64,000 bases of DNA. Origin: Alphaproteobacteria bacterium (GTDB lineage Bacteria; Pseudomonadota; Alphaproteobacteria; Micropepsales; Micropepsaceae). The translations under genes were made by a program, and so were the position numbers. The stretch covers positions 1-64,000 of the forward strand of contig CANJJD010000008.1 in assembly GCA_947474645.1 (NCBI GenBank). The letters run 5' to 3'. The notes beneath the pieces were generated by a model that saw only the letters and a list, made by a program, of their open reading frames with translations, was not told where the DNA came from and made no database searches. Position 1 is the stretch's first letter. Every line of letters starts with the position of its first letter. Positions 1-64,000 of the stretch are shown one piece after another.

Positions 1-80
1 CCCTTGCCCTGAGAGATCAAAACTTCAATCTGGCGTAGCAAAATCACTATCTGCTCCGCGCTAAAACACTTCTTCGGCAT
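1..80 (-). CDS. IS3-family transposase OrfA, N-terminal fragment (runs off window)
   Basis: The minus-strand reading frame from an ATG at 80 gives MPKKCFSAEQIVILLRQIE followed by VLISQGK, and then leaves the window. This matches the N-terminus of the helix-turn-helix OrfA proteins of IS3-family elements, which begin MPxKRFSxEQIVxxLRQIEV. OrfA binds the element ends and is normally fused to the DDE integrase OrfB by -1 frameshifting, but that part is not visible here. Only 26 codons are present, so the subgroup cannot be assigned. The gene reads away from flgK. Confidence 0.75.
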   Translation of the reverse strand, partial: MPKKCFSAEQIVILLRQIEVLISQGK

Positions 81-140
81 AACTAAGGTCCTTTCCAAGT
101 CAGTTTCTCTCAAACCGCTTGGTACAAAAAGACCCGGTCA
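1..140 (-). mobile_element. IS3-family insertion sequence, one end only
   Basis: The first 140 bases are the terminal part of an insertion sequence whose body lies to the left of the window. Read on the minus strand it starts at about 140 with TGACCGGGTC, which has the 5'-TG typical of IS3-family ends. After about 60 noncoding bases comes the start of an OrfA-like transposase gene. Directly to the right, from 141, the sequence becomes uninterrupted flgK coding sequence. GGTCAGGTCA straddles the junction, but a target duplication cannot be confirmed because the other end is outside the window. The exact outer base is my estimate. Confidence 0.75.
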
Positions 141-1386
141 GGTCAATCTGGCGCAGCAGACCGCGCTGGCCTTCAACAGCCAGGCCAATGCCAACGCCGC
201 CTATCCGCCGCCTACGTCCCTGACGGGCCGCGCCACCGGCCTGCTTTCCACGGACAGCTTGAACTTCACCGGCAAGACCACGGTGGCCGTCACCGACCCC
301 AGCGGCAAGCTGGTGTCGCGCATTGACGTGAACTTCACCGCCGGCACCTTGTCGGTAAATGGCGGCGCCTCATCTTCGCTGGGTTCGCCCGCCACCATCG
401 CCAGCATGACCGCCGCGCTGAACACCGCGCTGGGCGGCGGCGGTTCGGCCAGCTTCGCCAACGGCCAGCTTTCGATTTCCGCCACCGGCGGCAACGGCAT
501 CCTGGTGCAGGATGATGCCGCCACGCCGTCGTCGCGCGGCGGCGCCGGCTTCTCGCAGTTTTTCGGCCTGAACGACGTTTTCCAGGCCCAGATGCCTTCC
601 ATCACCAGCACCGGCCTGGCCGCCGGCGACGCCAGCGGCATCGCCGCAGGCGGAGTGATCGCCCTGTCGCTCAAGGGCCCGGACGGCGACATCGTCAGGA
701 ATGTCAGCATCACCACCACGGCCGGCCAGACCATCGGCAATATCGTGACGGCGCTGAACACCGCGCTGGGCGGGGCCGCCACCTTCACCCTGAACAGCGA
801 CGGCTCGATCTCCACCGCCACCAGCGCGCTTTATCCCGGCTACTCCGTCAATGTGACGAACGACAGCACCCAGCGCGGCACCACCGGCGTGAGCTTCAGC
901 CAGATTTTCGGGCTGGGCGCCAACGCCCAAACCATGCAGGCCAACAATTTCAACCTGACCCCGGCGCTCAGCGCCAATCCCGCGCGGCTGGGCATTGCCA
1001 GCCCCGCGATCACCGGCTCCACCGTGGTGAGCGACACCATCGTGTCGGCGGGCGACAATGCCGGCGCCATCGCGCTGCAGAATGTCATCACCCGCAGCCA
1101 GAGCTTCCACGCCGCCGGCGGCATCGCCGCCCAGGCCTCGTCGCTGTCCGACTATGCGGCGACTTTCTACCAGAACCTGGCGACCCAATCGAACGCCATC
1201 AGCGCCAACCAGACCACCCAGGACGACCGGCTGGCGGAAGCCAATTCCCGCGTCTCTTCCAATTCGGGCGTGAACCTGGACGAAGAGCTGACCGCGCTGT
1301 CGTCGTACCAGCAGGCCTATGCCGCGGGGGCGCGCATCCTCAGCGTGGTGGACCAGCTTTACCGGACCCTGCTCGAGATTCAGTAA
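141..1386 (+). pseudogene. flgK: flgK, flagellar hook-associated protein 1, 5'-truncated by an IS
   Basis: About 414 codons of the C-terminal part of FlgK remain in one open frame from the IS junction to a TAA at 1386. The frame begins VNLAQQTALAFNSQANANAA and has no start codon of its own near the junction. The end is diagnostic: the heptad-rich C-terminal D0 helix, with LDEELTALSSYQQAYAAGAR and a final LYRTLLEIQ, is typical of FlgK. FlgK joins the hook to the filament, and flgL follows 12 bases downstream as in normal flagellar operons. The N-terminal D0/D1 region needed for assembly is missing here. Unless the 5' half continues beyond the IS and the IS excises, this copy should be non-functional. 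GC and codon use match the host. Confidence 0.85.
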
Positions 1387-1398
1387 GGAAGAATAGCC

Positions 1399-2352
1399 AT
1401 GAGCATTGATCGCGTCGCCACTTCTGCCCAGACCGGCTACTTTCTCAGCCAGCTCCAGAATGCCGGATCCGCGCTGGACAAGGTGCAGGAGCAGATTGCC
1501 TCGGGCAAGAACGCCAACACCTATGCCGGGTTCGGCGACAAGACCCAGCTCTTGACCGCGACCCTCTCGGCCAATGCGCGCAACGCCGCCTATACCGGCG
1601 CCACCAAGTTCGCCGTCACCCAGGTTGACCTGCAGGACACCCAGCTCACCGGCCTGTCCAGCCTGGCCGCGACCTTGAAGAAGGCGGTCAGCGATGCGGT
1701 GGCCAACAATGACGCCACCGGGTTGATGACCCAGGCCCAGAGCATCTTCGACCAGGCCAGCGCCATCCTGAATTCCAAGGATGCCAATGGCGACTATATC
1801 TATGGCGGCGGCAAGACCGACGTGGCGCCGATGGCGGTGGGAACGCTGGCGGCGTTGCAGGCCGCGCCCTCGACGGCCAGCGCCTTCGCCAACGGCAATC
1901 TCAAGAAATCGGTTCAGGTGGCTGACGGCGTGTCGGTCACCTATGGCGTCACCGCCTCCGACGTCGCCACCGGGTTGATGCAGGCGTTGAAGGACATCGC
2001 CGCCTTCGATGCGGGCGGCAGCGGCAATTTCAACGCCGCCGCCAGCCTCAGCTCGGCGCAGAATACGTTCCTGACCGGCGCCATCGCCCAGATCACCACG
2101 GTGAACGTCAACCTGAACGCCACCACCGCCGCCAACGGCTACATCTCCAACCGGCTGACGGACGCCCAGACCCAGCAGCTCTCGATGGACACGCTGTACA
2201 AGGGCTTTGCGTCCAATATCCAGGATACCAACATGGCGGACGCCGCCACCCAGCTTTCGCTGAACCAGACCCAGTTGGAGGCCGCCCTCCAGGTCACCGC
2301 CGGGTTGCACCAGCTTTCGCTGCTGAATTACCTGCCGATCGGCGGGGGTTAA
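1399..2352 (+). CDS. flgL: flagellar hook-associated protein 3 (FlgL)
   Basis: This 317-residue flagellin-like protein forms the hook-filament junction together with FlgK. It starts MSIDRVATSAQTGYFLSQLQ and has the N-terminal D0 coiled-coil signature, including VQEQIASGKNANTYAGFG. A variable middle follows, containing the conserved DANGDYIYGGGKT segment. The C-terminal helix (SLNQTQLEAALQVTAGLHQL, then SLLNYLPI) is like that of bacterial FlgL. A good ribosome site (AAGGAA) lies 9 bases upstream of ATG 1399. It is the second gene of a flgK-flgL unit and is itself intact. With flgK interrupted upstream, its transcription may be polar-affected or driven from the IS. Confidence 0.93.
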   Translation: MSIDRVATSAQTGYFLSQLQNAGSALDKVQEQIASGKNANTYAGFGDKTQLLTATLSANARNAAYTGATKFAVTQVDLQDTQLTGLSSLAATLKKAVSDAVANNDATGLMTQAQSIFDQASAILNSKDANGDYIYGGGKTDVAPMAVGTLAALQAAPSTASAFANGNLKKSVQVADGVSVTYGVTASDVATGLMQALKDIAAFDAGGSGNFNAAASLSSAQNTFLTGAIAQITTVNVNLNATTAANGYISNRLTDAQTQQLSMDTLYKGFASNIQDTNMADAATQLSLNQTQLEAALQVTAGLHQLSLLNYLPIGGG

Positions 2353-2379
2353 GCCTTAAATCTTGCTGTGTAAGGAGCG

Positions 2380-2451
2380 GTTTGCGATAGCAAACGAAAC
2401 GGTCCAGTGGACCGTTTCGAGCGACGAACGCCCCGAGCTTAGGCGAGGGGC
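2380..2451. repeat. intergenic element of three successive hairpins after flgL
   Basis: Three inverted repeats follow one another. GTTTGC/GCAAAC has a 4-base loop (2380-2395). CGAAACGGTCCA/TGGACCGTTTCG has 12-bp perfect arms around one base (2395-2419). GCCCC/GGGGC lies at 2430-2451. There is no U-run, so a classical rho-independent terminator is less likely than a REP-like genomic repeat that may still end flg transcription or stabilise its mRNA. A comparable three-hairpin block is present near 54.1 kb. Confidence 0.5.
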
Positions 2452-2514
2452 ACGGCAACCTCACCAGCGCTAAATTCTTGCTGTTCCCGCTCACCGGTCC
2501 TATACGACCGCCCC

Positions 2515-3645
2515 ATGAGTGAGAGCGTTCTCAAGCCCGGGAGCCGTGTCGTCGCCGCCATGTCCGGCGGCGTGGATTCCTCCGTCACCGCCGCGCTGCT
2601 GAAGAAGCAGGGTTACGATGTCGTGGGCATCACCTTGCAGCTTTATCCGGAAGACAAGACGCCGGCGCGCAAGGGCGCCTGCTGCGCCGGCGCCGACATC
2701 TATGACGCCAAGCGCGTGGCGCAGGGCCTGGGCATTCCCCATTATGTGCTGGATTACGAAAGCCGCTTCCGCAAGGCGGTGATCGAGGATTTTGCCGACA
2801 GCTATGCCAAGGGCGAGACGCCGATCCCCTGCGTGCGCTGCAACCAGAAAGTAAAGTTCGCCGACCTGCTCGACACCGCGCGCGAACTGGGCGCCGAGGC
2901 CATGGCCACCGGCCATTATGTGCGACGGGTGGAGGCCGCGGCCGGCGCCGAGCTGCATGCCGCGGCTGATCCGGTGCGCGACCAGAGTTATTTCCTGTTC
3001 GCCACCACGCAAGCGCAACTGGATTACCTGCGCTTTCCCCTGGGCGACATGGACAAGCGCGAGGTGCGCGCCATCGCCGCCGAGCTGGGGCTGGTCAATG
3101 CCGCCAAGCCCGACAGCCAGGACATTTGTTTTGTGCCCAGCGGGCACTACAGCGACATCGTGGATCGCGTGCGCCCCGATGCGGCGCGCGCCGGCGACAT
3201 CGTGGACCAAGCCGGCAAGGTCCTGGCCCGCCATGACGGCATCACCCATTTCACCGTCGGCCAGCGCAAGGGGCTTGGCCTGTCGGGCAATGAAGAACCG
3301 CTGTTCGTGCTGAAGCTGGATGCGGTCAATGCACGGGTGGTGGTGGGGCCGCGCTCGGCGCTGGGCTCTTCGAGCATGCTGTTGAAAGACGTGAACTGGC
3401 TGAGTGTGCCGGGTGCCGCGTTCGAAGCGCGGGTCAAAGTGCGCTCCATGCGCCCGCCGGTGGCGGCATTGGTGACGCCCCTGGCCGGCGGCACAGCAAG
3501 GGTAGAACTTGCGGCGGCGGAAGAGGCCATCGCGCCGGGCCAGGCTTGCGTCTTTTATGGCGCCCAGGACAGCCGGGTGCTGGGCGGCGGCTGGATCCAG
3601 CGGCGGGCCGCGGTCACCGCAGCGGAAGCGGCAGTGGCCGGTTAG
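2515..3645 (+). CDS. mnmA: tRNA-specific 2-thiouridylase MnmA
   Basis: MnmA uses ATP and a protein persulfide to thiolate uridine-34 of tRNA-Lys, -Glu and -Gln. The protein has 376 residues, normal for the family. Visible motifs are the PP-loop SGGVDSS near residue 19, [11 protein letters not shown] with the first catalytic cysteine near residue 105, ATGHYVRR, and [13 protein letters not shown] with the second cysteine near residue 203. C-terminal barrel motifs VGQRKGLGL and AVFYGxxD-like [12 protein letters not shown] follow. Start ATG 2515 gives [19 protein letters not shown]. It appears monocistronic, with nearly 100 bases before the next start. Confidence 0.97.
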
Positions 3646-3739
3646 CGGGGGCATATTCCCGGACCCGTGCAGCAAGGCTTGCCCGGCTGGACAGGCTCAC
3701 CGCCGGCAAGCCATAAATCCCCGCAACAAGGGGCTTGGC

Positions 3740-5572
3740 ATGAAAACCGGAATTCGCGGATCGGCCGTTATCGGCGGCCTGGTGCTGATGGCCGCCGCGG
3801 CAATGGCGCAGAATTATCCGGCTCCGCGCGTGACGGGCGGCGAGCCTGTCATGGGTGCCGCAGGCCATATCACCTTGGCGCCCAATCCGCTTCCGACCTA
3901 TGCCCCGGTGACCGACGAGAAGCTGCGCAATCCCGATCCCAATGACTGGATCATGATGCGCGGCAATTACGAAGGTTATGGCTACAGCCCGCTCAATCAG
4001 ATCGACAAGACCAATATCAAAAACCTGCGGCTGGTGTGGTCGCGGGGCATGGAGACGGGGATCAACCAGCCCACGCCCATCGTCCATGACGGCGTGATGT
4101 TCTTAGGGAATCCCAACGATGTCATCCAGGCGATTGATGCGGTCTCGGGCGGCCTGTTGTGGGAGTATCGGCGCAACCTGCCGGAGCTGAAGAAAATCCT
4201 CAGCGGCCACTGGGGACAGCGCAAGCGCAGCGTGTTCCTTTATGGCGACAAGCTCTACACGGTGACGCGCGACAATTTCCTGGTCGCGCTGGACGCCAAG
4301 ACCGGCAAGCAATTGTGGGAAGTGAACCGGGGCGGCGATCTTTATGCCACCAACACCACCGGCCCGATCGTGGTGGACGGCGTGGTGGTGGCGGGCGCCA
4401 CTTGCCAGTATGCGCCGTTCGGCTGCTTTGTTACCGGCAATGATGCGCAAACCGGCAAGGAGCTGTGGCGCAACTATGTGATCCCCAAGCCGGGCGAGCC
4501 GGGCAATGAAACATGGGGCAACCTGCCCTTCGACAAGCGCCAGATGACCGGCGTGTGGGGACCGATCACCTATGATCCGCAACTGGACCTGATTTATTAC
4601 GGCTCCAGCGGCGTGGGGCCGGCGGCGGAAGGCCAGCGCGGTAATTTCGGCGCCACCATGGCGGGGACCAATACGCGCTTTGCCGTGAAACCCAGGACCG
4701 GCGAGATCGTCTGGCGGCACCAGGTTTTGCCGCAGGACAATTGGGACCAGGAATGCACCTTCGAGATGATGCCGATCACCACGGCCGTCAATCCCGATCC
4801 CAAGGCGGACGGCATGATGGCGGTCGGCCGCGGCGCCAAAAGTGCAACGCGCAGGACCTTGACCGGCGTGCCCTGCAAGACCTCCATCATGTGGAGCTTC
4901 GATGCCGCCAAGGGCGACTTCCTGTGGGCCAAGTCCACCGCGGTGCAGAACCTGGTCAACAAGATCGACAACCGGGGCAAGGTCACCGTCAATCCTGCGA
5001 TGGTGATGACGGACATCCACAAGACCTATTCCATCTGCCCGACCCATGCCGGCGGCCGCGATTGGCCGTTCTCCGCCTACAGTCCGCAGACCAATGTGAT
5101 GTATGTGCAGCTTCAGAATCTCTGCACCGACATCAAGGTGCGGGCCGACAATATTCCCAGCAAGCTGCCCGACGGATACAATGTCCTGGGTGTCGCGAAA
5201 CTTTCGGAAGGCCATTCCGGCATCGGCCGCATCGATGCGATATCGGTGGAAACCGGCAGGACGATCTGGAGCTGGGAAAACAAGGCGACGAATTATTCGC
5301 CTGTCCTGGCGACGGGTGGCGGGCTGGTGTTCAACGGCGCCCTTGACCGCTATCTCCGCGCCTTCGATCAGAATGACGGCAAGATCGTATGGCAGACCCG
5401 GTTGGGCTCGCATGTGAGCGGCGCTCCGGTCACCTTCAGCAAGGACGGCAAGCAATATATCGCCGTGGCGGCGGGCGGCGGCTTTGGCGGCGGCAATTCC
5501 CCAAGGCTTTTCCCGGAGATTGACCAGCCCAGCGGCTCGAACATGGTGTATGTGTTCGCCCTGCCGGAATAA
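3740..5572 (+). CDS. PQQ-dependent (quinoprotein) dehydrogenase, periplasmic
   Basis: This 610-residue protein has an N-terminal signal peptide (MKTGIRGSAVIGG, a hydrophobic stretch, then AMAQ). It has the repeated tryptophan-docking blades of an eight-bladed quinoprotein propeller (GKQLWEVNRGG, TGKELWRN, GEIVWRHQ, GRTIWSWEN, GKIVWQTRLGS). The segment QDNWDQECTFEM corresponds to the region holding the catalytic aspartate in methanol/ethanol dehydrogenases. It should oxidise an alcohol or polyol in the periplasm and pass electrons to a cytochrome c. The substrate cannot be read from sequence. The adjacent CC disulfide typical of methanol dehydrogenase is not seen, and no haem motif is present. 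I chose ATG 3740 because the signal peptide begins there, although the frame is open further upstream. Confidence 0.85.
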   Translation: MKTGIRGSAVIGGLVLMAAAAMAQNYPAPRVTGGEPVMGAAGHITLAPNPLPTYAPVTDEKLRNPDPNDWIMMRGNYEGYGYSPLNQIDKTNIKNLRLVWSRGMETGINQPTPIVHDGVMFLGNPNDVIQAIDAVSGGLLWEYRRNLPELKKILSGHWGQRKRSVFLYGDKLYTVTRDNFLVALDAKTGKQLWEVNRGGDLYATNTTGPIVVDGVVVAGATCQYAPFGCFVTGNDAQTGKELWRNYVIPKPGEPGNETWGNLPFDKRQMTGVWGPITYDPQLDLIYYGSSGVGPAAEGQRGNFGATMAGTNTRFAVKPRTGEIVWRHQVLPQDNWDQECTFEMMPITTAVNPDPKADGMMAVGRGAKSATRRTLTGVPCKTSIMWSFDAAKGDFLWAKSTAVQNLVNKIDNRGKVTVNPAMVMTDIHKTYSICPTHAGGRDWPFSAYSPQTNVMYVQLQNLCTDIKVRADNIPSKLPDGYNVLGVAKLSEGHSGIGRIDAISVETGRTIWSWENKATNYSPVLATGGGLVFNGALDRYLRAFDQNDGKIVWQTRLGSHVSGAPVTFSKDGKQYIAVAAGGGFGGGNSPRLFPEIDQPSGSNMVYVFALPE

Positions 5573-5738
5573 GGCCGCACCTTGTATTATCCCCGATAAA
5601 GGCGCATAGCCCTCCCGCGACTGCTCCAGAAGAAGCGCCAATCCCGACCCGCCTCGCGCGCGCCTGGCCAGACCCTTCCGACTTGATGTTTTCGCCTTCC
5701 TGACATCCGTCCGGATGATCAATCGCAAGGAAACCATC

Positions 5739-5942
5739 ATGACTATCGGAACCGTAAAGTTTTTCAATTCTGCCAAGGGCTTTGGCTTCATCGCGCCGGA
5801 AGGCGGCGCCAAGGATGTGTTCGTTCACGCCACGGCGCTGGAAGCCGCCGGCATGACCTCCTTGTCGGAAGGCCAGAAGGTGTCGTTCGACATCCAGCCC
5901 GACGCCAAGGGCTCCAAGGCCGTGAACCTGCAGAACGCCTAA
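5739..5942 (+). CDS. cold-shock-domain protein (CspA family)
   Basis: This 67-residue single cold-shock domain begins [23 protein letters not shown]1 (KGFGFI) and RNP2 (DVFVH) are both intact, and it ends DAKGSKAVNLQNA. Such proteins bind single-stranded RNA and DNA and act as RNA chaperones. An in-frame ATG eight codons earlier is less likely because the fold starts at the second methionine. About 165 noncoding bases precede it, which would allow the long leader usual in csp genes. It is one of three csp genes in the window (also near 54.3 and 61.6 kb). A strong hairpin terminator follows directly. Confidence 0.95.
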   Translation: MTIGTVKFFNSAKGFGFIAPEGGAKDVFVHATALEAAGMTSLSEGQKVSFDIQPDAKGSKAVNLQNA

Positions 5943-5956
5943 ATCGTCTCTCAAGG

Positions 5957-5997
5957 CAGGCGGCGGAGGACATTCGTCCTCGCCGCCTGTTTTGTTT
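5957..5997 (+). terminator. rho-independent terminator of the csp gene
   Basis: A GC-rich stem (arms 5957-5971 and 5976-5989, loop ATTC, one bulged G) is followed by TTTTGTTTT. It lies 15 bases after the csp stop codon and ends just before the ribosome site of the next small gene. Confidence 0.85.
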
Positions 5998-6021
5998 TCA
6001 CCGACCCGAAAAGGACATGCC

Positions 6022-6330
6022 ATGTCTCAGGACCGCGCACCGCGCGCCACCATCGTGGAAGAACTGGTCGCCGCACTGGCGCCGCATCCCGCGGGGCTTC
6101 GGCGCTGGTCGGTGATGCGCGCGATCCGCAAGGGCCGCGAGGCCGTGGCGCGCGAGATCCCGCTGAAGCTGGAAGCCGATGTGGAACGCACCTTCCGCCA
6201 GTTCTGCAGCGGCGACGGCATGCGCGCCTCCGGCACGGCGCTGTTTTACCGTCCCGCCGAAAAGGCCGGCGAGGTCTGGGCGCTCGCCGCCCGGCCGGAC
6301 GCCGCCAACGAACCCACGTCCCAGGAATAA
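6022..6330 (+). CDS. hypothetical protein, 102 residues
   Basis: I do not recognise this family. The protein starts MSQDRAPRATIVEELVAALA, preceded by AAAAGGACATGCC with a usable ribosome site. It is rich in basic and acidic residues, is predicted soluble and mostly helical (RRWSVMRAIRKGREAVAREI, then LKLEADVERTFRQF), and has a short segment FYRPAEKAGEVWAL near its end. It has one cysteine and no signal peptide. It lies between the csp terminator and another tiny gene, with a 6-base gap to the latter, so the two may be cotranscribed. GC and codon use are like the host. Confidence 0.6.
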   Translation: MSQDRAPRATIVEELVAALAPHPAGLRRWSVMRAIRKGREAVAREIPLKLEADVERTFRQFCSGDGMRASGTALFYRPAEKAGEVWALAARPDAANEPTSQE

Positions 6331-6336
6331 AGAGTC

Positions 6337-6489
6337 ATGGCGCCCAGACCCCCCAACTATTCGCAAGACCGGCTGCAGCGCGAGCGCGCCCAGGCTGCCA
6401 AGGTGAAAGAAAAAGCCGATCGCCGCGCCGAGGAGACCGCGCGCCGCAAGGCCGAACAGGTCAAGCCGCCCGAGGACAGCGCGAGCTAA
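6337..6489 (+). CDS. small charged hypothetical protein, 50 residues
   Basis: This short frame from ATG 6337 gives MAPRPPNYSQDRLQRERAQA and continues with a highly charged, single-helix-like stretch of Lys, Arg, Glu and Ala, ending PPEDSAS. It starts 6 bases after the previous stop and ends 3 bases before the convergent quinoprotein gene. Its composition is reminiscent of the basic helical protein next to the csp gene at 61.4 kb, but I see no real alignment. That the region is fully packed supports it being coding. Its function is unknown. Confidence 0.5.
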   Translation: MAPRPPNYSQDRLQRERAQAAKVKEKADRRAEETARRKAEQVKPPEDSAS

Positions 6490-6492
6490 TCC

Positions 6493-8592
6493 TTATTTTG
6501 CCTTGGGCAGGGCGAAGACATAGACGGCGTGGCCCACCAGCGGGCGATTGCGCTCGAACGCGAACATGCTGCTGGGCCTGATCTGCGGGCTGCCGCCGTT
6601 ATAGCCGGTCGGCACCGCCACGAACTGCTCGCCATTCACGCTGAAGGTTGTCGGAAAACCCTGCGCCGTCGTCCCTAACCGGGTGGTCCACAAGGTCTTG
6701 CCGGTCTTCACGTCGAAGGCGCGGAAGGTGCGGTCCCAGTCACCGACAAAACCGATGCCGCCCGCCGTGGTCATTGTGCTGGTCAGGAAGGGCGCCCGTT
6801 GCTGGAAGGTCCAGACCGGCTTCAGGTCCTTTACCCGGTAGGCGCTAACCCGCCCCATATTGCCGTCCGATCCGGGCGCTTCGTAATTGCCGATCATGTC
6901 GCCCTGCGAAGTGACGCAGATCTGATCCAGCGGAAAGATGATCAAGTCTTCTTCGGGCACGTAGCTCGCGGCCGGCCAGTTATGGCCGCCCGACTGGGCC
7001 GGGCATGACGGACGCGAACCGCCCGGCTCGGGATGCAGGATATCGGAGCGGTAGGTGCCGCGGCCGGTCTTGCGATCGATCTTGGTGAAGACGTTTTGGA
7101 AAACCATCGGCACATAGTCCAGGAACTTGCCGGTTGTGCGGTCCAGCTTCCACAGAATGCCCGGCTTGCCGGCGGTCAGAAGAAGTTTCTGCGAGCCATG
7201 GTCGATCAGGATCTTTTCATAGACCTCATCGAGATCCAGGCCTTCGTCCGGCGCGGACTGGTGAAACCATTTGAGCTTGCCGGTATCCACGTCCAGGGCG
7301 AGCGTGGCGTTGCTGAACAGCTTGTCGCCGATGCCATGCTTGCCGGCCTTGGCCTGGCCGGTGCCCCAATAGGTCAGCCGCAGCTTGGGATCATAGGTGC
7401 CCGCGATCCAGGCGTCAGCGCCGGCCCGCTGTGCGTTGGTCATGTCGCCCCAGCTATTTCCGCCCGGCTCGCCGGTATAGGCGACGGTGGAGAATTTCCA
7501 GATCTGGCGGCCGTCCTTCGGGTCATAAGCGGCGATGAAGCAGCGATCTTCCAGCGAGGCTTCGTCGCAGACGCCGCGCCCGACGATGAGCTTGCCGTCG
7601 GCGATCATCAACCCGCCGATCTTGTCGCGGCCGTAATCGGTATGCTTGAACTTCCAGTTGATCTTGCCGGTACGCGCGTCCAGCGCATACAGCGTCGCAT
7701 CGCTGGCGGGATAGAAGAGCTGGTTGCCATACAGCACCATGGCGCGCGCCGTGGCGTTGACCTGGTTTTCCAGCCGGGGGCCCAGGGAATGTTCCCAGAT
7801 CAGGTCGCCGGTCGCGGCGTTGAGCGCCTGCACCTTGTTGTTGATGGCGGTGGAGACGAACATCACCCCGTCATGCACCATGGGCGTGATCTGCTGGCGC
7901 TCGCCATCGTCCAGCGACCAGACCCAGCGAAGCTGCAGATTTTTCACATTCTCGGTATTGAGCTGCTTGAGCGGCGAATGGCTCCAGCCGGCATAATTCT
8001 GGTAATGCATCAGCCAGTCATTGGCCGGCGGATTCAGCAGCATCTCTTCGGTGACGGGCGTGTAGTTCGCGGCCGTTCCCGGAAAGGTGATGCCGGTGGG
8101 GGCAGGCATGCCGCTGAGGCTGAGGTAACCCGCATAGGAATCGCGCCGTGTCGGCAGAATGGTGTTGATCGCAATCTCCGTGGTGGAGGTCAAGGCGGCG
8201 CTGCCGGGCGTCGCGCCGTTGCCTTTGAGAATATAGGCGACCACGGATGCGGTTTCGGCGTCGGTCAGGCTGCCGGGATTGTTGAACGGCATGGTGGTCT
8301 TGATGCGGGTATAAAGATCCTTGGTGCCGCGCGCTCTCCAGGTGTCTGTGAAGCCCGGGCCGATAAGCTTGATCGTTTCACCGCCGGCTTCATGGCAGGC
8401 GGCGCATTTGCCGTCATACACGGCCTTGCCGGCTTGCGCTTGCGCGTCGGTGAAGGGGCCAGGCGCGATGCCGGTCTGCGCCACGGCGCCCCACACAAAC
8501 AGGCCGGCCGCGCCCGCAACCCCCAGCGTGAGGACCGCGGCGGCGGCTTGCAGCGAAACATTTTTCCGGCCCTTGATCATGTCTCTTGCCAT
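6493..8592 (-). CDS. PQQ-dependent dehydrogenase with N-terminal cytochrome c domain
   Basis: This 699-residue protein has an N-terminal transmembrane or signal segment (residues about 15-38). A cytochrome c domain follows with the haem motif CAACH near residue 63 and a likely axial methionine in TTMPFNNPG. From about residue 150 there is a quinoprotein propeller with docking blades such as GDLIWEHSLG, GKINWKFKH, GKLKWFHQ and GKTLWTTRLG. It is thus a quinohaemoprotein in reverse domain order to type II alcohol dehydrogenases, whose haem is C-terminal. It should oxidise an alcohol or sugar in the periplasm with internal electron transfer to haem. Substrate unknown. It overlaps the upstream CHRD gene by one base (TAATG), so translation is probably coupled. 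Confidence 0.87.
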   Translation of the reverse strand: MARDMIKGRKNVSLQAAAAVLTLGVAGAAGLFVWGAVAQTGIAPGPFTDAQAQAGKAVYDGKCAACHEAGGETIKLIGPGFTDTWRARGTKDLYTRIKTTMPFNNPGSLTDAETASVVAYILKGNGATPGSAALTSTTEIAINTILPTRRDSYAGYLSLSGMPAPTGITFPGTAANYTPVTEEMLLNPPANDWLMHYQNYAGWSHSPLKQLNTENVKNLQLRWVWSLDDGERQQITPMVHDGVMFVSTAINNKVQALNAATGDLIWEHSLGPRLENQVNATARAMVLYGNQLFYPASDATLYALDARTGKINWKFKHTDYGRDKIGGLMIADGKLIVGRGVCDEASLEDRCFIAAYDPKDGRQIWKFSTVAYTGEPGGNSWGDMTNAQRAGADAWIAGTYDPKLRLTYWGTGQAKAGKHGIGDKLFSNATLALDVDTGKLKWFHQSAPDEGLDLDEVYEKILIDHGSQKLLLTAGKPGILWKLDRTTGKFLDYVPMVFQNVFTKIDRKTGRGTYRSDILHPEPGGSRPSCPAQSGGHNWPAASYVPEEDLIIFPLDQICVTSQGDMIGNYEAPGSDGNMGRVSAYRVKDLKPVWTFQQRAPFLTSTMTTAGGIGFVGDWDRTFRAFDVKTGKTLWTTRLGTTAQGFPTTFSVNGEQFVAVPTGYNGGSPQIRPSSMFAFERNRPLVGHAVYVFALPKAK

Positions 8593-9125
8593 TAGCTGTT
8601 GTTCTTTCTCGCCGCGCTGCTGTTCTCGTCTTCGAGAAAGTTCGGGATGTACCAGTCGCCCATCTGCGGCTCATCCTGTCCGACGGTGACGTGCGCGGGC
8701 TGGAACCAGCCCCACAAATTGCCCTTGGGCGCGCTCTGGCTGTTGAGCATGACGTAAAGCCTGCCGCGCTTCAAAGCGCCCACCTGATCCGGCGTCAGGG
8801 TGAAGGTGCCAGAAATCTCCCCGCTCTGTGCTTGCGGGATCGCAAGGTCGCCGATGGCGGGTCCAACGCCGCCCATAACGTTGCCGATGTGCAGGCGCGC
8901 CTCGGTCGCGGGCGAGGACAGGCCGGCGAACTTGCCTTGCAGCGAGAACTTGTTGTTGTCGAGCACCGCCAGCACCGTGCCGCGGCCCTGGACGTTGGCG
9001 CCCTGGCGGCCGTTTTTCGGCGTGGGGCCGATATCGGTCTGGTAATTGTCAGCGGCAAAGGCCGGCGCGCAAAAGACGCAAAAGATTGCCGCGGCGAGGG
9101 GATGCAAAACACGTTTCGAGATCAC
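8592..9125 (-). CDS. secreted CHRD-domain protein
   Basis: I place the start at GTG 9125, eight to nine bases after a clear GGAGG. It yields VISKRVLHPLAAAIFCVF followed by CAPAFAADN, a classical signal peptide. The longer frame upstream has no such signals. The mature part (about 150 residues) has the CHRD pattern: FSLQGKFAGLSSPATEARLH, then GTFTLTPDQVGALKRGRLYV and GNLWGWFQP. CHRD domains (named from chordin) are beta-sandwich extracellular domains, and their biochemical role in bacteria is poorly known. Its stop overlaps the start of the cytochrome c-quinoprotein gene, implying that both proteins act together in the periplasm. Confidence 0.75.
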   Translation of the reverse strand: MISKRVLHPLAAAIFCVFCAPAFAADNYQTDIGPTPKNGRQGANVQGRGTVLAVLDNNKFSLQGKFAGLSSPATEARLHIGNVMGGVGPAIGDLAIPQAQSGEISGTFTLTPDQVGALKRGRLYVMLNSQSAPKGNLWGWFQPAHVTVGQDEPQMGDWYIPNFLEDENSSAARKNNS

Positions 9126-9264
9126 GATGCGATTCCTCCGGCCATGATTGCCCGGGCCAAGCTTTCCAGTTCCCACCCTCGAGTCAACGGTATCAATAAA
9201 GCGGCGCTTGAGGACGGAAAATTCAGCAAAATCCGGCCAAAAACCGGCCAAACCGGCGAAAAAC

Positions 9265-9294
9265 TTGACAGTCCCGAGGCCCCCGGACTACATC
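9265..9294 (+). promoter_or_regulatory. candidate sigma-70 promoter for tRNA-Met
   Basis: A perfect TTGACA (9265-9270) is followed by an 18-base spacer and TACATC (9289-9294), 35 bases before the mature tRNA 5' end. The -10 box is weak, matching only part of TATAAT. Three near-repeats of CCGGCCAAA lie just upstream (about 9230-9258). Confidence 0.5.
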
Positions 9295-9328
9295 CCGCGC
9301 CCGGACACAGGTGCGTCCGTCCCGGCTT

Positions 9329-9403
9329 GGCAGCGTAGCTCAGTGGTAGAGTAGGGGAATCATAATCCTTTGGTCGCAGGTTCAAATCCTGCCGCTGCTA
9401 CCA
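9329..9403 (+). tRNA. tRNA-Met (anticodon CAT), elongator type
   Basis: The cloverleaf can be folded by eye. The acceptor stem is GGCAGCG with CGCTGCT, starting with a G-U pair. The D arm is GCTC/GAGT. The anticodon arm is GGGGA-ATCATAA-TCCTT with anticodon CAT. The T arm is GCAGG-TTCAAAT-CCTGC, the discriminator is A, and the CCA is encoded (9401-9403). It lacks the C1-A72 mismatch and the three GC pairs of initiator tRNA, so it is elongator Met. A tRNA-Ile (k2CAU) cannot be excluded without covariance scoring. Confidence 0.93.
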
Positions 9404-9438
9404 TTCATTCCCGTTCGCACCGCGAACGGGAATGAATG
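9402..9438 (+). terminator. perfect 17-bp hairpin overlapping the tRNA 3' end
   Basis: The arms 9402-9418 and 9422-9438 are exactly complementary with a 3-base loop ACC. The left arm begins inside the encoded CCA. There is no U-run, but a stem this long directly behind a tRNA most likely stops transcription or helps 3' processing. It sits 21 bases before the next coding start. Confidence 0.55.
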
Positions 9439-9458
9439 CCGGACATTCTGCAAGGGAT

Positions 9459-10673
9459 ATGTCCGTGACCGCCGCTCCGACCTTTGCCGACATCCAGAAC
9501 GCCCAGGCCGCGATCGCGCCTTATCTGGTGCGCACTCCCACCCGCCATTCGCGCACCCTGTCGGGCATCGCCGGCTGCGACGTGTGGCTGAAATTCGAGA
9601 ACCGGCAATTCACCGCCAGCTTCAAGGAGCGCGGTGCGCTGAACCGCATCCTCGCGCTGAGCGCGGCGGAACGAAAGCGCGGCGTGGCGGCGATGAGCGC
9701 CGGCAATCATGCCCAAGGCGTCGCTTATCATGCCGGACGCCTCGGCATTCCGGCCACCATCGTGATGCCGGTGACCACGCCCTTCAACAAGATCAAGCAT
9801 ACCCGCGACTTCGGCGCCACCGTGATCCAGCATGGCGCCAGCCTGGTGGAAGCCGATGCCGAAGCACGGCGCATCGCGGGCGAACAGGGCCTGACTTTCA
9901 TTCATCCCTATGACGATCCGCTGGTGATCGCGGGGCAGGGCACCTGTGCGATGGAAATGCTGGAGGACGTGCCCCAGCTCGATGCCCTGATCGTGCCGGT
10001 GGGCGGCGGCGGGCTGATCTCGGGCTGCGCCATCGCCGCGCATGCGATGAAGCCGGGTTTGAAAGTCTATGGCGCCCAGAGCGCGCTTTATCCGGCCATG
10101 TTCGATGCCATGAAAGGCATCGCCCCGCCGCCCGCGCCGCTGGTGGCCACCATCGCCGAAGGCATCGCGGTCAAGCAGCCGGGCGCGCTGACCACGGCCA
10201 TCTGCAAGGATTTGGTCACTGACATCTTCGTGGCGGGCGAGGACGAGATCGAGCACGCCCTGGCGATGATCCTGGACATCGAAAAGACCGTGATCGAAGG
10301 CGCGGCGGCGGCGGGCTTTGCCGCGCTGCTGGGCCATGCGACCCAGTTCCAGGGCCAGCAGGTCGGCGTCGTGATGTCGGGCGGCAATATCGACATGCGG
10401 CTTCTGTCCAACGTTATCCTACGCGAACTGACCCGCGAGGGGCGCATCATCCTGCTGGTGCTGCAGATCGAGGACCGTCCCGGCCAGCTCGCCGACATTT
10501 CCCGCATCATCGCCGATGCCGGCGGCAATGTGCTGGAAGTCTCCCACAACCGCATGATGGCCGGCATTCCCGCCAAGTCGGCCACCCTGGAGCTGGTGGT
10601 GGAGGCGCGCGACGCCGAACATGCCCAGGCGATCCGCGACCAGCTTGCGGCGCGCGGGTTCAAGCAGCTCTAG
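9459..10673 (+). CDS. ilvA: threonine ammonia-lyase (biosynthetic-type threonine dehydratase)
   Basis: The enzyme converts threonine to 2-oxobutanoate with PLP, the entry step of isoleucine synthesis. The protein has 404 residues. The PLP lysine is in the SFKERGALN motif near residue 56. A glycine-rich phosphate-binding loop PVGGGGLISG follows near residue 183. A C-terminal ACT domain (about 325-404, LVLQIEDRPGQLADISRII) is typical of the single-ACT enzymes often named TdcB/IlvA. Start ATG 9459 is used. GTG 9465 has a better distance from AAGGG and is a fair alternative. The longer frame from 9432 would begin inside the tRNA hairpin and is unlikely. Confidence 0.9.
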   Translation: MSVTAAPTFADIQNAQAAIAPYLVRTPTRHSRTLSGIAGCDVWLKFENRQFTASFKERGALNRILALSAAERKRGVAAMSAGNHAQGVAYHAGRLGIPATIVMPVTTPFNKIKHTRDFGATVIQHGASLVEADAEARRIAGEQGLTFIHPYDDPLVIAGQGTCAMEMLEDVPQLDALIVPVGGGGLISGCAIAAHAMKPGLKVYGAQSALYPAMFDAMKGIAPPPAPLVATIAEGIAVKQPGALTTAICKDLVTDIFVAGEDEIEHALAMILDIEKTVIEGAAAAGFAALLGHATQFQGQQVGVVMSGGNIDMRLLSNVILRELTREGRIILLVLQIEDRPGQLADISRIIADAGGNVLEVSHNRMMAGIPAKSATLELVVEARDAEHAQAIRDQLAARGFKQL

Positions 10674-10725
10674 GAACCGGAAGCACGCCCCGGTGTTTGC
10701 TTAACGCAAAGCCCTGGAGAGCCGC

Positions 10726-11199
10726 ATGTCCGACAACAAGTCCCCCGAAGATGTCTGGAAACTGATCCAGGACATTCCCATGGCGCTGCTGGTCACCCAT
10801 GCGGGCGACCGGCTGGATGGGCGCCCCATGGCGGCCACCGCCAAGAAGGACGAGGGCGCCATCTATATCCTGGCCAACAAGGGCGAAGACTCCGACCGGC
10901 AGATCCAGGCCGGCAGCGAAGTGCTGCTGTCCTTCCAGAAAGGTGTCAGCTTCGTGGTGGTCCATGGCAATGGCCGTGTTTCCGACGACCGCGCCAAGAT
11001 CAAGGAATTGTGGAACGCCTTCGACAAGGCCTGGTGGGACGGCCCGGAAGACCCGCGCATCCGGCTTCTGACGATCACCCCGTCCGCTGCGGAATATTGG
11101 GAAAGCCCCGGCAAGCTGATCGCCTATGCCGACATGCTGGTTGCCGCCGCCACCGGTACGAAGCCGTCCACCGGCGAGCATGGCAGCGTCCGGCTTTAG
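10726..11199 (+). CDS. pyridoxamine 5'-phosphate oxidase-fold (general stress protein 26-like) protein
   Basis: This 157-residue split-barrel flavin-binding-type protein starts MSDNKSPEDVWKLIQDIPMA. Family features are LLVTHAGDRLDGRPMAA near residues 22-38, AIYILANKGEDSDRQIQ, VLLSFQKGVSFVVVHGNGR, and the C-terminal AEYWESPGKLIAYADML. Members bind FMN or FAD and are linked to stress responses, and their substrates are mostly unknown. A gene of this kind is common in alphaproteobacteria. It is preceded by GGAGAGCCGC and appears to stand alone, 52 bases after ilvA. Confidence 0.85.
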   Translation: MSDNKSPEDVWKLIQDIPMALLVTHAGDRLDGRPMAATAKKDEGAIYILANKGEDSDRQIQAGSEVLLSFQKGVSFVVVHGNGRVSDDRAKIKELWNAFDKAWWDGPEDPRIRLLTITPSAAEYWESPGKLIAYADMLVAAATGTKPSTGEHGSVRL

Positions 11200-11266
11200 C
11201 GGTTCGCCCCGTAAGCGGTAAGGTTAGCGCCCCACGATTAACCTTGCCCGCAGGGACTGTTTCACT

Positions 11267-11527
11267 TTGGCACAGGCTGTTCCTAACACTCAGGCCATGC
11301 GGGGCCTGTTGCCAATTCCAAGAAGCGTGGCGCAGCTCACCGGCGTGCTGGTGACGGGCATCGTCGCCTTCGGCACCGACGTGGAAGTCTATTACTCCGT
11401 ACCACTGGGCGTATTCGCGGGCGCGCTGGCCATGTTCTTTGTGTCGCTGTCGGAAGCGCAGGACGCCTACAAGGCGCGCTGGGACCAGAACGCCGCCTAC
11501 AAGGCGCGGGTGGAGAAATACAAATAG
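11267..11527 (+). CDS. small membrane protein, hypothetical
   Basis: Up to 86 residues from TTG 11267, or 76 from ATG 11297. It has two hydrophobic segments (about VAQLTGVLVTGIVAFG and LGVFAGALAMFFVSL) followed by a charged C-terminal helix (EAQDAYKARWDQNAAYKARV). AGGGA lies about 10 bases before the TTG, while the ATG lacks a clear site, so the start is uncertain. I know no family for it. It may be a simple inner-membrane protein with a cytoplasmic tail. Confidence 0.55.
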   Translation: MAQAVPNTQAMRGLLPIPRSVAQLTGVLVTGIVAFGTDVEVYYSVPLGVFAGALAMFFVSLSEAQDAYKARWDQNAAYKARVEKYK

Positions 11528-11552
11528 TCTTGATGGCCGTGCCGGACGCTTC

Positions 11553-12425
11553 TTAAGCGCCTTCGGGCGGGATGCTGTTCAGCGTGGCTTCCAGTTCCTG
11601 GAAGCTGGGCTGGTATTCGCTCGGCACGCTGCCGCGGCCGATTTCCACCGACACCTGCGCCGCATTGCCGTGCAGATGCGCGACCAGGATGTCGCGGATG
11701 ACGTGATAGAACAACGCATCCTCGTCGATCACCGCCTTCAGGCGGGTGCCCATCGGGCCGACAATGCCGTAAGCCAGGAAAACGCCCAGAAAGGTACCGA
11801 CCAGCGCCGAACCGATCATGCCGCCCAGCACTTCCGGCGGCTCGCTGATCGCGCCCATCGTCTTGATGACGCCCAGCACGGCGGCGACGATGCCCAGCGC
11901 GGGCAACCCGTCGGCCATGGACTGCAGCGCATTGGCGCCGACCAGGGCTTCGTGGTGATGCTTTTCGAGCTGCTTTTCCATGGCGGTTTCGACCTGGTGC
12001 GGATCTTCCAGGCTCATGGTCATCATGCGCAGCGTGTCGCAGATGAAATCCAGCGCGAAGTGATCCTTCATGATCTTGGGATAGCGCTTGAAAATCGAGG
12101 ACTCTTCGGGCTTTTCGATATGGGCTTCCAGGGCGATCAGGCCCTTGGACTTCATTGTCTTGGTCAGCAGGAAAAGCAGGCAGAGCAGGTCGTTATAATC
12201 CTTGGGCTTCCACATCGGCCCGGAGATCACCTTGCCCAGCGAGCCGGCGATCTTCTTCATGTTGTACATGGAGCCGGCGATCAGCATGGCGGCGATGGCG
12301 GCGCCGAAGATGGTCAGCATTTCGTGCGGCGCGGCATGGATCACAACTTCCAGCGAGCCGCCGGTCATCAGGTAACCGCCGAACACGCAGACGAAGAGGA
12401 CGACAATGCCGCCGATCTGAAGCAT
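11553..12425 (-). CDS. motA: flagellar motor stator protein MotA
   Basis: MotA forms, with MotB, the proton-driven stator of the flagellar motor in the inner membrane. The protein has 290 residues, usual for the family. Four membrane segments are visible: LQIGGIVVLFVCVFGGYLM, EMLTIFGAAIAAMLIAGS, and two near residues 165-185 and 195-220 (GLPALGIVAAVLGVIKTMGA; ALVGTFLGVFLAYGIVGPMG). The cytoplasmic loop contains charged residues as expected for rotor contact. No motB is adjacent. The next genes upstream on the same strand are an HPt-like protein and a CheY-like regulator. Confidence 0.94.
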   Translation of the reverse strand: MLQIGGIVVLFVCVFGGYLMTGGSLEVVIHAAPHEMLTIFGAAIAAMLIAGSMYNMKKIAGSLGKVISGPMWKPKDYNDLLCLLFLLTKTMKSKGLIALEAHIEKPEESSIFKRYPKIMKDHFALDFICDTLRMMTMSLEDPHQVETAMEKQLEKHHHEALVGANALQSMADGLPALGIVAAVLGVIKTMGAISEPPEVLGGMIGSALVGTFLGVFLAYGIVGPMGTRLKAVIDEDALFYHVIRDILVAHLHGNAAQVSVEIGRGSVPSEYQPSFQELEATLNSIPPEGA

Positions 12426-12512
12426 GAAAAGAAAGCCCGAAAATTTCCTTCCCGTCAGTATTAACGGCAGGGCTTAAGGAGCGGTGAATTGTTCCGTCTT
12501 GTGGGGGCTTTA

Positions 12513-12526
12513 AAGCGTTAACGCTT
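12513..12526. promoter_or_regulatory. 14-bp perfect palindrome upstream of motA
   Basis: AAGCGTTAACGCTT lies between the stop of the HPt-like gene (12543) and the motA start (12425). It could be an operator or the stem of a short terminator. The sequence alone does not decide. Confidence 0.35.
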
Positions 12527-12542
12527 GGTGACCCATAAGGAC

Positions 12543-13025
12543 TTAGCGCGATGCATCCGCGATGCGATGCGCCACCAGGGCCGCCAACTGGCGCGCCACG
12601 ACCTCGCCCAGCTTTACGTCATCATCTTCGGCGCGGGCGGCGCGGGCAATGGCCGCGACGTGCAGGTTCACGATCACCGTGTCGATCGGCTTCTTGATCC
12701 GGTACATATCGTCCATGTAGCGGCACAATATGTCGGCGATCCGCCCGGTGGTCATCAGGCCCGCCGTCTCCGCAAAGCCGCGGATTTCATGGACCTTGTC
12801 GAACACGCAGGACATGTCCCCGGCGCAATCTTCCAGCTCATCGACATATTGCAGGATGGCGGCGCGCATCGGCGGCACGGCGGCTTCGAACGCCACTTGC
12901 GCCTTCACCGAGGTCTGGGCGGAGCGCAGCACCTTCATGGCCTGGGCGGCGCCCCGCTTGCTCATCAACTGGGGATAGGCCTCAGGCGTAATGAACTGGG
13001 CCTCGGCGGTAGCGTGTTTGGTCAT
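12543..13025 (-). CDS. HPt-like protein next to a CheY-like regulator
   Basis: A 160-residue, mostly helical protein starting MTKHATAEAQFITPEAYPQL. Its start overlaps the regulator stop by one base (TGATG). The segment KVHEIRGFAETAGL near residue 92 resembles the phospho-accepting helix of HPt domains (consensus HxLKGxAxxxG), with the histidine followed by IRGFA. A preceding AILQYVDELEDCAGDM and a following IADILCRYMDDM could form the helical bundle. It may therefore accept phosphate from, or pass it to, the adjacent receiver domain in motility control. This is inference, since the match is short. The upstream extension of the frame overlaps the regulator and is not used. Confidence 0.6.
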   Translation of the reverse strand: MTKHATAEAQFITPEAYPQLMSKRGAAQAMKVLRSAQTSVKAQVAFEAAVPPMRAAILQYVDELEDCAGDMSCVFDKVHEIRGFAETAGLMTTGRIADILCRYMDDMYRIKKPIDTVIVNLHVAAIARAARAEDDDVKLGEVVARQLAALVAHRIADASR

Positions 13026-13537
13026 CAGCGCACATCCATGTCCTGGAAGTCTTCTTTGCGGCGCCACGGGCCGGCATAGTCGTCGATCACCCGGCGGCGC
13101 CGGTCGGGACCGAAATAGCTTTCGCAGCGCACAAAGGCGCGCGGGCGCTCCACGATCTCGGCGATGCGCGAGAACAGATTGTGGGCGGTGATGGGCTTGG
13201 CCAGGAATTCGGTGACACCGGCATCGCGCGCCTGTTCCACCCTGTGTTTTTCGGTATGGCCGGTGATCATGATGATCGGCACAAAGGGATTGGGGCTGTG
13301 CTCATGGGTGCGCACATGGCGGGTGAATTCCAGCCCGTCCATCGGCTTCATCGCCATGTCGCTGAGCACCAGGTCGGATTTGCGTTCGCGTAGCGAGTCG
13401 ATGGCGGCCTGGCCATGGGCGGCCTCGGCGATTTCCTTGATGCCGATGGAATTGAGCAGCGCCCGCAACAGCGAGCGCATATGTGCATTGTCCTCGACAA
13501 TAAGCGCCTTCAGAGTCTCGAAACCGGCACCGGACAT
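13025..13537 (-). CDS. CheY-like single-receiver response regulator
   Basis: 170 residues: one receiver domain (about 10-130) with the acidic pair in LIVEDNAHMR, phospho-acceptor aspartate in DLVLSDMAMKPMDGLE, the switch threonine in IIMITGHTE and the conserved lysine in EFLAKPIT. A 40-residue tail contains YFGPDRRRR, a basic motif found in several alphaproteobacterial single-domain regulators. There is no DNA-binding output, so it probably works by protein contact. Genetic coupling to the HPt-like gene and nearness to motA suggest flagellar or chemotaxis control. Confidence 0.85.
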   Translation of the reverse strand: MSGAGFETLKALIVEDNAHMRSLLRALLNSIGIKEIAEAAHGQAAIDSLRERKSDLVLSDMAMKPMDGLEFTRHVRTHEHSPNPFVPIIMITGHTEKHRVEQARDAGVTEFLAKPITAHNLFSRIAEIVERPRAFVRCESYFGPDRRRRVIDDYAGPWRRKEDFQDMDVR

Positions 13538-13657
13538 CGCGAAAGCCTCTGCGCCAGAGGCCGTCCGGCCAAGGCGGTAATGCTGAAATGTCTACGCAGG
13601 TTACATTTAAGGGGTTATTGAACCGTTACAGGACAAACCCAGGCGAAAGATTTACGC

Positions 13658-14107
13658 GTGTTAAGACTTCTGGCCTTCCGGCTGTACATGACGCTCCGGG
13701 TGCTGTGGGCCCCCACGTCCTTTGGCGTGGCTGCGGCGGTCTATGACGGGCAGGGCCGGGTTCTCTTGGTGCGCCAGCGCTATGTCGATGGCTGGCGGCT
13801 GCCGGGCGGCGGGGTGGGCCGGGGCGAGCCGCCCCAGGCGGCCATCTTGCGGGAAATGGCCGAGGAAGTGGGGCTGGTGGGCGGCGCCGCCCGGTTTTTC
13901 GCGCTTTATACCCGCAAGGCCGGCTGGGCCACGGCGGTGGTGGCGCTTTACAGCATCGATGGCGCGGCGGTGAACTTCGAGCCCAACCTGGAAATCCGCG
14001 ACGTCTGCTTTGCCGACCCGCATGCGCCGCCGGAAGGCTGCACCCCCGCCACCTTGCGCCGGCTGCAGGAACTGACCGGCGCGGTGCCGGCTTCGCATCA
14101 CTGGTAG
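13658..14107 (+). CDS. Nudix hydrolase
   Basis: A 149-residue protein starting at GTG 13658 (MLRLLAFRLYMTLRVLW). The Nudix box (G-x5-E-x7-R-E-U-x-E-E-x-G) is complete: GGGVGRGEPPQAAILREMAE followed by EVGL, at about residues 48-70. Nudix enzymes cleave nucleoside diphosphates linked to another group, and the substrate is not evident here. The N-terminal hydrophobic/basic segment is longer than usual. The gene is divergent from the regulator, with 120 bases between, and is followed after about 37 bases by a GNAT gene. Confidence 0.88.
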   Translation: MLRLLAFRLYMTLRVLWAPTSFGVAAAVYDGQGRVLLVRQRYVDGWRLPGGGVGRGEPPQAAILREMAEEVGLVGGAARFFALYTRKAGWATAVVALYSIDGAAVNFEPNLEIRDVCFADPHAPPEGCTPATLRRLQELTGAVPASHHW

Positions 14108-14144
14108 CTTGCCTTTTGGACCTTTGACGATTAGCGAAACGGTC

Positions 14145-14690
14145 ATGAACGCGCCCCCCCAAGCCTGGCAAATCCGCCTGGAAAATCCGGACGACGGTGC
14201 CCGTATCGAGGCGCTGAACGCCGAAAGCTTCGGGCCCGGGCGCTTTTCCAAATCGGCCTACCGGCTGCGCGAAGGGGTGACCCCGGTGGCGGGCCTGTCC
14301 TTCGTCGCCGTGGAAGACGGAGTCCTGCGCGGCTCGGTGCGGTTCTGGCCCATCAAGGTGGGCGGGCATGAGGAATTGCTGCTGGGGCCGCTGGCGGTGC
14401 AGGGCAACCAGCGCGGTCGCGGTATCGGCATCGGGTTGATGCAGGCCGGGATCGCGGCGGCGCAGAAGGGTCCCTGGCGCGGCATCCTGCTGGTGGGCGA
14501 TGAGCCCTATTACGCCAAGGTGGGTTTTTCGCGCCTGCCGCCGGGACGGGTGAAGTTTCCCGGGCCGGTGGACCAGAACCGCATTTTGGGCCTGTCGTTG
14601 AAGGCCGGCGAAATCCTGAACCTGTCGGGCGAAATACGCCGGGCGCAGATTGACCAGCCGGTGTGTGCGGACGGAGCCGGAGTCGGCTGA
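14145..14690 (+). CDS. GNAT-family N-acetyltransferase (YhbS-like)
   Basis: 181 residues with the GNAT acetyl-CoA pyrophosphate loop QRGRGIGIGLM near residue 88, preceded by LLLGPLAVQGN and followed by WRGILLVGDEPYYAKVGFSR, the pattern of YhbS-like acetyltransferases. The acceptor is unknown. The start MNAPPQAWQIRLENPDDGAR at 14145 is preferred over an in-frame upstream ATG because the fold begins there. The stop is immediately followed by a palindromic repeat. Confidence 0.85.
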   Translation: MNAPPQAWQIRLENPDDGARIEALNAESFGPGRFSKSAYRLREGVTPVAGLSFVAVEDGVLRGSVRFWPIKVGGHEELLLGPLAVQGNQRGRGIGIGLMQAGIAAAQKGPWRGILLVGDEPYYAKVGFSRLPPGRVKFPGPVDQNRILGLSLKAGEILNLSGEIRRAQIDQPVCADGAGVG

Positions 14691-14760
14691 TCCTCATGCT
14701 TCGACAAGCTCAGCATGAGGATTTCTTTTATTCCTCACCCTGAGCTTGTCGAAGGGTGAG
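14691..14760. repeat. REP-like double hairpin between convergent genes, copy 1
   Basis: It consists of two blocks. The first is TCCTCATGCTTCGACAAGCT followed by CAGCATGAGGAT, a hairpin of CCTCATGCT/AGCATGAGG. The second is CCTCACCCTGAGCTTGTCGA followed by AGGGTGAG, a hairpin of CTCACCCT/AGGGTGAG. The inner CTTCGACAAGCTCA of block one is the reverse complement of TGAGCTTGTCGAAG in block two, so the whole can also form one long cruciform. A second copy lies at 42254-42315. Both sit exactly between convergent stop codons. Confidence 0.85.
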
Positions 14761-16821
14761 TTAGCGCCCCTCTAACCGCCAGGCCAACAGCAGCGCACCC
14801 ACGATCAGCAGCAGCGCCAGCCATTGCGGCAACAGCTTTTCCTGTTCCAGCGCGATGACGCGATAGGCGCCGTTGCTGCGCAGGCCTATCCAGTTGGTGC
14901 CGCTGGCCGTATCGCCCGCATCCACCCGGCGGATTTCCGGCACGCCGTCTTCCAGCCAATGCACACTGCCGCCGCTGGCTCGCGCAACCGGGTTCAAGAC
15001 CTCATCGGTGGCGCGCATGTCGGCCACTTCCTTGGGATTCAGTGGTCCCGCCGCCGCGACGGCCGATAGAATTCCGTCGGTGGCGCGATAAAGACCCAGC
15101 TCGCCGCCCTTGGCTTCGGCGCGCCAGATGCCGGGCTCGGCCTTGGCCAGCGGCAGGCTCATGCTCTTGCCCGACGGCATGGTCAGGGTCACGGCGGGAG
15201 TCTGGGCCGCCATGGTGCGGCGGGTGATTTGCACCTTGTCGCCCACGATGGTGGCCGACAGCATTTCCGATTCCAGTTCCGGCTCTTTCATCAGCCAGTG
15301 CGCCAGGCGGCGCAGCAGTTCGGCCTGCGGCCCGCCGCCTTCAAAGCCGCGCGCCCACAGCCAGGTCTGGTCGCTCATCAGTTCGGCGATGCGGCCCTTG
15401 CCGACGCGGTCGAGCACCAGCAGCGGCTGGCCGGCGCCGCCCGCCATCACCGTCTGGCCGGCGACCTTGTTGGCGCCGATCAGCCGGAACCAGCGGCCCC
15501 AGGTGGCGGCGCTCTTGTCCTGGTTGCGGCCCGGCAATTCGCGGGTCACCGGATGGGCCATGCCGTCCGCTGTCACCACCGGCCGGAAGGCCCCCGTGAT
15601 GACCTGGCCGGTGGGCTGCACCGGCAGCACCTGGCTCAGCGGCGTGCGATAGATGCTTTCAGGCCCGGCGAATTCGGGGCCCGACGAAATCAGCAGCGCC
15701 CCGCCGTCCTGGACGTAGGACGCCAGGTTCTGGAAATAGGCCAGCGGCAGCACGCCGCGCTCGCGGTAGCGGTCGAACACCACAAGATCGAACGAGCCCA
15801 GCTTTTCCTGGAACAGCTCGCGCGAGGGAAAGGCGATCAACGACAATTCATTGATCGGTGTGGAATCCTGCTTGTCCGGCGGACGCAGGATGGTGAAGTG
15901 AATCAGGTCCACCGACGGATCGGCCTTCAAAAGATTGCGCCACACCCGCTCGCCGGCATGGGGCTCGCCCGACACCAGCAAGACGCGCAGCCGATCGCGG
16001 ATCCCAGACACGGTCACCACGGCGCGGTTGTTCTGCATGGTCAGTTCGGCGGGGCCGGAGCCGGCCGACAGTTCGACCAGATTCTCGCCTTCATGCGCCA
16101 CCGGCACCTTGATGTCGGTATCCTTGCCCACCGGCACCAGGCGCGAGCCGAAGGGCTTGCCGTCGATATGGATGTCCATCACCGCGCTGGCCTCGCCGCT
16201 GCCGCCCAGATCGTCCACCCGCAAACGGATGGTGGCGGTCTGGCCGACAATGGCAAAGCGCGCCGCATTGGCGACGGTGAGCTTGCGGTCGCGCTCGCCG
16301 CGCTTGCCCGCCACAAGCACTTGCAGCGGCGCCTTCAGGCTGGCGCTTTGCGGCGGCGGCACGTCTGCCACCTGGCCGTCTGTGATCAGGATGGCGCCGG
16401 CCACGCGGCCCTGCGGCACGTCCGCCAGCGCCGCGTTCAGGGCGGCGAAAGCCTGGGTGCCGTTATTCTCGCCGGTGGCGGTGGTGGTGACGGAGGTTTC
16501 GCGCACCACCAGGCCGGGCTGCTGCGCCAGCAGGCGCTTGATCTGCGCCCGCGTGGCTTCCGCCTGTGCGGCGCGCTTGCCCAGGCTCATGCTTTGCGAG
16601 CGGTCGGTGACGATCACCGCCACATCGGGCAGGGGGCTGCGCTTTTCCTTGACCAGCAGCGGCCCCGCCAGGGCGAAGATCAACACGGCAAAGGCCAGGC
16701 CGCGCGCCCAGGCGCCGCGCACGTGCATGTAAAAAGCGTAAGCCGTCAGCAGCAGCGCCACCACCGCCAGCGCGGTCAGCAAGGACACCGGGATGATGGG
16801 CGCGAACGCCAGCCGGGTCAT
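14761..16821 (-). CDS. membrane-anchored VWA-like protein of a MoxR/DUF58/DUF4159 cluster
   Basis: 686 residues. The N-terminus has two membrane segments (about 8-28 and 37-58). A von Willebrand A-like domain follows, with the MIDAS-type start VAVIVTDRSQSMSLGK near residue 66-81 and LITDGQVADVPP near 150. The middle contains a glutamine-amidotransferase-like stretch (FDLVVFDRYRERGVLP, YVQDGGALLISSGPEF), and a C-terminal membrane segment sits at about 660-680. Such proteins sit in the inner membrane with the N-terminal part similar to BatA/BatB and are thought to work with MoxR ATPases in assembly or stress tasks. The start overlaps the upstream DUF4159 gene by four bases (ATGA), so it is the last gene of the operon. 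Confidence 0.75.
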   Translation of the reverse strand: MTRLAFAPIIPVSLLTALAVVALLLTAYAFYMHVRGAWARGLAFAVLIFALAGPLLVKEKRSPLPDVAVIVTDRSQSMSLGKRAAQAEATRAQIKRLLAQQPGLVVRETSVTTTATGENNGTQAFAALNAALADVPQGRVAGAILITDGQVADVPPPQSASLKAPLQVLVAGKRGERDRKLTVANAARFAIVGQTATIRLRVDDLGGSGEASAVMDIHIDGKPFGSRLVPVGKDTDIKVPVAHEGENLVELSAGSGPAELTMQNNRAVVTVSGIRDRLRVLLVSGEPHAGERVWRNLLKADPSVDLIHFTILRPPDKQDSTPINELSLIAFPSRELFQEKLGSFDLVVFDRYRERGVLPLAYFQNLASYVQDGGALLISSGPEFAGPESIYRTPLSQVLPVQPTGQVITGAFRPVVTADGMAHPVTRELPGRNQDKSAATWGRWFRLIGANKVAGQTVMAGGAGQPLLVLDRVGKGRIAELMSDQTWLWARGFEGGGPQAELLRRLAHWLMKEPELESEMLSATIVGDKVQITRRTMAAQTPAVTLTMPSGKSMSLPLAKAEPGIWRAEAKGGELGLYRATDGILSAVAAAGPLNPKEVADMRATDEVLNPVARASGGSVHWLEDGVPEIRRVDAGDTASGTNWIGLRSNGAYRVIALEQEKLLPQWLALLLIVGALLLAWRLEGR

Positions 16822-19514
16822 CGCTCATTCCCCAGGCGCTGCAGCAGCGCGGGCGCATGCACCATGTCGGTCTTGTAGTTGCCCGTCAGGGCATACATCA
16901 CCAGGTTGATGCCGAAGCGGAAGGCCATCTCGCGCTGGATCTCGCCGCCCGGCGACGGCGTGGTCTGGAAATGGCCACTGGCATCCACCGCCCAGGCGCT
17001 AGCCCAGTCATTGCCGCCGATGATCACCGGCGACACGCCATCGCCGCCGCGGGCCGGCGGGGCGCCGTTCTTGGGCGCGGGCGGCAAGGCTTCCACCCAC
17101 AACCTGCCGCCGGTCCAGCGGCCGGGAAAGTCGCGCAGGATGTAGAACGCCTTGCTCAGCACATGATCGGCCGGCGCCTGTTCCAGCGGCGGAAGATCAA
17201 GGCCGCCGGTCAGCCGCCGCAAGGTCTGTTCGCCGGGCGAAGCGGGCCCGCGCACCGCGCCCAGGGTGAGGTCGCGGGTATCGAACAGGATGGTGCCGCC
17301 ATTCCTTATATACTCACCCACGCGCGACAGCGCCTTGGGCGACAGCGATTTCTGGCGCGGGTCCATCGGCCAGTAGAGCAGGGGATAAAGCGAAAGGTCG
17401 TCGCGCTCCGGGTCCAGGCCCAGGGGCTCCATCGGCTCATAAGAAGTGCGCGCCCGCAGCGCGAGCCCCAGGCCGGTCAGGCCCTGCAAGCTGGTGGTGT
17501 CCACGTCGGACAGTCCGGTCTTCACATAAGCCAGCCGCGTATCCAGCGCCGCCTCCATGTTGGTGGCTTCATCGGCGCGGGCATGCGGCGCGAACAACAT
17601 GAACACCACTGCCACGCCGATCCATTTCAGCTTGCGCGGGGTGAAGCCGCGCAGCCACAGCGACACGATGCAATCCAGCAAGAGCAGCAGCATGGCGGCG
17701 GCCAGCAGATACGGCTCCAATGCGCGGGCATGGGTGTTGCCGTAGGCCTGGTCGCCATCGGTCAGCGGCGACAGGTGATCGCCCGCATGCATCACATTGA
17801 GGGCGCTTTCCACTTCATGCGCGCCATACAGGCCCGGCGGATGGCGGGACGAGACGCGCGCCTTGGAAAAATCGCGCGCGGGCAGCGGCGTCACATCCGG
17901 CGTGGGCGGCATGGCGCGGCCGAAGCCGTCCAGCAGCGACACCGGCGGCAAAGTGGTCAGGCCCGCCAGCTCGCGCGCCGGGGTTCCGGCCGATAGCGCC
18001 AGCAGCCGCTTGAGCATCTCCACATAAAGGCCCGACAGCGGCAGTGACGACCAGCCGGGGCTGGCGGCGGTGTGGAACAGCACGATCCAGCCCGAGCCCA
18101 TCGCCTGGGCAGTGATCAGCGGCGTGCCGTCGCTGAGCTGCGCCCAGGTGCGGTCGGAAAGTTCGGCCGACGGCTCGGCCAGGATCTGGCGCGACACCGT
18201 CACTTCGGAAGCGATCTCCAGCCCGTTGAAAGGACTGAGCGGGCCGAACGCCGCCAGATGCTGGGGCGCGCTCCATGCCATGGCGCTGCCCAGGTAACGG
18301 CCGCCGGCGCGCAGCCGCACCGGCACCAATTCGTCGCTGCCGCGCGTCATGCGATCGCCGGCAAATCGGATCAAGACGCCGCCCTTGCTCACAAAATCCT
18401 TCACCTTGGGAATGTCGGCGGCGGAAATCTTCGCCACGTCCGCCAGCAGCAGGACGGACACGTGGCGGTCGATCAGCCCGGCCACCCCGCCCTTGGCGAT
18501 CTCGGCATAGGGCGACAGCGCCCGTTCCAGGTAATAGACGTCGGACAGCAAGGGCTGACCTTCGCCGCTGGCATTTTCCGACACGATGCCGGCGCTGCGC
18601 TGGGCGGCGCCCCGGTCCAGCAACTGCACCGACCCGGCGCTGTCTTCGCCGGTGATCGCCAGCCGGGTGGTGGCGTTGCGCACTTCCATGGGCAAGGCGA
18701 TATGGCCGCGGGCGGTGATGTCGCCGCGCTTGAAATGCAGGCGCGTGGCGGCCAGCGTCTCGCCGCGCGCGCCGATGGCGCCGGCTTCCACGTCCAGCGG
18801 CGCGCCCGCGCGGGCGCGGGTGGCGGTGACGGCAAAGCCCGACGCATCGCGCGTCACCGGCAGCAGGCCCAGCGGCAGGCGCTGGGGCCCGAACACGGAG
18901 GCGCCGCCATAGCGCTTGAAGGCATCGCGAAGAATTTTGCTCTTGCCGTCCTCGATGCCGTCGCTCAGCCAGTAAAGCGCCGGCGCGGCGGAAAAGCTCA
19001 ACCGGCCCAGCGCGGCGGCGGCGGCGGCGCGGTCGCCCGGCCAGGACATGGGCTTCAGTTCCTTGGCCAGCCGCGCGGCTTCGCCCTGGTTCAGCAAGCC
19101 GGTGGGAATGGCGCCCGCAGTGGGAATGATGGCGACGGGCCGGCCTTCCGCGCTGTGCAGCAGGTCGGCGATCAATTCCTGGCGCGCGTCCCAGCCGCGC
19201 GCGGCGGTCCAGCCATTGTCCACCACCAGCACCAAGGGGCCCGTCGCCGCCAGCTTGGGGCTGCGGCCCAGCAGCGGATCGGCCAAAGCAAGAATCAGCA
19301 GCGCCGCCGCGAGCAGCCGCAGCAGCAGCAGCCACCAGGGCGTTGCTGCCGGGGCCTGTTCTTCATCTTCCAGCCCGCGCAGCAGGCGCAGCGGCGGAAA
19401 CAAGGTGCGGCGGGGCAAGGGCGGGGTGACGCGCAGCAGCCACCACAGCACGGGCAGCACAAGCAGCGCCGCCAGGATCAGGGGCGTGCCAAAACTGATG
19501 GGAAAGCCAAACAC
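16818..19514 (-). CDS. BatA-like/DUF4159 membrane protein
   Basis: 898 residues. The N-terminus carries the BatA-type region: two membrane helices (about 7-27 and 60-80) with LPRRTLFPPLRLLRGLEDEE between them, followed by a VWA-like part. A central amidotransferase-like region (VLIRFAGDRM; KGGVLI) is followed by a membrane segment near 610-635. The C-terminal DUF4159 domain (about 660-890) includes YPLLYWPMDPRQKSLSPKAL, NGGTILFDTRD and FGINLVMYALTGNYKTD. Biochemical function is unknown. The family is almost always encoded with DUF58 and MoxR genes, as here. Three bases separate it from the DUF58 stop. Confidence 0.85.
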   Translation of the reverse strand: MFGFPISFGTPLILAALLVLPVLWWLLRVTPPLPRRTLFPPLRLLRGLEDEEQAPAATPWWLLLLRLLAAALLILALADPLLGRSPKLAATGPLVLVVDNGWTAARGWDARQELIADLLHSAEGRPVAIIPTAGAIPTGLLNQGEAARLAKELKPMSWPGDRAAAAAALGRLSFSAAPALYWLSDGIEDGKSKILRDAFKRYGGASVFGPQRLPLGLLPVTRDASGFAVTATRARAGAPLDVEAGAIGARGETLAATRLHFKRGDITARGHIALPMEVRNATTRLAITGEDSAGSVQLLDRGAAQRSAGIVSENASGEGQPLLSDVYYLERALSPYAEIAKGGVAGLIDRHVSVLLLADVAKISAADIPKVKDFVSKGGVLIRFAGDRMTRGSDELVPVRLRAGGRYLGSAMAWSAPQHLAAFGPLSPFNGLEIASEVTVSRQILAEPSAELSDRTWAQLSDGTPLITAQAMGSGWIVLFHTAASPGWSSLPLSGLYVEMLKRLLALSAGTPARELAGLTTLPPVSLLDGFGRAMPPTPDVTPLPARDFSKARVSSRHPPGLYGAHEVESALNVMHAGDHLSPLTDGDQAYGNTHARALEPYLLAAAMLLLLLDCIVSLWLRGFTPRKLKWIGVAVVFMLFAPHARADEATNMEAALDTRLAYVKTGLSDVDTTSLQGLTGLGLALRARTSYEPMEPLGLDPERDDLSLYPLLYWPMDPRQKSLSPKALSRVGEYIRNGGTILFDTRDLTLGAVRGPASPGEQTLRRLTGGLDLPPLEQAPADHVLSKAFYILRDFPGRWTGGRLWVEALPPAPKNGAPPARGGDGVSPVIIGGNDWASAWAVDASGHFQTTPSPGGEIQREMAFRFGINLVMYALTGNYKTDMVHAPALLQRLGNER

Positions 19515-19517
19515 CTG

Positions 19518-20369
19518 TTACGCGCCGCCGATGGCGGCATGAAGGGCGATCAGCGAGCCTTGCGGCGCATGATCGGTGCGATGAACCGTGCAGGTCCAGC
19601 CCAGGCGCGCGGCCTGCCGCGCCACTTCCTCGCCATGGGCGGTGAAGCGGGCGCGATAGGGTGCGCGCACCCGCTCGGCGCGGCCGAAGACTTCGTCCTG
19701 TTCGCCGCGCGGCGATTCAAAACGGGTGCGCCCGGAATAGGGAAAATCTTCCTCGGCCGGATCAATGATGCGCACCAGATGGCCGGCGACGCCCTTCTGC
19801 GACAGCCGCTTCATGTTTTCGAACACGCCTTCGTCCAGGAAGTCGCTGAACCATACCAACTGGTTGCCGCGGGCGAATTGCGTCTGCGGCGGCAGCGCCT
19901 GGCTGGTATGGGTGAACATGGCGCGGCCCATGCGGGTCAGCGCCAGGCGCGAGGCGGCGGGCGCGCCTTCCATGCCGGTGAAGCCGACGCGCTCGCCGCC
20001 GCGCACCAACAGCGATGCCAGCGCCAGCAGCAAAAGATCGGCGCGGGCGCGCTTGGAGGTCGCGCCCGACTTGAAGCTCATATTCTCGGATGCATCGCGC
20101 CAGAACCACACGGTCTGGGCGGCTTCCCATTCGCGCTCGCGCACATAGATATGCTGGGACTTGGCGGACTGGCGCCAGTCAATGGCGGAGGAGGAATCGG
20201 GACTGGCATAACGGCGGAACTGCCAGAAGCTCTCGCCCATGCCGGCGCGGCGGCGGCCATGCACGCCCAGGCTGACCGACGCCGCCAGGTGATCGGCCTG
20301 CACCATCAGCGGCGGCAGCCCGGCGGACAGGCCATCGGCTTCATGCTGAAGCGTGGAGAATTGGCTCAA
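19518..20369 (-). CDS. DUF58 domain protein
   Basis: 283 residues with the DUF58 core: GESFWQFRRYASPDSSSAID followed by WRQSAKSQHIYVREREWE (about 45-82), then the VWA-like beta strand TVWFWRDASENMSF, LLLLALASLLVRGGERVGFT, and LVWFSDFLDEGVFENM. DUF58 proteins accompany MoxR ATPases and are presumed substrates or adaptors of the chaperone. There is no membrane segment. The start lies 12 bases after the moxR stop. Confidence 0.9.
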   Translation of the reverse strand: MSQFSTLQHEADGLSAGLPPLMVQADHLAASVSLGVHGRRRAGMGESFWQFRRYASPDSSSAIDWRQSAKSQHIYVREREWEAAQTVWFWRDASENMSFKSGATSKRARADLLLLALASLLVRGGERVGFTGMEGAPAASRLALTRMGRAMFTHTSQALPPQTQFARGNQLVWFSDFLDEGVFENMKRLSQKGVAGHLVRIIDPAEEDFPYSGRTRFESPRGEQDEVFGRAERVRAPYRARFTAHGEEVARQAARLGWTCTVHRTDHAPQGSLIALHAAIGGA

Positions 20370-20381
20370 AGAGAAGTCACC

Positions 20382-21383
20382 TTAAAAGAGGCTGGCACAG
20401 AGCCGTTCGATAACCCCTGCCGTGGTCGCGCCTTCCGCGCGGGCCGAGAAGTTCAGCGCCATGCGATGGCGCAGCACAGGTCCGGCCAGCGCCACCACAT
20501 CGTCGGTAGAAGGCGCAAGCCGCCCATCCAGCAGCGCGCGAGCGCGCACCGCCAGCATCAGGGCCTGGCTGGCGCGGGGGCCGGGCCCCCAGGCGATCTG
20601 GGCCTGCACGCCGCTGGTATGATCGGAATCGGGACGGGCGGCGCGCACCAGGGACAGAATGGCTTCCATCACCTGTTCGCCCACCGGAATGCGGCGCACC
20701 AGGGTCTGCGCTTCCAGAAGATCGTCGGCGTCGCAGACCTTGGAGGCGGATTTCTCCTCGCCCATGGTGGTGGCCAGCAGCATGCGGCGCTCAGCCTCCA
20801 GGCCGGGATAGCCGACATCGATCTGCAGCAGGAAACGGTCGAGCTGGGCTTCGGGCAACGGATAGGTGCCTTCCTGCTCCAGCGGGTTCTGGGTGGCCAG
20901 CACATGGAACAGGCGCGGCAGGTCGTGGCGGGCGCCCGCCACGGTGACATGCTTTTCCTGCATCGCCTGCAGCAGCGCCGACTGGGTGCGGGGGGAGGCG
21001 CGGTTGATTTCGTCGGCCATTAGAAGCTGGGTGAATACCGGCCCCTTGATGAATCGGAAGGCGCGTTCGCCGCTGATGGATTCTTCCATCACTTCGGAAC
21101 CGGTAATGTCGGCGGGCATCAGGTCGGGGGTGAACTGCACCCGCCCGGCATCCAGCCCCATCACGATCCCCAAGGTTTCCACCAGCTTGGTCTTGGCCAG
21201 GCCCGGCACGCCGATCAGCAAGCCATGGCCGCCGGCCAAGAGGGTCACCAGGGTCTGCTCGATCACTTCGTCCTGGCCGAAGATCACGGCATTGAGGCCG
21301 GCGCGCACCTTGGCGAAGGTTTCGGCGGAGGCAGACAGCCGCTTGGAGGCTTCGCGCTCGTCCGGAATGTCCACCTTGTTCAT
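20382..21383 (-). CDS. MoxR-family AAA+ ATPase
   Basis: 333 residues. Walker A is GVPGLAKTKL near residue 60, Walker B is LLMADEINRASPRTQ near 122, sensor 1 is VLATQNPLEQEGTYPLPEAQ near 160, and the arginine finger/lid region follows to FSARAEGATTAGVIERL. MoxR proteins are chaperone-like ATPases acting with DUF58 and VWA partners, encoded here immediately downstream on the same strand. First gene of a four-gene block. A 154-base divergent spacer to the Nudix gene should contain its promoter. Confidence 0.93.
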   Translation of the reverse strand: MNKVDIPDEREASKRLSASAETFAKVRAGLNAVIFGQDEVIEQTLVTLLAGGHGLLIGVPGLAKTKLVETLGIVMGLDAGRVQFTPDLMPADITGSEVMEESISGERAFRFIKGPVFTQLLMADEINRASPRTQSALLQAMQEKHVTVAGARHDLPRLFHVLATQNPLEQEGTYPLPEAQLDRFLLQIDVGYPGLEAERRMLLATTMGEEKSASKVCDADDLLEAQTLVRRIPVGEQVMEAILSLVRAARPDSDHTSGVQAQIAWGPGPRASQALMLAVRARALLDGRLAPSTDDVVALAGPVLRHRMALNFSARAEGATTAGVIERLCASLF

Positions 21384-21537
21384 GCGGGGCCTGATGTTGG
21401 GCTGGGGTGCGCGGTCAGCGATTGACCGTTATGTTGCACCGTGGGGCGTGAAGCACGCAACCCCTGAATGTCCTTAATATACAAGAGAAATATGCGAATT
21501 ATGGCGTCATAACGGCAATGGAAAAACTGGAACCCGC

Positions 21538-22152
21538 ATGAGCCTGCTGGAGCGGTTGCGCGGCCATCTTCTGCAACAGTTGCCGGACATCACCGGGCAT
21601 GAAGACTACGACATGCTCGCGCGGCCGCCCGAGTTCGGCGCGGCCAGGGCGGCGGTGCTGCTGCCGCTGGTGAAACGCCAAGAGGGGCCGGCGCTGCTCT
21701 TCACCCGCCGCACCGACAGCCTGGCGCGCCACAGCGGGCAGGTGAGCTTTCCCGGCGGCCGCTGCGAGGACTGCGATGAGTCGCCAGTCCAGACGGCATT
21801 GCGCGAGACGTTCGAGGAAACCGGCATCGCGCCGTCCTTTGTCAGCATGGCCGGGTACCTGGACCGCTATCTCACCGGCACCGGCTTCGACATCCAGCCG
21901 GTGGTGGGGGTGCTGGCCGATGGCTTTGGCCTGGTGCCCGACCCGCGCGAGGTGGCGGACATCTTCGAAGTGCCGCTGGCCTTTCTGTGCGATCCCGCCA
22001 ACCGGCGGCGGGAAAGCCGCGAGATCGGCGGCGTGGCGCGCCGCTTTTACGCCTTCACCTACAAGGACCATGAAATCTGGGGCGCCACGGCTGCGATCAT
22101 CGTCAACCTGGCCCAGCGTTTGGATGGTATAAGCCTGAATCATGAGGATTGA
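21538..22152 (+). CDS. CoA pyrophosphatase-like Nudix hydrolase
   Basis: 204 residues. The UPF0035/CoA-specific signature is present: LLFTRRTDSLARHSGQVSFP then GGRCEDCDESPVQTALRETF and EETGI, covering the Nudix box GRCEDCDE...RETFEETGI. YcdB/NudL-like enzymes hydrolyse CoA and CoA derivatives to 3'-phospho-ADP and phosphopantetheine. The stop overlaps the next gene by 11 bases. A Nudix gene directly upstream of a CCA-adding enzyme is a recurring arrangement in alphaproteobacteria. Confidence 0.9.
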   Translation: MSLLERLRGHLLQQLPDITGHEDYDMLARPPEFGAARAAVLLPLVKRQEGPALLFTRRTDSLARHSGQVSFPGGRCEDCDESPVQTALRETFEETGIAPSFVSMAGYLDRYLTGTGFDIQPVVGVLADGFGLVPDPREVADIFEVPLAFLCDPANRRRESREIGGVARRFYAFTYKDHEIWGATAAIIVNLAQRLDGISLNHED

Positions 22153-23374
22153 TCCCACGCAACACGGCTGGATGACCGCGCCGGAAACGGTGGCGGTGAT
22201 GGCGGCGCTGGGCGAGGCGCGCTTTGTCGGCGGCGCCGTGCGCAACGCCCTGCTGGGCGCCAGCGTGGTGGACATCGACATCGCCGTGCCCATGCCGCCC
22301 AGCGAAAGCCTGGCGCGGCTGAAGGCGCGCGGCATCAAGGTGGTGGAGACGGGCATCGAGCACGGCACCGTCACCGCCATTTCCGGCACCCATGCTTTTG
22401 AGATCACCTCGCTGCGCCGCGACGTGGAGACCGATGGCCGTCATGCCACCGTCGCCTTCACCGATGACTGGGCCGAGGATGCGGCGCGGCGCGATTTCAC
22501 CATCAACGCGCTTTACGCGGCGGCGAATGGCGAGATCTTCGATTACGCCACCGGGGTGGAAGACCTGATCGCCGGCAAGGTGCGCTTCATGGGCGATGCG
22601 CGCACCCGCATCGCCGAAGACTATCTGCGCGTGCTGCGGCTGTTCCGTTTCCATGCCTGGTACGGCAAGGGCGAAATTGACGCCGAAGGCCTGCGCGCCG
22701 CCGCCGAAGCCAAGGACAAGCTCAAGACCCTGTCGGCGGAGCGGGTGGCCAAGGAATTGCTGCGCCTGCTGGAAGCGGGCAACCCCGCGCCGGTGCTGCG
22801 GGTGATGGCGGCCACCGGCATCCTGCCCGAGCTGCTGCCCGGCGCTTTGTCGCTGCCGCGGCTGGAGCGGCTGGCGGAAATCGATGCCGACAATCTGTTC
22901 CCGCGCGATGCGGTACTGCGCCTGGCGGCGCTGCTGCCCGACGGCGAGGGCGGCAACGAGGCGGCCCATGCTGCCGCCGATGCCCTGAAACTTTCCAACG
23001 CCGACCGCACAAGGCTGGAACAGGCGCTGAGCGGCGAAAAGATTCCGGCCCAGCTTGCGGCGCGGGATGCGCGGCGGCTGCTCTACCGGATCGGCGTGGC
23101 GCGCTTCAAGGACAAGGTTTTGCTGCATTGGGCTAGCGCACCGGCGGGCCGCGCCGGCGCCTGGCGCATGCTGCTGGAAATGGCCGACAACTGGCAGCGG
23201 CCGCGCTTTCCCCTCACCGGGCGCGACGTGATGCTGGCGGGAGTGCCCGAAGGCCCCGATGTCGGGCGCGTGCTGGCGCGCGTCGAAGACTGGTGGGTGG
23301 GCGGGGATTTCGCCGCCGATGAAGGCGCCTGCCGCGACCAGCTCAAAGCCGTGATGGACAAGGATCGCGCGTGA
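22142..23374 (+). CDS. cca: CCA tRNA nucleotidyltransferase / poly(A) polymerase family
   Basis: 410 residues. The class II nucleotidyltransferase head is clear: FVGGAVRNALLG near residue 28, the catalytic DIDIAVP near 44, and the flexible-loop/basic motif ARRDFTINALY near 120. RIAEDYLRVLRLFRFHAWYG follows near 158-177. It adds or repairs the 3'-CCA of tRNAs using CTP and ATP. It could alternatively be a poly(A) polymerase, since these paralogues cannot be told apart by eye. It overlaps the upstream Nudix frame by 11 bases and the downstream phosphatase by 4 (GTGA), suggesting coupled translation. Confidence 0.88.
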   Translation: MRIDPTQHGWMTAPETVAVMAALGEARFVGGAVRNALLGASVVDIDIAVPMPPSESLARLKARGIKVVETGIEHGTVTAISGTHAFEITSLRRDVETDGRHATVAFTDDWAEDAARRDFTINALYAAANGEIFDYATGVEDLIAGKVRFMGDARTRIAEDYLRVLRLFRFHAWYGKGEIDAEGLRAAAEAKDKLKTLSAERVAKELLRLLEAGNPAPVLRVMAATGILPELLPGALSLPRLERLAEIDADNLFPRDAVLRLAALLPDGEGGNEAAHAAADALKLSNADRTRLEQALSGEKIPAQLAARDARRLLYRIGVARFKDKVLLHWASAPAGRAGAWRMLLEMADNWQRPRFPLTGRDVMLAGVPEGPDVGRVLARVEDWWVGGDFAADEGACRDQLKAVMDKDRA

Positions 23375-24210
23375 AGCTGCTGGATTCGCTGTCGCTGCCC
23401 GGCGATCCCGCCAAGCCCAATGAAGATGCGTTCGGCCATGAGACGAGCGCGGCGGTGGTGATTGACGGCGCCACGCCGTTGGGCAGCAGCCTGATGCCGG
23501 GCCCCAGCGATGCCGCCTGGATCGCCCAGTTCGGCGCGCGCCGGCTGATGGCGCATCTGCGGGACGGCGATGGCGGGCGCAAGGCGTTGCGCGCCACTTT
23601 GGCCGATACCCAGAAAAGCTTTGAAGCGCTGCGCCGCCATGAACCCGAAGAGATGTGGCAGACCCCTTGCGGCTCCATGATGCTGGCGGTGGCGGGTGAG
23701 AGCAGCGTGGAGTTCCTGTGGTTCGGCGATTGCGCCGCGCTGGTCAAACAGGGCGATGCGGCGGTCACGGTGATCGGCGAGAGTTTCGACAAGCGCGCCG
23801 ACGAAGCCGCGCGGGCGCGCGAAGTGGGGAAAGAGAAAAATCTTTCACCGGCCTCCGGCCTCAACCGCCCGGAATTCCTGGTCCCGCTGCGCGCCGCCCG
23901 CAACCGCGTCAACAGCGGCAAGTATTGGCTGTTCAGCCCGGACGTGAAGGCGGCGGCACAGGCCTCGCGCCGCGTGGTGAAGGCGGCGCCCGGCAGCGTC
24001 ATCCTGCTGGCCAGCGATGGCTTGCTGGCGCTGGCCTCGGACTATGGCGCCTACAATGCCGACACGCTTATGGCGGCTGCGATCGACAAAGGTCTTGCGG
24101 CGCTGGGCGCGGAGCTGCGCGCCATCGAGGCGGACGATGCCGGCGGCGACAAGTTTCCGCGCTTCAAGAAAAGCGATGATGCGACGGGTTTGTTACTGCG
24201 CTTGCTTTAG
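23371..24210 (+). CDS. PP2C-like serine/threonine phosphatase
   Basis: 279 residues starting at GTG 23371 within the previous stop. PP2C metal-site elements can be seen: NEDAFG near residue 17 with VIDGATPLGSS near 30, VEFLWFGDCAALV near 113 (the G-D-C position), VILLASDGLLALASDYG near 210 and a final SDDATGLLLRLL. The overall pattern is that of metal-dependent phosphatases, though shorter and divergent from canonical PP2C. The target is unknown. It is the third gene of the Nudix-cca-phosphatase unit. Confidence 0.75.
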   Translation: MKLLDSLSLPGDPAKPNEDAFGHETSAAVVIDGATPLGSSLMPGPSDAAWIAQFGARRLMAHLRDGDGGRKALRATLADTQKSFEALRRHEPEEMWQTPCGSMMLAVAGESSVEFLWFGDCAALVKQGDAAVTVIGESFDKRADEAARAREVGKEKNLSPASGLNRPEFLVPLRAARNRVNSGKYWLFSPDVKAAAQASRRVVKAAPGSVILLASDGLLALASDYGAYNADTLMAAAIDKGLAALGAELRAIEADDAGGDKFPRFKKSDDATGLLLRLL

Positions 24211-24261
24211 TCGCGAGGGATTTTGTGGCGCGACGAACTCACGACGCAAAAGACCCGCGGC

Positions 24262-24870
24262 TTAGCCGATGAACTTCGCGACTTCCGCCCAACCGTGATA
24301 GATCATGTTCAGCGCCACATAGACCACGATCGCCAGGCCGACATAGGCGATCCAGCGATAGCGCTCCAGCAGCCTGGCGATATAGGTCGCCGCCGCGCCC
24401 ATCAGTGCCACCGACATCAACAACCCGATCACCAGCACGTCCAGGTGGTCGCGGGCCGCGCCGGCCACGGCCAGCACATTGTCCAGCGACATGGACAGGT
24501 CTGCGATCAGAATCTGAATGATGGCGCGCTTGACCGAGGCATTGGCGTCGATCGCCGGACCGGCATGTTCCTTGGCGGCGCCCGCAAGGTCCCGCCACAT
24601 CCGCCAGCACACCCACAAGAGCAGGATGCCGCCGGCCAGGGTCAGGCCAATGATGGCCAGAAGCTTGACCGCGACCGCCGCCATGGCGATGCGCAGGATC
24701 ACCGCCGCGGCCAGGCCCCAGAAGATCACCTTCTTGCGCATGTCCTTGGGCACGCGCGCCGCCGCCAGGCCGATGACCACGGCATTGTCGCCGGCCAGCA
24801 CCACGTCGATCATCAGGACTTGCATCAGGGCGACGAAGCCGCCGGGATCCAACAAGGTCAGGTGCATCAC
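24262..24870 (-). CDS. TerC-family integral membrane protein
   Basis: About 202 residues, five to six membrane helices. TerC signatures are the acidic pairs within helices, DVVLAGDNAVVIGLAAARVP (residues 22-41) and ILIADLSMSLDNVLAVAGAA (near 120). Members are linked to metal-ion handling, and YjbE-type ones to manganese export. The substrate here is not known. Start is either GTG at 24870, overlapping the TrmL stop by four bases, or the following ATG at 24867. The next gene upstream is trmL. Confidence 0.88.
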   Translation of the reverse strand: MMHLTLLDPGGFVALMQVLMIDVVLAGDNAVVIGLAAARVPKDMRKKVIFWGLAAAVILRIAMAAVAVKLLAIIGLTLAGGILLLWVCWRMWRDLAGAAKEHAGPAIDANASVKRAIIQILIADLSMSLDNVLAVAGAARDHLDVLVIGLLMSVALMGAAATYIARLLERYRWIAYVGLAIVVYVALNMIYHGWAEVAKFIG

Positions 24871-25352
24871 ATTCCCTCAGGCTTGGGAAACTGTCCGGTC
24901 TGGCGCAGCGCTTCCCCCAGCACCATCGCGGCGGACTGGGCGACATTCAAGGACCGAAGCCCCGCCAGCATGGGAATCACCAGCCGCGCATCGGCACAAT
25001 CGTGCACCTGCTGGGATACGCCTGCGCTTTCACGCCCCACCAGCAGGGTGTCGGTGGGGGCAAAATTGAAGGCGGTATAGGCCATGTCCCCCCGGGTGGT
25101 GAGCAGGACCAGCCTGCCATATCCATTTTCAGGCCCCTCCCGACGGAAATCGTCCTGGAATCGAGCCCAGGACTCATGGCGGCGGATATCGGCGCTTTTG
25201 AGGTAATCCATGCCCGCCCGGCGGAAATTGCGGTCCGACAGCAGAAATCCACAGGGCTCGATGATGTCGATCCCGACCCCCAGGCAGGCCCCCAGCCGCA
25301 TCAGCGACCCCGCATTTTGCGGGATATCGGGCTCATATAGCGCCAGACGCAC
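24867..25352 (-). CDS. trmL: tRNA (cytidine(34)-2'-O)-methyltransferase TrmL
   Basis: 161 residues, the length of the minimal SPOUT methyltransferase TrmL. It begins MRLALYEPDIPQNAGSLMRL. The C-terminal knot that binds SAM is visible as LLVGRESAGVSQQV near residue 102 and IPMLAGLRSLNVAQSAAMVL near 128. The enzyme 2'-O-methylates the wobble position of certain leucine tRNAs. It is coupled to the downstream TerC gene. The 230-base gap to petA holds both divergent promoters. Confidence 0.92.
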   Translation of the reverse strand: MRLALYEPDIPQNAGSLMRLGACLGVGIDIIEPCGFLLSDRNFRRAGMDYLKSADIRRHESWARFQDDFRREGPENGYGRLVLLTTRGDMAYTAFNFAPTDTLLVGRESAGVSQQVHDCADARLVIPMLAGLRSLNVAQSAAMVLGEALRQTGQFPKPEGM

Positions 25353-25582
25353 CCCAAACCTCCTGATTTGACCGGTCCCACGAATAAGTCGCGGACGGGA
25401 AAGGCATTTTCTGCGTCATCGTGCCGCAAGACCCTCGAAAACCGACTCTCTATTTTACCGGCCGAATGAACAAGCCATGGGGGGCTTTTGGCGCGTCACC
25501 GCGTCAGTACCTTACCCCCGCTTGTTTGTGGCAAGAGTTCGGCGTTTCTTCTTCCCCAGTTCAGATTCTAAGGGTGGACCCA

Positions 25583-26152
25583 GTGGCAGCTACGACGAGT
25601 GACGCGGGCACGCGACGCGACTTCATCTATGTGGCGTCAGCCTCGATCGGCGCGGTGGGCGCCGCCGCCATGGCCTGGCCCTTCATCGACCAGATGAATC
25701 CGAGCTCCGCGGCCCTGGCGCTGGGATCGATCGAAGTGGACCTGGCCGCCATCCAGCCCGGCCAGCAGGTGTTGGTGAAATGGCGCGGCCAGCCGCTGTT
25801 CGTGCGCCGCCGCACCCCGGCCGAGATCGCCTCCGCCAAGGCGGTGGACGTCGCCTCGCTGCCCGATGGCAATGCGCGCAACGCCAATGTCGCCGACAGC
25901 GCGCCCGCCACCGACGCCAACCGCGCCATCAAGCCGGAATGGCTGGTCGTGAAGGGCGTCTGCACCCATCTGGGCTGCACGCCCCAGGCGGCCACGCCGC
26001 AAATTCCGCAAGGCGAATATGGCGGCTGGCTGTGCCATTGCCATGGTTCGATGTACGACACGGCGGGACGCATCCGCAAAGGTCCGGCGCCCGAGAACCT
26101 GGCCGTGCCGCCTTACGCATTCCTGTCTGATACCCGCATCAAGGTCGGTTGA
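25583..26152 (+). CDS. petA: cytochrome bc1 complex Rieske iron-sulfur subunit
   Basis: About 189 residues from GTG 25583, which lies nine bases after TAAGG. GTG 25574 is also possible, and the much longer open frame upstream has no ribosome site. The N-terminus [20 protein letters not shown] is the twin-arginine-like membrane anchor of alphaproteobacterial Rieske proteins. The 2Fe-2S ligands are in CTHLGC and CHCHGS near residues 132 and 152. PPYAF closes the cluster-binding fold. It passes electrons from ubiquinol to cytochrome c1. First gene of petABC, 11 bases before petB. Confidence 0.96.
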
Positions 26153-26163
26153 GGAGAACAACT

Positions 26164-27420
26164 ATGTCTGGCCCTTCGACCTACAATCCCAAATCCGGTT
26201 TCGAGCGTTGGCTCGATGCCCGCCTGCCGTTGCCGCGCCTGATGCACGACACGATGAGCACCTTCCCCACGCCGCGTAACCTGAACATCTGGTACACCTT
26301 CGGCGGCATCCTCACTTTCTGCCTGGCTGTGCAGATCGTCACCGGCGTGGTGCTGGCGATGCATTATGTCGCCAATGCCAATCTCGCCTTCGACTCGGTC
26401 GAAGCCATCATGCGCGAGGTCAATTACGGCTGGCTGATCCGCTACATGCACTCCAACGGCGCGTCCATGTTCTTCCTGGCCGTCTATATCCACATGTTCC
26501 GCGGCCTGTATTACGGGTCCTACAAGAACCCGCGCGAGCTGATCTGGATCATCGGCGTTCTCATCTATCTCCTGATGATGGCCACCGCCTTCTTCGGTTA
26601 CGTCCTGCCCTGGGGCCAGATGTCCTTCTGGGGCGCCACCGTCATCACCAACCTGTTCAGCGCCATTCCGGTGGTGGGCAATTCCATCGCCACCTGGCTG
26701 TGGGGCGACTTCGCGGTGGGCGACGCCACCCTGAACCGCTTCTTCTCGCTGCACTATCTATTGCCGTTCATCATCTCCGGCGTTGTGGGGCTCCACATCT
26801 GGGCGCTGCATGTGCCGGGCAACAACAACCCGCTGGGCATCGACGTGAAGAGCCCGCAGGACACGGTGCCGTTCCATCCCTATTACACCGTCAAAGACGC
26901 CTTCTACCTGGTCTGCTTCATCATCCTCTTCGCGGCGTTTGTCTTTTATTCGCCCGACTTCTTCGGCAGCCCGGACAATTACCAGCCGGCCAATCCCCTG
27001 GTGACACCGCCCGACATCGTGCCGGAATGGTACCTGCTGCCCTTCTACGCCATGCTGCGTTCCATCCCGAACAAGCTGCTGGGCGTGATCGTGATGGGCG
27101 GTGCCATCGTCACCCTGGTGTTCATCCCGTGGCTGGACACATCCCGCGTGCGCTCCTGCCGCTTCCGCCCGCTGATGAAGCAGTTCTTCTGGGCCTTCGC
27201 GGTGGCCTGCCTGCTGCTGGGCTATTGCGGCGCCCAGAGCGTGGATGCGGAACGCTTCGGCGTGCCGCTGGTGTGGGTGGCCCGCATCGCCTCGCTTTAC
27301 TACTTCGCCTTCTTCTGGCTGATCATGCCGGTTATCGGCCTGATCGAGACGCCCAAGAAGCTTCCCGCTTCCATCGCGCAATCCGTGCTCGGCGATAACG
27401 CCGCCACTCCGGCCGAATGA
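26164..27420 (+). CDS. petB: cytochrome b of the bc1 complex
   Basis: 418 residues with eight to nine membrane helices. The two histidine pairs for haems bL and bH lie in the second and fourth helices ([20 protein letters not shown] and [18 protein letters not shown]). The quinol-oxidation loop PEWY is in [14 protein letters not shown] near residue 285. Start ATG 26164 follows GAGGAG. The stop is within ATGA shared with petC. It carries the quinol oxidation and quinone reduction sites. Confidence 0.97.
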
Positions 27421-28247
27421 GAATGACCATGCAACTGAAGACACATGCTTCTCGTTTGGCTCTCGGTTTGGCGCTTGGTTCGGCGCTGCTGGCCGGCTCG
27501 GCCTATGCCGAAGGCACGGACACCAAGCGGCACCATCCCAAGGACGAGAAGTTCTCGTTCGAAGGCCCCTTCGGCACCTATGACCGCGGCGAGTTGCAGC
27601 GGGGCTATCAGGTCTACAAGGAAGTCTGCGCCGCCTGCCACGCCGCCAACCACCTGTCGTTCCACAATCTGGATGAGCCGGGCGGACCGGAATTCAGCGA
27701 AGCCCAGGCCAAGGCGCTGGCCAACGCCGTCAGGATCCAGGCCGAGCCCAACGACAAGGGCGAAACCACCGACGACAAGGGCGTCCCCCTGATGCGGCCC
27801 GGCACCCTGGCCGATCACTTCCCCGCACCTTACGCCAACGAGAACGCGGCCCGCGCCAACAACAGCGGCGCCCTTCCGCCCGACCTGTCCATGCTCGTCA
27901 AGGCGCGCGAAGGCGGCGCGCAATATGTCTATTCCATCCTGACCGGCTTCCATGAAAAGCCGCCGGCCGGCTTCAAGCTGGCGGAAGGCAAGTACTTCAA
28001 TCCCTATTTCGAGGGCTGGAACATCTCCATGCCGCCGCCGCTCACCAACAATGGCGTGAGCTATTCGGACGGCACCAAAGCCACCATCGAACAGCAGGCC
28101 CATGACGTGACCACCTTCCTGGCCTGGGCCAGCGAGCCCAAGATGGAAGAGCGCAAGCGCTTCGGCTTCGGCGCCATGGTGTTCCTGATCATGCTGGCCG
28201 GCGTCCTGTTCATGGCCTACCGCAAGCTCTGGAAAGACCAGCATTAG
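27417..28247 (+). CDS. petC: cytochrome c1
   Basis: Up to 276 residues. There are three in-frame ATGs (27417, 27423, 27429), the first overlapping the petB stop. A signal peptide ends at SAYAEGTD. The haem is bound at [13 protein letters not shown] near residue 70, and the axial methionine is in [10 protein letters not shown] near 203. The C-terminal membrane anchor is [20 protein letters not shown]. The protein accepts electrons from the Rieske centre and hands them to soluble or membrane cytochrome c. Last gene of the operon. Confidence 0.96.
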
Positions 28248-28290
28248 CTGTCATAAATCGGAGGGCATTGCCCCCCGGACCTAGCGTGAT

Positions 28291-28324
28291 AAAAGGGCGC
28301 TCCCCATCAGGAAGCGCCCTTTTT
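28291..28324 (+). terminator. rho-independent terminator after petABC
   Basis: AAAAGGGCGCT (28291-28301) pairs with AGCGCCCTTTT (28313-28323), with a closing CC/GG in the loop, and continues into T. It lies 44 bases after the petC stop and ends 2 bases before the mtnP ATG, so mtnP needs its own promoter or read-through. Confidence 0.9.
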
Positions 28325-28325
28325 C

Positions 28326-29204
28326 ATGACCAAAACCGTGCTCGGGATCATCGGCGGCTCCGGCGTCTATCAGATTGACGGCCTGGAGAATGCCAAATGG
28401 CAAACGGTCAAAAGCCCCTGGGGGGAGCCGTCGGACCAGCTTCTGACCGGCACCTATGCCGGCGTGGACCTGGTGTTCCTGCCGCGCCATGGCCGCGGCC
28501 ATGTCCAGACCCCCAGCAGCATCAACTACCGCGCCAATATCGATGCCCTGAAGCGCATCGGCGTCACCGATGTGATCAGCGTCTCGGCCTGCGGATCGCT
28601 GAAGGAAGAATTGCCCCCCGGCACCTTCGTGATGGCCGACCAGTTCATCGACCGCACCTTTGCGCGCGAGAAAAGCTTTTTCGGCCCCGGCTTTGTCGCC
28701 CATGTGCCGATGGCCCACCCGGTCTGTCCGCATCTATCCGGCGCCCTGACCCTGGCGGCGCGGGAACAGAAGATCGATCACAGCGAAGGCGGTACTTACA
28801 TCTGCATGGAGGGGCCGCAATTCTCCACCCGCGCCGAAAGCTTCCTCTATCGCAGTTGGGATTGCAGTGTGATCGGCATGACCGCCATGCCCGAAGCCAA
28901 GCTGGCCCGCGAGGCAGAGCTGCCTTACGCCATTGTCGGCATGGTGACCGACTATGATTGCTGGCACGACGATCACGACTCGGTGACGGTGGATGCGGTG
29001 ATCAAGGTGATGACCCAGAACGCCGCCAATGCGCGGCGGCTGATTCAGGCGGTGGCGCCCAAGCTGGGGCCGGAGCGCAAATCCTGCCCGCTGGGGGTGG
29101 AAACCATGCTGGACATGGCGCTGATCACCGCCCCGGAAAAACGCGATCCCGCGATGATGGCGAAACTCGATGCGGTCGCCGGCCGCGTTCTCAAAAAGGC
29201 CTGA
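28326..29204 (+). CDS. mtnP: S-methyl-5'-thioadenosine phosphorylase
   Basis: 292 residues. MtnP splits methylthioadenosine (a by-product of polyamine and autoinducer synthesis) with phosphate into adenine and methylthioribose-1-phosphate. Motifs are [20 protein letters not shown] at the N-terminus, [19 protein letters not shown] near residue 55, [18 protein letters not shown] near 82, the substrate-binding [12 protein letters not shown] near 160, and [19 protein letters not shown] near 182. TDYDCW follows near 212. It begins the mtnP-apt-GST-mtnA unit. Apt follows after 4 bases and would recycle the adenine released. Confidence 0.95.
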
Positions 29205-29208
29205 TCCC

Positions 29209-29736
29209 ATGGACTATAAAGACGCCATCCGCACCATTCCCGACTATCCCAAGCCGGGCATCATGTTCCGCGACATCACCACCCTGCTGGGCAACCCGCG
29301 CGCCTTCCGCCGCGCGGTGGACGAGATGGTGCAGCCCTATGCCGGCCTGAAGATCGACAAGGTGGCGGGGCTGGAAGCGCGCGGCTTCATCCTGGGCGGG
29401 GCGGTGGCGCACCAGCTTTCGGTGGGTTTCATTCCGGTGCGCAAGAAGGGCAAGCTGCCCCACACTGTGATCGGCGAGGATTACGACCTGGAATATGGCC
29501 GCGACCGCATCGAGATTCATATTGACGCTCTGGAAAAAGGCGAGCGCATCTTGCTGGTGGACGACCTGATCGCCACCGGCGGCACCGCCTTTGCCGGCAT
29601 CCGGCTGCTGGAGCGGGCCGGCGCCAATATCGTGGGCTGTTCCTTTGTCATCGACTTGCCGGAACTGGGCGGCGCCGACAAGCTGCGCGCCATCGGCAAG
29701 CCGGTAACGGCGCTGGTCGCCTTCGAGGGACACTAA
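29209..29736 (+). CDS. apt: adenine phosphoribosyltransferase
   Basis: 175 residues, standard length. It turns adenine and PRPP into AMP. Visible are [20 protein letters not shown] near residue 20, [12 protein letters not shown] near 60, and the PRPP motif [14 protein letters not shown] near 117-130. Start ATG 29209 ([20 protein letters not shown]) is chosen because the fold starts there. It lies 4 bases after mtnP, matching the need to salvage the adenine that mtnP produces. Confidence 0.95.
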
Positions 29737-30333
29737 GTGAAACTCTACGGCAACGCGGCCTCGCCTTTCGCGCGCAAGTGCCGCGTGATCGCCCATGAGC
29801 TGAATATCAAGTTGGAAGAAGTCCGCACCCTGCCGATGCAGGAGCCGGAGTTCCGCAAGCTCAATCCCCTGGGCAAAATCCCGGCACTGCTGCTGGACGA
29901 TGGCTCGGTGCTGATCGATTCCCCGGTGATCTGCGAGTATCTGAACTATAGCGGCGGCGGGAAATTCTTCCCCGGCGTCAGCGTCTGGAAGCAGAAGACC
30001 GGTCATTGGAAGGCGCTGGGCCTGCAGGCGCTGGGCGACGGCATTGCCGATGCGGCAGTGGCTTTCATCATCCTGGGCCGGGAAAACCCGGTGCCGGAAA
30101 CCGCGAGGCTGCGCCAGATGGAAACCGTGCTGGCGGCACTGGATGCGTTGGAGCGGGTGAAGTTCGCCGCGGAACCCACCATCGGCGAAGTCACGGTCGC
30201 CTGCGCCCTGGGATATTTGGAGTTCCGCCTGCCGGACCTTGATTGGAAGGCAACCCGTCCCAATCTATCGGCCTGGTACGCAACGTTCAGCGAACGTCCC
30301 TCCATGAAAGCCACGGTTGCCGCCGCACCATGA
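29737..30333 (+). CDS. glutathione S-transferase-family protein
   Basis: 198 residues, start GTG 29737 directly after the apt TAA. The thioredoxin-fold N-terminal domain is [20 protein letters not shown], with the cis-proline region [20 protein letters not shown] near residue 47-66. The all-alpha domain follows ([20 protein letters not shown]). The catalytic residue may be Ser9 (ASPFARK). It is locked into the operon: zero bases to apt and a four-base overlap with mtnA. A role in handling a reactive thio-aldehyde or other toxic intermediate of MTA salvage is possible but only inferred. Confidence 0.85.
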
Positions 30334-31409
30334 AGATCAATGGACAGCATTACCGTTCCGTCTGGCCGATCGGTGAGGATGCCTTCGGCATCATCGATCA
30401 GACCAAGCTGCCGCATGAATTCGCCACCCTGACCCTGCGCAACGCCGAAGCGGCGGCGCATGCCATCATCACCATGCAGACGCGCGGCGCGCCGCTGATC
30501 GGCGCGGTGGGAGCGTATGGCTTGGCGCTGGCGGTGCGCGAAGACTCGTCGGATGAGCACCTCACCAAGGTGCATGACATGCTGGCCGAAACCCGACCGA
30601 CCGCGATCAACCTGCGCTGGGCGCTGAAGCGCATGCGCGATGCGCTGCTGAACCAGCCGCACGACAAGCGCGCCGCCCTGGCCTGGAAGGAAGCCGCCGC
30701 CATTGCCGACGAAGATGTCGCTATGAGCGAAGCCATCGGCAAGAACGGCTTGAAGATCATCCGCGAAATCGCCGCGAAGAAACCGGGTAAGACCGTCAAC
30801 ATCCTCACCCATTGCAATGCCGGCTGGCTGGCGACGGTGGATTACGGCACGGCGCTTGCGCCGATCTACCTGGCGCATGACGACGGCATTCCGCTGCATG
30901 TCTGGGTGGACGAGACCCGGCCGCGCAACCAGGGCGCCTCGCTCACCGCCTTCGAGCTGGGCAGCCATGGCGTGCATCACACCATCCTGGCCGACAATGC
31001 CGGCGGCCATTACATGCAGGCCGGCCAGGTGGACATGGTGATCGTGGGCACCGACCGCGTCACCGCCAATGGCGATGTCGCCAACAAGATCGGCACCTAT
31101 CTGAAGGCGCTGGCGGCCAAGGACAATGACGTGCCCTTCTACGTGGCGCTGCCCAGTTCCACCATCGACTGGACGCTGGAGAACGGCCGCGACATTCCCA
31201 TCGAGGAGCGCAGCCAGGACGAAGTGCTGAAAATGTCCGGCCGCCTTCCCGACGGTTCCGTGGCCATGGTGGAAATTGCCGCGCCGGGTTCCGGCGCCGC
31301 CAATCCCGGTTTCGACGTGACCCCGGCGCGGTTGGTGACCGGCCTGATCACCGAACGCGGCACTTGCGCCGCCACCCCCGAAGGCTTACGCAGCCTTTTT
31401 CCGAAGTAG
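30330..31409 (+). CDS. mtnA: S-methyl-5-thioribose-1-phosphate isomerase
   Basis: 359 residues. MtnA isomerises methylthioribose-1-phosphate to methylthioribulose-1-phosphate. Family motifs are [11 protein letters not shown] near residue 18, [20 protein letters not shown] near 48, [20 protein letters not shown] with the catalytic cysteine near 156, [20 protein letters not shown] near 190, [20 protein letters not shown] with the catalytic aspartate near 235, and [12 protein letters not shown] near 270. ATG 30330 overlaps the GST stop. No mtnB, mtnC, mtnD or mtnK is present nearby. Confidence 0.95.
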
Positions 31410-31453
31410 CCCGGCCTCAAGTAGCGAAGCGGTAGGCCATTGGAGAAGTCCCA

Positions 31454-33511
31454 ATGAAGAGCGGTTGGTCCGACAAAGACGCCCAGGAATTCGTCACCCG
31501 TTACGCCCCCAAGGGCGTCAACGAAGACCTGGCGGTGCGCACCTACACCACGCGCCTGTTGGGCAGCGATCCCAAGATGGTGCTGCATGGCGGCGGCAAC
31601 ACCTCGGTCAAGACCAGGATCAAGGACCAGTTGGGCGAAGACGTGGACGTGATCTGCATCAAGGGCTCGGGCTGGGACATGGGCGTGATCGAGCCGGTGG
31701 GCCTTCCGGCCGTGCGGCTGGAACCGCTGCGCAAGTTGCGCAAGCTGGACAAGCTGTCCGACGAGGACATGGTCAACTACCAGCGCATCAACCTGCTGGA
31801 TTCCACCGCGCCCAATCCGTCGGTGGAAACCCTGCTGCACGCCTTCCTGCCGCACAAGTTCATCGACCATGTCCATTCCACCGCCGTGCTGGCGCTGACC
31901 GACCAGCCCGACAACAAGGCGCTGGTGCAGGAAGTCTATGGCGACCGCGTCGCCTATGTGCCCTACACGATTCCGGGCTTCGCCTTGGCCAAGGCCGTGG
32001 CCGAGGTGTTCGACAAGCATCCCAAGGCGGAAGGCTTGATCCTGTTGCAGCATGGCATCTTCACCATGGGCGACACGGCCGAGCAGGCCTATTCGCGCAT
32101 GATCGAGTTCGTCACCATGGCGGAAGAGCGGTTGAAGCTGCAGCGCAAGACCATCGTGGCGGCCAAGCTGCCGTCCAATCTTGCTTCGGTGCCGCAGATC
32201 GCGCCCATCCTGCGCGGCGCGGTGGCAATCGAGAAGAACGCCACGGCCGGCACCGCCAAGCGCCAGTTGCTGGATTTCCGCACCAATCCACAGATCCTCG
32301 CCTATGTGAACGGCGCCGAGCTGTCGCGCTACAGCCAGGTCGGCGTGGTGACACCCGACCACACCATCCGCACCAAGAACTGGCCGGTGATCGTGCCGGC
32401 GCCGGAAGCCGGCAAGCTGGACCAATGGAAGAAAGACGTGGAGGAGGCGGTGGCGGCTTACGTCGCCCGCTATCACCGCTACTTCGAGGACAACAACGCC
32501 AAGAGCGCGGTGAAGAAAAAGGAACTGGACCCGCTGCCGCGCGTCATCCTGGTGCCGGGCCTGGGCATGTTCGGCGTGGGCGGTTCGGCCAAGGACGCCG
32601 CCATCGCCGCCGACATCGCCGAGAATGCGGTGGCCGTCATCACCGACGCCGAGGCGATGGGCGAATATCGCAGCATCAGCGAATTCGACATGTTCGAAGT
32701 GGAATACTGGTCGCTGGAACAGGCCAAGCTGGGCAAGTCCAATGAAAAGTCTCTGGCCCGCCAGGTGGCGGTGATCACCGGTGGCGGTTCGGGCATCGGC
32801 GCCGCCACGGCGCGCGCCATGGCCAAGGAAGGCACCGAAGTCGCCGTGCTGGACCGCGACTTGGGTGCGGCTCAGGCCGTGGCCAAGAAGATCGGCGGCA
32901 AGGCGCTGCCGGTGGAATGTGACGTCACGAGTGCGCAAAGCGTGCGCGCGGCCTTCGATGCCGTGGTCTCGGCCTTTGGCGGCGTGGATATCGTGGTCTC
33001 CAATGCGGGCGCGGCCTGGCAGGGCACCATCGGCACGGTGGACGACGAAATCCTGCGCAAATCCTTCGAACTGAATTTCTGGGCCCACCAGGCGGTGGCG
33101 CAGCACGCCACCCGCATTATGCAGGCGCAGGGCACCTTCGGCTGCCTGTTGTTCAACACCTCGAAGCAGGCGGTCAATCCGGGCAAGGATTTCGGACCCT
33201 ATGGCCTGCCCAAGGCGGCGACCCTGTTCCTGGTCAAGCAATACGCCCTGGATCACGGCAAGGACGGCATCCGCGCCAATGCGGTCAATGCCGACCGCAT
33301 CCGCTCCGGCTTGCTCACCGATGACATGGTGGCGGCGCGCTCCAAGGCGCGCGGCGTGTCCGAGACCGACTATATGAGCGGCAACCTGCTCAAGCGGGAA
33401 GTGACGGCGGAAGACGTGGCCGATGCCTTTGTCTATCTCGCCACCGCCACCAAGACCACGGCGGCGGTCGTCACCGTGGACGGCGGCAATATCGAAGCGT
33501 CGATGCGCTAA
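31454..33511 (+). CDS. bifunctional class II aldolase / short-chain dehydrogenase
   Basis: 685 residues, two domains. The N-terminal part (about 25-330) is a class II aldolase/adducin domain: MVLHGGGNTSVKTRI near 36, the zinc-binding HVH in FIDHVHSTAVLALTDQ near 138, and a further ligand in LILLQHGIFTMGDTAEQAYS near 196. The C-terminal SDR (about 435-685) has VITGGGSGIGAATARAM for NAD(P), VSNAG, catalytic YGLPK and a final TVDGGNIEASMR. The closest known architecture is the rhamnulose-1-phosphate aldolase/lactaldehyde dehydrogenase fusion (RhaD/RhaE-W type). Position 44 bases behind mtnA suggests instead that it splits methylthioribulose-1-phosphate into DHAP and methylthioacetaldehyde, with the SDR oxidising or reducing that aldehyde. 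This substrate assignment is inference. Confidence 0.85.
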   Translation: MKSGWSDKDAQEFVTRYAPKGVNEDLAVRTYTTRLLGSDPKMVLHGGGNTSVKTRIKDQLGEDVDVICIKGSGWDMGVIEPVGLPAVRLEPLRKLRKLDKLSDEDMVNYQRINLLDSTAPNPSVETLLHAFLPHKFIDHVHSTAVLALTDQPDNKALVQEVYGDRVAYVPYTIPGFALAKAVAEVFDKHPKAEGLILLQHGIFTMGDTAEQAYSRMIEFVTMAEERLKLQRKTIVAAKLPSNLASVPQIAPILRGAVAIEKNATAGTAKRQLLDFRTNPQILAYVNGAELSRYSQVGVVTPDHTIRTKNWPVIVPAPEAGKLDQWKKDVEEAVAAYVARYHRYFEDNNAKSAVKKKELDPLPRVILVPGLGMFGVGGSAKDAAIAADIAENAVAVITDAEAMGEYRSISEFDMFEVEYWSLEQAKLGKSNEKSLARQVAVITGGGSGIGAATARAMAKEGTEVAVLDRDLGAAQAVAKKIGGKALPVECDVTSAQSVRAAFDAVVSAFGGVDIVVSNAGAAWQGTIGTVDDEILRKSFELNFWAHQAVAQHATRIMQAQGTFGCLLFNTSKQAVNPGKDFGPYGLPKAATLFLVKQYALDHGKDGIRANAVNADRIRSGLLTDDMVAARSKARGVSETDYMSGNLLKREVTAEDVADAFVYLATATKTTAAVVTVDGGNIEASMR

Positions 33512-33518
33512 CTTTGAT

Positions 33519-33616
33519 GTCATGGCCCGCAAATGCGGGCCATCCAGACGAAGAGAGTCTCATACGGCGCGTGGACACGCGCCGACTGGATGGCCCGGTC
33601 AAGCCGGGCCATGACA
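33519..33616. repeat. nested palindromic repeat element
   Basis: The outer arms TGTCATGGCCCG (33519-) and CGGGCCATGACA (-33616) are exact complements. Inside lie three further hairpins: TGGCCCGC/GCGGGCCA, CGGCGCGT/ACGCGCCG and TGGCCCGG/CCGGGCCA. It fills the space between the convergent aldolase and ychF genes. The right-hand 28 bases recur at 60022-60053. It resembles a short mobile or REP-type element and may act as a bidirectional terminator. Confidence 0.8.
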
Positions 33617-33623
33617 GGAGGGG

Positions 33624-34721
33624 CTAGTTGTTGAACCGGAAGTGCATCACGTCGCCGTCGGCCACAACATACTCCTTGCCTTCCAGCCGGAACTTGCCCG
33701 CCTCGCGCGCGCCGGCTTCGCCATTGCCGGCGACATAGTCGGGATAGGCGATGGTTTCGGCGCGGATATAACCCTGCTCGAAATCGGTGTGGATGACGCC
33801 GGCGGCCTGCGGGCCCTTTGAGCCTTTGGTCACGGTCCAGGCGCGGGCTTCCTTCGGCCCCACCGTGAAGAAGGTCAGCAGGCCCAGCAACTCATAGCCG
33901 GTGCGGATCAGGCGGTTCAGGCCCGGTTCGCTCAGCCCCAGGCTTTCCAGGAAGTCGGGGCGGTCGGCATCGGGCATCTGCGCGATCTCTTCCTCAATCT
34001 TGGCGCTGATGACCACGCTGCGGGCGCCTTCCGCCTTGGCCATGGCTTCGACCTTGGCCGAGATGGCGTTGCCGGCAGCGGCGGACGCTTCTTCGACATT
34101 GCAGACATACAGGACGGGCTTGGCCGTCATCAGGCCAAGCTGGCTGTAGGGGCCGCGCTCTTCCGGTGCCAGCTCGGCGCGGCGGGCTGGCTTGCCTTCG
34201 CGCAGCAACGTCACAGCCTTCATCATCAAGGCGAGCTGTTCCTTGGCTTCCTTCTCGCCGCTATTGGCTTTCTTCTCCAGCGGCTTGATGCGTTTTTCCA
34301 GGCTTTCCAGGTCGGCCAGCATCAATTCGGTTTCCACCGTCTCGGCATCGGACACCGGATCGATCTTGCCTTCGACATGGGTGATGTCGTCATCGATGAA
34401 GCAGCGCAGCACATGCGCCACCGCGTCCACTTCGCGGATATTGGCCAGGAACTGGTTGCCCAGGCCTTCGCCCTTACTGGCGCCGCGTACCAGCCCGGCA
34501 ATGTCCACAAAGGTGATGCGGGTGGGAATGATCTCCTGCGAGCCGGCGATCTTGGCCAATATGTCCAGCCGCGGATCGGGCACCGCCACGTCGCCGACAT
34601 TGGGCTCGATGGTGCAGAAGGGGTAATTGGCCGCCTGCGCCGCCGCCGTCTGGGTGAGGGCGTTGAACAGGGTGGACTTGCCGACATTGGGCAGGCCCAC
34701 AATTCCGCATTTGAAACCCAT
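33624..34721 (-). CDS. ychF: redox-regulated ATPase YchF (Obg-like)
   Basis: 365 residues, standard length. The P-loop is [17 protein letters not shown] near residue 8. Switch II is [20 protein letters not shown] near 71, and the altered G4 motif YVCNVEEAS (N-x-x-E instead of NKxD) explains ATP rather than GTP preference in this family. The TGS domain is at the C-terminus ([20 protein letters not shown], ending [15 protein letters not shown]). It binds ribosomes and responds to stress. The start overlaps the pth stop by one base (TAATG). Confidence 0.96.
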
Positions 34722-35338
34722 TACTCGGTGTCTTTCTTCTTTGGCTCTTTGGGAGGCTTGGGCGGCGCGGTTAGCAGCGCCACCTTGCTCATGAATCCGG
34801 CATCGTCATCCTTGGCCAGCAGAGGGGCTGCTTCCACCATCGCGTCCACCAGCGGCTTCAGCCAGGCGATATCATCCTTGCTGAAATTCTGCAGCACATG
34901 GCCGGTGACCCGCTCCCTGTCGCCGGGATGGCCGATGCCCAGCCGCACCCGGCGATACTCCGGTCCCAGCGCGGCGGTGATGGAGCGCAAGCCGTTCTGG
35001 CCGGCATCGCCGCCGCCGGTCTTCACTTTCAGCTTGCCGGCGGCAAGATCAATCTCGTCATGCACCACCACCAGCGCCTCCAGCGGCAGCTTGTAGAAGC
35101 GCAAGGCCGGCGCGATTGCGTCGCCCGACAGGTTCATGAAGGTCTGGGGCTTGAGCAGGTAGGTCTTGCGGCCGCTCAAGCTGCCTTCCGACAGCAAGCC
35201 TTCGAACTTGGCCTTCCAGGGACCGAATTTGTGATGGGCGTGCAGCTCGTCCAGCACGATGAAGCCGGCATTGTGCCGGTTCTTCGCATACTGCGAACCA
35301 GGATTGCCCAAGCCGGCAATAAGAAGCGGCGTCTCCAT
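34721..35338 (-). CDS. pth: peptidyl-tRNA hydrolase
   Basis: 205 residues. It releases tRNA from peptidyl-tRNA lost by ribosomes. The N-terminus has LIAGLGNPGSQYAKNRHNAG with the catalytic histidine near 22. QTFMNLSGDAI (substrate-binding Asn) lies near 66, and VVVHDEIDLAAGKLKVK with the catalytic Asp near 94. The next motif reads GGGDAGQNGLRSI, with glutamine where most Pth have histidine. A lysine/proline-rich tail extends the C-terminus. It is coupled to ychF and preceded by rplY, a common alphaproteobacterial order. Confidence 0.95.
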   Translation of the reverse strand: METPLLIAGLGNPGSQYAKNRHNAGFIVLDELHAHHKFGPWKAKFEGLLSEGSLSGRKTYLLKPQTFMNLSGDAIAPALRFYKLPLEALVVVHDEIDLAAGKLKVKTGGGDAGQNGLRSITAALGPEYRRVRLGIGHPGDRERVTGHVLQNFSKDDIAWLKPLVDAMVEAAPLLAKDDDAGFMSKVALLTAPPKPPKEPKKKDTE

Positions 35339-35359
35339 GCCGCCCCCTTTGGCGCTGGA

Positions 35360-36100
35360 TTACTTCTTGGCCGGCGCGGCCTTGGCGCCGGCGGCAGGCG
35401 CAGCACCAGCGGCAGGCGCGGCGCCGGGCGCACCCGGAGCAGCGGCGGCGCCTTCGGCCGGCGCGGCGTCCGCGGCGGGCGCGGAAGACGCGGCAGCCGC
35501 GGCGGCGGCAGCGGCCTTCTGCTCTTCGATCACGCTGGTCGGCGCGACGATGGAGCAGATGGTGAAGTCACGGCCCTTGATCACCGGCTTGATGCCGCCG
35601 GGCAGGTTCAGGTTGTTGATATGGATGGTTTCGTTGATGTCCAGCGCCGAGACGTCCACTTCGATGGTGTTGGGAATGGTGTCGGCCGGGCAGATTACGG
35701 AGATGGAGTGGCGCACGATGTTCAGCACGCCGCCCTTCTTGAGGCCGGGCGAAACGTCCTGGCCATTGAAATGCACCGGAATCTGGAGGCGCACGGTGGC
35801 GCCTTCGGCCAGGCGCATGAAATCGACATGCACGGGGCGGTCGCTGACCGGGTCCAGTTGCACTTCGCGCGGGATCACGCGGGCGTTGGCGCCGGCGCCT
35901 TCCAGCGTGAACAGGGTGGTGAGGAAATGGCCGGCCTCGATGGCGCGCTCCAGGGTGCGGGCGTCCACGGCCAGGTTCACCGGCTTGTCCTTGCCGCCAT
36001 AGACCACGGCGGGAATCAGGCCACGCTCGCGCGACTGGAAGGCCGGACCCTTGCCGGTGCCATCACGGGCTTCGACCTTAAGTGCTTGAACTTTCGCCAT
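35360..36100 (-). CDS. rplY: 50S ribosomal protein L25 (Ctc form)
   Basis: 246 residues. The N-terminal 5S rRNA-binding L25 domain (about 1-95) includes LKVEARDGTGKGPAFQSRER and IPAVVYGGKDKPVNLAVDAR. The CTC beta domain follows to about residue 190 (HFNGQDVSPGLKKGGVLNIV). The last 55 residues are an alanine/proline-rich low-complexity tail (AAAAAAAASSAPAADAAPAE), common in alphaproteobacterial L25. It binds 5S rRNA in the large subunit. First gene of rplY-pth-ychF, with a divergent neighbour 141 bases away. Confidence 0.95.
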   Translation of the reverse strand: MAKVQALKVEARDGTGKGPAFQSRERGLIPAVVYGGKDKPVNLAVDARTLERAIEAGHFLTTLFTLEGAGANARVIPREVQLDPVSDRPVHVDFMRLAEGATVRLQIPVHFNGQDVSPGLKKGGVLNIVRHSISVICPADTIPNTIEVDVSALDINETIHINNLNLPGGIKPVIKGRDFTICSIVAPTSVIEEQKAAAAAAAAASSAPAADAAPAEGAAAAPGAPGAAPAAGAAPAAGAKAAPAKK

Positions 36101-36241
36101 TTTCCTGATTCCTTCGGTGCCCGGTTAAGGCCCATGGCCCCCCGGAAAGGCGAGGCTTTTAGCGCAAGGGCTTTCCCCGCGCAACCGGCGCTTTGCGGGT
36201 GCAAAACCCATGTTAGCCTGCGGCAAACAAGGGGAGAACAC

Positions 36242-36640
36242 ATGCACAATCCCATCATCACGATCCTGGCGGCGGGCCTGGCCGGATGGATCTTCGGGGC
36301 GGTCTGGTACGGGGTCCTGTCAAAGCCCTACCAGCGGGCCCTGGGCCTCCGTCCGGAGGACTGCAAGGACAAGAAGATGCCCATGGTTCCCATGGTGGCG
36401 GCCTTCCTGGCGGCCTGCGTGATGTCGGCAGTGCTCTACCAGCTCCTGACCAACCTGGGGGTGATGGGCGTGGGCCACTCCGCCATCGCCGGCCTGACCA
36501 TCGGGCTAGGCTTCCTGGCGACCTCGACCCTGGTCAACAACCTGTTCCAGCAGAAGCCGATGGCGCTCACCGTGATCGATGGCGGCCATTGGGTGCTGGG
36601 GGTGGTAGTTGAATCCGTGGTGATTGCGCTGCTGGCCTAA
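36242..36640 (+). CDS. DUF1761-type small membrane protein
   Basis: 132 residues from ATG 36242, behind a good GGGGAGAA. Four hydrophobic segments are visible: [59 protein letters not shown] and [16 protein letters not shown]. The sequence [15 protein letters not shown] near residue 22 is characteristic of DUF1761 proteins. Function unknown. Its stop overlaps the convergent prs stop by four bases. Confidence 0.82.
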
Positions 36641-37569
36641 TCGAACAGGCTTGAGACCGACGCTTCGTTATTAATGCGCCGCATCGCCTCGCCCAGCAGC
36701 GGGGCGATGGTGATGGTGCGCAGATTGGCGCAGGTCTTCATCAACGGCGTCGCCTCGATGGAATCGGTCACCACCATGGATTTGAGCTTCGACGCCTGGA
36801 TGCGGTCCATCGCCTTGCCCGACAACACGCCATGGGTGCAATAGGCATAGACTTCGGTGGCGCCGTTCTTCAGCAGCGCTTCGGCGGCGTTGCACAGGGT
36901 GCCGCCTGAATCCACGATATCGTCGATCAGGATGCAGACCCGGCCCTCGACATCGCCGATGATATTCATCACTTCCGACATGCCGGCCTTTTCGCGGCGC
37001 TTGTCCACGATGGCCAGGTCGGTGTTCAGGCGCGTCGCCAGGGCGCGGGCGCGCACCACGCCGCCGACATCGGGCGACACCACCACCGGATCCTTGATTT
37101 TGAGATTGTCGGCAATGTCCCTCACGATCACCGGCATGGCGAACAGGTTGTCGGTGGGAATGTCGAAAAAGCCCTGGATCTGGCCGGCATGCAGGTCCAC
37201 CGTCAGCACGCGGTTGGCGCCGGCTTCGGTGATCAGGTTGGCCACCAGCTTGGCGGAAATGGGCGTACGCGGGCCGACTTTGCGGTCCTGGCGGGCATAG
37301 CCGAAATACGGGATCACCGCGGTGATGCGCCGGGCCGAAGCGCGGCGCAGCGCGTCGATCATGATCAGCAATTCCATCAGATTGTCGTTGGCGGGCGCGC
37401 TGGTGGACTGGATGACGAACATGTCCTCGCCGCGGACATTTTCATGGATCTCGACGAATACTTCATCGTCGGCGAAGCGGCGGACATCGGCGGTGACCGG
37501 GATCAGGCCCAGATGGGTGCCGATAGCATCCACCAGCGGCCGGTTGGAATTTCCGGTGATGAGGCGCAT
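36637..37569 (-). CDS. prs: ribose-phosphate pyrophosphokinase (PRPP synthetase)
   Basis: 310 residues from ATG 37569 ([20 protein letters not shown]), the usual length. Longer in-frame starts at 37596 and 37659 lack support. Motifs are [16 protein letters not shown] near 40, the catalytic flexible-loop [20 protein letters not shown] near 92, [18 protein letters not shown] near 127 (the divalent-cation site), and the PRPP loop [17 protein letters not shown] near 214. It makes PRPP for nucleotide, histidine and tryptophan synthesis, and for the apt reaction encoded nearby. Last gene of the lgt-midA-pgeF-prs series. Confidence 0.95.
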
Positions 37570-37709
37570 GCCCCGCGATCCGTGCAGATCGTTCATTGCC
37601 GCCGCCGCCCCATGAAGCTTTGATGACGGGCTTTTAGCCGCTGGCTTGCGTCCCCGCAACGGGCGTCTTGTCTCTGGTCGCTCTTGCTACGCAAACGCTC
37701 CTGCCGCTG

Positions 37710-38489
37710 TTACCCAGTCAGCACAATGGCCGAGATTTGGCGGCCATAATCGGGCTCGCCGGCATGGGTGGTGCGGCGGAAGCTGAAATAGCCGTTTTCC
37801 GGCGGATAGGTCGAAACGCCCACCGATTCCACCCCTCCGGCGCCCGCGGCGGTCAGGCGATGGGCCACGTAACCGGGCAGGTCGAAGCGGTAGTGACCTT
37901 CCTTGTCCGACGGCACAAAAAAGCGGCGCTGCTTCAGCCCCAGTTCCAGGAAGCGGTCGCGGAAGTCCCAGCCCACTTCGTAATGGTCCTGGCCGATGGA
38001 AGGCCCGATCACCGCCTGGATTCGCATCCGCTGGGCGCCCAGTTTTTCCATGGCCTCCAGGGTGGCTTCCAGCACCCCGCCCAGCGCGCCTTTCCAGCCG
38101 GCATGGGCGGCGCCGATCACCCCGGCCTTGGCGTCGGCCAGCAGCACCGGCGCGCAATCGGCGGTCAGGATGCCCAAGGCGAGTCCCGGCGTGGCGATGA
38201 CCATGGCATCACCTTCGGGACGCGCTTCCCAGGCGGGAAGGACATGGACAATGGCGCTATGGACCTGGTTGAGGCTGACCAGTTGGGGCGGTTCGCCCCC
38301 AGAAACTGAATTGGGCACCAGGGCGGCGGCCACGCGGCGGCGATTTTCCGCCACCGCTTCGGGCGCGTCCTTGGAGCCGGGACCGCAATTGAGCGACTGA
38401 TAGATGCCGGTGGAGACCCCGCCTTCGCGCCCGAAGAAACCATGGGCGATGCCCGGCGCGGTGAGGAGTGTGGATTCCCGCCGCATCAT
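37710..38489 (-). CDS. pgeF: YfiH/PgeF-family multicopper polyphenol-oxidase-like protein
   Basis: 259 residues. The family has a laccase-like fold and has been reported both as a purine nucleoside phosphorylase/adenosine deaminase and as a peptidoglycan-editing factor. Metal-ligand motifs are present: LVSLNQVHSAIVHV near residue 74, ILTADCAPVLLADA near 108, and VIGAAHAGWKGALGGVLEAT near 124. ENGYFSFRRTTHAGEPDYGR closes the protein. It overlaps the midA stop by four bases. Confidence 0.92.
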   Translation of the reverse strand: MMRRESTLLTAPGIAHGFFGREGGVSTGIYQSLNCGPGSKDAPEAVAENRRRVAAALVPNSVSGGEPPQLVSLNQVHSAIVHVLPAWEARPEGDAMVIATPGLALGILTADCAPVLLADAKAGVIGAAHAGWKGALGGVLEATLEAMEKLGAQRMRIQAVIGPSIGQDHYEVGWDFRDRFLELGLKQRRFFVPSDKEGHYRFDLPGYVAHRLTAAGAGGVESVGVSTYPPENGYFSFRRTTHAGEPDYGRQISAIVLTG

Positions 38490-39568
38490 CCGGCAAAGCC
38501 CGCCATGTCGCTGATCGAGGGCGGGGCAAAGGCCAGCGCCTTGAACAACAGGCCCATCTGGTCGTTGCCGATCAGCCGCTCGGTGGCGGAAAGAAGATCG
38601 CGGGCGGAATCCGGATTGGCCTTCATCAACTGCTCAGCGCGTTCGGTGATGCCGATATTGGCCAGGAACAGGCCTTGCGTTGCGGGCCCGAACACGGCTG
38701 CGCCGCCGCGCTTGCCGGCGGCCGCCAGCGCGGCGAAATCCACATGGGCGGAAATATCGTCCTGGCCCGGGTCATACAGCGCCTCGGCGAAGCGGTGGCC
38801 GCTGACGGCCTGCAAGGTTTCGGAAAAGCCGGCCGCTTCGCCATAGCCGTAATCCAGGATCAGCGCGGCGCCACCCTTGGCGGCGATGATGCGGGCGACG
38901 TGCTCGGCCAGCGCCGTGGCGGCAGGCGAAGATTCATAGACCCCGCCATCGGGCGCCGCTTCCAGCCCGTGCGGCACGGCGGGTTTGGGCACCGGCACCG
39001 GCGCCAGCGCGAAGGTCAGCTCGCCGTCTTTCGTCGTCACCATGCGCTCGCACCAGCCGCGCTCGGTCTTGACGTATTGGCGCACGGGCAGGGCGTCGAA
39101 GAATTCATTGGCCACCAGGAACAGCGGCCGGTCGCCCAGGTGATCGTCGAACTGGGCCTGCCAGGACAAGTCGGCGCCAAGTCCCCGCAGCTTGTCGGCC
39201 TGCACGGCCTGCATCGCCGGGCTGGCTTCGATCATCACCACGTCCAGGTCGGCCAGGAAGTCGGGCGCCACCGCGGCGGTGCGCAATATGTCGGCCATCA
39301 AGGTGCCGCGCCCCGGGCCCAACTCCACCAGCCGGGGATTTTTCGGGCTGCCCTGGTCGGCCCAGGCCTGCACCAGCCACAGGCCCACCATCTCGCCGAA
39401 CATCTGGCTGATTTCCGGCGCGGTGGTGAAATCGCCGCCGGCGCCGATGGCCTGGCGGTTGGGATAATAGCCATCCTTGGGATCGAGCAGCGCGATCGTC
39501 ATGAACTGCGCCACCGACATCGGGCCCTGGGCCTCGATAAGAGCGGCGATACGCGCTTTCAGGCTCAT
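38486..39568 (-). CDS. MidA/NDUFAF7-like SAM-dependent methyltransferase
   Basis: 360 residues. Signature elements of the DUF185 family are GPMSVAQFMTIALLDPKDGY near residue 15, GGDFTTAPEISQMFGEMVGL near 43, the SAM loop LVELGPGRGTLMADIL near 78, VANEFFDALPVRQYVKTERG near 150, and DYGYGEAAGFSETLQAVSGH near 237. The mitochondrial homologue methylates an arginine of complex I subunit NDUFS2. A similar role on bacterial complex I is plausible. ATG 39568 overlaps the lgt stop (ATGA). Confidence 0.92.
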   Translation of the reverse strand: MSLKARIAALIEAQGPMSVAQFMTIALLDPKDGYYPNRQAIGAGGDFTTAPEISQMFGEMVGLWLVQAWADQGSPKNPRLVELGPGRGTLMADILRTAAVAPDFLADLDVVMIEASPAMQAVQADKLRGLGADLSWQAQFDDHLGDRPLFLVANEFFDALPVRQYVKTERGWCERMVTTKDGELTFALAPVPVPKPAVPHGLEAAPDGGVYESSPAATALAEHVARIIAAKGGAALILDYGYGEAAGFSETLQAVSGHRFAEALYDPGQDDISAHVDFAALAAAGKRGGAAVFGPATQGLFLANIGITERAEQLMKANPDSARDLLSATERLIGNDQMGLLFKALAFAPPSISDMAGFAG

Positions 39569-40449
39569 GCGCTGCGGGGCCGGGTGTAGGCCACCCAGAA
39601 CAGGGCGCCCGCCGTCAGCCATACCGGGATGGACAGGGCCATGCCCATGCTGACCGGGCCGAGGAAACCGGTATCGGGCTCGCGGAAGAATTCGCAGATG
39701 AAGCGGAAGGTGCCATAGCCTAAAAAGAACAGCGCCGACATCAAACCGGGGCGTTCATGGGCGCGGAACACGCGCAGCGCGATCTGCAGCAGCACAAACA
39801 GCACCACGCCTTCCAGCGCCGCTTCATAGAGTTGGCTGGGATGGCGCGGGATGTGGAGTTCGTCGCGCGGGAAAATCACCGCCCAGGGCGCGTCGCTGGC
39901 CCGGCCCCACAATTCGCCATTGATGAAATTGGCCAGGCGCCCGAAGAACAGGCCGACGGGGGCGAAGGCGGCGGCCAGGTCCGCCAGCGGCAGCAGCTTG
40001 AGCTTGCGGCGGCGGGCGAACAGCCAGACCGCGAGCACCACGCCGAGCAATCCGCCATGGAAGGACATGCCGCCTTCCCAGGCTGCCAGGATGCGCAGCG
40101 GGTCGGTGATAAAGCCCATCGGCAGCCCGTCGCAGAAGCGGGCATAGTCGGGCGTGACGCTGCATAGCACGGTGCCATAGAGCAGCACCCAGCCCAGCCG
40201 TCCGCCCAGGATGACGCCAAAGGTGCACCACACCACCAGGTCGCCGATTTCGTCCTCGGTGGCGGGGGCGCGGCCGTTGAAAGGGGGGCGGGCCCACAGG
40301 TCCTTGCGGCGCAGGATGCGGGCGATGCCCCACCAGGCCAGCACCAGGCCGGCGATATAGGACAAGGCGTACCAGCGGATCTCCAGCGGGCCCCAGATAT
40401 GGAGGAGCACCGGATCTATATGGGGAAAGGGCAGCAGGGCCTGGACCAT
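39565..40449 (-). CDS. lgt: prolipoprotein diacylglyceryl transferase
   Basis: 294 residues, seven membrane helices. Lgt moves a diacylglyceryl group from phosphatidylglycerol to the lipobox cysteine of prolipoproteins. The Lgt signature GRLANFINGELWGR lies near residue 170, with the conserved IRWYALSYIAGLVLAW near 23, GGRLGWVLLYG near 80, and GGMSFHGGLLGVVLA near 124 containing the essential HGG. RHPSQLYEAALEGVVLF follows near 201. First gene of the lgt-midA-pgeF run. Confidence 0.97.
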   Translation of the reverse strand: MVQALLPFPHIDPVLLHIWGPLEIRWYALSYIAGLVLAWWGIARILRRKDLWARPPFNGRAPATEDEIGDLVVWCTFGVILGGRLGWVLLYGTVLCSVTPDYARFCDGLPMGFITDPLRILAAWEGGMSFHGGLLGVVLAVWLFARRRKLKLLPLADLAAAFAPVGLFFGRLANFINGELWGRASDAPWAVIFPRDELHIPRHPSQLYEAALEGVVLFVLLQIALRVFRAHERPGLMSALFFLGYGTFRFICEFFREPDTGFLGPVSMGMALSIPVWLTAGALFWVAYTRPRSA

Positions 40450-40528
40450 GGAGCGGTAAACGGGGCTGCTTCGCGGCTTGTGTCAAGCGCATCCGGCGGC
40501 CATATAAGCGGGGACAGTGGAGGCTCTT

Positions 40529-40780
40529 ATGGCGCAGACCGACAACCCGTTCCTGGACGGCGTGGCCAAGGCCTTTACCGACGCCGCCGGCATGGCCCAG
40601 AGCGTACGCACCGAGATCGACACCTTCATGCGCCAGCGCCTGGAGCGGCTGGTGGCCGATATGGACTTCGTGCCGCGCGAGGAATTCGAGGCGGTCAAGG
40701 CCATGGCCGCCAAGGCCCGCGCCGAGAACGAGACCCTGGCCGCCCGCGTGGCGGCTTTGGAATCCAAATCAAGCACTTAG
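40529..40780 (+). CDS. ubiK: UbiK-like accessory factor (BMFP domain)
   Basis: 83 residues from ATG 40529, preceded by GTGGAGG. It has an amphipathic N-terminal helix (NPFLDGVAKAFTDAAGMAQS) and a C-terminal coiled coil starting at FVPREEFEAVKAMAAKARAE, the hallmark of the DUF526/BMFP family. UbiK assists UbiJ and the aerobic ubiquinone-synthesis complex. In alphaproteobacteria the role is inferred from homology. It is divergent from lgt. Confidence 0.88.
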   Translation: MAQTDNPFLDGVAKAFTDAAGMAQSVRTEIDTFMRQRLERLVADMDFVPREEFEAVKAMAAKARAENETLAARVAALESKSST

Positions 40781-40938
40781 GAGTCATCCCCGACTCTTGG
40801 AGCCCGAATCTGTGAGCGGATTCAAAGCTGTGGAATCTTTTCCGCGGGCGGGGATGGGGACTCCCGGACTCTTGTTTTCTCTAAATCTTGTGCCAGTTTG
40901 GATCGCAACTGCTTCGTTTTGTGGCTGGAGTTGCTGGC

Positions 40939-41445
40939 ATGCCGATTACCCACCTGGACGACGAGCCGCTGGATACCCTGCATCCGCTGGACCTGCTGGA
41001 GCGGGCGGTCGAGCAGAATGGATGGGCTTTCGAGCGGGCCGGCCGGGACGAGCTGAACCTGTCGGTGGCGGGCAAGTGGAGCGACCATCACTTCAATTTC
41101 TCCTGGCGGGAGGACCTCCAGTCCCTGCACCTGTCCAGCGCCTTTGACATGCGGATCAGCGAAGGGGTGCGGCGCCAGAATGTCGCCGACCTGCTGATGC
41201 ATGTGAACGCCAAGCTGTGGATCGGCCATTTCGACCTGTGGCCCCAGGACGGCACCATCATCTTCCGCCATGCCATGATCTTCCCCGACGCCGAAGCCAG
41301 CGCCGCCCAGTGCGAGGCGCTGCTGAACCTGGCGCTGGAAGCCTGCGAACATTACTACCCCGCCTTCCAGTTCGTGCTGTGGGGCGGCAAGACCGCCGAA
41401 GAGGCGATCGCATCGGCGGTGCTGGAGTGCGCCGGCCAAGCCTAA
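40939..41445 (+). CDS. YbjN-domain protein
   Basis: 168 residues from ATG 40939 (MPITHLDDEPLDTLHPLDLL). The YbjN core includes LNLSVAGKWSDHHFNFSWRE near residue 36 and LWIGHFDLWPQDGTIIFRHA near 93, ending YYPAFQFVLWGGKTAEEAIA. Proteins of this type, next to proC, are widespread in alphaproteobacteria. Their fold resembles type III secretion chaperones, but the molecular role is unclear. It is followed after 10 bases by proC. Confidence 0.9.
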   Translation: MPITHLDDEPLDTLHPLDLLERAVEQNGWAFERAGRDELNLSVAGKWSDHHFNFSWREDLQSLHLSSAFDMRISEGVRRQNVADLLMHVNAKLWIGHFDLWPQDGTIIFRHAMIFPDAEASAAQCEALLNLALEACEHYYPAFQFVLWGGKTAEEAIASAVLECAGQA

Positions 41446-41455
41446 TGGCTAAGTC

Positions 41456-42253
41456 GTGAGCCTCCTCCTGATTGGTGCGGGACGCATGGGGTCGGCCCTG
41501 CTCAAGGGCTGGCTGAAGAGCGGCGTCAAATCCATCACCGTGGTTGAGCCCAAGCCGTCGGCGGAACTGAAGAAGCTCGCCAAGGCCAAAAATATCGCAC
41601 TCGCGGCGGCGCCATCGCAGGTCAAAGCCAAGCCTTCGACTTGCGTGGTGGCGATCAAGCCGCAAGTGCTGAAAGGCGAAGCCGGCGCGCTGGCAGCTTT
41701 TGCGCAAAATGGCGCGCTGATGATTTCCATTGCCGCGGGCACGTCGGTGGCGGCGTTGTCGAAAGCATGGGGAAAAAAGGCGCGCATCATCCGCGCCATG
41801 CCTAATACCCCAGGCGCCATCGGCGCCGGTATCTCAGGTCTTTACGCAGCCAAGGGCGCGACAGCGGCGGACAAGAAGCGCGCCGCGTCGTTGCTGGCGG
41901 CGCTGGGCGCCACCGAATGGGTGGCGAAAGAAGAATTGATCGACAGCGTCACGGCGGTGTCGGGCTCCGGCCCCGCCTATCTGTTCCTGATGGCGGAAGC
42001 CCTGACCGAAGCCGGTGTGGCGGAAGGATTGCCGCGCCCCCAGGCCGAGAAATTCGCCCGCGCCACCGTGGCCGGCGCGGGCGCGCTGCTGGCCGCGGAC
42101 AAATCGTCCGCCTCAGCCTTGCGCGAAGCCGTCACCAGTCCCGGCGGCACCACGGCGGCGGCGCTGGGCGTGCTGATGGCGGATGACGGGCTGACGGCGC
42201 TGATGAAGCGTGCGGTGCGCGCCGCGCGCAAACGGGCGGAAGAGTTGCGCTGA
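41456..42253 (+). CDS. proC: pyrroline-5-carboxylate reductase
   Basis: 265 residues starting at GTG 41456. It reduces pyrroline-5-carboxylate to proline with NAD(P)H. The Rossmann loop is LLIGAGRMGSALLKG at the N-terminus, RAMPNTPGAIGAGISGLYA lies near 112, and the C-terminal helical signature is VSGSGPAYLFLMAEALTEAG near 163 with LREAVTSPGGTTAAALGVL near 220. The length is normal. The stop is followed at once by the second copy of the REP-like repeat. Confidence 0.95.
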   Translation: MSLLLIGAGRMGSALLKGWLKSGVKSITVVEPKPSAELKKLAKAKNIALAAAPSQVKAKPSTCVVAIKPQVLKGEAGALAAFAQNGALMISIAAGTSVAALSKAWGKKARIIRAMPNTPGAIGAGISGLYAAKGATAADKKRAASLLAALGATEWVAKEELIDSVTAVSGSGPAYLFLMAEALTEAGVAEGLPRPQAEKFARATVAGAGALLAADKSSASALREAVTSPGGTTAAALGVLMADDGLTALMKRAVRAARKRAEELR

Positions 42254-42315
42254 TCCTCATGCTTCGACAAGCTCAGCATGAGGATATCCTCACCCTGAGC
42301 TTGTCGAAGGGTGAG
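42254..42315. repeat. REP-like double hairpin, copy 2
   Basis: The same two blocks as at 14691-14760, in the same order and orientation, with a shorter connection (AT instead of about ten bases). It starts right behind the proC stop and ends nine bases before the envZ stop, again between convergent genes. Confidence 0.85.
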
Positions 42316-42323
42316 GCCGCCGC

Positions 42324-43646
42324 CTAGACCGGCAACCGTATCGTCGCCTTCAAACCGCCCAGCGCACTTTTGCCCAGCAGAATATCGCCGCCATGGGCGC
42401 GGGCGATGTCGCGGGCGATGGCCAGGCCCAGGCCCGAACCGCCGCTTTGCAGGTTGCGGCCCTGGTCCAGGCGGCGAAAGGGGCGGAAGGCTTCTTCATG
42501 CCGCTCCGGTGCGATGCCGGGGCCATTGTCCTCTACCGCGATTTCCACCAGCCGTTCGTCCTGGGTCAGGGTGACGGCAACCTTGGTGCCGTGCTTCAGG
42601 GCATTGTCCAGCAGGTTGGCCAGCACACGGCGCAGGCCCGCGCGCTTGATGCTGACCAGGGCATGTTCGGGCGCGATCACGGTGATGCCGTCGCGCTGAC
42701 GGGCCTTGCCGGCGGCGGCGGCGGCGTCGCGCACCATTTCGCCTAAGTCTGTGGGATGCGATTCCTCGCCGCCTTCGCCGCGCGCGAAGGCCAGATACTC
42801 ATCCAGCATATGGTCCATCTCGGCGATGTCGTCGCTCATGGAGCGGGTGTCGGTCTCGTCCGGCAGCAGCGCCAGCGCCAGCTTCAGCCGCGTCAGCGGC
42901 GTCTTCAAGTCATGGCTCACCCCCGCCAGCATCTCGGTGCGCTGGGTGAGTTGCCTTTCAAGACGCTCGCGCATGGTGATGAAGGCCTGGGCGGCGCGCC
43001 GCACTTCGGTGGCGCCATAGGGCTTGAAGTCGGGGACGGCGCGGCCCTTGCCGAAACTGTCGGCGGCCAGGGCCAGCCGCTCGATGGGCCGCACCTGGTT
43101 GCGCAGGAACAGGATGGCGATACCCATCAGCAGCAGCGACGATCCCACCATCCAGAGGATGAAGATGTCCGGCTTGGAGACGGTGACGCGGTCGCGCGGC
43201 ACCAGCACCGCCAGCACGCCATCCTTCACATCCACCCGTATCTCGAAATGATCGCCGATGCGGGCGGTGCGAAAATCGCGGTCGGCGCCGATGCGCTGTT
43301 CCAATATGTCGTCCAGCGCCACGTCGATGGTGCTGGTCAGCTTGCCGCGATAGGGCGCGAGATTGTCGCCCGGCAGCAGGCGGATGCGATAGTCGAGCTG
43401 GCGCGCCGCCAGGGTCCGAAGGCGCACGCGCTCGCTGCCCTGGTGATTGTCTTCCAGCGCCACCAGCAGCGCGATGTCGGCGGCCACGTCGCGCGCCAGC
43501 CTTCGGGTGGTGGTGTCCAGGTCGCGCTCGAAGAACACATAGGCGATGATCGCCTGCAGGATCACGATCGGCGCGACAATGATGATCAGCGAGCGGCCGA
43601 ACAGCCCGCGCGGCAGGAAGCGCTTGAGGGAAAAGCCCTCAGCCAC
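42324..43646 (-). CDS. EnvZ-like sensor histidine kinase
   Basis: 440 residues. The N-terminal membrane helix is SLIIIVAPIVILQAIIAYVF (18-37). A periplasmic sensor region follows to about 155, and a second helix is IFILWMVGSSLLLMGIAILF. HAMP is near 185-235. The H box MLAGVSHDLKTPLTRLKLAL lies near 243. The ATPase boxes are NLLDNALKHG near 338, VEDNGPGIAP near 368 and GGSGLGLAIARDIARAHGG near 402. It should phosphorylate the OmpR-like regulator encoded just upstream, with an 8-base overlap. The signal is unknown, with osmotic or envelope stress suggested by the family. Confidence 0.93.
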   Translation of the reverse strand: MAEGFSLKRFLPRGLFGRSLIIIVAPIVILQAIIAYVFFERDLDTTTRRLARDVAADIALLVALEDNHQGSERVRLRTLAARQLDYRIRLLPGDNLAPYRGKLTSTIDVALDDILEQRIGADRDFRTARIGDHFEIRVDVKDGVLAVLVPRDRVTVSKPDIFILWMVGSSLLLMGIAILFLRNQVRPIERLALAADSFGKGRAVPDFKPYGATEVRRAAQAFITMRERLERQLTQRTEMLAGVSHDLKTPLTRLKLALALLPDETDTRSMSDDIAEMDHMLDEYLAFARGEGGEESHPTDLGEMVRDAAAAAGKARQRDGITVIAPEHALVSIKRAGLRRVLANLLDNALKHGTKVAVTLTQDERLVEIAVEDNGPGIAPERHEEAFRPFRRLDQGRNLQSGGSGLGLAIARDIARAHGGDILLGKSALGGLKATIRLPV

Positions 43647-44349
43647 GGTCGGGGACCAACATGTATCCGACTCCGCGAACGGTTTGCAGGTAAAGCGGCA
43701 GCTTGGGATCTTCCTCGATCTTGCGGCGCAGGCGCGTCACCTGCACGTCGATGGATCGTTCCAGCGCCACATTCAGCCGCTTGCACAGTTCGCCGCGACT
43801 GAAAGGCCGCCCGGCATGGGTGGCGAAAAGTTGCAGCAGCGCCGCTTCCGCCCCGGTCAGCTTGACGGGCTTGCCGGTGCGGGTCAGGCGCGCGGTGGTG
43901 GGATCGAACAAGGCTTCGCCCATGCGCACCGGCCCCACCGCCGGCGCCTCGGGCGGCGCGGAGCGGCGCAGCAGCGAATTGACCCGCAGCAAAAGCTCGC
44001 GCGGCTCAAACGGCTTGGGCAGGTAATCGTCGGCGCCCAGCTCCAGGCCGGCGATGCGGTCGGCGGGATCGCCGCGCGCCGTCAGCATCAGGATGGGAAC
44101 GCTGGAGTCCTTGCGCACGCTCTGGGTCAGGTCCAGGCCCGACTCCCCCGGCATCATCACATCCAGGATCAGCAGGTCGAACTCCATGCTCTTCATCAGG
44201 GCGCGGGCCTCGGCGGCCCCGGGGGCTGCGGTTACCCGGTAACCGTTCCCCGACAAGTAGCGCTGCAGCAGGGCGCGCAGCCGCTCGTCATCGTCCACCA
44301 CCAGCAGGTGCGGTTCGTCCGTCCCCGATCCATTGATGGGCAAACTCAT
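43639..44349 (-). CDS. OmpR-like response regulator
   Basis: About 236 residues from ATG 44349 (MSLPINGSGTDEPHLLVVDD), with an upstream in-frame ATG at 44358 as alternative. The receiver domain has VVDDDERLR, the acceptor aspartate in LLILDVMMPGESGLD, LMLTARGD and YLPKPFEPREL. The C-terminal winged helix has GAEAALLQLFATHAGRPFSR and the recognition region SIDVQVTRLRRKIEEDPKLP. It is a DNA-binding partner of the EnvZ-like kinase. The 131-base divergent gap to ilvE should hold promoters. Confidence 0.94.
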   Translation of the reverse strand: MSLPINGSGTDEPHLLVVDDDERLRALLQRYLSGNGYRVTAAPGAAEARALMKSMEFDLLILDVMMPGESGLDLTQSVRKDSSVPILMLTARGDPADRIAGLELGADDYLPKPFEPRELLLRVNSLLRRSAPPEAPAVGPVRMGEALFDPTTARLTRTGKPVKLTGAEAALLQLFATHAGRPFSRGELCKRLNVALERSIDVQVTRLRRKIEEDPKLPLYLQTVRGVGYMLVPDRG

Positions 44350-44480
44350 GGCAGCCATGCCCGGGCCAGGGGCGAAAAAGCCCTTGTGACCCTTGCGGTT
44401 TTCGCGCCGGACATGCTGCAATACATGCCAGAAAAACTAGGCCCTCGTTCCAAGGGGGGCAAGCCCGGCAGGACCTTTCC

Positions 44481-45422
44481 ATGGCAGACGTGATCTCTTT
44501 CGACCAGCGCGACGGCGCCCTTTGGTATGACGGCAAGCTGGTGCCCTGGAAGGACGCCAAGACCCATGTGCTGACCCATGGGCTGCATTACGGCTCCTGC
44601 GTGTTCGAGGGCCAGCGCATCTATAACGGCACCATCTACAAGCTGAAGGAACATTCGGCGCGGCTGTTCAAGTCGGCCGAGGCCCTGGGCATGAAGATCC
44701 CCTTCACCCAGGAAGAGATCAACCAGGCTTGCATCGATGCCGCCGCGACGCAGAACATCAGGGATGGTTACCTGCGTCCTGTCGCCTTCCGCGGCAGTGA
44801 GATGATGGCGGTGTCGGCGCAGAACACCACCATCCATGTCGCCATCGCCTGCTGGCCCTGGCCGTCCTATTTCAGCCCGGCGGAAAAGCTCAAGGGTATC
44901 CGTCTCGACATCGCGCGCTGGCGCCGCCCCGCGCCCGACACCGAGCCGGTGCATGCCAAGGCCGCCGGCCTCTACATGATCTGCACCATCTCCAAGCATG
45001 AGGCTGAGGCCAAGGGCTATGCCGATGCGCTGATGTTCGACTATCGCGGCTATGTCGCGGAAGCCACCGGCGCCAACGTCTTCTTCGTGCAGGACGGCGT
45101 GCTGCACACGCCCATACCCGACTGTTTCCTCAATGGCCTGACCCGCCAGTCGGTGATCGCCATCGCCAAGGCGCATGGGGTGCGCGTGGTCGAGCGTCAT
45201 ATCGAGCCGGAGGAGATGAACAATTTCAGCGAATGCTTCCTCACCGGCTCGGCGGCGGAAGTCACGCCGGTATCGGAGATCGGGCCCTACAAGTTCAAGC
45301 CGGGCAAGCTGACCGAAGCGCTGATGAACGCCTATGCCGATGAAGTGCGCGGCGTGGCCAAGGTCGAAGGCGTGGACGTTTGGCCCTGGGCCCGTGGCGA
45401 GACTTCGGCCAGCCCGGCCTAA
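44481..45422 (+). CDS. ilvE: branched-chain amino acid aminotransferase
   Basis: 313 residues, a class IV PLP transaminase. Features are LTHGLHYGSCVFEGQRIYNG near residue 30, YLRPVAFRGSEMMAV near 96, the PLP lysine in HAKAAGLYMICTISKHEAEA near 157, EATGANVFFVQDGVLHTPIP near 190, and FLTGSAAEVTPVSEIG near 254. It carries out the last step of valine, leucine and isoleucine synthesis, and complements the threonine ammonia-lyase at 9.5 kb. Monocistronic, divergent from ompR. Confidence 0.94.
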   Translation: MADVISFDQRDGALWYDGKLVPWKDAKTHVLTHGLHYGSCVFEGQRIYNGTIYKLKEHSARLFKSAEALGMKIPFTQEEINQACIDAAATQNIRDGYLRPVAFRGSEMMAVSAQNTTIHVAIACWPWPSYFSPAEKLKGIRLDIARWRRPAPDTEPVHAKAAGLYMICTISKHEAEAKGYADALMFDYRGYVAEATGANVFFVQDGVLHTPIPDCFLNGLTRQSVIAIAKAHGVRVVERHIEPEEMNNFSECFLTGSAAEVTPVSEIGPYKFKPGKLTEALMNAYADEVRGVAKVEGVDVWPWARGETSASPA

Positions 45423-45426
45423 GCCG

Positions 45427-46053
45427 TCATTCCGGCGTTACGCCGGGGCGCAGGTGCCGCATGCCGTTCTTGAAATAGATCACGCCGGTATAGACGGTCA
45501 GGGCGGCGGCCACCCACAGCAGGAAATGGGCGACCACGATAAAGGAATAGGTCGTGCCGGGCAGGTCCAGATAATACTGGCCGATCAGGGGCGTCAAAAT
45601 CATCGCGCCTATGGCGATCATCTGCACCGCGGTCTTGAACTTGGCCACCGCCGTCACCGGCACGCTGACGCGCGTACCGGCCAGAAATTCGCGCAGGCCC
45701 GACACCAGGATTTCACGCGACAGGATGATCAGGGCGGGAATGAGCCTGAGCAGGCTGAACACGGTTTCATCCGTGCCTGGAATGGTTTTGAGGAAGTTGC
45801 CTTGGGCCACCAGCATCATCAGCGCCACCGCCACCAGAACCTTGTCGGCGATAGGGTCCAGCATGCGGCCGAAATCCGAGCCCGCCTTCAGCTTGCGGGC
45901 GGCAAAACCGTCCAGCCAGTCGCTGACCCCGGCGATGACGAAGATGCCAAAGGCCACCAGTCGCGCCGCGGTGCCCGGCATCACAAAGGCGATAGCGAAC
46001 ACCGGCACCAGGACGATGCGCAGGATGGTGAGGGCATTGGGCAGGGAGTACAT
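45427..46053 (-). CDS. pgsA: CDP-diacylglycerol-glycerol-3-phosphate 3-phosphatidyltransferase
   Basis: 208 residues, a membrane enzyme making phosphatidylglycerophosphate. The CDP-alcohol phosphotransferase signature D-x2-DG-x2-AR-x8-G-x3-D-x3-D is complete in SDWLDGFAARKLKAGSDFGR followed by MLDPIADK (residues about 44-71). The N-terminus LPNALTILRIVLVPVFAIAF is typical. Four to five membrane helices follow. Last gene of the glnD-to-pgsA run, 31 bases after uvrC. Confidence 0.95.
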   Translation of the reverse strand: MYSLPNALTILRIVLVPVFAIAFVMPGTAARLVAFGIFVIAGVSDWLDGFAARKLKAGSDFGRMLDPIADKVLVAVALMMLVAQGNFLKTIPGTDETVFSLLRLIPALIILSREILVSGLREFLAGTRVSVPVTAVAKFKTAVQMIAIGAMILTPLIGQYYLDLPGTTYSFIVVAHFLLWVAAALTVYTGVIYFKNGMRHLRPGVTPE

Positions 46054-46084
46054 GGGGTCAGTCTAGAAGCCCTCCAACTTGCCG

Positions 46085-47956
46085 TCACCCGCCGGGATGA
46101 AAGAAATCGAAGATTTTCTTGGCCAGGGTGGCGCTGACCCCCTCCACGGAGGACAGGTCGGTCAGGCTGGCGGCGGACACCGCCTTGGCGGAACCGAAAT
46201 GCTGTAATAGCGCCCGCTTGCGGTTCGCGCCCACGCCGGCCACTTCGTCCAGCGGATTGGCGCCGATGGCGGCGCTGCGCTTCTTGCGATGGCCGCCGAT
46301 GACAAAACGGTGCGCCTCGTCGCGCAGGCGCTGCAGATAGTACAGAACCGGACTTTTGGGATCGAGGCGGAAGGGCTCCTTGCCCGGCATGTAGAAATGC
46401 TCGCGGCCGGCATCGCGGTCGGGGCCCTTGGAGATGCCCACCAGCGCCACATCCTCCACCCCCAGGTCGGCGAAAACCTGGCAGGCGATGGATAGCTGGC
46501 CCGGCCCGCCATCGATCAGCACCAGGTCGGGGCGCCTCCAGCGCAGCTCCGGCGTGTCCTCGGCTTCCTCCTTGACCATGCGGGCGAAGCGGCGGCTCAG
46601 CACCTCGCGCATCATGGCGTAGTCGTCGCCCGGCGTGAGCTCCGCCGCCTTGATGTTGAACTTGCGGTACTGCGCCTTCTCGAAGCCTTCCGGCCCCGCC
46701 ACGATGAAGGCGCCCAGGGCATGGGCGCCCTGGATGTGGGAATTGTCATAGACCTCGATGCGGCGCGGCGGCTGTTCCAGCCCGAAGACATCCGCGACGC
46801 CTTCCAGCAACTGGGTCTGGGCGCTGTTCTCCGCCAGGCGGCGGCCCAATTGTTCGCGGGCATTGGCCAAAGCGCGTTCCATGATTTCGCGCTTCTCGCC
46901 GCGCTGGGGGGTGGAGATTTCCACCTTGTGTTCGGCGCGCAGCGCCAGCGCATCGGCCAGCAAGGCGCGGTCCGGCAATTCCTCGCTGGTGAGGATGAGT
47001 TTGGGCGCGATGCGTTCGTCATAGAATTGGCCGACAAAGCTTTCCAGCACCTCGCCCAGCGGAATGTCGTTGGCGTGGCGGGGGAAATAGGGGCGGTTGC
47101 CCCAATTCTGCCCGGCGCGGAAGAAGAAGACCTGGATGCAGGTATGGCCGCCTTCGCTGTGCAGGGCGAACATGTCCGCTTCGTCGAAGGTGGACGGGTT
47201 CACCCCTTGCGAGGACTGGATGTGGCTCATCGCCTTCAGCCGGTCGCGCAGTTTCGCCGCCGCCTCGAAGTTCATGGCCTCGGACGCCTTGGTCATCTCG
47301 GCCTTGATGTCTTCCTGCACCGTCTGGCTTTTGCCGTTGAGGAAGCTTTCGGTTTCTTCGACCAGTTCGTGATAGCCGGCCAGGTCAATGCGGTTCACGC
47401 AAGGCGCCGAGCAGCGCTTGATCTGGAACAGCAGGCAGGGACGGGTGCGGCTTTCAAACACCGAGTCCGAGCAGGAGCGCAGCAAAAAGGCACGCTGCAG
47501 GGTGTTGAGGGTGCGGTTGACCGCCCCCGCCGAAGCGAAGGGCCCGAAATAGACGCCCTTCACGGTCTTGGCGCCGCGATGCTTCAAAAGCTGCGGATAG
47601 GCGTGATCCTCGCGCAGCAGGATGTTGGGAAAGCTCTTGTCGTCGCGATAGCTGACATTGTAGCGGGGCTTCAGCCGCTTGATCAGGTTGGATTCCAGCA
47701 GCAGCGCTTCGATCTCGCTGGCGGTGGTGACGAACACCATCTCGGCGGTCTCGGCCACCATGCGGGTCAGCCGCTCGCTATGCACCCGGCCGGTGGCGTA
47801 AGACGTGACGCGCTTCTTCAGACTCTTGGCCTTGCCGACATACAGCACGTCGCCCGCCGCATTCAGCATGCGGTAGACCCCCGGCGCGTCGGGCAGGGTC
47901 TTGAGATAGGCGGAAATGCGGTCGGCGCCTTTCAGCGGCGCTTCGGGGGAACTCAT
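46085..47956 (-). CDS. uvrC: excinuclease ABC subunit C
   Basis: 623 residues. The N-terminal GIY-YIG nuclease domain is [20 protein letters not shown], with SLKKRVTSY following. A central UVR motif ([14 protein letters not shown] near 225) follows, then the RNase H-like domain with [20 protein letters not shown] near 395 and [14 protein letters not shown] near 478. C-terminal helix-hairpin-helix repeats end at FDFFHPGG. It makes both incisions in nucleotide excision repair. UvrB is encoded in the same window at 62.6 kb. Confidence 0.97.
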
Positions 47957-47968
47957 GCCGCCAATATA

Positions 47969-48337
47969 TTAACGGCTGCGCTCGATTTCGATACCCACGC
48001 TCTCGGCATGGGTCAGGGCTTCCAGCTTTTCCACCCGCACCCGCACGGTTCGCACCCGGCCATCCTCAAAACAGGCCGCGGCGATGCGTTCGGCCAGGGT
48101 TTCGGCCAGCCGGACATGGCCTTCGGCGATGATGGCGCGGATGCGCTTTTCGATGACGTGATAGTCCACCACATTTTCCAGCATGTCCTGGGCATCGGCG
48201 ATTTCGTCGGTGGCCAGGTCCACATTGATGCGCACCGGCTGGGTGCGGCCTTCTTCCTGGCGATAGACGCCGATATGGGCTTCCAGCATCAGGTTGCGGA
48301 TAAAGACATGGCGGATGCCGCGGGTGGCGAAGGTCAT
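47969..48337 (-). CDS. folB: dihydroneopterin aldolase
   Basis: 122 residues, the standard size. It begins [20 protein letters not shown], then HIGVYRQEEGRTQPVRINVD, with the catalytic region VVDYHVIEKRI near 58 and LAETLAERIAAACFE near 78. FolB acts in folate synthesis. It overlaps the stop of the adjacent pteridine-reductase-like SDR by four bases, so both are probably part of pterin/folate metabolism. uvrC follows 12 bases later. Confidence 0.93.
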   Translation of the reverse strand: MTFATRGIRHVFIRNLMLEAHIGVYRQEEGRTQPVRINVDLATDEIADAQDMLENVVDYHVIEKRIRAIIAEGHVRLAETLAERIAAACFEDGRVRTVRVRVEKLEALTHAESVGIEIERSR

Positions 48338-49083
48338 TCGGAACCGCCCACATCGGGGGTCTGCCAGATCAGGTGCTGGCCGCCATCCACCGCGATCATC
48401 TGGCCGGTAACGGCCGGCGCTTCCAGCAGGTAGCGCACGGCGGCGCAGATGTCGGACGGATCGGCGCCATGCCCCAGGATGGTGGCGTCGCGCTGGCGGT
48501 TGAAGTCGGCATCGGACTGGCGCGGATTTTTCAGGGTGGGGCCGGGGCCCACGGCATTGACCCGGATGCGCGGTCCCATGCCTTGCGCCAGGGTGGTGGT
48601 CAGCCAGTAAAGCCCCGCCTTGCTGACGCTGTAGGACAGGAACTGCGGCGTGGGCTTCAGCACCCGCTGATCGATGATGTTGATGATGCTGCCTTGCGCG
48701 TCTGCCGGAAGCTGTTTGGCGAAAGCCTGCGACAGCACCAAGGGCGCGCGCAGGTTGGTCTCGATGTGATCGTCCCAGCTTTTGCGGCTGGCGCTTTGCC
48801 AGTCATCATTCTCGAACAAAGACGCGGAATTGATCAGCGCGGTCAGCGGTCCGATCTCGCGCGCGGCGCGCTCCACCAGCGCGGCGGTCTCGGTTTCCTT
48901 CGACAAATCGCATTTCAGGGTCGCGGCGTCCACGCCAAAGGCGCGTGCCGCCTGTACGGCGCTGTCGGCATCCTCTTCTGAGCCATGATAATGGACCGCC
49001 ACGTTCCAGCCCACCGATGCCAGGTCCAGGGCGATGGCCCGTCCCAGCCGCTTGGCGGCGCCGGTGACCAGGACGTTTTTCAC
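48334..49083 (-). CDS. FolM/PTR1-like short-chain dehydrogenase
   Basis: 249 residues. NAD(P) loop [20 protein letters not shown] at the N-terminus, where TGAAKRLG is characteristic of pteridine-reductase-like SDRs. [13 protein letters not shown] lies near 86, the catalytic [20 protein letters not shown] near 149, and a final [15 protein letters not shown]. Coupling to folB (ATGA) supports a dihydromonapterin or dihydrofolate reductase role, as for FolM. The exact substrate is inference. It also overlaps trpS upstream by four bases. Confidence 0.87.
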
Positions 49084-50096
49084 GTAATGAAGCCTACGGT
49101 CTTTTTGACGTCTTCCATGATGGGCGTGGCGATGGCGCGGGCCTTTTGCGCGCCGTCCTTCAGGACCCGGTCGATCTCCGCCGGGTCGGCCAGCAACCGG
49201 CGCATCTCGGTTGTGATCGGTTCCAGCTTGGCCACCGTAAGGTCGGCCAGCGCCGACTTGAAGGTGGAGAAATTCTGGCCGGCGAACTGGATGATCACCG
49301 CGTCACGCTCCTGGTCGGACAAGGCGGCATAGATGTTCAGCAGGTTCTCCGCCTCGGGGCGATCCTTCAACTCGTCCTTGGTGCCGGGCAGGGGATGGGG
49401 ATCGGTCTTGGCGCGCTTGATCTTGTCGGCGATCGCGTTGGCATCGTCGGTCAGGTTGATGCGGCTATTGTCGCTTTCGTCCGTCTTGGACATTTTTTTG
49501 CTGCCGTCGCGCAAGGACATCACCCGCGTGCCGGCGCCGGTGATCACCGGCTCGGGCTGGGGGAAGAAATCGGGCACGCCGAAATCATTGTTGAACTTGG
49601 CGGCGATGTCGCGCGCCAGTTCCAGATGCTGCTTCTGGTCCTCGCCCACCGGCACATGGGTGGCGCGATAGACCAGAATGTCGGCCGCCATCAGCACCGG
49701 ATAGGTATAAAGCCCGACGCTGGCGCGTTCCTTGTGCTTGCCCGACTTTTCCTTGAACTGGGTCATGCGGTCCAGCCAGCCCAGCCGCGCCACGCAGTTC
49801 AGCACCCAGGCCAGCTCGCCATGCTCGGGCACCTGGCCCTGGTTGAAGATGGGCGTGCGCTTGGGGTCCACTCCGGCGGCGATATAGGCGGCGGCAACCT
49901 CGCGGGTGGAACGGGTCAGGTCGGCGGCATGGGCATAGCCCGCATCCTGGGTGATGGCATGCATGTCCACCACGCAGAACAGGCAGGGCATCTGGTCCTG
50001 CATCCGCACCCAGTTCTTCAGCGCCCCCAGGTAATTGCCCAGGTGAAGCGTGTTGGTGGGCTGCATGCCCGAAAGGACGAGGGGGGAATGTTTCAT
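49080..50096 (-). CDS. trpS: tryptophanyl-tRNA synthetase
   Basis: 338 residues. The class I HIGH-like motif is in [20 protein letters not shown] at the N-terminus, KMSKS-like in [20 protein letters not shown] near residue 195. [20 protein letters not shown] near 128 holds tryptophan-site residues. It charges tRNA-Trp. It lies 8 bases after glnD. In several other alphaproteobacteria murJ sits between glnD and trpS, but not here. Confidence 0.96.
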
Positions 50097-50104
50097 GGCG
50101 CGGG

Positions 50105-52870
50105 TTATGCCTTGGCGGGCGCAGGTGTTTCAAGCGCCGCTTTCAACCGCTTTTCCACGGTATCCAGGCGGGCGGGATGGACGATCTTGTGGCCGAAGCC
50201 GTCGCGCACATAGAAGACGTCGATCGCCCGCTCGCCATAGGTCGCCACCATGGAGGTGGAGATGGAAAGGCCGGCTTCGAAGATGGCCTGGGTGATGTCA
50301 TAGAGCAGGCCCGGCCGGTCCAGGCATTCCACCTCGATCACGGTGGCGATGCGCGAGGCCTCATTGTCGAACTGGATCTTGGGCCGGATGGTGAAGGCGG
50401 ATGCCCGGTTGCGCTGGACCTTGCGCGCCAACTCGCGGCGCGGCCGCACCTGGCCGCGAAGGGTTTTTTCGATGGACTGGGCCAGCCGCCCCAGCCGCTC
50501 GGCATCGCCAAAGGCGTCACCTTCGGAATCCTGCACCGAGAACACATCCAGCGCGAAGCCGTCAGAGGTGGTGAAGGCCTTGGCGTCCACGATGGAGCCG
50601 CCCGACAAGGCGATGGCGCCGGCGAACTGCGAGAACAGGCCGGCATTGTCAGGCGTGTAGAGAATGATCTCGGTGACGGCGCGGAAATTGTTGGTGGTGG
50701 CGTTAAGCGTCAGGAGCTGCCCTTCCGCATCGGCCTTGCCGACCAGCCGGGCATGGCGCTCTAGTTCATCCGGATCGAAAGCCAGCCAGTAATTGTCGTA
50801 ATGACGGGTCAGGGCACGCTCGCGATTCGCCGGCGTAAAATCGGAAAGTCGCCGTTCCAGCTCCGCCTTGGCGGCGGCGACGCGCGCGCCGCGGCCGGGC
50901 GCCTGGTCGCCGCCGGTCATCATGTGATCGGCGGCATAATAAAGTTCGCGCAGCAACTGGCCCTTCCAGCCGTTCCACACGCCCGGACCCACGGCCCGAA
51001 TATCGGCCACGGTCAGGATCACCAGCAGGCGCAGCATCTCCGGCGACTGCACCATGTCCACGAAATCGCGCACCGTCTTGGGATCGGACACGTCGCGGCG
51101 CTGGGCGGTGTCGCTCATCACCAGGTGGTTCTTCACCAGCCAGGCCACGGCGGTGGTGTCGGCGGCCGACAATCCCAGGCGCGGGCACAGGCTGCGCGCG
51201 ATCTCCGCCCCCACATCGCTGTGATCGCCGGGCAATCCCTTGGCCACGTCATGCAGCAGGATGGCGCAGTACAGCACGTTGCGCGACTGGATGCGCTTGA
51301 TGATGTCGCTGGTGAGGGGATTGTTTTCCTTGTGGTCGCCGCGCTCGATGGCCGCGACATTGCCCACGGCGCGGATCAGATGCTCGTCCACCGTATAGTG
51401 GTGATACATGTTGAACTGCATCAGCCCCACGGCATGGCCGAATTCCGGCACAAAGCGGCCCAAGACACCCGCCTCGTTCATCAGGCGCAAGGCGCGTTCG
51501 GGATCGTGGCGCGATGTCAGCACTTCCAGGAAAGCCTGATTGGCCACCGGGTTCTGGCGCACCGCATCGGTGATCAGGTCGAGGCTGCGGGTGACGGTGC
51601 GCAGCGCGTCGGGATGAATGTCCACGCCCTTGATGTCGGCGATGTGGAACATGCGCAGGATGTTGGCGGGGTCCTGGCGGAAGATGCTGGGATTGGCGGT
51701 CAGCCGCCCATTTTCGACATAGAACTCATCGTCCGGGCTGCGGGCTTTCAGAAAGCCCGGCAGGATGCTTCTCAGCGAGGGGCGGGGCTTGCGATGTTGT
51801 TCCTCCAGCGCGGCGCAGAAGATGCGGGTCAGGTCGCCCACATCCTTGGCCACCAGGAAGTAGGCGCGCATGAAGGCTTCCACCGCCCGGCGCGGCTTGT
51901 CGGCATCGACATAGCCCAGCGCCGCCGCCAGTGATGGCTGCACGTCGAAGCTCAAGCGTTCCTCGGCGCGCGCCAAGAGGTAATGCAGACGCACGCGCAC
52001 ATTCCACAGAAAGGCTTCCGCCTTCTGGAAGGTGCGGTATTCCTCGCGGGTGAACACACCGTGTTCCACCAGGTTGGCGGCATCGTCCACGTGATAAAGA
52101 TACTTGCCGATCCAATAGAGGGTCTGCAGGTCGCGCAGGCCGCCCTTGCCCTCTTTGATATTGGGCTCGACCAGATAGCGGCTTTCGCCCTGGCGCTGAT
52201 GGCGGATGCTGCGCTCGGTCAGCTTGGCTTCGACAAAGTCGCGGCCATTGCCGGTGGCGACTTCCTTCCAGAATTTGCTGCGCAGTTCTTCGTATAGCCC
52301 GCGATCGCCCCACAGGTAGCGCGCTTCCAAGACGGCGGTGCGGATGGTGACGTCCGACTTGGCCAGCCGCACGCTTTCGGCCAGCGACCGCGTGGCATGG
52401 CCGACCTTCAGGCCCAGATCCCACAGCATGTAGAGGATGAACTCGATGACGCTTTCGCCCCAGGCGGTCTGCTTGAAGGGGCGCAGGAACAACAGGTCGA
52501 TGTCCGATCCCGGCGCCAGCTCACCGCGGCCATAGCCGCCGGTCGCCACCACCGCGATGCGCTCGGCGCTGGACGGGTTCTGGGCGTAGTACACATGCTT
52601 GACGGCGAAGTCGTAGATCACCTGGATGATGCTGTCCTGCAACTGCGACAGGGCGCGCGCCGCCGCCAGGCCGGGCAGGCCTTCCTTCTCGACTGCGTAC
52701 TGAACCTTGGCGCGGCCGTCGGTGAACGCCTGCTTGATCAAAGCGAGGCCGGCCTTGCGCAGGTTTCCCGTCTCGCCATTGTCCTTGGCCAGGGCGGTGA
52801 GGTCGCGGCGCAGACCTTCGGCGTCGATCAGGTCGCGCAACGCAAGGCTTTGGGGTTTTTCGAGGCCCAT
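50105..52870 (-). CDS. glnD: [protein-PII] uridylyltransferase / uridylyl-removing enzyme
   Basis: 921 residues. The nucleotidyltransferase domain has [20 protein letters not shown] near residue 108. The GlnE/GlnD linker follows. The HD domain has [20 protein letters not shown] near 522. Two C-terminal ACT domains (about 715-795 and 830-905) bind glutamine, with [20 protein letters not shown] and [20 protein letters not shown]. It uridylylates PII proteins at low glutamine and reverses this at high glutamine, controlling nitrogen assimilation. First gene of a run down to pgsA. Confidence 0.97.
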
Positions 52871-52927
52871 GGGGGGCGGATAATGTCATGGGGGCCCTTG
52901 GCTTACTACCCGGCCAAACCCGCGCGT

Positions 52928-53515
52928 TTACTTGGCTTTTTTGCGCAGGCTCCCGTCCCATTTGGCGGGCCCGCGGGTGCGGATCACCACCCCGCAGGCG
53001 ATCCTGTCGCCGGCATTGCCAAGCGGCTGGGTGCGATAATCATCCCCCCGCGCATCCAGGATGATGGAGACCCCATCGCGGTCGAAGATGCTGCGCTTGC
53101 CGTTGCCGATGGAAAAGCCGGTGGTCAGCGTGCTGGCATGAAGCCGCCCGTCGGCGCCGGCGAACTGGTTGGGCAGATCGCCGGCCAGCGGCCCGCCCTC
53201 GGCCAGGAAGCCGTGCTTCTTGCCGGGCGTCAGGCTCAGGATCGGCCCGGCGCTGGTGAAGCCGGTCTTGGGATCGCACTTGGCGGAGGTGTGCAGGTGG
53301 ATGGCATGGGCGCCGGGCGGCAGGCCCTGCAGGTCGAAGGTGACCAGCACGCCACGATTGACGGCATCGAACGTCACGGTGCCGACCGGCTTGCCCGCCA
53401 GGTTGGACAGCCTGGCGACGGCCTTGGCCTTCAGGGCGGCCACGGCCGGCGCCGCCAGCAAGAGGGGCGTGCCCGCCAGGGCGAACGCGGCGATGAACAA
53501 GGCAATCCGGCCCAT
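52928..53515 (-). CDS. Cu/Zn superoxide dismutase-like protein with degraded metal sites
   Basis: About 195 residues from ATG 53515 (MGRIALFIAAFALAGTPLLL, then AAPAVAALKA), a secreted protein. The SOD fold is recognised from PVGTVTFDAVNRGVLVTFDL, GLPPGAHAIHLHTSAKCDP, TSAGPILSL, KKHGFLAEGGPLAGDLPN and DDYRTQPLGNAGDRIACGVV. The first copper histidines (HLH) and the THG-type histidine remain. The bridging histidine of AGPHFNP is replaced (AGPILSL), the RHVGDLGN histidine is absent (PLAGDLPN), and the copper histidine of IVVHAxxDD is Asp (IILDARGDD). It is therefore unlikely to be an active dismutase. It may bind one metal or have a structural role. Confidence 0.8.
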   Translation of the reverse strand: MGRIALFIAAFALAGTPLLLAAPAVAALKAKAVARLSNLAGKPVGTVTFDAVNRGVLVTFDLQGLPPGAHAIHLHTSAKCDPKTGFTSAGPILSLTPGKKHGFLAEGGPLAGDLPNQFAGADGRLHASTLTTGFSIGNGKRSIFDRDGVSIILDARGDDYRTQPLGNAGDRIACGVVIRTRGPAKWDGSLRKKAK

Positions 53516-53618
53516 GCGGCCCTCCAAAAGCAGGGCAAGCCTGCCATAGCGCCACAATCGGGGGAACCCGTTGCCCCTTGGTACGCTTTAGAGCCGGGGC
53601 TTAGCAGGAGATTTTAAA

Positions 53619-54092
53619 ATGCGCTTTTTCCTGATGGCCGCCACGGCCAGCCTTTTCAGCCTTTCCACCGTCATGATGATGGCCCAGGAGGCCCAGGCGG
53701 TGCAGGACACACCCGTCACCATCAACGGGGTCGAGGCCGTCTGCACCGGCGTCGGCTCGGCCAAGGATGACCCGCGCTGGGCCGCCTATCCGATCAAGGT
53801 CGTGCTGGCCACCATGGGCGGCGCCAACCTGGCCAATGCCCATGTCAGCCTGAGCAAGGGCGGCGCCGAAGTGGCGGGCCTGGATTGCGATGCGCCCTGG
53901 GTCCTGTTCAAGGCGCCGGGCGGCAGCTACACCGCCCACGCCACCCTGATCGGCGGCAGCGGCCGCTCCAGCAGCACCAATTTCTCCACCACCGGTTCGG
54001 GCCCGCAGAAGGAAATCACCATCACCTTCCCGCTGCCGTCCAACGGCGTCAGCCTGCCGGCCGGCACGGTGCCGCCGCCTGCCGACCATTAA
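53619..54092 (+). CDS. secreted hypothetical protein, 157 residues
   Basis: The N-terminus is a signal peptide (MRFFLMAATASLFSLSTVMM, then MAQEAQA). The mature part contains two cysteines (VEAVCTGVGS; GLDCDAPW) that could form a disulfide, and a beta-rich segment (WVLFKAPGGSYTAHATLIGG) like the carboxypeptidase-regulatory or transthyretin-like folds. It ends with a proline tail. I do not know its family. It is exported to the periplasm by inference. It stands alone, with a multi-hairpin repeat following. Confidence 0.65.
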   Translation: MRFFLMAATASLFSLSTVMMMAQEAQAVQDTPVTINGVEAVCTGVGSAKDDPRWAAYPIKVVLATMGGANLANAHVSLSKGGAEVAGLDCDAPWVLFKAPGGSYTAHATLIGGSGRSSSTNFSTTGSGPQKEITITFPLPSNGVSLPAGTVPPPADH

Positions 54093-54103
54093 GGGAGTGG
54101 TGC

Positions 54104-54185
54104 AGGGCGGCTTGCCGCCCTCGCAGCTTCGCTGCTCGAAGCGGCGCAAGGTTTTGTAACCTCGCTGCGCTCGCCAACAAAACCT
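54104..54185. repeat. REP-like block of three hairpins
   Basis: AGGGCGGC/GCCGCCCT (54104-54121), GCAGC/GCTGC (54123-54135) and AGGTTTTGT/ACAAAACCT (54149-54157 with 54177-54185) follow each other between two convergent genes. It is similar in style to the block at 2380-2451. Confidence 0.5.
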
Positions 54186-54190
54186 AAGCG

Positions 54191-54223
54191 AAAAAGGCCC
54201 GGTGACTTTCGTCACCGGGCCTT
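54191..54223 (-). terminator. rho-independent terminator of the csp gene
   Basis: A 13-bp perfect stem, AAGGCCCGGTGAC (54194-54206) and its complement (54211-54223), with loop TTTC. Read on the minus strand it is followed by TTTTT. It lies 28 bases after the stop of the minus-strand csp gene. Confidence 0.9.
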
Positions 54224-54250
54224 GATCATTTTCAGAACGTCAAACCGTTG

Positions 54251-54454
54251 TTAGACGGCCTTGAGGTTCGAAGCCTTGGCGCCACGTGCATCCGGCACGA
54301 TGTCGAACGAGACCTTCTGGCCTTCGTTCAGCGAGCGCAGGCCGGCTGCTTCCACGGCAGTGGCGTGCACAAACACGTCCTTGCCGCCGCCTTCCGGCGC
54401 GATGAAGCCAAAACCCTTGGAGGTGTTGAAGAACTTAACGGTTCCGATAGTCAT
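54251..54454 (-). CDS. cold-shock-domain protein (CspA family)
   Basis: 67 residues beginning MTIGTVKFFNTSKGFGFIAP, with KGFGFI and DVFVH RNA-binding motifs and the end DARGAKASNLKAV. It is more similar to the copy at 61.6 kb (both have DARGAKA) than to the copy at 5.7 kb. I used the ATG at 54454, since the upstream in-frame extension is not conserved. Nucleic-acid chaperone. Own terminator present. Confidence 0.95.
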   Translation of the reverse strand: MTIGTVKFFNTSKGFGFIAPEGGGKDVFVHATAVEAAGLRSLNEGQKVSFDIVPDARGAKASNLKAV

Positions 54455-54717
54455 GTACGTTTTCCTGCATTGATGTCCGCCCGGCAAAATACCGGTCGGA
54501 GCGGGGCGTTCCGTGGTCGCAGGGAAGGAAGTCAACCGTCGTCCAGGCGCGCACTCAAGGCGGGCAGGGATAGTCTAGGTGCGCTTCTCTGTGACGGGAC
54601 GGGATGTCCACACAACCGCGACAATACGCCCGACCCCCCGGATAATCAAGGAAGGGGCCTGGGCCCGATGTGGTGGCGGATGATTTGCGCGCCGCAACAT
54701 GCGGGCGGTTGTGACAA

Positions 54718-54906
54718 TTAATCGGCGGAATTGCGCGGCGAAAAGGCGAAGACGAAGAACACCGCCGCCGCCAGGACCGAGACGGCGCTCAGCGCGCCGA
54801 TGCTGGCGAAGCGCCAGACCGGATCGACCTTGAACACCTGGAAGAAGGCGGCCACGCCCATGGCGGCCAGCACCAGTCCCAACGCGAAGTCTTTTACCCG
54901 TGCCAT
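54718..54906 (-). CDS. small membrane protein, 62 residues
   Basis: MARVKDFALGLVLAAMGVAA opens a first hydrophobic helix (about 6-25), and a second follows (FASIGALSAVSVLAAAVFFV, about 33-55). It ends FAFSPRNSAD. No family is recognised. The start is preceded by GGGGTGGTG. It lies alone between the csp leader and a PAS gene, divergent from the latter. Confidence 0.55.
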   Translation of the reverse strand: MARVKDFALGLVLAAMGVAAFFQVFKVDPVWRFASIGALSAVSVLAAAVFFVFAFSPRNSAD

Positions 54907-55079
54907 TCACCACCCCTTCGACACAGCGCTTATAGCATTGTCCGGCGGAACTGCGCACGTCTGGGATGTGACCAGTGTCAGTCTCTATCCGTCTAAAAAC
55001 GACGACTTGTCGTCATGCCCGAAAGCGTTTGGCGAGGCCCGGATTTGGCGCGATAATTCATGGCAAACGGGTGGAAAGC

Positions 55080-55523
55080 ATGTCTCTGGATAATGTCGAT
55101 TTCAGGCAGGTCTTCGATAACACGCCCAGCCTGGTCCTGATCCTGGATCCCGGCTTCAAGATCGTCGCGCAGAACCGCGCGCATGCCCGCGCCACCCTGT
55201 CGGATGAACGCGGCTTGGTGGGCAAGAACCTGTTCGAGGCTTTTCCCGACAACCCCGCCGACTCCGCCGCCGAAGGGCTGTCGCAGTTGCGCGCCTCGCT
55301 GCTCAAGGTGCTGAAGACCAAGACGGCCGACGTCATCGCGCCCTTCCGCTATGACGTGCAGGGCGCGCGCGGGCCGTTCGAAACCCGCTGGTGGACGGTG
55401 ACCAACACTCCGATCCTGGGCGCGGACGGCTTTGTACGCTGGATCATCAACCGCGCCGAAGACGTGACCGAACTGGTGGAGTTGAGAAACCAGCTGGCGA
55501 GCTCATTTCCGAAAAAGCCGTGA
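55080..55523 (+). CDS. PAS-domain protein
   Basis: 147 residues from ATG 55080 (MSLDNVDFRQVFDNTPSLVL). A single PAS fold is visible: LILDPGFKIVAQNRAHARAT near residue 20, GLVGKNLFEAFPDNPADSAA near 45, RWWTVTNTPILGADGFVRWI near 103, and INRAEDVTELVELRNQL at the end. No output domain follows, so it resembles the sensor part of a histidine kinase on its own. It could be a stand-alone sensor or a truncated kinase. About 33 bases separate it from arsC. Confidence 0.78.
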   Translation: MSLDNVDFRQVFDNTPSLVLILDPGFKIVAQNRAHARATLSDERGLVGKNLFEAFPDNPADSAAEGLSQLRASLLKVLKTKTADVIAPFRYDVQGARGPFETRWWTVTNTPILGADGFVRWIINRAEDVTELVELRNQLASSFPKKP

Positions 55524-55556
55524 TCCGGTACGGTCTCTCCTGCAAAGGACCGCCCA

Positions 55557-55904
55557 ATGAAAGTCACGATTTATCATAATCCTTCCTGCGGCACCTCGCG
55601 CTGCACCCTCGCCCTGATCCGCGAAAAGGGCATCGAGCCCAGCATCATCGAGTATCTCAAGACGCCGCTGAGCAAAGCCGAGCTCAAGGCCCTGGTCGCC
55701 AAAATGGGTGTGCCGGTGAAAGATGTGGTGCGTTGGAAACAGAAGGCCGAAGTCGTTGCCGCCGGCATAGATGAGGCTTCCAGCGACGAGGCGCTGCTGG
55801 ACGCGATGGCGGCCTCGCCCATCCTGATGAACCGGCCTATCGTGGTGACGGACAAAGGCGCCAAGCTGTGCCGGCCGGAAGAAACCGTGGCGAGCTTGCT
55901 ATAG
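55557..55904 (+). CDS. arsC: arsenate reductase (glutaredoxin-dependent ArsC family)
   Basis: 115 residues. It begins MKVTIYHNPSCGTSRCTLAL, with the catalytic cysteine in NPSCGTSR at residue 11. YLKTPLSKAELKALVAKMG lies near 34, and LMNRPIVVTDKGAKLCRP near 88 holds a conserved arginine. It would reduce arsenate with glutathione/glutaredoxin, or belong to the Spx/YffB-like relatives. No other ars genes are nearby. A 3' remnant of a second copy lies at 57046-57135. Confidence 0.9.
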   Translation: MKVTIYHNPSCGTSRCTLALIREKGIEPSIIEYLKTPLSKAELKALVAKMGVPVKDVVRWKQKAEVVAAGIDEASSDEALLDAMAASPILMNRPIVVTDKGAKLCRPEETVASLL

Positions 55905-55929
55905 CCACGGACAGAAAGGGGCTTTGGGG

Positions 55930-56808
55930 ATGAAAAACCTTTCGCGGGCGGTGGTCCTGGCCGCGCTGGGCGCGGTACTGACCGGCCCGGCGCCGGCGCA
56001 AGGACCGGTCAAGAAAATCGTCTTTATCGCCGGCCCCAAGGAGCATGGCGACCCCGGCCGCCACGAATATGAGAAGGACCTGCGCGAACTGGCCTGGTCG
56101 CTGGAGCATGCCTCGAACCTGAAGAACATCCGGACCGTGGTGATCGTCGGCAGGACGCCGCGCGATCTCAGCCTGCTCGCCGATGCCGATGAGATCGTGA
56201 TCGACGGCAATGGCGACTGGCTGAAGACCGAGACGGGCATCCTGTTTCCGCAATTCGCCGACACCAACGGGCTCACCTATGATGCCGAGACCACCGCCTG
56301 GCTGAAAAGCCTGGATGCGCTGATCAAGCAGAAGCATATCGGCCTCACCATCTTCCACTATTCGATGTGGGTGGATAACCGCGCCGGCCGCAACACCTTG
56401 CTGGACTGGTTCGGCGGCGCGTGGATTCCCTATGCCTCGCACAATCCGGTGGATACCTGGCAGGTGCGGCCGCGATCCGTCCGCCACCCGGTGCTGAACG
56501 GCGTGACGCCCTGGACCTATCGCGAGGAAATGTATTCGCGCTATTTCCTGTTCGACAATCCGGGGCGCACCGAACTCTTGGAAGCCAAGCCGGGCGATGC
56601 GAAGAACGGCGTCGCCTTCGGTCCCGTCTCCTGGGCCTATGCGCGGCCCGATGGCGGGCGGTCGTTCGTGTGGGGCGGCTCGGACTTCCACGACAACATG
56701 CACAGCGTGGAGGCCTACCGGAAATTCCTGCTCAACGGCATCGCCTGGACCGCCGGCATCGACGTGCCGCGCGGCGGCGTCGCCGCGCCGCCGCCGCCGG
56801 AGTTTTGA
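55930..56808 (+). CDS. secreted ThuA-like domain protein
   Basis: 292 residues. The signal peptide (MKNLSRAVVLAALGAVLTGP, cleaved near APAQG) is followed by a ThuA-like, glutamine-amidotransferase-fold domain: KKIVFIAGPKEHGDPGRHEY near residue 28, VVIVGRTPRDLSLLADADEI near 68, IGLTIFHYSMWV near 138, and GRSFVWGGSDFHDNMHSVEA near 240. ThuA proteins are linked to trehalose or other sugar use. The substrate here is unknown. Start ATG 55930 lies 25 bases after arsC. Confidence 0.85.
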   Translation: MKNLSRAVVLAALGAVLTGPAPAQGPVKKIVFIAGPKEHGDPGRHEYEKDLRELAWSLEHASNLKNIRTVVIVGRTPRDLSLLADADEIVIDGNGDWLKTETGILFPQFADTNGLTYDAETTAWLKSLDALIKQKHIGLTIFHYSMWVDNRAGRNTLLDWFGGAWIPYASHNPVDTWQVRPRSVRHPVLNGVTPWTYREEMYSRYFLFDNPGRTELLEAKPGDAKNGVAFGPVSWAYARPDGGRSFVWGGSDFHDNMHSVEAYRKFLLNGIAWTAGIDVPRGGVAAPPPPEF

Positions 56809-56823
56809 AGAGGTGCGCCGGGC

Positions 56824-56979
56824 CTAGCGGCCCTGGTCAACCTGCATGGCATTGCCGGGGCCCGACGGCGCCGAGGGCTGGCCTTGCTGGCCGCCGAACA
56901 TGAAGATCACCGCCAGCACCAGGACCAGTGCGACCCCCGTGCCCAGGATCAGGCGCTTCTTGTTGTTGTTGTCCGCCAT
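56824..56979 (-). CDS. small single-span membrane protein, 51 residues
   Basis: MADNNNKKRLILGTGVALVL starts with a polar/basic stretch, then one membrane helix (about 10-29) and a Gly/Pro/Gln-rich tail (GGQQGQPSAPSG). AGGGAGCC lies upstream at good distance. It looks like a small inner-membrane protein of unknown role. The longer frame that includes it has no better start. Confidence 0.55.
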   Translation of the reverse strand: MADNNNKKRLILGTGVALVLVLAVIFMFGGQQGQPSAPSGPGNAMQVDQGR

Positions 56980-57045
56980 GACAGGCTCCCTTTTTCCGGC
57001 TGCGGAAGAAAAGCCGGAACGGGGGCGTTGGTTCCCTGATGACCA

Positions 57046-57135
57046 ACCCCATCCTGGTGAAATCGGCTGATTGTGGTGACACAAAAGGGCGCGAAGCTGT
57101 GCCGGCCGGCGGATTTGGTCAGGCAGATCCTCTAG
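57046..57135 (+). pseudogene. arsC 3' remnant
   Basis: The bases from CCCCATCCTGGTGAA to a TAG at 57135 align with the 3' end of the intact arsC gene at 55.8 kb (CCCATCCTGATGAACCGG...). They encode IL, then after a one-base insertion NRLIVVTQKGAKLCRPADLV ending RQIL. The intact protein has NRPIVVTDKGAKLCRP. No 5' part remains. It marks the edge of the low-GC retron island. Confidence 0.75.
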
Positions 57136-57172
57136 AAGAGAAAATTGACGCGGTTGAAGCGAGACTACCAAT

Positions 57173-58669
57173 TCATTTTCGCCGCGAAGACATAGGCGCA
57201 TTGCTGCGAACAAGATCAATCGTTTCTCGGTAAATCGCGACGGATCGCGCAATCGTGGGTGTCGGAAACTGGCTTAAATAGCCTATGTATCCATACAATT
57301 CCGCAACACGCTTGGCATATTTTTTGGGCTCTTGTTTTGCATGATGGAATATCGCGCGAATTCTCTTTCTATAATCGCGAGCGGGTTGCGCAATTTGATT
57401 AACTACCACCCCGGTAACAATCTGCCGGCCGTTACTAGAAGCTATTCGCGTTTTTCCGGCATTTAGCGTTAGGTTATAACGACCGAGCAAAAACCCTTCG
57501 ACTTCACTCATCAATCTGTTGACCGCAATTCTGGTTGGCCCACTCATCGTAATGTCATCGGCATATCGCGTGTAAGTGCAACCACTTTGCGAGGCTATTC
57601 GCAAAAACGTTTCATCAAGCTCATGCAGAAGTGCGTTGGACAAGATTGGACTGGTCGGGGCACCTTGCGGTAAGTGCCCGTCCTTTGTGCAAAGAATTGA
57701 GAGAAGTTGTGCTTCTGAGGGCGTAAACCCAGAGTCACGTAGTAAATGGGCGATTTGATCTTCGCTAACAGAATTAAAAAATTTACTGATATCTACGTTT
57801 CCGACAAATTTTGTGCCGAGGTGCTGCCGAGCGTTCGAAAGAACCGTGCGACCTGAGCGAAAAGCGTGATTTGCTTCCGAAACTTTAAGTCGCGGCAAAA
57901 AAACGAAGTTATTCAAAAGCCATTGTATGACTTTGAGAAAAACCCGCGGACTTTCGATGACGCGCATTGAGCCATCGCGCTTTCGAATCTCAAATGTCCT
58001 GTAATGTCGTGCCCTATTTCTAGCAATTTGCGTAATAAGGCCTGGCGAAATCCCAAATGCGACGCCCAGCGTCCGAAAATTCCAATCGAACGTATCAGGC
58101 AATAATCCGATCTGCGGCATCTCGCAGGCAATGCGAAGCTGCCAAGGTTCGCCGAACGAAATCAATTTCTGAAGTGCGTCGCGGGCTGAAGGCGAAGAAC
58201 CAGTTTTCTGAAACTGCCTTGAGATGCGAGGCCAACGAGCTTGGCCAAGCGAATAGCGCAGGCCAAGATCGTTGGCCTCGCGTCCTTTTACTGTTGTCCT
58301 ATTGTCCAAAGCTGGCGAAACACCAGCCAACTCCTTTGCAACTTCAGCCCGCGACACAAGAAATCTACGCTTATGAGCTTCTCGAAGCAAGAACAGACGA
58401 AGCTTATCTCTTACGCGGCGTGTGCCGGGATCCAAAAATTCGGTCCCGCGATAAGTGAGCGAAAACCGTCTATTTTCTCCCGATGAGACTGTGAGAATGC
58501 GGCCCAATTTTTCCTGCTCTATAAAAAAGGATTCAAAGGTTTCTGCATCGGGAATGATTCCGGCCGCTCTAAACATTTGAGCGAGATAACCCTTTACTTC
58601 AATCGCACTGGCAGGTTGGAGAACCCCTAGTGCTAGCAAAACAATTTGTTCGTTAGGGCGCGCAGTCAT
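57173..58669 (-). CDS. retron-type reverse transcriptase with N-terminal extension
   Basis: 498 residues. The RT palm is clear: FEIRKRDGSMRVIESPR (226-242), the retron NAxxH motif in LSNARQHLG (277-285), motif A DISKFF (293-298), LPQGAPTSPILSN (333-345), the catalytic YADD (369-372), and LNAGKTRIA with the VTG motif RQIVTGVVVN (415-424). NAxxH and VTG are the marks of retron RTs. Retron RTs copy a partner ncRNA into branched msDNA and act with a toxin effector in phage defence. The first 170 residues are extra. EQIVLLALGVLQPASAIEVK up to RRFSLTYRGTEFLDPG looks like a winged-helix domain. It overlaps the effector stop by four bases. GC and codon use are clearly lower than the host, indicating transfer. 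Confidence 0.92.
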   Translation of the reverse strand: MTARPNEQIVLLALGVLQPASAIEVKGYLAQMFRAAGIIPDAETFESFFIEQEKLGRILTVSSGENRRFSLTYRGTEFLDPGTRRVRDKLRLFLLREAHKRRFLVSRAEVAKELAGVSPALDNRTTVKGREANDLGLRYSLGQARWPRISRQFQKTGSSPSARDALQKLISFGEPWQLRIACEMPQIGLLPDTFDWNFRTLGVAFGISPGLITQIARNRARHYRTFEIRKRDGSMRVIESPRVFLKVIQWLLNNFVFLPRLKVSEANHAFRSGRTVLSNARQHLGTKFVGNVDISKFFNSVSEDQIAHLLRDSGFTPSEAQLLSILCTKDGHLPQGAPTSPILSNALLHELDETFLRIASQSGCTYTRYADDITMSGPTRIAVNRLMSEVEGFLLGRYNLTLNAGKTRIASSNGRQIVTGVVVNQIAQPARDYRKRIRAIFHHAKQEPKKYAKRVAELYGYIGYLSQFPTPTIARSVAIYRETIDLVRSNAPMSSRRK

Positions 58670-59109
58670 TTCTTTCTGCGCCTTAACGCCTTATCCGCCC
58701 TAGTTATGCCGCGCTGATCGTTTAACCTCTTTATAAGAGGAGCTATGTCGAATTTGTTGAAGTCCACAAATTTAACAACGCCCTTTCCACCCTTTACCGC
58801 CTGCAGAGGACCTAAGTTAAAATAACTTTTGTGCCTTCGATATTTTTTATCTACCAACAAAATTAGGTCAAGGCCTGCGCCAAACACTCCGTGACTGCTA
58901 GCGAAGTGCCAACTAAAAAGACCTAGTTCACAATGGGAGCCGACGCTCTCCGCGACGACAATTACTGCGCTACACTGCTCTCTAATATATATTAGCTCGT
59001 TATCTTGAGCGTTGATCGCTAGGCGCTTGATATCTTCGTTGGCCAAGCCTTCGTCTTCACCAAGAACAACTTCAAAGGCTTCTTTTTTTAAAGCATCCAT
59101 GATTTTCAT
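58666..59109 (-). CDS. retron effector, NDT-like (St85/Ec86-like), main reading frame
   Basis: 147 residues from ATG 59109. Visible elements are MKIMDALKKEAFEVVLGEDE, then CSAVIVVAESVGSHCELGLF with a likely catalytic Glu61, LILLVDKK, KSYFNLGPLQAVKGG and a basic tail RADKALRRRKK. The pattern of ES-GS-xxELGxFS followed by SxxNLGPI is that of retron St85-type effectors, related to nucleoside deoxyribosyltransferases. The first beta strand with the C/AGP loop is missing from this frame but present in the overlapping 34-codon frame upstream. So the expressed protein may be about 181 residues made through a -1 shift at an A7 run, or the gene is broken. Low GC like the RT. Confidence 0.75.
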   Translation of the reverse strand: MKIMDALKKEAFEVVLGEDEGLANEDIKRLAINAQDNELIYIREQCSAVIVVAESVGSHCELGLFSWHFASSHGVFGAGLDLILLVDKKYRRHKSYFNLGPLQAVKGGKGVVKFVDFNKFDIAPLIKRLNDQRGITRADKALRRRKK

Positions 59110-59210
59110 ACGGACGGCGGCGCCCGGATTTTTTTATGCAAAGAGAGTTTTGGCCCGCACAAAAAAACCCGAAAGACCGCAGTTCTTGCTGCGGCCTGCA
59201 ACGATTGCAT
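59106..59210 (-). CDS. N-terminal piece of the retron effector in a different frame
   Basis: 34 codons from ATG 59210: MQSLQAAARTAVFRVFLCGP then KLSLHKKIRAPPSV and TGA, which overlaps the downstream ATG (ATGA). VFRVFLCGPK is the first strand and substrate loop expected at the start of NDT-like effectors. A run of seven A (59135-59129 on the minus strand) lies at codons 26-28. Adding one A, or slipping back one base there, joins it to the downstream frame as HKKNPGAAVRMKIMDALKKE. A weak GCAGG precedes the ATG. Confidence 0.65.
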   Translation of the reverse strand: MQSLQAAARTAVFRVFLCGPKLSLHKKIRAPPSV

Positions 59211-59355
59211 ATGCGCTGAAAAGTCTACCTGCGTTGCAGATGGCACTGCGAAGTCCGCCCCATTTTTTGGCTCGCCCAAGCCATTGATGGGACTTTACAG
59301 CGTAAATTCAAATTATCCAGCCCATCGAATTGAGGCCGAATTTGACAGGCCGCCG
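59211..59355 (-). ncRNA. candidate retron ncRNA (msr-msd) region
   Basis: Between the greA-like stop and the effector start lie 145 AT-richer bases with several potential stems: TCAAATT/AATTTGA with a long loop (about 59313-59347), GGCTTGGGCGAGCC (about 59268-59282), and CTGCAACG, which pairs with CGTTGCAG extending into the effector start. Retron ncRNAs normally sit upstream of the effector or RT in this type. I could not identify the branching G or the a1/a2 repeat with certainty. Confidence 0.35.
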
Positions 59356-59814
59356 TTAAATAGGCTGCTTTGAATTCATTACTTCTATCTCCCCCAATGG
59401 CTCATCCGCTTCGATGGTGTCGCCGGGACGGGCACCCAGGATGGCTTGGGCCATTGGGCTGCGATATGAGATCCAGCCTTTGGACGCATCGGCTTCGTCC
59501 ACCCCCACGATGCGGAAGGTCTGGGTGCGGTCTTTTCGTTTGATGGTGACGGTGGAGCCGAAGGCGACGGTGCCGTCGGCGGAGGGTGTCACCACTTGGG
59601 CGCTGCTTTTGCGGATTTCCCAATAGCGCAGGTCGCGGGCCAGGGTCTCACGCAACAGGATGTTGGTTTCGGATTTCATGCCCGCTTCAAGGCGTGCGAT
59701 ATGGGCCTCGATCTGCGCCAGGCCCTCGGGCGTGACGAGATTGGGCCCCTCATCGACCATTCTTTCCGGAGGCGGGGCGCTTTCTGCCGTTTCTTTGACG
59801 AATGCCCTCGACAT
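59356..59814 (-). CDS. GreA/GreB-family transcription elongation factor
   Basis: 152 residues. It begins MSRAFVKETAESAPPPERMV, the usual start of alphaproteobacterial GreA-like factors. A coiled coil follows (LAQIEAHIARLEAGM, RETLARDLRYWEIRKSS), and the C-terminal FKBP-like domain has VAFGSTVTIKRKDRTQTFRI and WISYRSPMAQAILGARPGDT. Such factors help RNA polymerase cleave backtracked RNA. The start overlaps the stop of a small paralogous frame (TAATG). The retron island begins just behind its stop. Confidence 0.88.
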   Translation of the reverse strand: MSRAFVKETAESAPPPERMVDEGPNLVTPEGLAQIEAHIARLEAGMKSETNILLRETLARDLRYWEIRKSSAQVVTPSADGTVAFGSTVTIKRKDRTQTFRIVGVDEADASKGWISYRSPMAQAILGARPGDTIEADEPLGEIEVMNSKQPI

Positions 59815-59990
59815 TAATGGATGCCTTGATGGGCCGGTCCGGCGCCTCGCTCGTGCTCGGCGCGCTCGTCACTCTCGCAGGTCCACTGGACTTGCTCGCG
59901 CACTTCGTGCGCCGTTCCTCGCCCTTCGTCCACCATGCGTTCGGGTGGCGGGGCGGATTCGGCGGTTTCCTTGACGAAGGCGCGGGACAT
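59814..59990 (-). CDS. small frame with a duplicated GreA-like N-terminus
   Basis: 58 residues. The first 23 are the same as those of the adjacent GreA-like protein (MSRAFVKETAESAPPPERMV and on), although the DNA differs at several positions. The remaining 35 (REQVQWTCESDERAEHERGA and on) are unrelated and charged. Stop and next start are fused as TAATG. It is either a translated leader-like paralogue or the relic of an old tandem duplication. GC is host-like. Confidence 0.55.
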   Translation of the reverse strand: MSRAFVKETAESAPPPERMVDEGRGTAHEVREQVQWTCESDERAEHERGAGPAHQGIH

Positions 59991-60021
59991 GGCGGCTTCT
60001 CTTTTTGACGGCCCTTCGGGC

Positions 60022-60053
60022 ACTGGATGGCCCGGTCTAGCCGGGCCATGACA
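60022..60053. repeat. partial copy of the 33.5-kb palindromic repeat
   Basis: ACTGGATGGCCCGGTCTAGC followed by CGGGCCATGACA differs at one base from the right end of the element at 33519-33616. It forms a hairpin TGGCCCGG/CCGGGCCA. It lies between two minus-strand genes. Confidence 0.8.
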
Positions 60054-60088
60054 AGAGAGCTTAACGCCGCCGAGAGGAGAAAGTCTCC

Positions 60089-60319
60089 TTAGGCCGCCGC
60101 AGCGATCTGTTCGTATTGGCCGGTCAGGTAGTCGTCGATATCGCCCAGCGCCCGGTTGAGGTCGCTGCCGCTGATGCCTTCGGCGCGGGCGTCGCCGGTC
60201 AGGCCGGCGGCCAGGCGGTCCACTTCCGGCGGCAGGCTGGTCAGGCCCGGCACGCTGCGGACATTCTGCGCCACCCAATTGGCGACAAAGCTCTCGACGG
60301 CGGCGTTGTTGTTTTTCAT
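60089..60319 (-). CDS. hypothetical protein, 76 residues
   Basis: [20 protein letters not shown] opens a small, predicted helical, acidic protein ([40 protein letters not shown]). No membrane segment or signal peptide is seen, and I do not recognise the family. Its start overlaps the stop of the transglutaminase-like gene by four bases (ATGA), so it is translated with it. Function unknown. Confidence 0.65.
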
Positions 60320-61182
60320 TTGGGCTCCTGATTCTGCTCTTCAGTAACACGAACCGCCACTGTCAGGCGCGCACTTCCTGCGCCGATAAAGGTTCCGCTG
60401 ACCGGCATGGCCTGGGCCAGGTCGCGCGCCACCGCCACCGGAATCAAATTGAAGCCGCCCATCTGGCGGTTGGTGGGATCAAAGCTGATCCAGCCCGCGC
60501 CCGGCACGAACACTTCGGCCCAGGCATGGGTGGTGGTGTCGCTGTCCTGCAGCGCGGGGTTGAACAGATAGCCCGACACGACGCGGGCGCCGAAGCCCAA
60601 CAGCCGCGCCGCCTCCACGAACAGCACGGCAAAGTCGCGGCACGAGCCGCGGCCCATGTCCAAGGTGCGGCCCGGCGCCTGGGTGCCTTCATCCTCGCGC
60701 GCCTCATAGCTGGCGGTGCCCGAGATGCCGGCATTCAGATCTTTCAGCAGCGCCAGCGTGTCGGTGGGATTGCTGCGCACAAAGCCGGCGGTCCAGGACG
60801 ACAGTCGCCCCATGGGATCGGCATATTGCGGCGACAGCAGCGCGCCCAGATCGGTGCGCTCCTCGGCCGAATAGCTGAAGGGGTAATTGATCGCGCCGAC
60901 GGCGATGGGAAACACCGGCCAGGCGCTGCTGCTCAGTTCCAGGCTGACCGTGCTGTCGATCACCAGCCGGTCGGTGGGCGCATCGAACACGGCGGTGGCG
61001 ATGGAATTGCCGAACACATCCTGCGCCCAGCTTATGGTGCTGGGCGGGGTTGTGGTGATCTTGTGCGACAACAGGCGCAGCTCGCGGCTTTCGCGCGGGC
61101 GCAGCATCAGCCGGTGCGGGCCGAGGCTTACGGTCTGGTTGTAGCGGTATTCGGTACGATGGGTAATCGCGTAGCGCGGCAA
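60316..61182 (-). CDS. transglutaminase-like cysteine peptidase family protein
   Basis: 288 residues. The N-terminal beta domain ([24 protein letters not shown]) is typical of bacterial transglutaminase-like proteins. The catalytic triad is in [20 protein letters not shown] (Cys near 180), [14 protein letters not shown] (His near 219) and SFDPTN (Asp near 234). There is no signal peptide, so it is probably cytosolic. Members may act as proteases or crosslinking enzymes, and the substrate is unknown. Gene order is csp, a basic helical protein, this gene, then a small protein. Confidence 0.9.
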
Positions 61183-61185
61183 GGA

Positions 61186-61425
61186 TCAGCCGGCGCGCTT
61201 GGTGCGCTTTTTGGGCGTCGCGGGCGGAGCATTCTCGGCGGCGACACGGGCGGCTTCGGCGTCCGTCGCTTCCTTCTCCAGGCGCAGGGCCTTGAGGCGG
61301 ATGGTCTTGGCGTCGTTGGCGGCGCGTTCGGCATCCATTTCCTGCTTCACCAGCGTCTTGCGGTCTTCCCAGGTCTGGAAGATGCCTTGCGCGGTGCGGC
61401 GGGCGGCTTCGGTCTTGTTGGTCAT
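61186..61425 (-). CDS. small basic helical protein, 79 residues
   Basis: MTNKTEAARRTAQGIFQTWE begins a highly charged long helix (MDAERAANDAKTIRLKALRL, EKEATDAEAARVAAEN) ending in a lysine/proline tail (PPATPKKRTKRAG). It could bind nucleic acid through the tail. No family is recognised. It lies 3 bases upstream of the transglutaminase gene and 56 bases after csp. Confidence 0.6.
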   Translation of the reverse strand: MTNKTEAARRTAQGIFQTWEDRKTLVKQEMDAERAANDAKTIRLKALRLEKEATDAEAARVAAENAPPATPKKRTKRAG

Positions 61426-61445
61426 GTCATGCTTTCAAAAGAACA

Positions 61446-61472
61446 GGGGCGGCCGCACGATGCGACCGCCCC
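61446..61472 (-). terminator. terminator-like hairpin after csp
   Basis: GGGGCGG and CCGCCCC enclose a short loop with further pairing. On the minus strand the stem is followed by TGTTCTTTT. It lies 10 bases after the csp stop and would separate csp from the small basic protein gene. Confidence 0.7.
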
Positions 61473-61481
61473 AGCTTTGAC

Positions 61482-61685
61482 TTAGGCTTCCGACAGGTTG
61501 GCGGCCTTGGCGCCACGCGCGTCCGGCACCACGTCGAAATTGACCTTCTGGCCTTCGTTCAGCGTACGCATGCCGGCAGCTTCAACGGCCGAGGCGTGCA
61601 CGAACACGTCCTTGCCGCCGCCTTCCGGCGAGATAAAACCAAAACCCTTGGTGGAATTGAAAAACTTCACGGTTCCGACGGTCAT
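61482..61685 (-). CDS. cold-shock-domain protein (CspA family)
   Basis: 67 residues beginning [20 protein letters not shown], with RNP motifs KGFGFI and DVFVH intact and the end [16 protein letters not shown]/ssDNA chaperone. It has its own hairpin terminator and a candidate promoter about 170 bases upstream, giving a long 5' leader as in thermoregulated csp mRNAs. It is the closest relative of the 54.3-kb copy. Confidence 0.95.
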
Positions 61686-61985
61686 GATATTTCCTTATGT
61701 CATCGGGTTCCGCCCTGGCGAAATGCCGGGACGGCCGTGGAAACAAGAACATCTGGATCGAGGGAAGGTTTTCGGTTCGTCCGGCGCCCTCTTTGGGAGG
61801 GCAGGCAGAAAGACAGAAGCGCTTCGTCTGACTGGGACGCAAGAACCACGTAGGACCTGATATAGTCGCAAAGACCCTAATTTACAATGCGATGGCGCGA
61901 ATTGCGCCGCCGGTTGGGCGTGCCTGGCCGAAATTTTCCCATGCAAACAGGCCCTTAACGCCGGGGTTCCGACAAGGCTTAACCA
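61686..61985. other. 300-base noncoding stretch
   Basis: This interval separates csp from exoD. It contains the probable csp leader and promoter. The open frames that cross it show no family resemblance or ribosome sites, so I see no gene here. Confidence 0.6.
61859..61887 (-). promoter_or_regulatory. candidate sigma-70 promoter for csp
   Basis: On the minus strand TTGTAA (61887-61882), a 17-base spacer and TATATC (61864-61859) match four of six bases at each box. Transcription would start near 61852 and give a leader of about 167 bases before the csp ATG. Confidence 0.45.
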
Positions 61986-62585
61986 TCACAAAGCCAGCAT
62001 CACCAGCCAGGTGACGGTGGCGATGGTGAAGCAAAAGGCCAGCAGCGCCCACAATCCGTCGCGCGCGATGAGAGCCAGGGAGAAGGCCACCACCGCCGCA
62101 TTGGGGGGAATGCCGCCCAGCGGCACCAGTTCCAGCACCGGCGTCACCAGCCCGATCAGCAGGCAGAACAGGGCGATGGCATAGAAGCAGGGGCCGCGCG
62201 TCAGCCAGGGCAGGCGCGGTCGCAGCAGGTGGTCGATGAAGCGCGCCACGGGGCGGAACTTTTGCAGGCCCCGTTCCATCTTGCCGGCGTCGATCGAGCG
62301 GCGCCCCAGCCAGCGCGGGATCCAGACATGATCGTGATGCAGCAGGATCGCCGCGGCCACCAGCACGATCACCACCGAGGTGATGGCGGGAAGGCCCGGT
62401 ATCGCCCCCACCGGCGACACCGCGATCAAACTGGGCACCAGCAGCAGCGGCCCGAAGGTGCGCTGGCCGATGACGTCCATCAGCTCGTCGACCGAGACAC
62501 GGCCATCGGCGTCGTTGACGCAGCAGTTGATGAGATTGTCGACCACATCTTCCAGGTCGTGATGGGCGGGTTGGTTATCGGGCAC
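61986..62585 (-). CDS. ExoD-family exopolysaccharide-synthesis membrane protein
   Basis: 199 residues from GTG 62585 (MPDNQPAHHDLEDVVDNLIN). ExoD hallmarks are VSVDELMDVIGQRTFGPLLL near residue 30, VPSLIAVSPVGAIPGLPAIT near 50, and RRSIDAGKMERGLQKFRPVA near 95. Several membrane helices follow. ExoD was linked to exopolysaccharide production and alkaline tolerance in rhizobia, and the mechanism is unknown. The start codon lies inside a 20-bp repeat of the uvrB 3' end, and no clear ribosome site is seen. Confidence 0.85.
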   Translation of the reverse strand: MPDNQPAHHDLEDVVDNLINCCVNDADGRVSVDELMDVIGQRTFGPLLLVPSLIAVSPVGAIPGLPAITSVVIVLVAAAILLHHDHVWIPRWLGRRSIDAGKMERGLQKFRPVARFIDHLLRPRLPWLTRGPCFYAIALFCLLIGLVTPVLELVPLGGIPPNAAVVAFSLALIARDGLWALLAFCFTIATVTWLVMLAL

Positions 62586-62662
62586 GAGAACCGAATGCGG
62601 TTAGCGCCAGCGTAATGCCGCCGCGATAGCGGGTGGCGCGACTATCGGGCACGAGAACCGAA
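62576..62662. repeat. 20-bp direct repeat joining the uvrB end and exoD start
   Basis: TATCGGGCACGAGAACCGAA occurs at 62576-62595 and again, identically, at 62643-62662. The right copy holds the uvrB stop region (FGSRAR), and the left copy holds the exoD GTG start. The 67-base offset suggests a tandem duplication of the uvrB 3' end. Confidence 0.9.
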
Positions 62663-64000
62663 GGTCTTGGGCACATTCGGCCTGCCCGCGCGCTGCAGGC
62701 GCTTGCGCCCGCCCTTGGAGGGAATGGGCTTGGAGGGGCTGTCGTCGGTCGAATAGGTGATCTCGGCGTCCAGGTTGGCGCGCGCCACGTCCGACTGGCG
62801 GGCAAAGGGATCGTCGGCGATGGCCAGGGCGGTGGATTGCAGCCGCTTCAGCTCGTCGCGCAGCCGGGCGGCCTCCTCGAATTCCAGGTCGGCGGCGGCG
62901 GCGCGCATTTTCTTCTCGATGTCGGCGATGATGGCCTTGATGTTGTGGCCGACGAATTCGCGGCCGTCTTGCGCCAGCGCCCCGCCATCCACCGTGACAT
63001 GGTCGCGCTCATACATGCTGCCCATGATGTCGGCGATCCTGGCCTTCACGCTGGCGGGGGTGATGCCGTGTTCCTTGTTGTACGCCTCCTGCTTGGCGCG
63101 GCGCCGGCCGGTCTCGGCCATGGCGCGCTCCATCGAGCCGGTGATGCGGTCGGCATAAAGAATGACTTTGCCGTCCACGTTGCGCGCGGCGCGGCCGATG
63201 GTCTGGACCAGCGACGTCTCGCTGCGCAGGAAACCTTCCTTGTCGGCATCCAGGATGGCGACCAACCCGCATTCGGGAATGTCGAGGCCCTCGCGCAGCA
63301 GGTTGATGCCGATCAGCACGTCGAAAGCGCCCAGGCGCAGATCGCGGATGATCTCGATACGCTCCAGCGTTTCCACATCGCTGTGCATGTAGCGCACGCG
63401 GATGCCCTGTTCGTGCATGTATTCAGTCAGATCCTCGGCCATCTTCTTGGTCAGGGTGGTGACCAGGACGCGATAGCCCTTCTTGGCGATCAGATGGCAT
63501 TCGGCGATCAGGTCATCGACCTGGCTTTCGACCGGGCGGATCTCGACCGGCGGATCAATCAAGCCGGTGGGGCGAATGACCTGTTCGGTGAAGACGCCGC
63601 CGGTGCGCTCCATCTCCCAGTTGCCCGGCGTGGCGCTGACATAGAGCGACTGGGGCCGCATCGCGTCCCATTCCTCGAACTTCAGCGGCCGGTTGTCGAT
63701 GCAGGAGGGCAGGCGGAAGCCGTATTCGGCAAGCGTGAACTTGCGGCGATAGTCGCCTTTGTACATGGCGCCGATCTGCGGCACCGTCACATGGCTTTCA
63801 TCCGCGAACACCAAGGCGTTGTCGGGCAGGTATTCGAACAGGGTGGGCGGCGGCTCGCCGGGTTTGCGGCCCGTCAGCCAGCGCGAGTAATTCTCGATGC
63901 CGGCGCAGCTTCCGGTGGCCTCGATCATCTCCAGGTCGAAGGTGGTGCGCTGTTCCAGCCGCTGGGCTTCCAGCAGCTTGCCCTTGGCGCGATGGTCGGC
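62642..64000 (-). CDS. uvrB: excinuclease ABC subunit B, C-terminal part (runs off window)
   Basis: 452 residues of UvrB are visible. The open frame continues through the right edge, where [20 protein letters not shown] is read, so the N-terminal Walker A is outside. Seen are [20 protein letters not shown] near the helicase DESH box, the [14 protein letters not shown] segment, [20 protein letters not shown] and [20 protein letters not shown] (helicase motifs V and VI). The UVR motif is [21 protein letters not shown] basic tail ends in FGSRAR. It loads damaged DNA for UvrC, which is encoded at 46 kb. Confidence 0.97.

Follow-up and report, generated by a model that had tools for sequence, protein, structure and literature searches.

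The window, by which we mean the whole 64,000-nucleotide stretch of contig CANJJD010000008.1 analysed here, carries on its minus strand a sodC-like gene that is set between glnD and a gene for a secreted protein (Table 1), in the order csp (minus), divergent secreted protein (plus), sodC-like gene (minus) and glnD (minus). The sodC-like gene and glnD are possibly carried on one transcript: no terminator-like site was found between them, and the promoter scan returned a single site only, on the plus strand inside the sodC-like ORF. A further minus-strand ORF at 49080-50096, presumably encoding a tryptophanyl-tRNA synthetase-like protein, starts 8 bases downstream of glnD, so that the sodC-like gene may be the first of a longer operon. 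As read from the sequence, translation would begin at the ATG at 53515, which has GGAGG 5 bases upstream; a TTG that would extend the ORF to 53557 is possible but less likely. Judging from its N-terminus, the product would be exported by the Sec route to the periplasm. The divergent 157-aa protein, with two conserved cysteines and a VCTGVGSAKDDPRW-like motif, represents a conserved family with homologs in 70 of the 96 genomes of the bacterial family, often beside the sodC-like gene.

Table 1. Features of the sodC-like locus. Positions are those of the window; conventional SOD1 numbers stand in brackets; the window clade (14 members) is the clade of the SodC-like protein within a group of 37 orthologs.
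Feature	Position	Strand	Basis or occurrence
SodC-like protein, putative pseudo-superoxide dismutase	52928..53515	-	195 aa; PF00080, AlphaFold2 model, YojM fold match
Putative Sec-type signal peptide, residues 1 to ~26, MGRIALFIAAFALAGTPLLLAAPAVA	53438..53515	-	read from translation
H73 (H46) and H75 (H48), copper-side ligands, HLH motif, kept	53291..53299	-	alignment; H75 invariant in 37/37 orthologs
C80 (C57), putative disulfide partner of C174 (C146), kept	53276-53278	-	invariant in 37/37
I92 replacing bridging histidine H63	53240..53242	-	I in 14/14 window-clade members
H101 (H71), zinc-side ligand, kept	53213..53215	-	invariant in 37/37
L110 replacing zinc histidine H80	53186..53188	-	L8 E3 M2 Q1 in window clade
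D113 (D83), zinc aspartate, kept	53177..53179	-	14/14 window-clade members
D154 replacing fourth copper histidine H120	53054..53056	-	D9 N2 K2 T1 in window clade
R171 (R143, channel arginine) and C174 (disulfide cysteine), kept	52994..53005	-	invariant in 37/37
glnD, PII uridylyltransferase	50105..52870	-	NF003467, 1302 bits; 57 bases downstream of sodC-like gene
Divergent neighbour, secreted 157-aa protein	53619..54092	+	no Pfam or NCBIfam match

Residues 45-177 of the SodC-like protein match Pfam PF00080 (Sod_Cu) with 104.3 bits (E 8.9e-30; gathering cut-off 28.9 bits), and at this level of sequence similarity a chance resemblance to SodC is excluded. The best NCBIfam model, NF047632 (SodCCaul), reaches 123.7 bits, far below its curated cut-off of 250, and the catalytic ligands are missing in the SodC-like protein. 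An AlphaFold2 model built from 37 sequences (pLDDT 88.6, pTM 0.80) matches the Greek-key SOD barrel and has Bacillus subtilis YojM among its top folds (1s4i; Z 24.0 over 149 residues, rmsd 1.6), in agreement with the claim of the sequence-only reading that the fold motifs are intact. The top folds within one Z unit comprise YojM, its mutants and a Deinococcus Cu/Zn SOD (Z 23.5), with bovine and human SOD1 below them (Z ~21.5); by sequence, the best matches among solved structures are YojM and a Bacteroidetes Cu/Zn SOD. A structure described as calcium-bound, 9m59, ties with YojM (Z 23.5), but the calcium lead was rejected, as the calcium sits in a propeller domain and the SOD domain of 9m59 binds copper and zinc.

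Metal ligands were assigned by alignment with relatives in this bacterial family that have every ligand. Three of the seven ligand residues are lost, that is, two of the four copper ligands and two of the four zinc ligands, the bridging position being counted in both. These are the bridging histidine, a zinc histidine and the fourth copper histidine, the very three that the sequence-only reading had given as replaced, and the motifs on which it drew (AGPILSL, PLAGDLPN, IILDARGDD, HLH and KKHG) are all present in the minus-strand ORF. The channel arginine R171 required of a catalytic Cu/Zn SOD is present, as is D159 (D124), but only two of the four copper histidines remain, and of the zinc set (three histidines, one of them bridging, and one aspartate) only H101 and D113 are left. 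The same reading had proposed that the protein cannot work as a normal Cu/Zn dismutase; given this loss of ligands, such activity is very likely absent. Among the residues specific to the window clade (at least 11 of the 14 members: V52, P66, L74, G85, I92, L93, L95, G120, V149, R161, T162 and V177) there is no new histidine, cysteine, methionine, aspartate or glutamate, and no replacement histidine, cysteine or methionine dominates the clade, so the possibility that the ligands have merely shifted to a functional arrangement elsewhere finds no support. A sequencing error or other artefact was rejected as the source of the loss because 14 orthologs of one clade have lost the same three positions.

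A proposed similarity to copper-only SODs did not hold. These enzymes (the fungal SOD5 type and animal CSRP) are likewise extracellular, with a SOD fold and a lost zinc site, but in the excerpted account of PMC13017621 they have a working copper site and no loop VII. The copper site of the SodC-like protein is broken at the bridging and fourth copper positions (H63 and H120 equivalents), the latter being variable within the window clade, and we rejected copper-only SOD as an unlikely identity. The features do agree with those of a YojM-like pseudo-SOD: a SodC barrel, a broken copper site and an N-terminus that points to export.

Next, the wider distribution of the gene bears on how often such losses have occurred. 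Profile search of the window genome (2.64 Mb in 54 contigs, 99.6% complete) found no PF00080 match other than the SodC-like gene itself. Within the family, whose 96 genomes are also those of the order in the genome sample, 57 genomes carry 62 PF00080 matches in total, of which 61 (all but that of G085) were retrieved to form the 61 rows of the ligand table. In four orthologs (G016, G026, G039 and G052) a stop lies inside a longer profile match, but by coordinates the match simply runs past the end of the gene. A tree was built from 58 rows without the ligand columns and recovered one ortholog group of 37 (support 96/98), which is adjoined by the full-ligand copies L002 and L004. The 37 genes lie mostly near glnD and csp, and we take the sodC-like genes of the group to be positional orthologs. 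In the retrieved flanks, several of which are too short, glnD was found at 14/14 window-clade, 4/7 full-ligand and 9/13 M/L-clade loci (the M/L clade is described below), and a homolog of the divergent neighbour at 13/14, 7/7 and 1/13 loci, respectively.

Seven of the 37 intact genus orthologs retain all ligands (L003, L005, L006, L007, L008, L012 and L015) and 30 are without at least one copper ligand. Single rows have lost H63 (L019, H63D), H120 (L020, H120T with D124N) or both (L024, H63D with H120N). In the 13 members of the M/L clade (L031, L037, L039, L041, L042, L046-L051, L056 and L060), H46 is replaced by M, L or T, H63 by D or V and H80 by R or K, while H75 and H101 are retained in 13/13, D113 in 12 and H154 (H120) in 11/13. 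The 14 members of the window clade (support 100/100) share H63I, together with H80 to L, E, M or Q and H120 to D, N, K or T. Losses were counted on a tree from which two further loop columns were omitted besides the ligand columns. The state "any copper ligand lost" requires 4 changes by parsimony (of 1000 bootstrap trees, 924 give 4, 38 give 3 and 38 give 5), loss of H63 requires 4 (949/1000) and loss of H120 requires 5 (985/1000). A tree forcing all 30 ligand-lost rows together was marginally rejected (AU p 0.046), for a group that was named after the first tree had been seen. Several independent losses gain weight from the fact that the replacement residues differ between lineages; some deep branches are weak (bootstrap 81-87), and that copper ligands were lost in about five lineages of the genus, with different replacements, is therefore a reading of these sequences.

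Across the class, such losses are much rarer. An even sample of 240 genomes contained PF00080 in 49, three of these in the genus, and 47 of the 48 class copies from outside the genus were aligned, of which 46 have a residue at each of the four copper positions. Copper-ligand loss was seen in 2 of these 46, as opposed to 30 of the 37 genus orthologs (Fisher p 1e-13, a value that overstates the contrast because the rows are non-independent events). The two are L115 (H120Y) and L143, a SodC-like gene of a 1.2-Mb alphaproteobacterial genome in which H120Y is combined with loss of the zinc site (H80 to Y, D83 to G); by its sequence, L143 is likely another pseudo-SOD. A different pattern is seen in separate SodC paralogs (L009, L010, L011, L013, L014, L016, L017, L018, L022; L023, L027, L054), where all four copper histidines are present and the zinc ligand H80 is replaced by D or E; D or E also occupies this position in 12 of the 47 class-survey copies.

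If the metal site has been taken apart, has the rest of the protein been held? Of 47 columns that are invariant in nine full-ligand sequences, those replaced in all 14 window-clade members comprise 3 of the 7 ligand columns and 2 of the 40 other columns (Fisher p 0.019); the latter two are position 52 and position 93, which adjoins the bridging residue. In a clade whose tree sums to 4.65 changes per column, 31 of the 40 non-ligand columns are unchanged in all 14 members. In these alignments, the metal site is dismantled and most other residues are held. The replacements extend into the loop beside the bridging residue, which reads GPHFxP in 6/7 full-ligand orthologs, GPILxL in 14/14 window-clade members, GP[DV][LFW]x[FL] in 13/13 M/L-clade members and GPDLSF in L024; L019, with GPDFSP, is an exception to the loop change that usually accompanies H63 loss. 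We read these changes as probably filling the emptied site, in the SodC-like protein with I92, L93 and L95.

Rates of change, estimated by pairwise counting, which is crude, on GC-rich codons, also point to constraint. For the six closest pairs of each group, dN/dS spanned 0.20-0.45 (window clade), 0.22-0.53 (full-ligand orthologs) and 0.16-0.39 (M/L clade); where a named locus had glnD in range, the corresponding medians were 0.42 (91 pairs), 0.41 (6) and 0.32 (10). Relative to that of glnD, median dN was highest in the window clade (2.11 over 91 pairs, compared with 1.46 over 6 in full-ligand orthologs and 1.64 over 10 in the M/L clade), which would therefore evolve somewhat faster.

Taken together, the interpretation we prefer is that the gene encodes a periplasmic pseudo-superoxide dismutase that has been conserved for a non-catalytic role, one probably older than the loss of the ligands, and we give this an even chance of being correct. 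On this interpretation the protein would be a stable SodC beta-barrel that retains its disulfide cysteines but whose copper-zinc site has been dismantled and is probably occupied in part by the three hydrophobic side chains. Such a barrel would not dismutate superoxide and would probably need no metal to fold; by sequence, its independence of metal is likely. The barrel itself would be kept for a job in the envelope, most likely the binding or support of another envelope component.

The strongest rival holds that the genus can now do without periplasmic SOD activity and that the gene is slowly leaving, its ligands having gone first. Several observations fit such a decay. No relative of the sodC-like gene was found at any of 12 further genus loci, at five of which (L147, L149, L150, L151 and L154) the divergent neighbour and glnD lie adjacent without it; the copy of the nearest relative, L053 (2895-3609)/L087, is split in two frames, being either a pseudogene or an assembly error; and an Fe/Mn SOD is found in 81 of the 96 family genomes as well as in the window genome, where it is encoded on the contig of the sodC-like gene (C8:72157-72453). 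The faster change of the window clade relative to glnD also weighs against the preferred reading. However, L053 is the one ortholog with a stop inside its Pfam-domain stretch, the dN/dS of about 0.4 equals that of the full-ligand orthologs, and the non-ligand columns just described have largely stood still. We consider decay unlikely, but it is the alternative to be taken most seriously.

Somewhat less probable still, in our view, is a single-metal protein with a new site, formed for example by H73, H75 and D154 or by H101 and D113, that would serve metal binding, sensing or other redox chemistry. The leftover ligands H73, H75, H101 and D113 are unchanged in 14/14 clade members and an aspartate such as D154 can be a ligand, so that the suggestion of the sequence-only reading that a single metal may be bound stands as a possible H73/H75/D154 site in this one protein. 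It does not extend to the clade: 5 of the 14 members have N, K or T at position 154, unlike what would be expected of a conserved single-metal site, position 110 varies among L, E, M and Q, and the M/L clade retains a different ligand subset.

That the protein serves another SodC, as a CCS-like chaperone or as its partner in a heterodimer, seems quite improbable. The idea could draw on the human copper chaperone, since the excerpt of PMC13017621 describes a replacement of the fourth copper histidine by aspartate in CCS domain II as well, and on a second, D80-type SodC in 4 of the 14 clade genomes. But the zinc site is intact in the human domain and not in the SodC-like protein, 9 further clade genomes are, like the window genome, without a second PF00080 match, and with no client SodC in the almost complete window genome this role was rejected there. 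Equally hard to credit is that the ORF owes its retention chiefly to an effect in cis, as the first cistron of a glnD transcript with a promoter or leader role. The gene does directly adjoin glnD on the same strand in 13/13 named window-clade loci, while glnD lies 1.2-4.4 kb downstream in the full-ligand loci L073, L076, L077 and L080; against a cis role stand the constraint at the protein level, a distance to glnD of 0.7-4.9 kb in the five, out of seven named M/L-clade loci, that have glnD in range, and the five genus genomes that have the neighbour and glnD but not the gene. That the protein is still an active dismutase through rearranged ligands is the least credible of all, as the fold, the channel arginine and two copper histidines remain but the bridging and fourth copper histidines are gone without a clade-dominant substitute histidine, and YojM, also without two copper ligands, is said to be inactive.

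Known relatives lend some support to the preferred reading of a kept, non-catalytic barrel. YojM, the top sequence match (~33-36% identity), is likewise a bacterial SodC barrel without two copper ligands, the bridging histidine among them, and the excerpt of PMC10432803 states that it does not bind copper and is inactive. The two proteins differ in which ligands went: YojM has lost the equivalents of H48 and H63 and, by alignment, retains H80 and H120, whereas the SodC-like protein has H48 and has lost H63, H80 and H120. The restoring mutants of YojM appear among the structure matches under the names Y88H and P104H, and no reported role was found in the literature searched for YojM, the closest solved inactive relative. 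CCS domain II is a SOD-fold domain without dismutase activity that, in the excerpt of PMC13017621, has lost its copper site and acts through contact with SOD1; CCS differs in having extra copper domains and in serving a partner SOD, whereas the SodC-like protein is a lone domain. Closest to an envelope role comes DR_0644 of Deinococcus radiodurans, a SodC-like protein with a signal peptide that has lost a copper histidine and much of the zinc site and that is described, in the portions of PMC9823218 and PMC12362111 we draw on, as a trimeric collar in an S-layer envelope complex. It differs from the SodC-like protein, which retains the channel arginine, in having lost that residue and in being trimeric by those same accounts. 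The portion of PMC9823218 describes DR_0644 as a Cu-only SOD whose activity was measured using the isolated complex, and that of PMC12362111 questions its SOD capacity. DR_0644 thus offers a model for a structural envelope role, and, as far as these partial accounts go, a non-catalytic role has been reported or proposed both for it and for CCS domain II, two metal-lost SodC relatives, which supports the non-catalytic reading.

It is tempting to speculate that this holds for the genus as a whole. The grading of its members from intact to stripped suggests a second job that has no need of enzyme activity; the non-catalytic role would probably have been present already in the full-ligand orthologs, in which case catalysis could have been given up repeatedly. 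That the periplasmic SodC of the genus has a second, metal-independent function, which preserved the gene once about five lineages had given up catalysis, is a more tentative proposal than that for the single protein, and one we put forward as plausible rather than probable. No report of the window clade was found in the literature searched, which left out most subscription papers. For annotation, the findings carry a warning, since all 30 orthologs without a copper ligand exceed the Pfam cut-off for Cu/Zn SOD. Inactive SodC relatives have previously been described singly; what is new here is to see a graded series in a single genus. As one gene runs here from the full ligand set through single losses (L019, L020) to stripped clades, a non-catalytic role of SodC becomes directly testable. 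If the proposal is true, the orthologs, graded from full enzyme to stripped barrel, would amount to a natural mutational experiment in which the dismutase activity of SodC is set apart from its other function.
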